Source of the DNA: Pseudomonadota bacterium
GTDB lineage: Bacteria > Pseudomonadota > Gammaproteobacteria > Ga0077536
DNA: 35,026 bases
NCBI GenBank assembly: GCA_027618655.1
Contig: JAQCEL010000015.1
Location: forward strand, 1 to 35,026
Direction: 5' to 3'
Part shown: piece by piece, positions 1 to 35,026 of the stretch
Layout: each line of letters starts with the position of its first letter
Numbering within the stretch: position 1 is the first letter of the stretch
Position numbers and translations under genes: made by a program
Notes under the pieces: generated by a model
Databases searched by the model: none
What the model was told of the DNA's origin: nothing
What the model saw: only the letters and a program-made list of their open reading frames with translations

Positions 1-182
1 GAAACGCGCCTAGCAGCAACCACTCAGGAACACCCTCGTGTTGACTAGATAATTTCGACCAGGGTCCTTGATATTAATTTTCCGCGCAATTTCTATCGAA
101 CTGGCAACACCACGAACCATTGATCACGGTGATTGCCCGGCAAGAGCCGTGCGGTTTTTTTCGGCATGTGATCGCCAATTAC

Positions 183-989
183 TTAATCCTTACCGTCGCG
201 AAAAGGTTGCGCGAGTAGCTTGTCCAAGCGAAGCTCCTCAGGCGATCGGAATTCGGGAATGCCAATAATCATATCGAGATGTCCGGCGGCAGGGTCTGGT
301 TTGTACGTGCCAAACAAGCGATCCCACCAGGGTAAATTGAATCCAAAGTTGCTGTTAGTCTCGGCGCGTTCTATTGAATGATGCACTCGGTGCATATCAG
401 GGGTGACAATAAAAAATCGTAACGTGCGCTCGATGCGTGCCGGCATGCGAATATTCCCGTGATTAAACACGGAAGTCGCATTCAGCAAAATCTCGAAAAT
501 TAGGACGGCAAGTGCGGGCGCACCAATGACAGCTACTGCGACGATCTTAAGCCCTATCGAGATGAGTATTTCGATCGGATGGAAGCGCACGCCCGTCGTT
601 ACGTCGAATTCTAAATCGGCATGATGCATGCGATGGAGCCGCCACAGTATCGGAACGGCATGAAACATTCTGTGTTGAAAGTAGACGACGAGGTCGAGGA
701 GCACAACGGCTAACAAGACGACTGCCCAGTTGGAAAATTGCACGAAATGAAACAAGCCCCAGGCTTGATCCGCGGCCATTATCGCAAAGCCAACGACGCC
801 AGCAGGTGCGACGATTCGAACTAAGCCTGTGTTAAGCGCTGCAATGGCGAAATTGCTTGGCCAGCGTTGTGCACGCGAAATGATTTGTTTACGTCGTGGG
901 GCGAGGATCTCCCACACGGCTACCGCGACCAAAATACCGAGATAGCACGTTAACCGAAGCGCGGGCTCACTCAAGTTTGCGAGATCCAC
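183..989 (-). CDS. Sterol desaturase / fatty acid hydroxylase family membrane protein
   Basis: A 268-residue integral membrane protein of the di-iron fatty acid hydroxylase superfamily, which hydroxylates or desaturates sterols, lipids or carotenoids at the inner membrane. The three histidine boxes that bind the two irons are visible: H106-x3-H110, H119-x2-H122-H123 and H200-x2-H203-H204, with a further HP at 137-138 and NH at 176-177. Hydrophobic segments lie near residues 12-30, 55-72, 85-104 and 143-170. The start is a GTG inside the end of the upstream LLM gene (23-base overlap), with no obvious Shine-Dalgarno, so translation is probably coupled. It is the last gene of the minus-strand run CoA-transferase, cupin, LLM, hydroxylase. 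The substrate is unknown. Confidence 0.9.
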   Translation of the reverse strand: MDLANLSEPALRLTCYLGILVAVAVWEILAPRRKQIISRAQRWPSNFAIAALNTGLVRIVAPAGVVGFAIMAADQAWGLFHFVQFSNWAVVLLAVVLLDLVVYFQHRMFHAVPILWRLHRMHHADLEFDVTTGVRFHPIEILISIGLKIVAVAVIGAPALAVLIFEILLNATSVFNHGNIRMPARIERTLRFFIVTPDMHRVHHSIERAETNSNFGFNLPWWDRLFGTYKPDPAAGHLDMIIGIPEFRSPEELRLDKLLAQPFRDGKD

Positions 990-1932
990 GATTGGCTACA
1001 GATTCGACGACTCGCCCGAGTTGTTCGATGCCAGCACTCGTATAAGGATGCAGCATGATCATGCAATGCTCGATGCCTTCATCGGCAAACTCCGCGATCG
1101 TGTCGGCGATTTCTGCAATCGATCCGCGGATTGCTTGCGTGCCAGGGATCGGGAACGGTGAATCCTTGAGGCTAATACTCAACGAAACGCTGCGTCGCAC
1201 GGTAGCTGGATCGCGCGCGTACTTCTCGCACGCAACTTGAAGATCCGTCCAGGCATCACGATATTGCTCTACCTTGTTTTCACCAAAGGCGATGAAACAG
1301 TTCCAAAAATCCGCGTATTGCAATGTTAAACGGGTCATTCGTGGCCGACCGAATACAGAGCCGACCAGCAATGGCGGGCCTTGTGGTCGCGGTCCTTTCG
1401 GTAAGATTTGCGCTTCTTGAGTCTTATAGAACTCGCCATCCAAGCTTACTTTCTGTCCTTTCAACAGCTTCGAAATAATTTCAATTGCTTCTTCGAATCT
1501 CGAAATCTGGCGGTCGAAAGGGTAACCGGCGGACCGATGTTCGAACGCAAAATCACCGGCGCCGAGTCCGAGAATCAAACGTCCGTTGCTAATGTCATCG
1601 ACAGTTTCAGCCATGCGCGCCAACAAGCTTGGGTTTCGAAAGGAGGTGCTCGCGATTAGCGTGCCAACATTGATTGTTTCAGTGACCGCCGCGATTGCTG
1701 ACACCAGTGACCAACATTCCCAAGCCCCAGATTTATTGCCATTATGCTCCGCCGGAAGTGGGATATCAATAGCGGCAAAGTCTGCAAAGTCGAAATAGAA
1801 ATGATCTGTAAGCCACACGGAATCTAGACCGACTTGTTCGGCAAGTTTCGCGAAATTAACGATGTCGCGACTGGTCGGCGTGGCGCCGTCCATTGAACCC
1901 ACGCCGCTAAACAGGACGAGTCCTATTTTCAC
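967..1932 (-). CDS. LLM class flavin-dependent oxidoreductase
   Basis: A 321-residue TIM-barrel protein of the luciferase-like monooxygenase (LLM) family, whose members use FMN or F420 for oxidations or reductions. Family marks are the N-terminal strand MKIGLVLFSG, the SVWLTDH segment near residue 38, and the SNGRLILGLGAGD cofactor-binding region near residues 114-126. The length is normal. The start is a GTG that directly follows the TAA of the upstream cupin with no spacer, and its own 3' end overlaps the hydroxylase gene, so the three genes are almost certainly one transcript with coupled translation. FMN or F420 use cannot be decided from sequence. Confidence 0.9.
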   Translation of the reverse strand: MKIGLVLFSGVGSMDGATPTSRDIVNFAKLAEQVGLDSVWLTDHFYFDFADFAAIDIPLPAEHNGNKSGAWECWSLVSAIAAVTETINVGTLIASTSFRNPSLLARMAETVDDISNGRLILGLGAGDFAFEHRSAGYPFDRQISRFEEAIEIISKLLKGQKVSLDGEFYKTQEAQILPKGPRPQGPPLLVGSVFGRPRMTRLTLQYADFWNCFIAFGENKVEQYRDAWTDLQVACEKYARDPATVRRSVSLSISLKDSPFPIPGTQAIRGSIAEIADTIAEFADEGIEHCMIMLHPYTSAGIEQLGRVVESVANRGSRKLE

Positions 1933-2349
1933 TTAAGCTTTCCGCGCGGGCTTGTTAGCCAGAAATTCTTCGCGAGTAATGAAGCTCGTATTGGCCTCGC
2001 CACGAAAATTGAGAAACCGTACGCCGCTAGGTCCGGCCTTAAACCCGTATAAAGTCTGGCCACCAATAAATACGGATGCGCCAGGTCCAAGGCGTTTGCG
2101 CCCGATCTGCAGTTCGCCCTCGAGAATGTAAATGATTTCGTCCGCTTCGTGAGCATGTAATGAGACCTCATCGTTCGGTGCAATATTGGCCTCGAAAAGT
2201 TGCAGCTCGCCGCCTGAACCAGCATGCAATATTCGGACGTCACCGTTGCGCTCAGCTTCAGACATGCGCGCGGCGACATCTGGTGCGACTGCTTCATGGA
2301 CTCGCTGCCAAGGAATAGAGTTTGTTTCGACGATGCGTACGGTTCCCAT
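1933..2349 (-). CDS. Small cupin-domain protein
   Basis: A 138-residue single-domain cupin. The first cupin motif is intact, with H65, H67 and E71 followed by YILEGELQIG. In the second motif the usual His position reads Tyr (GGQTLYGF, Tyr about 101), so one metal ligand may be missing. Small cupins of this kind act as dioxygenases, isomerases or sensors, and the specific role here cannot be told. The ATG is preceded by a GGAG-containing ribosome-binding site. The gene lies 109 bases downstream of the CoA-transferase and abuts the LLM gene, which suggests a shared job in the metabolism of the CoA-transferase substrate. Confidence 0.87.
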   Translation of the reverse strand: MGTVRIVETNSIPWQRVHEAVAPDVAARMSEAERNGDVRILHAGSGGELQLFEANIAPNDEVSLHAHEADEIIYILEGELQIGRKRLGPGASVFIGGQTLYGFKAGPSGVRFLNFRGEANTSFITREEFLANKPARKA

Positions 2350-2458
2350 GCTTCGTTCTCCGTTCCTACTTTCGTTTAGGGCAACTCGCCTCTGCGTTGC
2401 CCGCCCTGTGCGTTATCGGCTAAAGCCCGTGGCCGCGGCGCGCGGTCCTAGCGGTTGG

Positions 2459-3694
2459 CTATTCCACACTCGTGACCCCGCGTTTAATAAGTTGCTGCAA
2501 TCGCGCTTCATCGATACCGGCAAGCTCGGCGAGCACTTCGCGCGTGTGTTCAGCAAGGCGAGGCGGGAGTTTCACATTTTGAGCGACGGACGATTCGGAG
2601 AACTTCAACGGCGAGCCGAGTAATCGGACGGGTTCGCCATTCGGATCTTCGAGTTCCAGAATCATTTGCCGATCGCGGATCTCATCAGAATCCATCGTCT
2701 CGGCGACCGAGCGCACTGGCGCAACTGGAATATCTGCTTCGCTTAAGCGCGCGAGCCAGCCTTCCTGGTTATCTGTTTTGAATTGTTCGCGGATCCATTC
2801 TTGCAGTTCAGGGAGGTTTTTCGCTCGGTTTACGTTCAAGGCGTAGCGTGGGTCTTCGCCGAGTTCCGGCGCACCTAAGGCGGTCATCATGCGTCGGAAC
2901 ATGCCGTCATTGCCGCACATCACCATCAGTGGTCGATCTTGCGTTTGGTAAACATCCATCGGTACGATGCTGGTGTGTCCATTGCCGAGGCGCGGGGGGT
3001 TAATTCCGGCAGCTAGATAGTTGCCGATTAAATGGCTGATGTAGGGCAGCGTGCAATCCAGCATTGATAAATCGATGTGCTGGCCGCGACCCATGCGATC
3101 CCGTTCCATGAGCGCAAACAAGATCGATATGACGGCCCAAATCCCGGAACCATAATCCGATATCGCGCCAGCGCAGCGGACCGGATCGCCGTCGACCTCC
3201 CCGGTTAACGACATCACCCCAGAGAACGCCTGGACGATATAGTCGTAAGCCGCGCGTTTGGACAGCGGACCTTGCTGGCCGAACCCTGAGATCGAGCAGT
3301 ATATAAGCTCCGGTCGGATTGTTTTCAACGATCCGTAATCGATGCCCAAGCGTTCGCTGACACCGGGGCGGAAGTTTTGAATCACCACATCGCTTTTACG
3401 CACCAGCTCGTAGAATACTTCGCGGCCTTCGTCTGAACCGAAATCTAGGGTGACGCTGCGTTTGTTCCGATTAATCGAGGCGAAGTAAGCGCTGTTACCG
3501 CCCGTTTCTGGTGGCTTCCACGGTCGGGTATCGTCGCCACCATCCGGTCGTTCGATTTTAATCACCTCGGCACCTAGGTCGCCGAGCACTTGTGCCGCAA
3601 ACGGAGCCGCGAGTACTCGGCCGAGATCGAGAACGCGAACGCCAGATAACGAGGTGACGAGTGCCGATGGTGAAGTATTATCGTTTGCGGACAT
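2459..3694 (-). CDS. CaiB/BaiF family CoA-transferase (class III)
   Basis: About 411 residues. Class III CoA-transferases move CoA from one acyl-CoA to another carboxylic acid through an aspartyl anhydride intermediate, activating acids for breakdown. The fold start LSGVRVLDLGRVLAAPFA and the segment GAEVIKIERP are family hallmarks. The expected catalytic Asp is the D in the AAYDYIVQAFSG segment, about residue 151. The ATG at 3694 is preferred because it has an AAGG upstream at good distance and begins close to the conserved domain; an in-frame TTG at 3745 would add 17 unconserved residues. It is the first gene of the minus-strand run ending in the sterol-desaturase-like protein. The substrate acid is unknown. 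Confidence 0.92.
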   Translation of the reverse strand: MSANDNTSPSALVTSLSGVRVLDLGRVLAAPFAAQVLGDLGAEVIKIERPDGGDDTRPWKPPETGGNSAYFASINRNKRSVTLDFGSDEGREVFYELVRKSDVVIQNFRPGVSERLGIDYGSLKTIRPELIYCSISGFGQQGPLSKRAAYDYIVQAFSGVMSLTGEVDGDPVRCAGAISDYGSGIWAVISILFALMERDRMGRGQHIDLSMLDCTLPYISHLIGNYLAAGINPPRLGNGHTSIVPMDVYQTQDRPLMVMCGNDGMFRRMMTALGAPELGEDPRYALNVNRAKNLPELQEWIREQFKTDNQEGWLARLSEADIPVAPVRSVAETMDSDEIRDRQMILELEDPNGEPVRLLGSPLKFSESSVAQNVKLPPRLAEHTREVLAELAGIDEARLQQLIKRGVTSVE

Positions 3695-4037
3695 GGATAC
3701 AGCCTTCAGTGCAGAATTTGAAAATGATCGAACCGGCGAACCCAAGAATAATCGATATCAGGGGGAGCAGGTCAAACCCTTATGATCTCGGCGTCCGTTT
3801 CGGCTAGTGTAGTTACAATCGGTCACCTCGCTGTGCTCAGATTACGCACTAGCACGAGGTGAATCAAAAAGGGTCACGACAAAGTCCCAGTCATAGTCGC
3901 GGGCGGCGACCGACGAAGCTTTCGAGCAGTGTCGACAGCGCTATGAATGCCGCCTGTGACGAAACGAATGGTTGACCTGCATCACGGCGCAGCCATAATC
4001 TTTTCACCAGGTGAATTAATTGAAAGAGGGAACCCTA
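3695..4037. other. Divergent intergenic region with palindromes
   Basis: About 340 bases separate the minus-strand CoA-transferase from the plus-strand cupin, so both promoters should lie here. No gene is seen. It contains an 8-base inverted repeat TCACCTCG / CGAGGTGA (3823-3830 and 3855-3862) and a perfect palindrome at 4003-4015. Confidence 0.6.
4003..4015. promoter_or_regulatory. Candidate operator, TTCACCaGGTGAA
   Basis: A perfect 6-1-6 palindrome lies 22 bases before the cupin ATG. The half-site AGGTGAAT recurs at 3857-3864 and a related GGTCACC occurs at 3821-3827. Repeated half-sites in a divergent region are typical of a repressor or activator site. The cognate regulator is unknown. 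Confidence 0.4.
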
Positions 4038-4460
4038 ATGCTAGCCGACGTAAATTTAAATACATCCAAGATGCCATGGCGAGAATTTGGTGGCGGTATC
4101 GACTTTAAGACCCTGCGTACAAGTCCTGAGACGGGTACTTGGTCTGTTCTATTCCGCTGCTCGGCGGGCTCGTCGTTTCGACCACATCGCCATCTCGGCG
4201 GTGGCGAGTACCTCGTCATCAAGGGCTGCATGCACATTCGCGGTGGCGCGGAAAGTGGTGGCGTGACGGCGCGCGATGGCGACTACGGCTATGAACCAAA
4301 CGGCGTACTCCATGATCAAACCGATTTTCCGGAGGAGACCGTCTTATTCTTCACGAACGATGGGCCCTTGCAATTCCTAACCGACGATCACAAACCCGAT
4401 TTTGTTCTCGATGTCACGATGATCGAGGAACTGTCTGCCAGCGCGCCTATTGCTGCGTAA
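4038..4460 (+). CDS. ChrR/Dke1-type cupin dioxygenase-like protein
   Basis: A 140-residue cupin resembling 2,4'-dihydroxyacetophenone dioxygenase / acetylacetone dioxygenase-like and ChrR-type cupins. The metal-site pattern is complete: H50, H52 and E57 in RPHRHLGGGEYLVIKG, plus H92 in the second motif. Such proteins bind Fe or Zn, and several cleave C-C bonds in diketones or hydroxyketones, which would fit the nearby BVMO and hydrolase genes (inference). The ATG at 4038 follows a good GAGGGA site; an upstream in-frame TTG at 4020 lies before that site and is unlikely. It is first in a plus-strand series cupin, NTF2-like, cupin, AraC. Confidence 0.85.
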   Translation: MLADVNLNTSKMPWREFGGGIDFKTLRTSPETGTWSVLFRCSAGSSFRPHRHLGGGEYLVIKGCMHIRGGAESGGVTARDGDYGYEPNGVLHDQTDFPEETVLFFTNDGPLQFLTDDHKPDFVLDVTMIEELSASAPIAA

Positions 4461-4508
4461 CTGTTTATTCATTTCTACTTGCGATCCGACGACGAGGTTT
4501 AATTTAAC

Positions 4509-4913
4509 ATGTCCGAAAACCAAAAGATTGTTCGCCAATGGTTCGACCACATCAGTGCTGGGAATGCGGAAGCTGCATTCGCCTTATTTTCCGAGGACAT
4601 CGTCTACGATTTGAAAGGTAGCACGCCAGTGTCTGGGGTCTTTCACGGATTGGATAGCATTGTTAACGACTTTTTCGTGCCGTGGCGCAAGCAAATCGAC
4701 GGCGATTTAGTGGTGAACATCGATGAAATATTCGGCGAGGGTGACCGAGTCGTGGCGCTCGGACATGGGGCGGCGAAAACGGTTTTCGGTTTACCTTATG
4801 AAAACGATTACGCGTTCGTGTGTACTGTCCGAGACGGCAAGATTTGTAAAATCATTGAATTTCTAGACACCGCACTTGTCGAAACTGCCGCCTACGGTCG
4901 TCGTCTTGTATAA
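4509..4913 (+). CDS. NTF2-like / SnoaL-like protein (ketosteroid-isomerase fold)
   Basis: A 134-residue alpha+beta barrel protein. The N-terminal pattern VRQWFDHISAGNAEAAFALF followed by an acidic E-D-I-V-Y segment is typical of SnoaL-like and steroid delta-isomerase-like proteins. Members isomerise, cyclise, dehydrate or hydrolyse small ligands in a conical pocket. The reaction here cannot be assigned. It follows the cupin by 48 bases and precedes the second cupin by 91 bases on the same strand, so co-transcription is plausible. Confidence 0.83.
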   Translation: MSENQKIVRQWFDHISAGNAEAAFALFSEDIVYDLKGSTPVSGVFHGLDSIVNDFFVPWRKQIDGDLVVNIDEIFGEGDRVVALGHGAAKTVFGLPYENDYAFVCTVRDGKICKIIEFLDTALVETAAYGRRLV

Positions 4914-5004
4914 CGCAGAACGCGAGCACTAAACAATACAGACGATCGAAGAAGATCGTCACTCATGCTAGCCTGAACGCTAACTCAAACTACGGAAAAA
5001 TATT

Positions 5005-5430
5005 ATGCATGCGCACACTTTTGACGACAGCAACATCGATTGGCAACGACTCGGGGACTTCGAACACCTACACTTTTCTATTCTTGATGTGGACCCCGAA
5101 AAGAAACTAGTTGATGTGTTATTTAAGTTTGACGCTAATTCACAAATCGTGATGCATCGCCATCTCGCGCACAACAACACGTTTGTTGTTCAAGGCGAAC
5201 ATAGGCTCTACGAGCCGAATGGAAAATTGAAAGAAGTTCGTCACGTTGGCAGCATGACTTCCAGTCCGCCGAGTAAAGATCCGCATCGCGAAGGCGGTGG
5301 CGATCAAGACGTAATTATCGCGTTTAATATCCGTGGCGATGGCGTGCTGTATGAATTGCTCGACGACGATATGAATATTATCGGTACCATCACCATGCAG
5401 GATTTCGTCGATCTGCACGCTGCCAAATAG
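5005..5430 (+). CDS. ChrR-like cupin with altered metal site
   Basis: A 141-residue cupin. The first motif reads HRHLAHNNTFVVQG: H51 and H53 are present, but the Glu ligand expected at position 58 is Asn, with an extra His at 56. The second motif contains the PHREGGGDQDV segment typical of ChrR-like cupins, with H94. The protein could bind metal with a different ligand set (H51, H53, H56, H94) or be a non-enzymatic ligand-binding protein. It is the second cupin in the plus-strand group and ends 220 bases before the AraC regulator. The function is not known. Confidence 0.8.
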   Translation: MHAHTFDDSNIDWQRLGDFEHLHFSILDVDPEKKLVDVLFKFDANSQIVMHRHLAHNNTFVVQGEHRLYEPNGKLKEVRHVGSMTSSPPSKDPHREGGGDQDVIIAFNIRGDGVLYELLDDDMNIIGTITMQDFVDLHAAK

Positions 5431-5650
5431 TCCGTGATGGTCGCTTATGATCTGCAATACGAATAATTAAAAAAGATAAAAGGTAGTAGCTGTCTGTGTG
5501 GCGGCGACCTATACAGCTCGGCAGCGTAGCCTTTCGCAGAGGTCGTGTGTCATTGCTTGGATTACCAAAAGCAAACCGGCACGGCCTATTCCATTGTGAT
5601 CGGATTACCCGAGGCCGAGCTAACGTTGGCTGGCGGCCGCCGAGCTAGCT

Positions 5651-6382
5651 GTGACTGTTGTTCAAACTGCCCCGATATTGATCGTCGATAGCAGCCGAAT
5701 CTTGTATATCGGGCCAGTCGACGAAGTGGCCATGCATAAGGCCATGGTGCCCGTGTTCGGTGCCGGGATCGATCGTGAATTCGAGCTTAGCTTCGAGCAT
5801 GAAAAGCGCTCGTGTCGTGCCGAGATTGTCGCAGCGAACGTCCGTCGCGCGGTTCGGGCATTCGGTTCTCGGCTGGCCGTGATGCCTATCGATCCAGTTC
5901 TCATTGCGAGCGACATCCAATCGACCGACGATGCCATTTCTGCTTTGCAGAAACTCGCGCTTGGCTACGAGAAAGGTTCGTGGGACGCGCTGGCGAAGGC
6001 CTGCGGATTGGCCGAGACGCGATCCGAATATCCGCATCACTTGCTCTACGCCACCGAGCTGATCGTAGCGTCGGTTGACGAAAATGTGCCCGCTGCAGAC
6101 ATAGCCACCAGTGTGGGCTTATCGATTTCTAGGCTCGAACATTTATTCCAAACGCACATCGGCACGACAATGCGTAGTTACCGGCTGTGGCGGCGATTGC
6201 GCGTCGTCGTCATGGTATTGCAAAAAGGCGGCTCAATTACTGATGCTGCGGTTTGCGCAGGGTTCTTCGATGCTGCGCACTTCAGCAACGCGTTCAAGCG
6301 AACGTTCGGCGTCACGCCATCGTCAATATTTTCGCCCGATCTGAGAATTCATCTTGTCGCCCATGATGATCTGAATCTATGA
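5651..6382 (+). CDS. AraC family transcriptional regulator
   Basis: A 243-residue regulator with an N-terminal cupin-like sensory half (residues about 5-95, with the ILYIGPV segment common in this subfamily) and a C-terminal double helix-turn-helix. The first helix-turn-helix is near residues 149-168 (ADIATSVGLSISRLEHLF); the second is near 197-217 and is followed by the AraC signature HFSNAFKRTFGVTPSSI. The start is a GTG with a weak ribosome-binding site; an ATG at residue 28 would cut into the conserved N-terminus. It probably controls the preceding cupin/NTF2 genes or the minus-strand CoA-transferase run (inference from position). Its 3' end overlaps the convergent DUF4345 gene by 6 bases. 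Confidence 0.9.
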   Translation: MTVVQTAPILIVDSSRILYIGPVDEVAMHKAMVPVFGAGIDREFELSFEHEKRSCRAEIVAANVRRAVRAFGSRLAVMPIDPVLIASDIQSTDDAISALQKLALGYEKGSWDALAKACGLAETRSEYPHHLLYATELIVASVDENVPAADIATSVGLSISRLEHLFQTHIGTTMRSYRLWRRLRVVVMVLQKGGSITDAAVCAGFFDAAHFSNAFKRTFGVTPSSIFSPDLRIHLVAHDDLNL

Positions 6383-6763
6383 GCTCAGGGTAGCTTTACT
6401 TCGCGTACTTATTAGCCACAGCAACGGCGGAACCATCAATTCGAGAACGCCAAGTGAGATGAATAAGGGATGCGGCCATCCTAGGAGGCACAACGATACA
6501 ATTCGCGCTAAGCCACCAACGAACAGCGTTAATAGCAAAAAATGAAAAACCGATCGCCGCTCCGATAGCGCCTTCGCACACCACAACAGTGTTACGCCGT
6601 ACATTAGGAACATTGCAGCGTAGAACCGGTGCTCGCTATCGATGCTCGCGGTAACGGGCATGGTGTCCGGCAGCCAGCTATGACCTAAAGCGATGTGAGT
6701 GAGGGATACAACGATGATGAATATTCCGCCTAAAATCATCACTGCGCGAAGTGTCTTGTCCAT
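6377..6763 (-). CDS. DUF4345 family small membrane protein
   Basis: A 128-residue inner-membrane protein with four predicted hydrophobic helices (about residues 7-27, 49-65, 73-93 and 101-118). The arrangement and the segment SEHRFYAAMFLMYGVTLLW match DUF4345, a family without a defined function. The ATG has an AGGAGG ribosome-binding site. It is convergent with the AraC gene and overlaps it by 6 bases. Confidence 0.8.
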   Translation of the reverse strand: MDKTLRAVMILGGIFIIVVSLTHIALGHSWLPDTMPVTASIDSEHRFYAAMFLMYGVTLLWCAKALSERRSVFHFLLLTLFVGGLARIVSLCLLGWPHPLFISLGVLELMVPPLLWLISTRSKATLSS

Positions 6764-7092
6764 CTCTGTCCTCCTATGGGTGGCTAGGCCACTATAGTTC
6801 CAATGTCGCTCGCTTCGCTTGTAATAATCTGCTGCGTCTTGCTTGTCACTAGATTCGTTCTTGACGTTCGATGCGGATCACTTAGTGACAGGTTTCATTC
6901 CGAACGCTCAGAATGTACATCGTGGGTCGAGTAACGCTCGCACGATGTACTACTCTATAGGAACCCGGGTCGGAATTTGCACGCAGCGGTTTGTGATGCA
7001 TGAGATGAAGCGTGCGCGATCCTTGTAACAGGTGCGCCCGATCCGTGTGGGATTTACGCACTTAACGGCATCCAACCCGAAGGAATAAGACT
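6764..7092. other. Divergent intergenic region
   Basis: About 330 bases lie between DUF4345 (minus) and the MOSC gene (plus). A weak 61-residue reading frame at 6843-7028 has no recognisable product and is not called. The notable content is the stem-loop at 6915-6950. Confidence 0.6.
6915..6950. other. Strong stem-loop / inverted repeat
   Basis: Ten-base perfect arms GTACATCGTG (6915-6924) and CACGATGTAC (6941-6950), with an inner CGAG/CTCG pairing of 4 bases around TAACG. No T-run follows, so it is not a standard terminator. It could be an operator or an RNA structure in the leader of the MOSC gene. Confidence 0.6.
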
Positions 7093-7953
7093 ATGGCTAT
7101 CGTTGGTCGCATCGCAGAAATTTGGCGCTACCCGGTGAAATCCATGCAAGGAGAAGCGCTCACCGAATGTGAACTAAGCATACTAGGTATTCACGGCGAT
7201 CGCGGCTGGGCATTGCGCGACGAACACACTGGTGAAATACGTGGCGCAAAAAAGCTCCCCGAACTCATGCAGATGACTGCGACCTACCGCTCGGAACCGC
7301 GCGCCGACATGATTCCGCACGCCAACATCCGATTATCGAGCGGTACAGTTCTAGGTACGGATGACAACGACATCAATGAAAAATTGTCCGATGTTTTGCA
7401 GAAATCAGTCAGCTTGTTTGCCCGAAAACCGGCTGGGGATCTCGATCATTACCGACGAACCGTACCACTCACGCCGGACGAATTGCGCGAGCTGCTGGGC
7501 CGCGATCCGGATGAGCCGCTGCCCGATCTCAGTATGTTTCCGCCAAAACTACTCGCAGAAATTACCGAATTTACTTCGCCTCCGGGGACTTATTTCGATG
7601 CTTACCCGATCCATCTGCTCACCACGAGCTGGCTCGCTGAACTTCGAACCAAAAACACAGGATCAAGATTCGAACCCTTAAGGTTTCGACCGAATTTCGT
7701 TATCGATGGTGCGGCCAGTGGATTGGCAGAATTAGCGTGGTGCGGGAAGCGCCTGCGCATCGGCAAGGTTGAGCTAGATTGCGACATACCGACGGTTCGT
7801 TGCGGGATGACCACTCATGAAACCAGTGACTTGCCGAAGGACCTCAAGGTTTTGCGGACCATCGTTCGCGATACCGGTCAAAACGTTGGCGCGTATGCGA
7901 CCGTATTTTCAACTGGGACTGTTCGGGTCGGTGATCCAGTCGAATTACGCTAG
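7093..7953 (+). CDS. MOSC domain protein (molybdenum cofactor-type sulfur carrier)
   Basis: A 286-residue protein with an N-terminal MOSC_N beta-barrel (residues 1 to about 110, IAEIWRYPVKSMQGEAL) and a C-terminal MOSC domain. The conserved MOSC cysteine is C237 in PTVRCGMTTHE. MOSC proteins bind molybdenum cofactor and take part in its sulfuration or in N-hydroxylated-compound reduction (YcbX, mARC-like). There is no C-terminal ferredoxin domain as found in YcbX. The length fits stand-alone MOSC proteins, and the ATG is preceded by a GAAGGAA site. The next plus-strand gene, a hydrolase, starts 85 bases downstream. Confidence 0.9.
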   Translation: MAIVGRIAEIWRYPVKSMQGEALTECELSILGIHGDRGWALRDEHTGEIRGAKKLPELMQMTATYRSEPRADMIPHANIRLSSGTVLGTDDNDINEKLSDVLQKSVSLFARKPAGDLDHYRRTVPLTPDELRELLGRDPDEPLPDLSMFPPKLLAEITEFTSPPGTYFDAYPIHLLTTSWLAELRTKNTGSRFEPLRFRPNFVIDGAASGLAELAWCGKRLRIGKVELDCDIPTVRCGMTTHETSDLPKDLKVLRTIVRDTGQNVGAYATVFSTGTVRVGDPVELR

Positions 7954-8038
7954 AGAGAAAACCACAGCCGGGATCGTTCGCGAGGTGGTGGGTGATTGCA
8001 TCGTTCAGAAAAATAGCACGCTAAATTAGGGAACAGAC

Positions 8039-9319
8039 ATGGGACTACCTCGAATTCCACGTTATAGCGCCAGCGGCATTAGTTTGATTTCATTCGATAA
8101 ACTGCCGCCTGATGTGAGCACGGAAATCGTGCCTCTTAAAGCTGAAGATCAAGGCGAATCCAAAGCCGTGTTGTATCGCAAGGGTGGCGAAACAACCGTC
8201 GTCTGCCTGATGCATCCGCGCGCCGATATGAGTCGGCATTATGCGATCCCTTATTTACTCGATGCGGGTTACGCGGCGTTTGGTCAAGAAGGTCGTTGGC
8301 CGAGCAACGATATCGCGTGCTTGCATGAGATGCTATTGCCTGATATTGCCGCCGGTATTAAATATTTAAAAGATGAGTGCGGCTTTCAGAAAGTTATCTT
8401 CGTCGGCAACAGTGGTGGTGGCTCGCTGTATACGTTTTATCAAGCGCAAGCGGTCACCCAGCCGCCGAATCGCTTGACCAAAACCCCTGCTGGTGATCCC
8501 TACGATCTCAATAAATTTGATATGCCGCCGGCAGATGGAATGGTAATTATCGCGGCTCATTTGGGCGAAGGGAAATTCATGCAATGGGCTATCGATCCGT
8601 CGGTCACTGATGAGAACGATCCCTTGTCCTGCGATCCGAGTCTTGATATGTATAACCCCGACAATGGATTTCACGAACCGCCCGAGCCGAGCAAATACAG
8701 CGACGCATTCATCGAACGCTACCGGGCGGCGCAGACGGCAAGGGTTGCCCGAATAGATGCTATCGCGAAACGTTATATCGACGAGCAACACTATTTCCAA
8801 GGACTGCTACGCGAAGCTAATTTCCACGACCTACCGTTAAAAGAGCGGACCTTCATCAGCCGTCGTGCGCTGGTTGGTCGCTATATGGAAATCCACAGAA
8901 CAGAAGCGAATCTCGCCTATACAGATCCATCGATAAACCCGTCGTCCCGCGACTACGGATCGTTGTGGTCGCCACGCCCCGATCTGTTTAATTACTTGGA
9001 AGCCGGGTTCGCGAAATATCAAACACCACGCGCCTGGCTAAGTAATTGGTCCGGGCTATCGGCGTTTGCTGCCGTATTGGAAAATATCCCCAAAGTGACC
9101 GTTCCAACCTTAATCGTGAACCATACTGGCGACCACGTTATCTATCCAGCAGATGCCGAATCGATTTTCGAAAAATCGCCAGCGCAAGATAAGCAACTGC
9201 ATCAAGTTGACGCCGATCATTTCGGTTACTCGTTACCAGGAAAACCAAACGAAGGTGGGCGCGATGCGTCACTGAAGATCATTACGCAATGGTTACGCGA
9301 ACGGTTTCCGCCGGCCTAA
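8039..9319 (+). CDS. Alpha/beta hydrolase
   Basis: A 426-residue alpha/beta hydrolase. A catalytic triad can be proposed: nucleophile S125 in the elbow GNSGGG, D365 in HTGDHVIYP and H394 in DADHFGY. The region between about 140 and 320 is a large insertion that could form a cap domain. The family cleaves esters, lactones, epoxides or C-C bonds, and after a Baeyer-Villiger step such an enzyme would open the ester or lactone (inference). The start has AGGGAA upstream. Small ferredoxin-fold genes follow on the same strand. Confidence 0.88.
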   Translation: MGLPRIPRYSASGISLISFDKLPPDVSTEIVPLKAEDQGESKAVLYRKGGETTVVCLMHPRADMSRHYAIPYLLDAGYAAFGQEGRWPSNDIACLHEMLLPDIAAGIKYLKDECGFQKVIFVGNSGGGSLYTFYQAQAVTQPPNRLTKTPAGDPYDLNKFDMPPADGMVIIAAHLGEGKFMQWAIDPSVTDENDPLSCDPSLDMYNPDNGFHEPPEPSKYSDAFIERYRAAQTARVARIDAIAKRYIDEQHYFQGLLREANFHDLPLKERTFISRRALVGRYMEIHRTEANLAYTDPSINPSSRDYGSLWSPRPDLFNYLEAGFAKYQTPRAWLSNWSGLSAFAAVLENIPKVTVPTLIVNHTGDHVIYPADAESIFEKSPAQDKQLHQVDADHFGYSLPGKPNEGGRDASLKIITQWLRERFPPA

Positions 9320-9410
9320 TGCCTTGACAGCTTGAGACGCAAATTTTAGAACGATGAACTTAGCGCACGACCGGCTTACGCAGGTTCGTATCTGAACAAA
9401 GGGACTAGCT

Positions 9411-9716
9411 ATGATCTATGCACTAAACGTCTACGACATTATTCAGGGTAAGGAAGCGATCTATGCCCGTTATGCAGCAAGCGTCGCGCCACTTTTCAAC
9501 AACTTCGATATGGCACTCACCGCCGCTGGACGGAATCCGATCCGCGAGATCAGCGGGCAGACGCGTAATCATTTTGCTCTAGTGCAGTTCGCCGATATCG
9601 AAAACTTTGACGGCTTCATGGCTGCTTTGAAGGAGAACGATTTTCATCGATTACGCGAAGAATCGACCGAGAACTATCTTTGGACGATTTACGAAGCATG
9701 GGGATTCGATAAATAG
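9411..9716 (+). CDS. Small dimeric alpha-beta barrel protein (DUF1330-like)
   Basis: A 101-residue protein with the ferredoxin-like beta-alpha-beta pattern: strand ALNVYDI, helix KEAIYARYAASVAPL, strand HFALVQFADIENFDGFMAAL. This resembles DUF1330 or ABM-type proteins that act as dimers on small hydrophobic ligands. The family assignment is tentative. It sits between the hydrolase and a muconolactone-isomerase-like gene, so an auxiliary role in the same pathway is possible. Confidence 0.7.
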   Translation: MIYALNVYDIIQGKEAIYARYAASVAPLFNNFDMALTAAGRNPIREISGQTRNHFALVQFADIENFDGFMAALKENDFHRLREESTENYLWTIYEAWGFDK

Positions 9717-9906
9717 ATTCCGCTTGCGATCGCTTGTGCACCGACGTTCGCTGATCTCTCGCTTAGTGCGCGACAAAAACGGACTCGTATCGAATCACAC
9801 GTAGATTTATATTCCCCGTTACGTTAAAAAGTCGCTAGATGATCGTGGCATGACATGGTGATCAAGCGAACAATAGACAATTAATTTGCTCCAGGAGAGA
9901 ACTAAA

Positions 9907-10224
9907 ATGTTGATGTTATTTATGGCGGACATTGTCAAACCCTCAGGAATGAGCGATGCCGAATTCTTCAAAATATGGAAAGCCGAATCCGTCGCCGCTG
10001 TTGCTGGACTCGACGCGGGCGGGATAAATCATTTATGGAAAGCGGCTGGTCAGTATCAAGTGATCGGAGTTTTCGATTTGCCTGACGGTAATGCGATGGA
10101 TGCAGCGCTACACGGATTGCCGATCTGGCAGTCTGGTCATCATGAGATGGCACAGAACATTAAATGGATCCCGCTACGTGACTATCGGGACTGGGCCAAG
10201 GATCTACAAAGCTTGAGTCCGTAA
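9907..10224 (+). CDS. Muconolactone delta-isomerase-like protein
   Basis: A 105-residue protein of the muconolactone isomerase fold. The segments MLMLFMADIVKP, INHLWKAAGQYQVIGVFDL and LHGLPIW align with the classic family pattern (HLWR, GQY, LPLFPY). True muconolactone isomerases act in the beta-ketoadipate pathway; no other gene of that pathway is present, so a different small-molecule isomerase role is likely. The ATG at 9907 is preferred over an upstream TTG (9886) because AGGAG sits 10 bases before it. Confidence 0.83.
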   Translation: MLMLFMADIVKPSGMSDAEFFKIWKAESVAAVAGLDAGGINHLWKAAGQYQVIGVFDLPDGNAMDAALHGLPIWQSGHHEMAQNIKWIPLRDYRDWAKDLQSLSP

Positions 10225-10304
10225 GAACGACGCGATAGGGGACCTAGGTGTTGGTTTAGCGAGATGTATTAGATTTGATTTAGGTTCCAGAATCAGCTTG
10301 TGCG

Positions 10305-10339
10305 GTGGTGTCGCGCGGACGAAGTCGACGCGACACCAC
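10305..10339. other. Perfect 11-bp stem-loop
   Basis: Arms GTGGTGTCGCG (10305-10315) and CGCGACACCAC (10329-10339) enclose a 13-base loop. Only a few scattered Ts follow on the plus strand, so it is at best a weak terminator for the isomerase-like gene ending 80 bases upstream. Confidence 0.5.
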
Positions 10340-10534
10340 TTCATTTAGCTAAGCCGGTCCGATCGCGAAAAATTATTAAATGTTCTCGGCCCTGCCCGCC
10401 AGGCAGGTACCCAAACGATCGATGCGCCGAACCGCGAGCCACCACCGTCACCTCAAATCGCCATCCATTCCATCACCTTCTTGCAGATAGCGCTCTAGAC
10501 TCGCTGAATTTACCCGCACGTTTCCCGATTGAGT

Positions 10535-10559
10535 GAATTAAATATACTGTCCCAGAAAT
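10535..10559 (+). repeat. RAYT-associated repeat, copy a (forward)
   Basis: GAATTAAATATACTGTCCC followed by AGAAAT. It matches the copies at the transposase borders with one mismatch over 24 bases and lies upstream of the MFS gene, inverted relative to copy b. Confidence 0.8.
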
Positions 10560-10774
10560 CCGTTGTGCATATACTCGGCAGATGGGCAGTAATTCAAAAA
10601 TGTGTGATCAATGTGCGTACGCTGGCGAGTACGGCTATATTGTCACGCGACGGACACACGGATCCGTTTACTCACCATTTGATTGCTCAGGATCAGAATT
10701 GGTCTGCAAGCATTTAAGAAACTCCCCCTCAAGCGGCGGCGCCGCGCAGTTGTACATCCGCTAGCCGGCCTGCG

Positions 10775-12001
10775 ATGTTTTACGGCTGGGTGATTGTTGC
10801 GAGCACGTTCGTCGTGATGATGACGGCCTACGGCGTGCAATATACCTTTGGCGTGATGATGCCAGCCATCCAGGCGGAGACGGGTTGGAACCGCGAAGTA
10901 CTGGCTGGGGCGTTCGCGATTTACGCGTTTTCCTATGGCATGCTCGGCATGCTGACAGGACGGCTGACGGATCGCTTCGGCCCGCGCCCTGTGATTGCGA
11001 CTGGCGGCCTCTTGCTTCTCGTCGGCTATTTGATGCTGAGTCGCGCGACGTCGGTGTTGCAGCTCTACGTGGCGCTATCCGGGATCTGCGCGTGCGGCAT
11101 GAGTGCTGCGTTCGTGCCGTGTAGCGCCACTGTCATCCGCTGGTTTGTGCGCTATCGCGGTCGTGCGCTCGGCATCACCATGATGGGCGCAAGCGCTGGC
11201 AACGTCGTCACACCAATCCTCGCCGCCTATATGATCAACGCCTTCGGTTGGCGTGCGACCTATGCATGGATGGGGGTGATCGGCGGCATCGTCATTATCG
11301 CTGCCGCGCTATTTGTCCGCCGTGAGCCGTCCGACCTTGGACTCGAGCCGGATGGGCGCGATCTCAAGCTTGCGCGCGATAGCCTGAGCGCGACATCCGA
11401 GTCGCCTAAGTTGGAAGACTCCTGGACGCTCGCCGAGGCGCAACGTACCGGCGCCTTCTGGTTACTCACTGCGATGTTTTTCTTGACGTGGCTAGTCGTG
11501 TTTCTGCCCATGGTCCACCTCACGCCATACGCCATCGATTTAGGCATCGATCCGATCCGCGCATCGATTGTTCTCGCCGGTGTCGGGGTCGGCGGCGTCT
11601 TAGGTCGTCCGTTGGTTGGCATGGTGTCCGATAAGGTCAGTCGACTGCCCGCGCTCGCCTTCGTGTTTTTGTGCCAGGCAGCCGTGTTTGCTGCGCTACC
11701 CTTTTGCGAACATTGGCTCGCCCTGACCCTGCTCGGCGCCATTTTTGGCTTCGCCTATGGCGGTGGCACGACCTTGTTCGCGGCTGTCGTCGGAGATTTT
11801 TATGGGCCGGCTGCGGTCGGGTCGATCGTTGGGTTTGTGTTTGCTATCGCCGGTTCCTCGTCCGCCTTTGGCCCGTGGTTCGCAGGTTATATCGTCGAGC
11901 GCACGGGCAGTTACGACGTTGCCTTCTGGTTCAGCGCGCTGGCGAACGGGCTCGCCTTCTTGCTCGTCGGCTTTTTACGCCGGCCTGAACGGCCCATATA
12001 A
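10775..12001 (+). CDS. Major facilitator superfamily transporter (oxalate/formate or monocarboxylate-type)
   Basis: A 408-residue, 12-helix inner-membrane carrier. The N-terminus FYGWVIVASTFVVMM and the loop 2-3 signature GRLTDRFGPR (62-71) are typical of the OFA / monocarboxylate-porter-like MFS group. A hydrophilic central loop (about residues 185-215) separates two six-helix halves. It probably moves an organic anion, either substrate uptake or product export, but the substrate is unknown. It is flanked by inverted copies of the RAYT repeat and followed, past the transposase, by the thiolase-like gene on the same strand, so the two may once have formed one operon. Confidence 0.9.
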   Translation: MFYGWVIVASTFVVMMTAYGVQYTFGVMMPAIQAETGWNREVLAGAFAIYAFSYGMLGMLTGRLTDRFGPRPVIATGGLLLLVGYLMLSRATSVLQLYVALSGICACGMSAAFVPCSATVIRWFVRYRGRALGITMMGASAGNVVTPILAAYMINAFGWRATYAWMGVIGGIVIIAAALFVRREPSDLGLEPDGRDLKLARDSLSATSESPKLEDSWTLAEAQRTGAFWLLTAMFFLTWLVVFLPMVHLTPYAIDLGIDPIRASIVLAGVGVGGVLGRPLVGMVSDKVSRLPALAFVFLCQAAVFAALPFCEHWLALTLLGAIFGFAYGGGTTLFAAVVGDFYGPAAVGSIVGFVFAIAGSSSAFGPWFAGYIVERTGSYDVAFWFSALANGLAFLLVGFLRRPERPI

Positions 12002-12016
12002 GTATTGGACAGCGTA

Positions 12017-12040
12017 ATTTCGGGGACAGTATATTTAATT
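12017..12040 (-). repeat. RAYT-associated repeat, copy b (inverted)
   Basis: The reverse complement is identical over all 24 bases to copy c at 12772-12795. The transposase stop codon (12039-12041) lies at its inner edge. Confidence 0.85.
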
Positions 12041-12705
12041 AAGATCCCGCGTGGGGTTTCGGTCCTCGCTTCGCAGGTTGCAACGGACGCTCCACCAATT
12101 GCTCGAGTGATTGAACAAACGCTTGATGCCCAAGCGGACGACCGGTACGAAGATGCTGCGAAATAGCTTGCGCAGTATCCAGTTCCACGGGCGTCTCAAT
12201 AAACGCGCGCCAATCCTTGATTCGACTAAGCATCGGCGCGACATCGACCAAATCGTCGTTTTGTTGCAACAGATGAGCTTGCGCACTCGACCACCGCCAC
12301 GCCGACGCTGAATCGCATAAACCTGCGGTCACGGGATTCGCTTCGACATAGCGTACGGTCGATTGCAAATAGGCTTCGTCCATTGGGTTTGAGAAAAAAC
12401 GTTCTTGCCACAAATGGCCACGCCAACCAAAACGTCGGTTGATCAGGTAACTGTAGCGACGATGAGCATCCGCAACGGCGCCGCGCAGCCCGTCTTCGCT
12501 TATAGGAACCATTACCAGGTGAACATGGTTCGGCATCAGGCAATATGCCCACACAAGCGTCCCGGTTTGCCGGCATGCTTTGGCCATTAATTGAATGTAG
12601 TCGCTATAGTCCTTATCGCAAAAAAAACGTTTGCTGCCGGCGATTACCGCGCTGCGTCACGTGATGCGGTGATCCTGGAATCACCACGCGTGCCATTCTG
12701 GCCAT
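12039..12705 (-). pseudogene. REP-associated tyrosine transposase (Y1_Tnp family), frameshifted
   Basis: A single-strand HUH transposase of the RAYT / Y1 group, which cuts and mobilises REP-like repeats. The downstream frame (12039-12587) contains the HUH motif in MPNHVHLV and the segment RYVEANPVTAGL, whose Tyr is the likely catalytic residue. The true start is the ATG at 12705 with a GGAGGTGA ribosome-binding site; it encodes 28 residues (IPGSPHHVTQRGNRRQQTFF). A run of eight Ts (plus strand A8 near 12620-12627) then shifts the frame into a quick stop. Removing one T restores CDKDYSDYIQLMAKA and a protein of about 221 residues. It is either inactivated, expressed by slippage on T8, or a base-call error. 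Confidence 0.85.
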
Positions 12706-12770
12706 GCCGTCACCTCCTTGTGATCAGCTATTCACTGTCGTGATAATAGCGAAGCTGCGGCCGTTTATGC

Positions 12771-12795
12771 GAATTAAATATACTGTCCCCGAAAT
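12771..12795 (+). repeat. RAYT-associated repeat, copy c (forward)
   Basis: GAATTAAATATACTGTCCC followed by CGAAAT. It forms the right end of the transposase unit and the first half of a tandem duplication with copy d. Confidence 0.85.
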
Positions 12796-12818
12796 AGACT
12801 AAGGAGCACAAGCGCGCT

Positions 12819-12852
12819 AATTAAATATACTGTCCCAAATATTAAGGAGCAC
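12819..12852 (+). repeat. RAYT-associated repeat, copy d, with duplicated ribosome-binding site
   Basis: AATTAAATATACTGTCCC, then AAAT and TAAGGAGCAC. The same order (repeat, short A-rich spacer, CTAAGGAGCAC) occurs at 12772-12809. The AAGGAG of copy d (12844-12849) is the ribosome-binding site of the thiolase-like gene. Confidence 0.8.
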
Positions 12853-12856
12853 GCCG

Positions 12857-14371
12857 ATGACGATGGATGAACGCACCCCAGTGATCGTTGGCGTCGCGCA
12901 GCTTGAGCAACGCGAGGACGATCCACATGTAGCGCGTGAGCCGCTCGCTTTGATGCTGGCCGCAGTGCGCGCTGCAGCCGCGGATTGCGGTAATCCGCGC
13001 ATCCTCGCCGAGGTCGACTCGGTCAGGGTGGTACGCGGTATGTGGGGTTATGGCAATCCAGCGCGCGCGTTGGCCGAGCAAATCGGTGTGCCGCGTGCCG
13101 AAACGGGTTTGACCTCGCTCGGCGGCAACTACGTTCAGTCACTAACGAATCGCAGTTTTCTCGACATTCAATCTGGTCGTCGCGAAGTCATTGTCGTGAC
13201 GGGCGCCGAGTGTGGTCGCACGCAAGCGCGCGCCAGCAAAGCAGGACTCGAACTCGATTGGAATCCGCTCGCCACCGCCCCAGGGACTTCACCCGTTGCA
13301 CGCGACAGTGGCGATCCTCCCGAGCTGTATCTCGGCAGCGACAAAGTGACCCGCCACGAAGCCGAACTCAAACGCGGTATAGAAAGGCCGATCCAGTTTT
13401 ATCCCATGTTCGAGATTGCACTGCGCCACGCCAACGGCGAATCCGTCGCGGCGCACCGCGAACGCATATCTCAACTCTGGGCTGGATTCAACAAGGTAGC
13501 AGTCGATAATCCGCACGCTTGGATCCGCACACCCATGAGCGCAGCACAGATCAGCGCACCATCACCGACGAATCGCGCCATCTCCTATCCATATACGAAG
13601 CTGATGAATTCTAACAACAGCGTCGACCAAGGTGCCGCGCTGATCCTGACCTCGGTCGGGCGCGCACGTCGTCTAGGTATCTCTGAAGAGCGCTGGGTCT
13701 ACCCGATTGCCGGCACCGAGGCTTGGGATCACATCACGGTCTCAGAGCGCGACAACTTGCATTCCTCACCCGCGATCCGATACGCCGCGACGAAGCTCTT
13801 CGAACTAGCCGACGTTGGTGTTGCCGATCTGGACTTGGTTGATCTCTACAGCTGCTTCCCGGTTGCCGTGCAAGTGGCAGCCAATGAGATCGGACTAAGC
13901 CAAGATCGCCCGCTCACGGTGACGGGCGGTCTTACATTCGCTGGTGGACCACTCAATAACTATGTCATGCACGCTGTCGCACGCACGGTAGAACTGCTCC
14001 GCGAACGACCCGGAAGCCGTGGATTAGTGAGCGCCAACGGCGGCCTGTTAACCAAACACGCACTGTGCCTGTACGCCAGCGAGCCTGCGCAAAAGCCATT
14101 CGACTGGGCGGATCTTCAGCCCGAAGTTGACGCCGGTTTTCGCCGCCAGGTGCTAGTGGATCACGACGGCGACGCGACGCTTGAAACTTATGTCGTTATG
14201 TACGGACCGAGCGGCGAACCACGCATCGCGCATTGCGCGTGCTTAACCCCAGACGGACAACGTACTTGGGCCAACGTGACTGATTACGATACGGTCTCGG
14301 CGATGGTCGAAGAGGAATTTTGCGGCCGCCCGGCGCGCATTGATGGTAATGGGGGATTGCGGTTCGCTTAA
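12857..14371 (+). CDS. Thiolase-like protein (type 1 with extra C-terminal domain)
   Basis: A 504-residue thiolase-fold protein resembling SCP2-type thiolases and thiolase-like protein type 1 (TLP1), which carries an added C-terminal OB-like domain (here about residues 415-500). The fold is seen in TPVIVGVAQ at the N-terminus, GYGNPARALAEQIG, DLYSCFPVAVQVA and VSANGGLLTKHA. The usual nucleophilic Cys loop reads SLGGNYVQSL (near 87-96) without Cys, and the usual GHP reads GGP (363-365). Normal thiolytic or condensing activity is therefore doubtful, and a CoA-ester binding or hydrolytic role is possible. The ATG at 12857 has AAGGAG seven bases upstream. Confidence 0.85.
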   Translation: MTMDERTPVIVGVAQLEQREDDPHVAREPLALMLAAVRAAAADCGNPRILAEVDSVRVVRGMWGYGNPARALAEQIGVPRAETGLTSLGGNYVQSLTNRSFLDIQSGRREVIVVTGAECGRTQARASKAGLELDWNPLATAPGTSPVARDSGDPPELYLGSDKVTRHEAELKRGIERPIQFYPMFEIALRHANGESVAAHRERISQLWAGFNKVAVDNPHAWIRTPMSAAQISAPSPTNRAISYPYTKLMNSNNSVDQGAALILTSVGRARRLGISEERWVYPIAGTEAWDHITVSERDNLHSSPAIRYAATKLFELADVGVADLDLVDLYSCFPVAVQVAANEIGLSQDRPLTVTGGLTFAGGPLNNYVMHAVARTVELLRERPGSRGLVSANGGLLTKHALCLYASEPAQKPFDWADLQPEVDAGFRRQVLVDHDGDATLETYVVMYGPSGEPRIAHCACLTPDGQRTWANVTDYDTVSAMVEEEFCGRPARIDGNGGLRFA

Positions 14372-14385
14372 GCAAATTAATTTGC
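14372..14385. repeat. Perfect palindrome GCAAATTAATTTGC
   Basis: A 14-base perfect palindrome starts at the base after the thiolase-like stop codon. It could be a protein-binding site or part of a transcript end; no T-run follows. Confidence 0.4.
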
Positions 14386-15075
14386 CACCGCAATTGCACG
14401 GCGAACGAATTGGACAAACCTCGCCGGTCCGTTTGTTTACGCAACCGTTCGGCAAATGCGTGTTCCTGAGAATCGTTTGAGGCTTGCACGTATGCGGCGC
14501 TGTGCCCACTGGGGCACAGACCTTCATTGAGCAGGACGTGTTCAAGGCCTCTTGTGGTAGGGGTCTCAATACTTGGTCCGTCGCGTTCTGAGATCAAGCC
14601 TTGCTACAGAACGAGCGCATTCCAAGTTGGGACACTCATAGAATTTAATCCCGTTAGGTTGCAAACGGCACCCGATGCAAGAGTGCGCGTGTCCCAAACG
14701 AATCGATTCCCAATGGTCAGCGACGCGGTCGCCTCTTTGCCGTAGCGTATCTGGGATGTTTGCGTATCCGGGACACCGATGGAATTTGAGCCGGTACATC
14801 CTGGAACACCACGCGATTCCAAGTTTCTAGAAGTTCGATATCCTCAATTGATGGACAGAAACTCTTCGAGGTGGCGAAATAGTCGAGACCGGTCGGTTAC
14901 TGAACAGCGCGGGCCCGCACGGGGTTTAAACTGGATGTCCTAAAGGGTCGGTCATTCTCACTTCCGAGCTAAACAGATCGCCGTTCTAGGTCCGAGGGCG
15001 CAGATGCAAACCGACTATCCGAATTAGGCGTCTTATACTCAATCTCGTAATCAACAGAAAAAGGACATACAAGCG
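14372..15075. other. Long gene-poor region with degenerate repeats
   Basis: About 700 bases between the thiolase-like gene and an LLM gene. It begins with the perfect palindrome GCAAATTAATTTGC right after the stop codon (14372-14385). It also holds a hairpin TGTGCCC-ACTG-GGGCACA (14501-14518), an inverted repeat TTGGGACAC / GTGTCCCAA (14627-14635, 14689-14697), and repeated words GGGACAC and ATTCCAAGTT. Overlapping short frames match nothing I recognise. It may be the remains of a mobile element. Confidence 0.5.
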
Positions 15076-16125
15076 ATGAAAGTCGGAATTTTTCTCGGCT
15101 ACTCCGGACGTAGCATCGACGCGCCGATCGAGCACATCAAAGAAGCCGAAGCGATGGGCTGCGATTCGGTTTGGACGGCGGAGGCTTACGGATCCGACGC
15201 GCTTACGCCGCTCGCCTGGATCGGTGGGCAGACGTCGAAAATCAAACTCGCGACAGGCATTATGCAATTGTCCGCTCGCGCACCCGCGGCGACCGCCATG
15301 GCGGCGATAACATTGGACCAATTGAGTGGTGGGCGCATGATTCTCGGGCTTGGCGTGTCCGGTCCACAGGTTGTTGAAGGCTGGTATGGCGCGCCTTACC
15401 GTCGGCCAATTGCACGGACTCGCGAATACGTCAGCATTGTCCGCAATATCCTTGAGCGCAAAGCGCCGCTCGTTCACGACGGCGCGCAGTATCAAATTCC
15501 ATTTAATGGGCAAGGTGCGACCGGTCTCGGCAAGCCGCTGAAAAGCATCCTCCATGGTCGCACCGACTTACCCATTATCATCGGCGCCGAAGGTCCAAGG
15601 AACATCGAGCAAACAGCCGAAATCGCCGACGGTTGGTTATCGATGCTGCTCTCACCCGTGCATTTCGATCGTGTGTATCGACCGAAACTCGACGCCGGTT
15701 TCGCGAAAGCGCTCGAGCCTAAATCGATCAATGACTTTGCCATCTATATCTCGCAGCCGGTTGTACCCGGCGATGATATCGATGCCTGTCGCGACGAAGT
15801 GCGTCCCTATCTCGCGTTGTATATCGGCGTTATGGGCGCCAAGGACGAGAACTTTCATAAAAATACTGTCGAGCGCTATGGCTACGGGGAAGCGGCGAGT
15901 CGCATTCAGGATCTCTATCTAGCCGGGAAAAAGGCCGAAGCCGAAGCCGCGATCCCAGCGGCGCTCATTGACGAACTCGCGCTAGTCGGACCCAAGGAAC
16001 ATATGCGCGATCAGCTTTCACGTTGGCAAGCCTTAGGCATCGACTTCACGATGTTAGTCGGTCTTAGTGCGCGCAACGCCGCGCGCCAATTGAAGGCAAT
16101 ACGCGACTTGACGGAAATTCTCTAG
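15076..16125 (+). CDS. LLM class (F420- or FMN-dependent) oxidoreductase
   Basis: A 349-residue LLM TIM-barrel protein. The pattern MKVGIFLGYSG, GCDSVWTAEAYGSDA, LATGIMQLSARAP and SGGRMILGLGVSGPQVVEGW matches the group annotated as F420-dependent in actinobacteria and also found in gammaproteobacteria. The segment VSGPQVVEGWYGAPY is typical of this subgroup. The ATG has an AAAGG upstream. An EamA transporter follows 180 bases later on the same strand. No F420-biosynthesis gene is present here, so the cofactor is uncertain. Confidence 0.9.
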   Translation: MKVGIFLGYSGRSIDAPIEHIKEAEAMGCDSVWTAEAYGSDALTPLAWIGGQTSKIKLATGIMQLSARAPAATAMAAITLDQLSGGRMILGLGVSGPQVVEGWYGAPYRRPIARTREYVSIVRNILERKAPLVHDGAQYQIPFNGQGATGLGKPLKSILHGRTDLPIIIGAEGPRNIEQTAEIADGWLSMLLSPVHFDRVYRPKLDAGFAKALEPKSINDFAIYISQPVVPGDDIDACRDEVRPYLALYIGVMGAKDENFHKNTVERYGYGEAASRIQDLYLAGKKAEAEAAIPAALIDELALVGPKEHMRDQLSRWQALGIDFTMLVGLSARNAARQLKAIRDLTEIL

Positions 16126-16305
16126 CCCTTCGCGAAACAGCGGCTTGCGATCGCGGTTAATCCATTCGTAGCAGCGTAAAGATTCAATTTGCGGACAAAT
16201 GCCGAACGAAAATTCGAGTCTTTGTGTGCGAGGATAGCGCCGCGAACAAACGGCTCGTTTAACCGACAAAATCAATCCGACCATTTTATTCTTCGAATCG
16301 ATCCC

Positions 16306-17211
16306 ATGAACAAGATGGTCAGCGAACAAGCGCGCCCAAAAGCCTCTAACGTCGTCGGTGTCTTATGGATGCTGGTCGCCGTCACAGCGTTAACCAGCAT
16401 GTTCGCGATCGCTAAACACTTGATGAATAGCTTACCCGTATTCGAAGTCGCGTTATTTCGATTTTTGATGAGTCTATTATTCTACCTGCCTTGGGTTTTC
16501 CGCTCGGGCCTTGGCGCCTTGAAGACGGATCGGCCGATCGCGCATTTATCGCGTGGCTGTTTAGGTGCCACGTCGCTCGCGGCAAGCATCTACGCCGTGC
16601 ACCATATGCGTTTGGCAGACGCCACGGTGTTAGCGTTTACCATCCCGCTTTGGAGTATGGTGTTTGCTGCCGTGTTTCTGCGCGAACGCATTCGACTGCA
16701 TCGCTCGATCGCAACGTTAATCGGTTTCGTTGGCGTCGTGATCATGGTCAAACCGCAAGCTAGTTTTGAACCTGCAGCTGCGATTGCGGTGCTATCCGCT
16801 GTGCTCGCGACCAGTGCGATCACCACCATGAAAAGTTTAACGTGCACCGAGCCAACCGAACGCATCGTGTTCTACTTCTTGTTTGTTGGCACCTTCGTGA
16901 TGGGTGTTCCAGCGGCGCTGGTATTCCAAGCGCCGTCGGCGACTGATTGGACCTGGTTGCTGCTACTAGGGGTCGTAGGATCGTTAGGTCAGTATTGTAT
17001 GACGCGCGCCTACACGGCCGGAGACATGACTGTGATCGCGCCGTTTGATTACACGCGCGTGATCATTGCAGGACTATTCGGCTATTTTTTGTTCGATGAA
17101 ATACCGGATGCCGTCGCCATACTCGGCGCGAGTGTGATTATTGCATCGTGCGTCTACATACTTCACTACGAGGCGATCGAACGACGATCGGCGATTACGC
17201 TAAAGGCATAG
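16306..17211 (+). CDS. EamA/DMT family transporter
   Basis: A 301-residue inner-membrane protein with about ten hydrophobic helices in two EamA repeats (residues about 15-140 and 155-290). The segment LADATVLAFTIPLWSMVFAAVFLRERI and the second-repeat counterpart TVIAPFDYTRVIIAGLFGYFLFDEIPDAV are characteristic of drug/metabolite exporters. The ATG at 16306 gives the standard family length; a TTG at 16189 would add 39 hydrophilic residues. It may export an intermediate or toxic compound linked to the upstream LLM gene (inference). Confidence 0.9.
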   Translation: MNKMVSEQARPKASNVVGVLWMLVAVTALTSMFAIAKHLMNSLPVFEVALFRFLMSLLFYLPWVFRSGLGALKTDRPIAHLSRGCLGATSLAASIYAVHHMRLADATVLAFTIPLWSMVFAAVFLRERIRLHRSIATLIGFVGVVIMVKPQASFEPAAAIAVLSAVLATSAITTMKSLTCTEPTERIVFYFLFVGTFVMGVPAALVFQAPSATDWTWLLLLGVVGSLGQYCMTRAYTAGDMTVIAPFDYTRVIIAGLFGYFLFDEIPDAVAILGASVIIASCVYILHYEAIERRSAITLKA

Positions 17212-17235
17212 CGCTGTGTTTCCTAAACTGTAAAA

Positions 17236-17278
17236 CGCGCACCGCGATACCGGTTGTCAAACGAAGCCACGGTGCGCG
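17236..17278. terminator. Possible bidirectional terminator stem
   Basis: Perfect 9-base arms CGCGCACCG (17236-17244) and CGGTGCGCG (17270-17278) around a 25-base loop, placed between two convergent genes (EamA and glutamine amidotransferase). No clear T-run is present. Confidence 0.35.
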
Positions 17279-17323
17279 CGAAATGAGTATCCTCAATCGT
17301 GTGCGATCGGCGCGCAGATGACG

Positions 17324-18136
17324 CTAAAGCGCAAAATTTTCGACAGACGTCATACCGCCACGCGCAAATAGTATTTGTCTTTCTTCGATCGCCACCCACT
17401 CCCCATGTCGCTCGTCCAACGGCTCAGAAAGCACCAAGGTTGCACAATCACCATCGGAAAAATGGACTGTTTGATCTTTGATTTCGACCCCACCACTGAC
17501 TGCGTAATACAACGAGGGCGAGCGATCGTCGTTTGAATAGCGCACCACATACATGGCATCGCCATTTGAGACAGCCGCAGTCATATGGAATGGTTCATCG
17601 GATCCGGATGCTTCCATCAGTGCCAGTGTTTGGCGCACCGTCTTGCGTAGCGCGAGAGGAACGTCTTCGGCTAGACCATTAGATAACGCCAACAAGAAAA
17701 ATGCCTCCGTATCCGTTGTGCCCAAGCGATGGCGATAGTACCTTGCGTCGATCAGCTGTTCGTATTCACGACGAATTTCCCGGAAGCCACCGATCATTCC
17801 GTTATGCATGAACAACATGTTCTCGTAGCGGAACGGATGACAATTTTCGCGGCTGGTACTCGTTCCAGTTGAAGCGCGAACGTGAGCGAAGAATAGTTTT
17901 GCTTTAATTTGCTCCGAGAGACTCAGAAGGTTGCTATCGTTCCATGCGGGCAAGGTGTCGCGGAAAATGCCAGGAAAACTCCGATCGCCGTACCAGCCAA
18001 CGCCAAAGCCGTCACCGTTTGTCGTCACCACGCCTTGGTTCGACGATAAGCTTTGGCGGATCAGCGATTTCATCGGTTTAACGAGTAGGTCTTCTAAAGC
18101 AATTGAGGGACCTGAGTAAGCGAGCCAGCGGCACAT
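17324..18136 (-). CDS. Class II glutamine amidotransferase (YafJ/EgtC-like)
   Basis: A 270-residue N-terminal-nucleophile amidohydrolase. The nucleophile Cys2 (MCRWLAYSGP) is exposed after Met removal, and the family motifs GDGFGVGWYG, FFAHVRAST and FMHNGMIGGF are clear. Proteins of this single-domain type hydrolyse gamma-glutamyl amides, as EgtC does in ergothioneine synthesis. No ammonia-accepting synthase domain is attached. It starts 4 bases after the stop of the thiol-dioxygenase-like gene, which implies co-transcription and a role in sulfur- or gamma-glutamyl-compound metabolism (inference). Confidence 0.9.
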   Translation of the reverse strand: MCRWLAYSGPSIALEDLLVKPMKSLIRQSLSSNQGVVTTNGDGFGVGWYGDRSFPGIFRDTLPAWNDSNLLSLSEQIKAKLFFAHVRASTGTSTSRENCHPFRYENMLFMHNGMIGGFREIRREYEQLIDARYYRHRLGTTDTEAFFLLALSNGLAEDVPLALRKTVRQTLALMEASGSDEPFHMTAAVSNGDAMYVVRYSNDDRSPSLYYAVSGGVEIKDQTVHFSDGDCATLVLSEPLDERHGEWVAIEERQILFARGGMTSVENFAL

Positions 18137-18140
18137 AGGT

Positions 18141-18731
18141 TTAACTTCTATATTGAGGAATGTTGATCATTTTCCGGGTGCCGCGTTCTATATCGTAGGC
18201 ATGATAATCATTTAATTCGCGACCGTAGAGATGCAGCGACACGGCCATCTTGCGTTTCGCGGGGACGCCTGTTTCATGAATATGATCCGGGTTGGGCACG
18301 AAACTCGTTACCGCGCCGTCAGTCAATAACACCACGCCGCCGCGATGTAACTCAATACCTGCATCACTGATAATCGCGTGGCCTTGTGTCATAAAGCTGC
18401 GTTCCTCAAGTATGCCATCGACGATCCCAACGACACCCCAGGTACCGTGGTCGTGCACTGGGGTCCACTGACCGGGTAGCCAGACCAACGCGAACAACGA
18501 CATGACACCGCGGTCCGCGAAATAAATTGGGTTGCGCGCGTAATGATCCGGATTAGGTGTTCGATTGGCTTCGCTTAAGAAGTGGCGATCGCCGGCAAGT
18601 AAATCAAGCATTAACGGGGCGATCGCGTCGACCTGGGCTGCTGGCGCAGCACCAGCATCGATCGCACTGAGACAATCCTCGACGAAGCGGCTAAGGCGCG
18701 GATGAAGCGACGACAGGTCGTTGGTGGTCAT
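18141..18731 (-). CDS. Cysteine dioxygenase type I-like thiol dioxygenase
   Basis: A 196-residue cupin of the cysteine / 3-mercaptopropionate dioxygenase family, which oxidises thiols to sulfinic acids with Fe(II) and O2. Iron ligands are H93 and H95 in TPVHDHGTWGVVG and His 150 or 152 in NPDHIHETG. The position that is Glu in ordinary cupins is Gly-like here, as expected for the three-His site of thiol dioxygenases. The start ATG has a distant GGAG. It leads a two-gene minus-strand operon with the class II glutamine amidotransferase and is divergent from argJ. Confidence 0.87.
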   Translation of the reverse strand: MTTNDLSSLHPRLSRFVEDCLSAIDAGAAPAAQVDAIAPLMLDLLAGDRHFLSEANRTPNPDHYARNPIYFADRGVMSLFALVWLPGQWTPVHDHGTWGVVGIVDGILEERSFMTQGHAIISDAGIELHRGGVVLLTDGAVTSFVPNPDHIHETGVPAKRKMAVSLHLYGRELNDYHAYDIERGTRKMINIPQYRS

Positions 18732-18920
18732 AGCGGCTGTGTTCTCCGTTAGCGACTAGGTGCCGCTCGCTGGCGATATCTAAGTTACAGGCTAGTCCGC
18801 ACGAGCGCTTTCGTAAAGATGCAGCTACGAAATGCACGCGCGGATAATGAGTACCCTGGCGCGCAGTATGGCGCGGTCTTACACTGCGCATTATTAGGAA
18901 ATAACCAAGGAGAGATTGTC

Positions 18921-20147
18921 TTGCCAACGAAGTCCCCGCTTGCGCCGCTAGCCACACCCGAACTGCCTAACATCGCGGGTATCACGCTACGGGTCGCCAA
19001 CGCGCGCTATAGGAATTGGGATCGTTGCGATCTCACATATATCGAATTTGCGGCTGGGACGTCTGCTGCCGGAGTCCTAACCCAAAGTAAATGCCCGTCT
19101 AACGAGGTGGAGTGGTGTCGTGAAGCCCTGCGCGGTGGTAGGGCTCGCGGACTTGTGGTGAACGCGGGCAACTCGAACGCCTTTACCGGCGCGCGCGGTA
19201 GGGAAGCAGTTGACCTCATATTGTCCTTAACAAGTGATCATTTGCATTGCGCGCGCGATGAAATCTTCGTTTCATCAACGGGTGTGATCGGCGTGCCATT
19301 GCCGAAAGATAAGGCTGAAGCGGGACTCAAGGCCGCATTCAACGCGCTACCGTGCGGATGGGAAGAGGTGGCGCGCGCGATTATGACTACTGACACATTC
19401 GCGAAACTGGCGACAACGACTGCCGCGCTCGATGGTAAGACAGTCCGACTTTGCGGGTTCATTAAAGGTTCCGGCATGATTGCACCCGATATGGCGACGA
19501 TGCTCGGCTATATTTTTACGGACGCAAAAGTAGACGCGGGCCTACTCCAAGTCATGCTCACTCGCGCGACGCAAAAAACATTCAATTGCATCACCGTCGA
19601 CAGCGACACCTCTACCAGTGACACGGTGCTCGCGTTTGCCACGGGTCAGAGCGACGGTCGTGAACTGAGAACACTCGACGACGCCGGCGCGGATGAATTT
19701 CAAACAGCCCTGAACGATATTTGTCAGCAGTTAGCACACTTAGTGGTCCGTGACGGCGAAGGCGCGAGCAAATTCATCGAAGTCGCCGTCACCGGTGCGA
19801 CAACTGACGAGAGTGCGAAAGTAATCGCCTTGAGTATTGCGAATTCGCCGCTAGTGAAAACGGCCATCGCTGGCGAGGACGCGAACTGGGGACGTGTCGT
19901 CATGGCTGTCGGCAAAGCGGGTGAACCGGCAGATCGCGACAAGCTAATGATTAGTTTTGGTGGAATCACGGTTGCGCGCGATGGCGTTGTCGTGCCTGAT
20001 TACGACGAGACGCCGGTCGCGGCGCATCTGAAAGGCAGCGAAATTAATATCGCTGTGAACATCGGCCTAGGCGATGGCAAGGCGACCGTGTGGACCTGTG
20101 ATCTCACGCACGGATATATTTCTATCAACGCCGACTATCGGAGTTAG
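18921..20147 (+). CDS. argJ: Glutamate N-acetyltransferase / amino-acid acetyltransferase (arginine synthesis)
   Basis: About 408 residues. ArgJ moves the acetyl group from N-acetylornithine to glutamate, and in bifunctional forms also uses acetyl-CoA, in the cyclic arginine pathway. It is an autoprocessing Ntn enzyme: the motif KGSGMIAPDMATML contains the cleavage point between A192 and the nucleophile T193. NAGNSNAFTG, SSTGVIGVPLP and the C-terminal NADYRS are further family marks. A TTG at 18921 is chosen because AAGGAGAG lies just upstream and the product has the family length; an ATG at 18819 would add 34 residues with a poorer signal. It appears to be an ordinary housekeeping gene. Confidence 0.9.
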   Translation: MPTKSPLAPLATPELPNIAGITLRVANARYRNWDRCDLTYIEFAAGTSAAGVLTQSKCPSNEVEWCREALRGGRARGLVVNAGNSNAFTGARGREAVDLILSLTSDHLHCARDEIFVSSTGVIGVPLPKDKAEAGLKAAFNALPCGWEEVARAIMTTDTFAKLATTTAALDGKTVRLCGFIKGSGMIAPDMATMLGYIFTDAKVDAGLLQVMLTRATQKTFNCITVDSDTSTSDTVLAFATGQSDGRELRTLDDAGADEFQTALNDICQQLAHLVVRDGEGASKFIEVAVTGATTDESAKVIALSIANSPLVKTAIAGEDANWGRVVMAVGKAGEPADRDKLMISFGGITVARDGVVVPDYDETPVAAHLKGSEINIAVNIGLGDGKATVWTCDLTHGYISINADYRS

Positions 20148-20310
20148 TTAATTTATCTGCGACAGGATAGTTAATTCACGCTGAAGCAGTCTTTCGGCTG
20201 CTGACTACTTTCCGCATGGAGCAGGATCCGGCCTGGGCGACTCACCTTAACGAAATAGACGGCTAGAAAAATTCTCCGAACCTAAGGTTCTACTTTTCGG
20301 CTTCGCTCTT

Positions 20311-20316
20311 TATACT
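20311..20316 (+). promoter_or_regulatory. Candidate -10 box for a leaderless zinc-ribbon gene
   Basis: TATACT ends 6 bases before the ATG at 20323, so transcription would start at or next to the start codon. No Shine-Dalgarno is present. The -35 match is weak (TTCTAC region). Confidence 0.35.
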
Positions 20317-20322
20317 GTATTT

Positions 20323-20532
20323 ATGTCCAGTACTCTAGAGCGTCTTTCAGACCTCGTTAATCAACAGTCAATCTATGCGGTGTGTAACAACTGTCGCAGG
20401 ATGACTAAGCTTCGTTGCGGCTTGCTTCTGCAAACGCACGGCGATCTGTCGATTAAAACGGTCGCAGCAAAACTGCGCTGCAAGCAGTGTGGCTCAAGAG
20501 ATTGCGGCGTGCGAATTGTTTGGTCGCCTTAA
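20323..20532 (+). CDS. Small zinc-ribbon protein
   Basis: A 69-residue hypothetical protein with C21-x2-C24 and C53-x2-C56, plus extra Cys at 32 and 61. This is consistent with a zinc-ribbon or zinc-finger fold of about 40 residues. The N-terminal 18 residues look helical. No Shine-Dalgarno precedes the ATG. It is isolated between argJ and a BVMO gene, with no operon partner. It could bind nucleic acid or be a small metal-binding regulator; no function is assigned. Confidence 0.65.
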   Translation: MSSTLERLSDLVNQQSIYAVCNNCRRMTKLRCGLLLQTHGDLSIKTVAAKLRCKQCGSRDCGVRIVWSP

Positions 20533-20734
20533 TGAGATAGTCACGAATTACGCGAAATACTCAGACGAGTTGCTGTAGTGGTACTGAGCGATTTGGATAT
20601 TGCTACGGGTACACTGTGGATTTCATGGGACGTTTAATCCCCGAAACGCGATTCTCATCCTAACCACGACAAAACTTTGTAGAATTAGGCCGTCCCGATC
20701 CTGTAGATAACTGGCTAACCGAGAGATAACTAGC

Positions 20735-22384
20735 ATGAACGAGCAAACAACAATGGCCACCAACGGCAATCCGCAACTAGCACGGCGCGATTACGAAGTT
20801 GTGGTAATCGGTGCCGGTGTTGCCGGAATCTATCAGATCAAACGGCTGATCGATCTTGGCGTAAATGCCACCGTGCTTGATGCAAACGATGATCTTGGTG
20901 GCACGTGGTACAACAATCGCTACCCCGGTGCACGTTTTGATTCCGAGAGTTTTACTTACGGTTATTCGTTCTCTAAAGAGCTACTCGACGAGTGGCATTG
21001 GAGCGAACAGTTCTCGCCGCAACCAGAAACCCTGCGTTACTTGACTCATGTGACGGAAAAATTTGGGCTTCGCGAATACATGCAGTTCGGCTGCAGAGTC
21101 GATGCCATGGTGTTTGATGAAGACACTGATACCTGGACTTTGAGCTTACAAGATGGGCGCAAGTTGACGACGCACTTTGTTATCACCGCGGTCGGCGTGC
21201 TCTCGACCCCCACGCTGCCAAAGTTCGAAGGCATGGATAGTTTTAAAGGGATTTCGTTTCATCCGTTTTATTGGCCTCATGAACATCTTGACCTGCGTAG
21301 TAAACGAGTCGCTGTGATCGGCACTGGCGCGACGGCGATCCAGTTCATTCCAGAAATCGCCAAAGAAGTGAGTCACCTCACGGTATTTCAACGTCGACCG
21401 AACTGGGCGGCGCCGTTGAACAACAGCGTCATCTCTGACGAAGAAATGGCGGCGATCCGCGCACGCTATGACGAGATCTTTGCGACTTGCTCACGTACCC
21501 CAGGTGGCTTCGAGCACGAACCCGATCGTCGGCCTTTCAACGACGTCACTCGCGAAGAGCGGATCGCATTGTGGGACCGCCTTTACGATGGTCCAGGGTT
21601 CGGTATATGGCTTAGCAACTTCGTCGAAATTTTCGTCGACGAAAAGGCGAACGCGGAATTCTCAGCGTACATCGCGGATCGGATCCGCCAGCGTGTTAAT
21701 GATCCCGCAATCGCCGAGAAGCTCATTCCTAAAGATCACGGTTTCGGCATTCAACGAGTGCCACTGGAAACAGGGTATTTCGAAACCTATAACCGCGACA
21801 ACGTCGAACTCGTCGACTCGGCAGAAACACCGATCACGCGGATCACCGAAACCGGTTTATGTACGAGCGATCGAACGTTTGAGTTCGACGTCATAATTTA
21901 TGCGACGGGATTCGACGCGTTCACGGGTGCACTCGATCGCATTGATATCCGCGGTCTGGGTGGCGCGAAACTGCGCGACAAATGGGCTGATGGGCCGGTC
22001 ACTTATCTCGGTTTATTAGTGAGTGACATCCCGAACATGGTGATGCTTGCGGGACCACAGACCGCAGCGACAAATTTCCCGCGCGGCGCAGAGCTGGCGG
22101 TCGATTGGGCAACCTCGTTACTTGAATATATGCGCGAGCACGACTACAGCCGTTTCGTTGCCAACGAAGATGCGGAGCAGCGTTGGTTCGAACACGTAAA
22201 GGAAATGTATAAGGGTGTGCTGATGAGCAAGGCAAAGAGCTGGATCACTGGCTACAACTCAAATCTCGAAGGTCACGAATACGGCAAAACGCGCTACAAC
22301 ATCTACACCGGTGGCGGCCCCAAATACGTGAAGACCTTGAATCGCGCGGCCGAAAATAGCTATGACGGGGTTAGTTTTTTGTAA
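20735..22384 (+). CDS. FAD-dependent Baeyer-Villiger monooxygenase
   Basis: A 549-residue type I BVMO, which inserts oxygen next to a ketone carbonyl using FAD and NADPH to form an ester or lactone. The FAD site is GAGVAG (26-31) with GGTWYNNRYPGARFD (55-69). The BVMO fingerprint FxGxxxHxxxWP is exact at 170-181 (F170, G172, H176, W180, P181). The NADPH site is GTGATA (196-201), and the ATGFDAF motif comes later. The length matches cyclohexanone-monooxygenase-like enzymes. It precedes an LLM gene by 106 bases on the same strand, so the pair may be co-expressed. Confidence 0.93.
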   Translation: MNEQTTMATNGNPQLARRDYEVVVIGAGVAGIYQIKRLIDLGVNATVLDANDDLGGTWYNNRYPGARFDSESFTYGYSFSKELLDEWHWSEQFSPQPETLRYLTHVTEKFGLREYMQFGCRVDAMVFDEDTDTWTLSLQDGRKLTTHFVITAVGVLSTPTLPKFEGMDSFKGISFHPFYWPHEHLDLRSKRVAVIGTGATAIQFIPEIAKEVSHLTVFQRRPNWAAPLNNSVISDEEMAAIRARYDEIFATCSRTPGGFEHEPDRRPFNDVTREERIALWDRLYDGPGFGIWLSNFVEIFVDEKANAEFSAYIADRIRQRVNDPAIAEKLIPKDHGFGIQRVPLETGYFETYNRDNVELVDSAETPITRITETGLCTSDRTFEFDVIIYATGFDAFTGALDRIDIRGLGGAKLRDKWADGPVTYLGLLVSDIPNMVMLAGPQTAATNFPRGAELAVDWATSLLEYMREHDYSRFVANEDAEQRWFEHVKEMYKGVLMSKAKSWITGYNSNLEGHEYGKTRYNIYTGGGPKYVKTLNRAAENSYDGVSFL

Positions 22385-22490
22385 ATTCATGGAAGCACAC
22401 TTGAGTCGTATAGCGGTGGTTTAAAGCGCGAATTCGAGAGACTATCGCCCAATACGATCCCTGAAATACAGCAACATAAGGAAACTTAGA

Positions 22491-23351
22491 ATGGATATTG
22501 GAATTGCACAACCCGTCGCGAATCAAGACGCACCGGCTGACGTCATAGCCAAGCACGCCGAAGATTTGGGATTTGAATCTTATTGGGCACCGGACCACAC
22601 GATCCTGCCGGTCAAGTACAGCGTCGATTATCCGGGCGGCAGGCCGGGTGACCCGGAGCCGGAATACCTTTGGCAGATTGCCGATCCGCTGATCATGCTC
22701 GCGCACGTTGCAGGGGTGACGAAGACGATTAAACTCGCAACCGGTGTACTTCTTGTTCCCGAGCGCGATGCCATTTTATGCGCGAAGCTTATTGCGAGCT
22801 TGGATGACTGCTCCAACGGCCGTTTCCTTTTCGGGATTGGCGCTGGCTGGAATCCAGAAGAATGCACCATTCTTGGCGGCGATTTTGAACACCGTTGGAC
22901 ACATACGAAAGAGAACATCGCGGTTATGAAGGCGCTGTGGACGGAACACGCGCCGGAATTTCATGGAAAATATAACGACTTCCCACCGATCCGCTGCTAC
23001 CCGAAACCACGCCAAGATCCGCATCCGCCGATTCTATTAGGCGCGATTAATAACGCGCTGTCGTTGAAGCGGGTTGCCGATTGGGGCGACGGCTGGATGC
23101 CAGTTATCCAGAGTGCGGACGAACTTGCCGCCGGGATAAAACAAATTAAAGGTTTTTGTGCCGCAAGCGGTCGCGATGCATCGCGTATGGATTACTCGGT
23201 TTTCGGGATCGGTGATCAATGGAAAACGAAACGCGACATTGAGGCGCTCGGGAAGGCAGGTGCCAACCGAGTTATTGTGATGCTCACCCCGGGTGCGAAA
23301 AAAGATCAACTAAAGGCCGAACTCGATCAACTTCGGAAAACCCTTTTCTAA
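22491..23351 (+). CDS. LLM class flavin-dependent oxidoreductase
   Basis: A 286-residue LLM protein. Marks are LGFESYWAPDHTILP, KTIKLATGVLLVPER, SNGRFLFGIGAGWNPEE, and PPILLGAINNALSLKRVADWGDGW. These resemble the subgroup often named F420-dependent TIGR03619-like, although the cofactor is not shown. It follows the first BVMO closely. Type II BVMOs also belong to the LLM fold, so a direct ketone oxidation role is possible. The start ATG has AAGGAAA upstream. Confidence 0.9.
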   Translation: MDIGIAQPVANQDAPADVIAKHAEDLGFESYWAPDHTILPVKYSVDYPGGRPGDPEPEYLWQIADPLIMLAHVAGVTKTIKLATGVLLVPERDAILCAKLIASLDDCSNGRFLFGIGAGWNPEECTILGGDFEHRWTHTKENIAVMKALWTEHAPEFHGKYNDFPPIRCYPKPRQDPHPPILLGAINNALSLKRVADWGDGWMPVIQSADELAAGIKQIKGFCAASGRDASRMDYSVFGIGDQWKTKRDIEALGKAGANRVIVMLTPGAKKDQLKAELDQLRKTLF

Positions 23352-23506
23352 ATTGGGGATCCAAGGATTCGTGGCTGCTTGTTCCACGGGTAGATTTTAA
23401 TCGACTGGTCGAGCGGCCTGCGCGAATTAGAAATTCGCCTTGATGGTCAACTTAGCAAACCGCTTCAACAGAAGCGGCGCGTCCCGCGCTATTGAACGGG
23501 TCAAAA

Positions 23507-23568
23507 GGGCCAGACTCGATTGAACGGAGGGACTGCACCCAGATGGTTTTTCAATCGAGTCTGACCCC
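23507..23568. repeat. Inverted-repeat unit, second REP-like family
   Basis: The left arm CAGACTCGATTGAA (within 23507-23524) pairs with the right arm TTCAATCGAGTCTG (within 23550-23568). The outer bases GGG(C) and (AC)CCC also nearly pair. The loop is about 25 bases. This word family resembles REP-type repeats scattered in proteobacterial genomes. Confidence 0.65.
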
Positions 23569-23590
23569 ATTGAACATGCTTGTTGTCTAA

Positions 23591-23657
23591 TTTCATGGGG
23601 GCAGTATATTGATTTACCCTCCCAACACCTGCGTTCGAATTAAATATACTGTCCCAC
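23591..23657. repeat. MITE-like pair of RAYT repeats
   Basis: The right copy GAATTAAATATACTGTCCC (23637-23655) is intact. The left copy, inverted, is diverged (GGGGGCAGTATATTGATTT, 23597-23615). Together they form a 67-base palindromic unit without a gene, as expected for a REP/BIME element mobilised in trans. Confidence 0.7.
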
Positions 23658-23784
23658 TATTCGCCCAGGTGACACTAGCGAGAGTGATACGTCATTAACC
23701 TTAACCAATTTGAGCAGGCAATTGATTCACCGTTCGCTTGGTGCATAACGGTTTAGCCCAAATTACGATACGGAGGATCAACCC

Positions 23785-25029
23785 GTGGCAAAGCCTAAAG
23801 TCATTGTTCAGATTTACCCGATGCTGCCGGCCAAAGATCGCGCGGACCGAGAACGGAAACGTCCGCTCGGTCGGAATCGCGAGGTTTACCAGCAAGTCCT
23901 GCATGAAACATTAGACATCGTGCGCGAACTCGATCAAATGGGGGTGTGGGGGATCAGTACGATCGAACATCACATGCATTCGGAGGGTTACGAAGTAGGG
24001 CCCGATCCGGGTGTTTTGAACGCTTGGTGGGCGAGCCAGGTGAAGAACGCCTACGTCGGTGCGTTGGGTTATGTGATGGCAACCCGCGATCCGATCCGCG
24101 TTGCGGAAGAAACCGCCATTCTCGATCACATGACCCAAGGCCGTTTGTTCGTCGGCCTCACCCGAGGCTATCAATCGCGTTGGATGAGCACGCTAGGCCA
24201 GCATGTCGATGCAGTTGCGACCGTATCTGACGGCAGTGACAACGATCTCAAGAATCGCAAAATATTCGAAGAGCGCGTAAAAATGCTCATCGATTGCTGG
24301 ACACAGGAATCTGTGTCGATCGATCAACCGCATTACCAGATACCCTATCCGCACGATACGGGAGTCGTCGGCTACCCAGCGCGCGACAGCATTTACAAAG
24401 CCGGTGCGCATGGCGAAATCGATGCTGACGGTAGCCTGCGACGTTTGTGCGTGGTGCCAAGCCCTTACACTAGACCCCACCCGCCAATCTTTATGCCCAT
24501 GAGCGGTAGCGCGGCATCGATTCCCTTCATGGCAAAAAACGGTTTTCGTCCTGTGTACTTCACGCCGCTAAAAGCGCTGGTCGGGTTCGCGCATCTGTAC
24601 ATCGAAGAAGGCAAAAAAGCCGGCATCGACTACGCACTCGGCGAACGTCAGGTTATCGCGCGTTGGATCCACCTTGGCGATAAGAAACAATTTCGCCAGC
24701 GAGTGAGAGACTACGATCAAGAGATGTATTACCACCATTACTCGACATTTTTCGAAGGCATGCCACGTCCTGAAACAGTCGAAGAAAACGTCGATTGCAT
24801 GCTTGACAGCGGCATCTTCATGGGCGGCACGGTCGCTGAATTGAAAGATCAATGGCACAAAATCTACGAAGAATTACCGGTCGAGTACATCACATTAATT
24901 TGGCACTACGCTCAGTGTCCTAAGGAAGTGATGTTAGAAGAGCTCGGTGTGTTCATGAATGAAGTGCTGCCAGAGCTGGACGCACCGTCCTCTGACGGCG
25001 TGATTATCCAAGGACTGGCCATGTCTTAA
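23785..25029 (+). CDS. LLM class oxidoreductase, long luciferase-like form
   Basis: A 414-residue luciferase-like monooxygenase, longer than the other four in the window. Features are TIEHHMHSEG near residue 57 (the EHH common in alkanal-monooxygenase-like proteins), LDHMTQGRLFVGLTRGYQSRW, and PHPPIFMPMSGSAASIPF. The start is a GTG preceded by GGAGG. Some related FMN-dependent LLM enzymes perform Baeyer-Villiger or C-S/C-N oxidation. It is followed 123 bases later by a large alpha/beta hydrolase on the same strand, which suggests an oxidation-then-hydrolysis pair (inference). Confidence 0.9.
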   Translation: MAKPKVIVQIYPMLPAKDRADRERKRPLGRNREVYQQVLHETLDIVRELDQMGVWGISTIEHHMHSEGYEVGPDPGVLNAWWASQVKNAYVGALGYVMATRDPIRVAEETAILDHMTQGRLFVGLTRGYQSRWMSTLGQHVDAVATVSDGSDNDLKNRKIFEERVKMLIDCWTQESVSIDQPHYQIPYPHDTGVVGYPARDSIYKAGAHGEIDADGSLRRLCVVPSPYTRPHPPIFMPMSGSAASIPFMAKNGFRPVYFTPLKALVGFAHLYIEEGKKAGIDYALGERQVIARWIHLGDKKQFRQRVRDYDQEMYYHHYSTFFEGMPRPETVEENVDCMLDSGIFMGGTVAELKDQWHKIYEELPVEYITLIWHYAQCPKEVMLEELGVFMNEVLPELDAPSSDGVIIQGLAMS

Positions 25030-25152
25030 CTGTTGTATAACGACTAGGTATTGGCAGCAGGGTCGATCGGGATCGATAAGCGACCACGTGACTCACGAAC
25101 TGATGTCGATTTTTACGATTTCGATAATAAAGAACGACCGGGAGATGTCAGC

Positions 25153-27093
25153 ATGAAACTCGAAATCCGCAGCGTCGAAAGCGCGTTCGACGGACTGTCG
25201 TTTGGTGAATTCGGGCCCTACGAAAAAGTAGTCGGCCGCGCCCACGGCGAAGCAGACCCACGCCATCGCCTCAACACTGACGTCATTAACCTCGACAAAG
25301 CCCCACGCAATGCGGCCGGCCTGGTCGAATATTCCGTTGATTTTTGTGTTCTCAAACCGGTCGATATGTCGAAAGCGAATCGCCGGCTTTTGTACGACGC
25401 GCCGAACCGCGGCGACAAACTCGCGCTCGTTGATCTCAACGAATCGGTAAAAGGCGTGGGCTCGAACGAACTGACTGGTGCCGCAGACGCAGGCAACGGC
25501 TTTCTTATGCGTCAAGGTTATGTGATTGCGTTTAGTGCTTGGGACGGCGGGGTCGCGCCCGGGGTTGGTTATGTAGAGGACGCGAAGGGACACATGATCG
25601 CGGATTTCCCAGTCGCGACAAATAACGGTGCGCCGATCGTCGGGTTAAGTCGTGAAGAGATTATTTTTGCACACACGCAAAGTCCGGCGCGCGCACCGCT
25701 CGCTTATTCCGTCCACGAGCCCGACAAAGGCACGGCAACATTAACCGTTCGTCAGCAAGAGCCGGACCCCCGGGTCTTAGTTCCGAACGATCGATGGCAC
25801 TTCGTAACGAACCGAGAAATTGAAGTCGACTTGGTTGAAGGTTTCGATGCAGGCGCGCTCTACGAATTGATTTATGCTGCTTGCGATCCGGTGATCATGG
25901 GCCTTGGATTTGTTGGCGTACGCGATCTCTTGGGCTTCTTGCGGTATGCGAATGTCGATTCTGCTGGAACACCTAATCCGCTGAACCTCAACGGCAACCC
26001 TGGTGTGAACTACGCCATCGCCCACGGTCGTTCGCAACCGGGACGCTTTCTACGTGAATTTCTGCGTCTCGGGTTCAACGAAGACCCCTCTGGCCGACCC
26101 GTCTTCGATGGTGTCTATACCACGTTGACGGGATCGCGGCGCATGTTTTTGAACGAGCCGTTTTCGCAACCTGGCCGCTTTCCGCGTCAACACGAGGACC
26201 ATTTGTTTCCCGGGGATCAGTTTCCGTTTACCTATCCGACGTTGACGGATCCCATCAGCGGCAAGACGGACGGCATTCTCTCGCGCTGCGTGGCAAGCAA
26301 CACGTGTCCAAAGATTATGCACGTCGATTCGAGCACTGAATTTTGGCAAGGCCGCAGTTCATTAATTGTGACCAACCAAGACGGTTCAGCAATCGAATTA
26401 CCTGATGAAGTTCGTACCTATCTGCTCACCGGTAGCGGTCACGCTGGACCGCAAATGCTAGCGCATGCGGCAATGTACTGGAGCCCGTCGTTAAATCCCG
26501 TCAATGAGCTGAACTACTGTGCGCTCGTAAGGGCGCTGATTACTGCACTCGACGCATGGGTCACGGAGGGTATCGATCCACCGCCGAGTTGCTATCCGAG
26601 TGTCGCTGACGGCACCCTAGTGCCGCTAGAAGACTTGGATTTTCCAGCAATACCTGGCGCGACCTATACCGGAAGACTCAATGGTCTCAGCGATCGCGAT
26701 TACGCGACGCAACCACCGCGCGCCATCGCGGGGCGCGACTACACCGTCCTCGTCCCAACGGTTGATAGCGACGGCAATGAGATCTCTGGGATCCGCTCGC
26801 CGGACATCGGCGCACCACTTGGCACTTATACGGGATGGAATTTACGCGGCGAGAATTACGCAGAAGGTGCGTTAATGGTCGTTGGATCATTTATGCCGTT
26901 TGCTAGCACCGCTGCCGAACGCAAAAAGACCGGCGACCCGCGTCCCTCACTCGAAGAGCGCTATCCGACGCACGCCGACTACGTCGACGCCGTTCGTACG
27001 GCGGCGAGCGAACTTTATGATCAACGATTTCTGTTAAACGAAGACGCAGCGCGCTACGTGGCGAGCGCGAAAGCCTCTAAGGTCGGGAAGTAG
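25153..27093 (+). CDS. Large alpha/beta hydrolase domain protein (Abhydrolase_10-like)
   Basis: A 646-residue protein resembling the alpha/beta hydrolase domain family PF20091, found in catabolic clusters. The likely nucleophile elbow is G292-R-S294-Q-P-G, followed by RFLREFLRLGFNED as is typical. The N-terminal half (about 1-230) forms a beta-rich domain with LLYDAPNRG and GFLMRQGYVIAFSAWDG. The ATG at 25153 is selected because GGGAG lies just before it and the family starts here; an upstream TTG at 25051 would add 34 charged residues. No signal peptide is evident. It could hydrolyse the ester or lactone made by the neighbouring monooxygenases. Confidence 0.85.
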   Translation: MKLEIRSVESAFDGLSFGEFGPYEKVVGRAHGEADPRHRLNTDVINLDKAPRNAAGLVEYSVDFCVLKPVDMSKANRRLLYDAPNRGDKLALVDLNESVKGVGSNELTGAADAGNGFLMRQGYVIAFSAWDGGVAPGVGYVEDAKGHMIADFPVATNNGAPIVGLSREEIIFAHTQSPARAPLAYSVHEPDKGTATLTVRQQEPDPRVLVPNDRWHFVTNREIEVDLVEGFDAGALYELIYAACDPVIMGLGFVGVRDLLGFLRYANVDSAGTPNPLNLNGNPGVNYAIAHGRSQPGRFLREFLRLGFNEDPSGRPVFDGVYTTLTGSRRMFLNEPFSQPGRFPRQHEDHLFPGDQFPFTYPTLTDPISGKTDGILSRCVASNTCPKIMHVDSSTEFWQGRSSLIVTNQDGSAIELPDEVRTYLLTGSGHAGPQMLAHAAMYWSPSLNPVNELNYCALVRALITALDAWVTEGIDPPPSCYPSVADGTLVPLEDLDFPAIPGATYTGRLNGLSDRDYATQPPRAIAGRDYTVLVPTVDSDGNEISGIRSPDIGAPLGTYTGWNLRGENYAEGALMVVGSFMPFASTAAERKKTGDPRPSLEERYPTHADYVDAVRTAASELYDQRFLLNEDAARYVASAKASKVGK

Positions 27094-27202
27094 CGCGCGA
27101 CGTCATTAGGGACGAACTATTTAAATTCTTCCGAGTACCTGTGGTCGAAATAATTAGTCCGTCCCTCTATTCGCGCTTCCTAGTCGCGGCCCATCGGATT
27201 GG

Positions 27203-28030
27203 TTACCCGGCGCGTACGCGAGCTCGCCAGCTGAGTGCAAGCAGTGCCGACAACAGCAAGGGTAGCGTGGCCGGCAACGGCACTGGCGCGGTCCCAAAAT
27301 TTCCCGATTCGCTGGTTACCGTTATCTCTTCTGGGGCAAGCGGATCGCCGTTTAAATTCGTGATGGAGAGCATCACGATGGCGGTGTTGCTGAAATCAGC
27401 GGTCGCCGTGGCACCCGCATCAAGCGAAAGAACGAAAAATGACAACAGGGACGTGATGTTGATGGTGCTTTCGCCGACCAGCTGGTAGGTATCGGTCGTC
27501 AAAACATCGTTGGTGACCGTCTGCGATGTGTCGTAGCGACGAAAATCATTTGTGCTGAGCAGCCCTTGTGGTGCAACGTTCAGATTAGCCGAGACGCGCG
27601 AGTTGCTCCCGTCAATATCGAGTATCCCATCGACGACCATCGTGACGGTGGCTTGATAGGGACTTTCCAGATCGGTCGGTGTAATTGTGATCGTATCGCG
27701 CAGGCTCGCGAACACGTTCATTAGTCCTAGTTCGATACTGCTCTGTTGCGATCCGCTGGTATTCGTAATGGTTCCGAAGACCTGAAGCTTGGGAACTGTG
27801 CTGTCGACTAGTGACAAGTATTCCCACTCGCCCGGATCCTGGTCGGCGACCGAGATGCTGGGGCGGGAAAATGGCTCCGCGTTTTCGATGTCCGACATGT
27901 TCGATTCGAAAGCGAAATCGCCGTTCGCATCAACCCGACCGGACACCCGCATCTCGGGTACCGCGTAGGCACCGTGCGCGAGTAGGGTAAGGCTCAGGGT
28001 CAGAATGACGCGCTGCAGTAAGTTTCTCAT
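27203..28030 (-). CDS. VPLPA-CTERM exported protein
   Basis: A 275-residue secreted protein with a Sec signal peptide (residues 1-23, ending AHGAYA) and a C-terminal VPLPA-CTERM sorting tail: VPLPATLPLLL, hydrophobic helix, then the basic end RARVRAG. Such tails are recognised by exosortase, which transfers the protein to the cell surface or exopolysaccharide. The middle is beta-rich with no known domain. The ATG at 28030 has a GGAGGG site; a longer in-frame start at 28135 would hide the signal peptide. It is convergent with the hydrolase gene. No exosortase gene is in the window. Confidence 0.85.
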   Translation of the reverse strand: MRNLLQRVILTLSLTLLAHGAYAVPEMRVSGRVDANGDFAFESNMSDIENAEPFSRPSISVADQDPGEWEYLSLVDSTVPKLQVFGTITNTSGSQQSSIELGLMNVFASLRDTITITPTDLESPYQATVTMVVDGILDIDGSNSRVSANLNVAPQGLLSTNDFRRYDTSQTVTNDVLTTDTYQLVGESTINITSLLSFFVLSLDAGATATADFSNTAIVMLSITNLNGDPLAPEEITVTSESGNFGTAPVPLPATLPLLLSALLALSWRARVRAG

Positions 28031-28662
28031 GATTAAACCCTCCTTAGTTAGTCTGAAGACTAGTACTTCCTTGTACGCGTTATGAGTATAGGACGAAAAA
28101 ACGTATTTTTCCTCAATCCGAACGGGCGACGTCACGGTAATTAGGATAGGTAATTAGCGACAATATGTCTGTCTCCTTAGACGCGAGCATTCGAAATAAA
28201 TCTACTGGCTATTCGTAGCCGTGTGTTCATCCGATTGTTGCAGGCGTGGGCAAAACGCGGTGAAGACATTGATGTACGCAATCAGTTGACGTTCGGTAAG
28301 CTAGTCCACGACCCGTTCCTATGATGACGATTGCTCTTGCAAAGACGCGATCGAGCTGTTCGATGACAGGCGATTTTTTCTCACACTATTGACCATGAGT
28401 CGCGTGAAAATTCACGAATATAAACTGCGAGACGGTTGGACAGATTTCGTGATGATCGCAATATAATCGCTAACGCAGCAGCGGAACGCGCGGTAACAAA
28501 GCATAAGGCGCTGTCGGATTACATTCCGACATCAAGATGCGTGCCCAGCGGAGAATATCCCCACTAACGGAAACCTAGCGGTTAATGCTAATCTGGCGAA
28601 CGTTAAAAAATTCGTGAGTCGTTTTCCTACCCGTGAAGACGCGACTATGAGGAGCTAATTCA
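28031..28662. other. Divergent intergenic region
   Basis: About 630 bases between the VPLPA-CTERM gene (minus) and the second BVMO (plus). No gene is recognised. A small hairpin TGTCGGA-TTACAT-TCCGACA lies at 28512-28531. Promoters for both genes should be here, but no convincing box was found. Confidence 0.5.
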
Positions 28663-30327
28663 ATGAATGATCTTAAATTGCGGACCAAACCCAGTGGATC
28701 CGACGTTCAATTGTTTGACGCCGTCGTTATCGGCGCCGGCTTCGCGGGCCTGTATGCACTGTACCGTCTACGCGAAATGGGCTTGGCCGTGCGTCTCTAC
28801 GAAGGCGCAGGTGGCGTCGGCGGCACGTGGTGGTGGAATCGCTATCCGGGCGCGCGCGTTGATTTCCCGAGCGCGCCGTATTACTCCTATTCATTCTCCG
28901 AAGAATTACTCAACGAATTTGAATGGAAGGAACGACAACCGTCGCAAGCTGAAGTGTTGTCGTATCTGGATTTTGTCGCGGACAAACTCAAACTACGCAC
29001 GCATATTCAGCTCGAAACCTGGATCCAGGACGCCGTGTTCGATGAAATCGCGCAACGTTGGAACATCGAGACGCATCTCGGTGAACATATCTCAACGCAA
29101 TTTCTGATTTCGGCGATGGGTACGCTATCGGAAGCGAACAAACCAAACATTCCCGGCATCGATGATTTTGCTGGCGAGATTATTCACACCGGGCGTTGGC
29201 CTGCAGAAGAAGTAAAGTTTGCCGGGAAGCGAGTCGGTGTGATCGGCACGGGTTCATCCGGCATTCAGTCAATCCCGATGATCGCGCGCCAGGCCGAACA
29301 TTTAACTGTGTTCCAACGCACGCCGCAATACAGTATTCCGGCCGGCAACCGCCCGGTGAAACCTGAGGAAATTGCCGACGCACGGGCGAACTTCGATAAA
29401 CGCCGTGAATTTATGAAGGTCTCGCCCCTTGGCATGCCTTATCCGATGTCTGAGCGATCTGCCTTGGATGACTCACCCGAAGTGCGCAACGCCTTGTATG
29501 AAACGCTGTGGCAAGACGGTGGTCTGCATATGTTGTTCAACAGTTACAACGACCTGCTGACCAACAAAGCAGCGAACGACACACTTTGTGAATTTATCAG
29601 AGAAAAAATCCGCTCAATCGTTAAAGATCCCGAAACAGTTAAAAAATTACTGCCCGATTATATTTTGGCAACGAAACGCCAGGCGATCGACGACGGCTAT
29701 TTTGAAACCTATAACGAAGACCACGTAGACCTCGTGGATTTGCGCGACGATCCGATCGTGAAGATCACGGCCGACGGCATCACGACGAAAAACGGCGAGC
29801 ATCCACTCGACATGCTGGTACTCGCGACGGGGTATGACGCGATCACGGGTAAATTACTGCGCTTAAATCCCAAGGGTCGCGGCGGCCTAGATTTAGCCAC
29901 GGCCTGGGATAAACGATTCTTCACCTACCTTGGCGTCGCCATCCCTGGTTTTCCGAACCTGTTCATGGTGCATGGTCCGCAGTCGCCGTCCGTCTTGTAC
30001 AACATGCCTTATGGCGGCGAGATGGAAGGCGACTGGATCAGGGATTGCATTGCCTACCTTCGCGACAACAACATCGCGACGATAGAGCCTGCCCCGGGTG
30101 TTGACGAACCTTGGGCGGAGAACGTCGAGGAAGCCGCCAAGCAAACCTTATTCCATGGCACGGATTCCTGGTATTCCGGTGCGAACATTGAGGGCAAGCA
30201 TCGTCAATTTATCGTGCATCTCGGTGGACCCGAATATTTTAAGCACCTAACGGACGTTGCGGAGAAAAATTACGAAGGGTTTGTATTGGGGAAGGAATCG
30301 GCAACCCTCGCGAGTGCGAAAGCGTAG
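28663..30327 (+). CDS. FAD-dependent Baeyer-Villiger monooxygenase (second copy)
   Basis: A 554-residue type I BVMO. The FAD site is GAGFAG (24-29) with GGTWWWNRYPGARVD; the BVMO fingerprint is F169-A-G171-EII-H175-TGR-W179-P180; the NADPH site is GTGSSG (195-200). It is clearly related to the protein at 20735 but diverged: GGTWWW against GGTWYN, and different substrate-loop sequences. The two are more likely specialised enzymes than a recent duplication. The ATG has GAGGAG upstream. It stands alone, with a minus-strand lipoprotein gene convergent to it 57 bases away. Confidence 0.93.
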   Translation: MNDLKLRTKPSGSDVQLFDAVVIGAGFAGLYALYRLREMGLAVRLYEGAGGVGGTWWWNRYPGARVDFPSAPYYSYSFSEELLNEFEWKERQPSQAEVLSYLDFVADKLKLRTHIQLETWIQDAVFDEIAQRWNIETHLGEHISTQFLISAMGTLSEANKPNIPGIDDFAGEIIHTGRWPAEEVKFAGKRVGVIGTGSSGIQSIPMIARQAEHLTVFQRTPQYSIPAGNRPVKPEEIADARANFDKRREFMKVSPLGMPYPMSERSALDDSPEVRNALYETLWQDGGLHMLFNSYNDLLTNKAANDTLCEFIREKIRSIVKDPETVKKLLPDYILATKRQAIDDGYFETYNEDHVDLVDLRDDPIVKITADGITTKNGEHPLDMLVLATGYDAITGKLLRLNPKGRGGLDLATAWDKRFFTYLGVAIPGFPNLFMVHGPQSPSVLYNMPYGGEMEGDWIRDCIAYLRDNNIATIEPAPGVDEPWAENVEEAAKQTLFHGTDSWYSGANIEGKHRQFIVHLGGPEYFKHLTDVAEKNYEGFVLGKESATLASAKA

Positions 30328-30383
30328 CGGCCAGTTAAGCGGTAATGAGCGTGGTCGAAGGTGGGCCGCGATCCGGTTGCCTA

Positions 30384-30815
30384 TTAAATAGCCCCTGCAA
30401 ACTCGACGCGGTTCAACAGATCTTCTATTTTTCGAGCAGCCCGTTCGCATTTACCGATCGTGGACATCACGCGCCAGCGCAAGGCGAAGGATGGCTTCTC
30501 GCCTTGCAACTCAGCTAGTACAGTCTGGGTCAACGGACCGCAGTATGCAGTCATTTGAGCTTCGGCATCGACTACTGCCGGATCGGCGTTTTCAAGTATT
30601 TCCATTAACGGATAACGATCCATCAGCGCATTTGCGACCCGGCTCTGATAGAGGAAAACGCGCTGGGCTCTCGGCGCGTCGTGCACGTCGCGGACGGGGT
30701 CTACGTTGTTAGCGTCAGCATTGCTCAAGGAGGCGCATCCTCCAATGAGCAACGCGCTCAGGAGTAATAGCGCGGCCGGAGTTGCGACGATAACTGTTTT
30801 GGTGAGTTCATTCAT
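30384..30815 (-). CDS. Small lipoprotein of unknown function
   Basis: A 143-residue protein with a lipoprotein signal: hydrophobic stretch 8-24 and lipobox IGGC with C27 as the lipidated residue. The mature part is mostly helical with two Cys (about 92 and 123), which could form a disulfide in the periplasm. No domain is recognised. It is divergent from the fifth LLM gene, across a region with two perfect palindromes. Confidence 0.75.
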   Translation of the reverse strand: MNELTKTVIVATPAALLLLSALLIGGCASLSNADANNVDPVRDVHDAPRAQRVFLYQSRVANALMDRYPLMEILENADPAVVDAEAQMTAYCGPLTQTVLAELQGEKPSFALRWRVMSTIGKCERAARKIEDLLNRVEFAGAI

Positions 30816-30912
30816 TCGTACTTACTTCCAGAGTCCGGACGAGTCGGCGGCCGAAAAGTGCCTTCGCGAAGTGCCTAGTGTGTAACCCTACGATGATAAT
30901 AAAAAATGTTAC

Positions 30913-30926
30913 GTGAGATATCTCAC
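30913..30926. promoter_or_regulatory. Candidate operator GTGAGATATCTCAC
   Basis: A 14-base perfect palindrome in the divergent region about 100 bases upstream of the lipoprotein start. Symmetry of this size suits a dimeric regulator. Confidence 0.45.
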
Positions 30927-30958
30927 ACTCGGCGTTTAACGAAGTTAATAATCGGTAA

Positions 30959-30975
30959 AAAGGTTATTAACCTTT
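30959..30975. promoter_or_regulatory. Candidate operator AAAGGTTATTAACCTTT
   Basis: Perfect 8-1-8 palindrome, 33 bases after the first. Its left half also takes part in an alternative inverted repeat with 30944-30951. Confidence 0.45.
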
Positions 30976-31232
30976 AGGCTAAACGGACTCGCTTCCCAAC
31001 GCGGCCCCTTTTTTGGCCAACAGATGGTCGTCACGCGCGCGAATTAACGCCGGGCGCCTATTGGATTGATTCGATCATTGAGCTAGCCATTGTGGAGATC
31101 GCTCGGCGAAACGGTCGAGATATGTCCTTGCACCGCACGGTTTGATTTTTTTACACTGGGCGAAACGTCGGTAAATGCTAGTCGCCATCACAGCGCAACC
31201 CACCTCCTAATTATTAGCACAGGATAAGAACT

Positions 31233-32126
31233 ATGCCCAAGCACTTGAGCCTACTTCAATGGACCGAGGGCACGACCGGAGTCGATCTGGTCGCCGCCAC
31301 GAAACGTCTTGAGCGACTCGGTTATTACGAGTTGTGGTTGCCAGAGATTTATGGGCGCGATCCGTTTTCTACCGCCGGCTATCTCCTCGCTAGCACCGAG
31401 AAGATCTACGTTTCGAGTGGCATAGCGAACGTTTACGCCCGAGACGCAGACAACGCAGCGCAAGCAGCAAACGGGTTGTCCGAACTTTCCGGTGGACGGT
31501 TTCGCCTCGGTCTAGGTGTCTCGCATCCCGTCTTCGTTGAGCCACGCGGTCACACTTGGATCCCTCCGGTGAAGAAAATGCGGAGCTACATCGAGCATGT
31601 CAAAGCCGCACGCATAGATAGTCCGCACGCCAAGAGGCCAGCGCCAGTGATCGTTGCGGGCCACGGCAAAGGCTTACTTGGCGTGGCAGGAAGCCATGCC
31701 GACGGAGCGTTCGTCTTCTTGCAACCCATTGAGACTGTTCGGATCGCGCGCGAAATCCTGGGTCCGGATAAAGAGATCCACGTAGCGGTTCGCTGTGTCC
31801 TCGATCCCGATCCTGAGTCCGCGCGTGATTTGGCGCGGCGCGCGTGCGCTTGCTACATTGGTCTCCCGGCCTATCACGACCGCTGGAGCGATCTCGGCTT
31901 TGTCGAAAGCGACTGGAATACGGGCGGCAGCGATCGCTTAATTGACGCGATCTGTGCCTGGGGCGATGTCCCTACGTTGCGCGACAAGTTCACTGCTTAC
32001 TATGCAGCAGGTGCGACTCACGTCGTACTCTATCCGTGCAACCCGGATGAAACGTATAGCGCGGATAGCGCCGTGTCCAAAAACTGGAACTGGCCGCTAC
32101 TCGAAGCACTGGCCCCGGCTGGCTGA
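31233..32126 (+). CDS. LLM class (F420-dependent-like) oxidoreductase
   Basis: A 297-residue LLM protein of the subgroup often named TIGR03620-like. Marks are LERLGYYELWLPEIYGRDPF, SGGRFRLGLGVSHPVFVE and PVIVAGHGKGLLGVAGSHADG. The ATG has AGGA upstream. It lies alone, convergent with an outer-membrane barrel gene. It shares no clear operon with the other oxidoreductases, and the palindromes upstream could control it. Confidence 0.88.
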   Translation: MPKHLSLLQWTEGTTGVDLVAATKRLERLGYYELWLPEIYGRDPFSTAGYLLASTEKIYVSSGIANVYARDADNAAQAANGLSELSGGRFRLGLGVSHPVFVEPRGHTWIPPVKKMRSYIEHVKAARIDSPHAKRPAPVIVAGHGKGLLGVAGSHADGAFVFLQPIETVRIAREILGPDKEIHVAVRCVLDPDPESARDLARRACACYIGLPAYHDRWSDLGFVESDWNTGGSDRLIDAICAWGDVPTLRDKFTAYYAAGATHVVLYPCNPDETYSADSAVSKNWNWPLLEALAPAG

Positions 32127-32250
32127 GGGAATTTGATCCCATGCGGGGCAGATTACGGAATCGCGGATCTGGGGCCGTTCATTTAGTTCTGCTGACAGTT
32201 CGTTTTTTCGATCTATCGCGATCATTGAAATAGATCGTCAGTGAATATAG

Positions 32251-33693
32251 TCAAAAGCTAAATTCAAAATTTAATACACCGAGAAGTTGCGAGTCGCGCG
32301 CGGCCAAGCCATTCTCACCAGCCGCAAACAAATGACCGTTGCCGTCGTAGACGTCATATTTTAGTTCCGGGCGAATGAGTAAGTGCTTGCTCACGTCCCA
32401 ACCGAGGCTGGCGGTCAGGGCATAGACGTCACCGCCTCGTGCGCCGACCCCGCTCCATAGCACATTGGCGGCGTTCTCGTCTGTGAACCACTCAAAGCGC
32501 GTACCGACATGGACGTTCTCGATCAGCCGATAGCGGAATCCGCCATTCGCTCCATAGAACGCCGAATCACGCGTGATAGCAAACGGTAGCGGACGCAGAT
32601 CACCGCCTTCCTGATAGCCATAGACGGATTCAAAGACCAGCAACAGTCGCTCGGTCGCCGCGTGTGTCGCAGTGAAAAAACCGACGAAGCGATCGAGATA
32701 CTCGTTGCTTGAACTCAAGGCGAGAAATTGCGAGCCCCCACCGAGTGGGTAAGCGATGCCGTTAATCAGTTTGGCGTCACCGAAGTCGTCTTCGCCGTTG
32801 CCGTAAATCGTTTCAATGTCGAGCCAAGTGCGCATATCGGGACTGCGCCAGCGACCCGCGAACATGAACGACGGGCCACCCGCACCTGATCCGAAATCGA
32901 TACTGTTCCAATCACTCGTGATACCAAAACCTAAACTCGCATGCCCAAGCGCCGGGTCGAGTGGCAGCTTGAATTGCGTCAGTATGCCGACATGTTTCGC
33001 GGGGCTCGCAGTAAACGCATACGTGCGGCTCGAAAACATGTTCGGTGGCACCAAGGCTTTGCCGATTTCGAGGCCGAGCGAACTATGCCAACTGCCGACC
33101 AGCACGGACGCGCCAGCGCCAATCGGCAGATATATGTCGAGGAAAAATTCCGTCAGTGCGAGACGATTTTTGTCGCGTGCGTTCCACTCCCAATCGTCGA
33201 AGCCTTTCGTCGACCAGAATACGCCGTCCTCACCATAGTGCGCAGTCACCGCCCAGTCGACAATTACTTCCTCGCCGCGCGGCCCAGGTAGCGGAGTTAC
33301 CCGGCTCAGTACATTGCGGTTCGGTTCGAACATGTGGCCCGGCGGACAGGCGCTGCCCTTGCACACAATGAGGCCAATGTGTTGCAGGTTGAGCCCTTCG
33401 TCTTGAACTAGACCGCCTTGCGGCTGCAGTCCGCGGCCGCGACCCTGAGGCAGTAATGTTTTCGCAATATCGTGATTCGATTTCGCGGCCGAGACATGCG
33501 CGTAGCCGAGTACTCCAATGTTGAATTCCCGTTCGAGCTTATCGCCGAACAAGGCGCGAAAACCCGCACCATGTGGTTTTTCAGGGTCGCCGAATGACAA
33601 AGCTGGCGCGAAAAATACGGTGACCGTAATCAGAATGATAAGTTGTTTAATAAACCCATCGCCGCAGTTTGAGGAATTAAGCATCACGGCCAA
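32251..33693 (-). CDS. Putative outer-membrane beta-barrel protein
   Basis: A 480-residue exported protein. Residues about 15-36 (KQLIILITVTVFFAPALSFG) form a Sec signal peptide. The mature part has many short amphipathic strands, and the chain ends in NFEFSF, the C-terminal Phe signature recognised by the BAM complex. Two Cys occur in CKGSACPPG near residue 110. It may be a porin-like channel of the OmpL / beta-barrel porin-2 kind for a hydrophobic or aromatic substrate (inference). The start is uncertain: TTG at 33693 or ATG at 33684; both keep the signal peptide. Confidence 0.75.
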   Translation of the reverse strand: MAVMLNSSNCGDGFIKQLIILITVTVFFAPALSFGDPEKPHGAGFRALFGDKLEREFNIGVLGYAHVSAAKSNHDIAKTLLPQGRGRGLQPQGGLVQDEGLNLQHIGLIVCKGSACPPGHMFEPNRNVLSRVTPLPGPRGEEVIVDWAVTAHYGEDGVFWSTKGFDDWEWNARDKNRLALTEFFLDIYLPIGAGASVLVGSWHSSLGLEIGKALVPPNMFSSRTYAFTASPAKHVGILTQFKLPLDPALGHASLGFGITSDWNSIDFGSGAGGPSFMFAGRWRSPDMRTWLDIETIYGNGEDDFGDAKLINGIAYPLGGGSQFLALSSSNEYLDRFVGFFTATHAATERLLLVFESVYGYQEGGDLRPLPFAITRDSAFYGANGGFRYRLIENVHVGTRFEWFTDENAANVLWSGVGARGGDVYALTASLGWDVSKHLLIRPELKYDVYDGNGHLFAAGENGLAARDSQLLGVLNFEFSF

Positions 33694-34158
33694 ATACTAA
33701 CAGGGATCCGGTAGATCCGGGGACAGTTAACTTATTTCACTCGGTTAGCTCATTGCCTAAAACGTGGGGTAATCGATCCACGGAACTCTCTGCTTTACAC
33801 AAGTCGATGTCGATGCGGCTGATCTTGGACGTGGATTTCACTGATGTTTTTTCAAGGAAACTGCATTTGCGAGTGGGTTCCGCCGGACTGGAAAATCTAT
33901 GTCCGGCGAACGACTTTGATGTATCAAAAGCGTTCTCCGGAACTCTGCGATCCACAACAACGCAAAAATTCCTCTAACCCGTTGCGCATTTTGACTGTTG
34001 AAGGCATCCTCGTTGCATTGTCACTGCAGCTGGGCAGTCAACGACGGCTTACAGGGGCTTACGATGGCACGAGTGCCGTGATTCAAAATACAAGTGCAAC
34101 GATTCGGTGCGACCAAAGAACACAAACGAGTCTGCCGCTTCGGTGACAAATAGCGCTA
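33694..34158. other. Intergenic region with a diverged repeat copy
   Basis: About 465 bases. It carries GGGGACAGTTAACTTATTTC (about 33719-33738), a diverged relative of the RAYT repeat. Overlapping short frames (33753-33977, 33844-34146 and the opposite strand) have no recognised product or ribosome-binding site and are not called. Confidence 0.5.
33719..33738 (-). repeat. Diverged RAYT-type repeat, copy f
   Basis: GGGGACAGT is shared with copy b, but TTAAC replaces ATATTTAA. It lies just upstream of the outer-membrane protein gene. Confidence 0.5.
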
Positions 34159-34464
34159 ATGAAAATTCCACGCCACCTTGTTACGACTTTAACCATTGCG
34201 GGGGTCGCTCTGTGCGTCATGCTGTATTGGACACAAACAACCGGAGTGCAAATTATTTGTGATTCGTTCCCGATCGGATCGGTTGTCGAAGATTCCGAAC
34301 AACTAGCGAATAGCTTCGGTGTGCAGCTTAAAGGTCCGTTTGATCTGATCGATAAGCCCGGAATAAAGCACTACACCTATTGCGCGCAGTTCACGCTGTG
34401 CAAGATGTCGTGCGAAATGGAAATGAGCGGAACGGTCGTCGCTCATTCAGTTTTGAACAAATGA
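34159..34464 (+). CDS. Small membrane-anchored hypothetical protein
   Basis: A 101-residue protein with an N-terminal hydrophobic segment (about residues 9-24) that could be an anchor or signal. It is followed by a short domain with four further Cys (about 34, 74, 81 and 85) that might form disulfides in the periplasm. No family is recognised. The ribosome-binding site is weak. It converges on the isochorismatase-family gene. Confidence 0.5.
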   Translation: MKIPRHLVTTLTIAGVALCVMLYWTQTTGVQIICDSFPIGSVVEDSEQLANSFGVQLKGPFDLIDKPGIKHYTYCAQFTLCKMSCEMEMSGTVVAHSVLNK

Positions 34465-34532
34465 GTTCGTCCAGACCCACATCGGGCAAGCGTTTACCTG
34501 ATTCGGCGCCGATAAGCGTTGTTGATTGCAAA

Positions 34533-35026
34533 TTAAGGTTGGTGTGTTTTCTCGAGATGCGCGACGATTTCATCGCAACTTAATAAGTCGGCATATTTCT
34601 GGCGCATGTCGAAAAGGTTTGCCTCATGAGGTCCGATTGCGCGATCACCGACGCAATCAGTGGCGACGATCGTTCTGAAATTGTGGCTCATCGCATCAAC
34701 CACGGATGCGCGCACGCAGCCTGAGGTCGTCGCGCCCGTCACGATAAGCGAATCAGCGCCGCGGCCAGTAAGCCACGCGGAAAACCCAGTACCGAAGAAC
34801 GCTGACGGTTGGGTTTTGCGAATAATGGCTTCCCCGGCGCGTGGCGCGAGATCGTCGACCACCTGACCCATCGGCGTGTCTTCGTTGAACTTTTCGAGTC
34901 CGGGAAGTTTTAAACAGAACGCGCCAGCGTCCGATCCGTCTGCGGCGTACACGATCCGCGTAAATGCAATGGGTAAATCGTGTTTTCGGGCGGCTGCTAG
35001 TAGGACTTTGGTGCGCGCAACGGCGG
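34533..35026 (-). CDS. Isochorismatase-family cysteine hydrolase (5' part outside window)
   Basis: About 163 C-terminal residues are visible; the reading frame stays open to the window edge (TKVLLAAARKHDLPIAFTRI), so the start lies beyond 35026 and a GTG at 34952 is not the true start. The catalytic Cys is in VTGATTSGCVRASVVDA and the Lys in AIIRKTQPSAFFGT. The pattern GTGFSAWLTGRGAD and the C-terminal AIGPHEANLFDMRQKYADL resemble N-carbamoylsarcosine amidase-like hydrolases. The substrate is uncertain. No operon partner is visible. Confidence 0.88.
   Translation of the reverse strand, partial: AVARTKVLLAAARKHDLPIAFTRIVYAADGSDAGAFCLKLPGLEKFNEDTPMGQVVDDLAPRAGEAIIRKTQPSAFFGTGFSAWLTGRGADSLIVTGATTSGCVRASVVDAMSHNFRTIVATDCVGDRAIGPHEANLFDMRQKYADLLSCDEIVAHLEKTHQP

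Follow-up and report, generated by a model that had tools for sequence, protein, structure and literature searches.

The transposase gene and its inverted repeats

The window (the whole 35,026-nucleotide stretch of DNA analyzed here) carries on its minus strand a TIRYT-type Y1 transposase gene (12039-12705; Pfam Y1_Tnp, PF01797) with a one-base frameshift. The start is intact, as the earlier note had claimed: the ATG at 12703-12705 is preceded, with a spacer of 7 nt, by the Shine-Dalgarno sequence AAGGAGG (12713-12719, minus strand). From this ATG (12705), frame 0 reads MARMARVVIPGSPHHVTQRGNRRQQTFFLR and ends at a TAA at 12613-12615, giving an upstream frame (12613-12705, minus strand) of 30 codons plus TAA, in which 28 residues of the family are followed by Leu-Arg. 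The next frame is open at 12042-12638 (minus strand) and matched the query from residue 23 onward; query residues 1-29 were matched in the other frame, at 12619-12705. The catalytic-site residues are intact in the downstream frame, which contains HVH (HUH residues H60, 12525-12527, and H62, 12519-12521) and the catalytic Tyr119 (12348-12350).

The frame changes at codons 27-29, in a run of eight T within the gene (12620-12627, minus strand; A8 on the plus strand), where close relatives read Phe-Phe-(Cys or another residue) in one frame. The further claims, that 28 conserved residues precede a frame shift at the eight-T run and that taking one T away restores the family sequence, both held: frame 0 stops after Leu-Arg, the remainder lies in the next frame, and the read-through matches Y1_Tnp. 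This T8 is the sole run of at least 8 in the window and is in itself unremarkable, since 0.56 A/T runs of at least 8 are expected per mononucleotide shuffle of the window.

Pfam matched the transposase to Y1_Tnp only; the E value was 3.3e-13 with the read-through as query and 2.3e-10 with its 182-aa part. Alignments of relatives extended to query residues 208-221. Scored against NCBIfam NF047646 (REP-associated tyrosine transposase, equivalog), the read-through reached 67.3 bits and the intact relative L049 reached 66.7 bits, both short of the model's curated threshold of 80. The gene belongs to the TIR-associated tyrosine transposases (TIRYT; TnpA-Y1 subclass 2.1-like) as a broken member. TIRYTs and TIRtrons with GGGGWSAS repeats are described in passages of Di Nocera et al. 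(2013; PMC3733652), and 20 of 26 TIRYT examples from that work were placed in TnpA-Y1 subclass 2.1, according to a passage of Quentin et al. (2018; PMC6006769). With the class as these passages present it, the gene shares the motifs NHVH (N59-HVH62), WQ and Y---NP (Y119-VEANP124), flanking inverted repeats with GGGGACAG (consensus GGGGWSAS), and further repeat copies across the genome, some of them paired. It differs in being frameshifted, in its Y motif (YVEANP, compared with the listed YIELNP) and in its slightly shorter protein (221 aa, compared with a median of 238 aa). The conserved C-terminal HTH-like domain of the class was not among the Pfam matches. With the canonical RAYT or TnpA-REP of the E. 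coli type (4er8) the gene has the HUH/Y1 family in common, and its N-terminal region aligned with 4er8 from residue 18, a weak match (E 0.0023). In contrast to that type, which is associated with GT[AG]G REPs, the gene is flanked by repeats of the GGGGWSAS type, a comparison that extends to the repeats found only, and its read-through remained under the NF047646 cut-off.

The terminal inverted repeats form a perfect 24-nt pair, with one arm on the 3′ side of the transposase (12017-12040, plus strand), where 2 nt of it fall within the stop codon, and the other on the 5′ side (12772-12795, minus strand; 100% complementary). The GGGGACAG within them fits GGGGWSAS (a consensus taken from a passage of PMC3733652). 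When the genome was searched with the 18-nt core, allowing at most 2 mismatches, 14 sites were found, and the reversed pattern gave 0. Five of the 14 lie in the window and some of the others are paired (C216, C42). Besides the two arms, the copies in the window include a second direct copy 47 nt off (12819-12836, minus strand), which adjoins the ribosome-binding site of a thiolase-like gene, a copy upstream of an MFS gene (10536-10553, minus strand) and a copy at 23638-23655 (minus strand). To survey flanks, the best 80 of 395 loci were fetched and 5 were dropped for short flanks; inverted repeats of at least 12 nt flanked 50 of the 75 usable relatives' loci, compared with 1/75 in a non-complement control, and 44 of these 50 contained a GGGACA-type core. 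The record titles of the close relatives, again among the best 80 of 395, name several phyla. As the window's gene has 24-nt flanking repeats of the GGGGWSAS type and its relatives likewise have flanking repeats, the element belongs to a known kind, the TIRtrons, and the locus is better annotated as a TIRYT/TIRtron than as a generic IS200 transposase.

The eight-T site in homologous genes

No split was found at 134 aligned homologous sites (0/134), all of which run through in one frame. The sites comprised 108 of 109 relatives' loci (28 to 62% identity; L043 was without a site alignment) and 26 loci from a class-wide search. Among the relatives' loci, 80 were the best 80 of 395, a choice that favors intact genes, and among the 134, L020 and L049 represent one genome twice, as probably do the pairs L157/L059 and L160/L118. 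The class-wide search covered 369 genomes at E ≤1e-40, scored no more than 8 candidates in each without ranking by intactness, and returned 28 matches besides the window's. The match started at residue 1 in 27 of them and at residue 4 in the other; that of the window's copy starts at residue 23, and none of the 28 was split at residues 23-32 (0/28). These 28 consist of L024, L025 and the 26 loci above and are not independent of the 134. Of the two figures, 0/28 is the fairer, because the 134 alignments all span the site in one frame and thus favor unbroken sites.

The run itself is not conserved. Its length in other copies, which the earlier note had proposed to compare, varied from 2 to 8 T across the sites; the Phe-Phe stretch of close relatives contained at most 7 T, and the sole other T8 among the 134 sites (L171) is in frame. 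Phe was present at residue 27 in 85/85 close relatives and at residue 28 in 80/85, with differing codons. An in-frame stop lay at or beside the site in two of the 134, at residue 25 in L027, which also has a frame change near residues 56-63, and at residue 29 in L048. Elsewhere in the gene, in-frame stops were present in 5/28 class-wide matches (near residues 52, 75, 100, 138 and 175), so inactivation is common and scattered in this family, its copies being repeatedly inactivated at unrelated positions.

Of the three options the earlier note had offered (programmed slippage, fresh inactivation and assembly error), this census disfavors the first, leaves fresh inactivation as the favored one, and removes programmed slippage as a main reading. 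That T8 is a selected transcriptional slippage site, throttling the transposase with the help of a hairpin just upstream, is accordingly very improbable, although several published cases resemble it. An out-of-frame gfp was restored to ~10% by deletion slippage of E. coli RNA polymerase at T8, as described in part of PMC6260861; passages of Baranov et al. (PMC1088944) treat copies in radiodurans and Nostoc; and a nascent stem-loop 5′ of the slip site is reported for a Roseiflexus IS630 element in a section of PMC5009743. The window's gene is like these slippage-using IS elements, as far as those passages describe them, in having a homopolymer frameshift in a transposase and, like the Roseiflexus element, a 5′ hairpin. 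It differs in that the run and the split organization are unconserved among its sampled homologs, in its run (T8, compared with A9/A8 or T5C5) and in its transposase family. Selection against runs, moreover, is evident only at 9 in many genomes (PMC1088944).

The hairpin is real. It abuts T8; folded together with two T, the last 38 or 44 nt gave -13.0 kcal/mol, and when 66 nt upstream were folded, z was -2.44 and 3/200 shuffles were as stable. Judged by structure that ends beside the run, only 6/109 relatives were as stable, but 11/109 relatives, all unsplit, formed folds of equal or greater strength over these 62 nt. The window's hairpin is thus in the upper tail and within the family range, and because unsplit relatives fold as strongly, it is probably a by-product of the coding sequence; hairpin-stimulated slippage was set aside on these counts. 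A pattern scan for an intrinsic terminator at T8 found none there.

The frameshifted gene may plausibly still be leaky through slippage at T8, by analogy with published cases. In passages of Baranov et al. (PMC1088944), one-base gains in A runs are described that left genes not fully inactivated, and these pseudo-pseudogenes resemble the window's gene in that a one-base gain creates a slippage-prone A/T run and the lesion is perhaps partly bypassed; the published case, however, went from 8 to 9 A, and bypass in the window's gene is putative. No passage on IS200 or Y1 transposases was found in the available part of a frame-transition survey (PMC3711429). A very remote prospect is that T8 and its adjacent upstream hairpin might form a slippage valve, newly recruited in this lineage, that restricts the TIRYT to a few per cent of its full output. 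We know of no earlier such slippage control in HUH/Y1 transposases; if the valve reading were true, it would, to our knowledge, be the first. In annotation, the frameshift is best recorded as private, perhaps leaky, and not as a recoding signal.

Origin and age of the frameshift

The frameshift is probably private and of recent date: a T run encoding Phe-Phe would have gained one base, inactivating or strongly reducing a TIRYT. In the family, Phe-Phe is kept and the residue after it varies (Cys in this gene); the pair is spelt here with T-ending Phe codons, so that a T run exists at this place. Slippage during replication, taking the run from seven to eight T, would be the simplest source of the added base, and the frame would then shift after residue 28. 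The main product would be a 30-residue peptide, and for that reason transposase output is expected to be nil or greatly lowered. Slippage of the local RNA polymerase on T8, should it resemble that of the E. coli enzyme, would let a minority of transcripts encode the full protein. The nearest relatives are only ~62% identical (among the matches listed, the best 80 of 395), so the seven-T ancestor is reconstructed rather than observed. Fixation of the extra T is a candidate event, read from one assembly of one genome.

We infer the direction of the slip and also its recency, the latter from the state of the rest of the gene. At the 62 near-invariant positions (≥95% conserved), the read-through departs at 1 (Leu to Ile); 85 relatives had a mean of 1.22 departures at these positions, and 54/85 had at least one. 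As nothing else looks decayed, the lesion, if any, would be recent. The same absence of decay fits an error in the sequence or a still-used gene equally well.

A consensus or assembly error at the homopolymer, the real gene having seven T and being intact, is the main rival to a recent one-base gain, and we consider it rather unlikely but by no means negligible. The undecayed remainder of the transposase gene speaks for it, as does the state of the genome, a 327-contig assembly. Its plausibility was gauged from other homopolymers in a sample of 50 stretches (721,591 bases, ~16% of the genome; 9 of the stretches were fetched for repeat or transposase matches). With the setting at 120 nt and a score of 4, A/T runs of at least 6 that had coding sequence to either side stayed in frame in 181 cases and changed it in 6. 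Of these 6, 5 were apparent junctions of neighboring genes, and the sixth is taken as a real frameshift in another gene, the one in C93 described below. Evaluable A/T runs of at least 8 kept frame at every setting (5/5 at 120/4 and 6/6 at 75/2). A stricter earlier script, applied to all bases, gave 102 runs in the same frame and 1 shifted. Since runs rarely change frame in this ~16% sample, the assembly is not evidently prone to homopolymer frameshifts. The argument is weakened by the most permissive setting (75 nt with a score of 2), which gave 11 A/T runs with a changed frame and 183 with the frame kept; flagged runs were inspected singly at 120/4, 120/6 and 150/6, and the 11 at 75/2 stand as raw flags, as do L221, L239 and L243 (flagged at 75/4 only). 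The window's T8 falls outside this scoring, the gene start being just 78 nt upstream. A further 14 A/T runs of at least 8 were picked because they are contained in open frames of 200 aa or more and, having been chosen in that way, give no rate.

It is also very doubtful that the gene escapes the frameshift by starting internally. The ATG at 12585-12587 (minus strand; Met40) opens the 182-aa ORF (12039-12587), which retains HVH and Tyr, and could drive a functional shorter transposase from residue 40; it lies 25 nt past the upstream stop, so that reinitiation is conceivable. No Shine-Dalgarno sequence was seen at normal spacing before it, however, and the product would lack the first 39 residues, including near-invariant ones in 19-36, which belong to the N-terminal region aligning with TnpA-REP 4er8 from residue 18.

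Other copies and the surroundings of the element

Two more distant transposase copies in the window's genome are also broken. The copy in C297 (L147 4230-4906; 38% identical) changes frame between relatives' residues 142 and 154, and no long homopolymer was seen in that stretch; the copy in C226 (L004 1498-1611) matches the first 38 residues only. A weak match in C93 (34% over residues 91-149), situated in an open frame of 345 aa, seems more distant and is excluded from the copy count. By DNA comparison, the element was absent from the three other genomes of the same genus, and a scan of viral contigs for closer copies found no relative.

Elsewhere in C93, a luciferase-like monooxygenase gene changes frame at a seven-base homopolymer (L149 7630-7636). 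The downstream piece matches PF00296 (luciferase-like) and the upstream piece is without a Pfam match. The change is taken as a real frameshift within one gene, which also looks shortened against the usual pattern of the family; with both features, it is probably a pseudogene.

The thiolase-like gene has an orthologue in G009 (87% identical), upstream of which (L206 4329-4406, C9) lie a lone repeat and ~54 nt similar to the transposase leader, perhaps what is left of an older element. The leader similarity was equalled by 2/2000 shuffles and was picked after the fact, and for these reasons is no more than suggestive. No convincing transposase piece was found beside the G009 thiolase-like orthologue (best tblastn E 0.014, ~3 kb off), and an ancestral element at this site was rejected as a candidate.

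In the window, the stretch 12772-12861, which contains the repeat and the ribosome-binding site of the thiolase-like gene, appears as an imperfect 47-nt direct duplication; the equivalent place in G009 has one repeat copy only. Two oppositely oriented copies of the element's repeat enclose the MFS transporter gene (10775-12001), the whole spanning 10536-12040. The orthologue of this gene in G009 (83%) is on a different contig from the thiolase-like orthologue and has upstream of it a GGGACAG-type inverted pair, a different one, around an NN gap. A second type of inverted repeat, with 24-nt arms that are 88% complementary and 25 nt apart, occurs in the window at 23501-23573 with GGGGTCAGACTC; it is close to the GGGACAG repeat at 23638, and a different TIRYT may be its owner. 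At a contig end in C216 (L151 1-420), a cluster of three GGGACAG repeats precedes short tandem repeats of a CGTCCCCGAAACTC-like unit.
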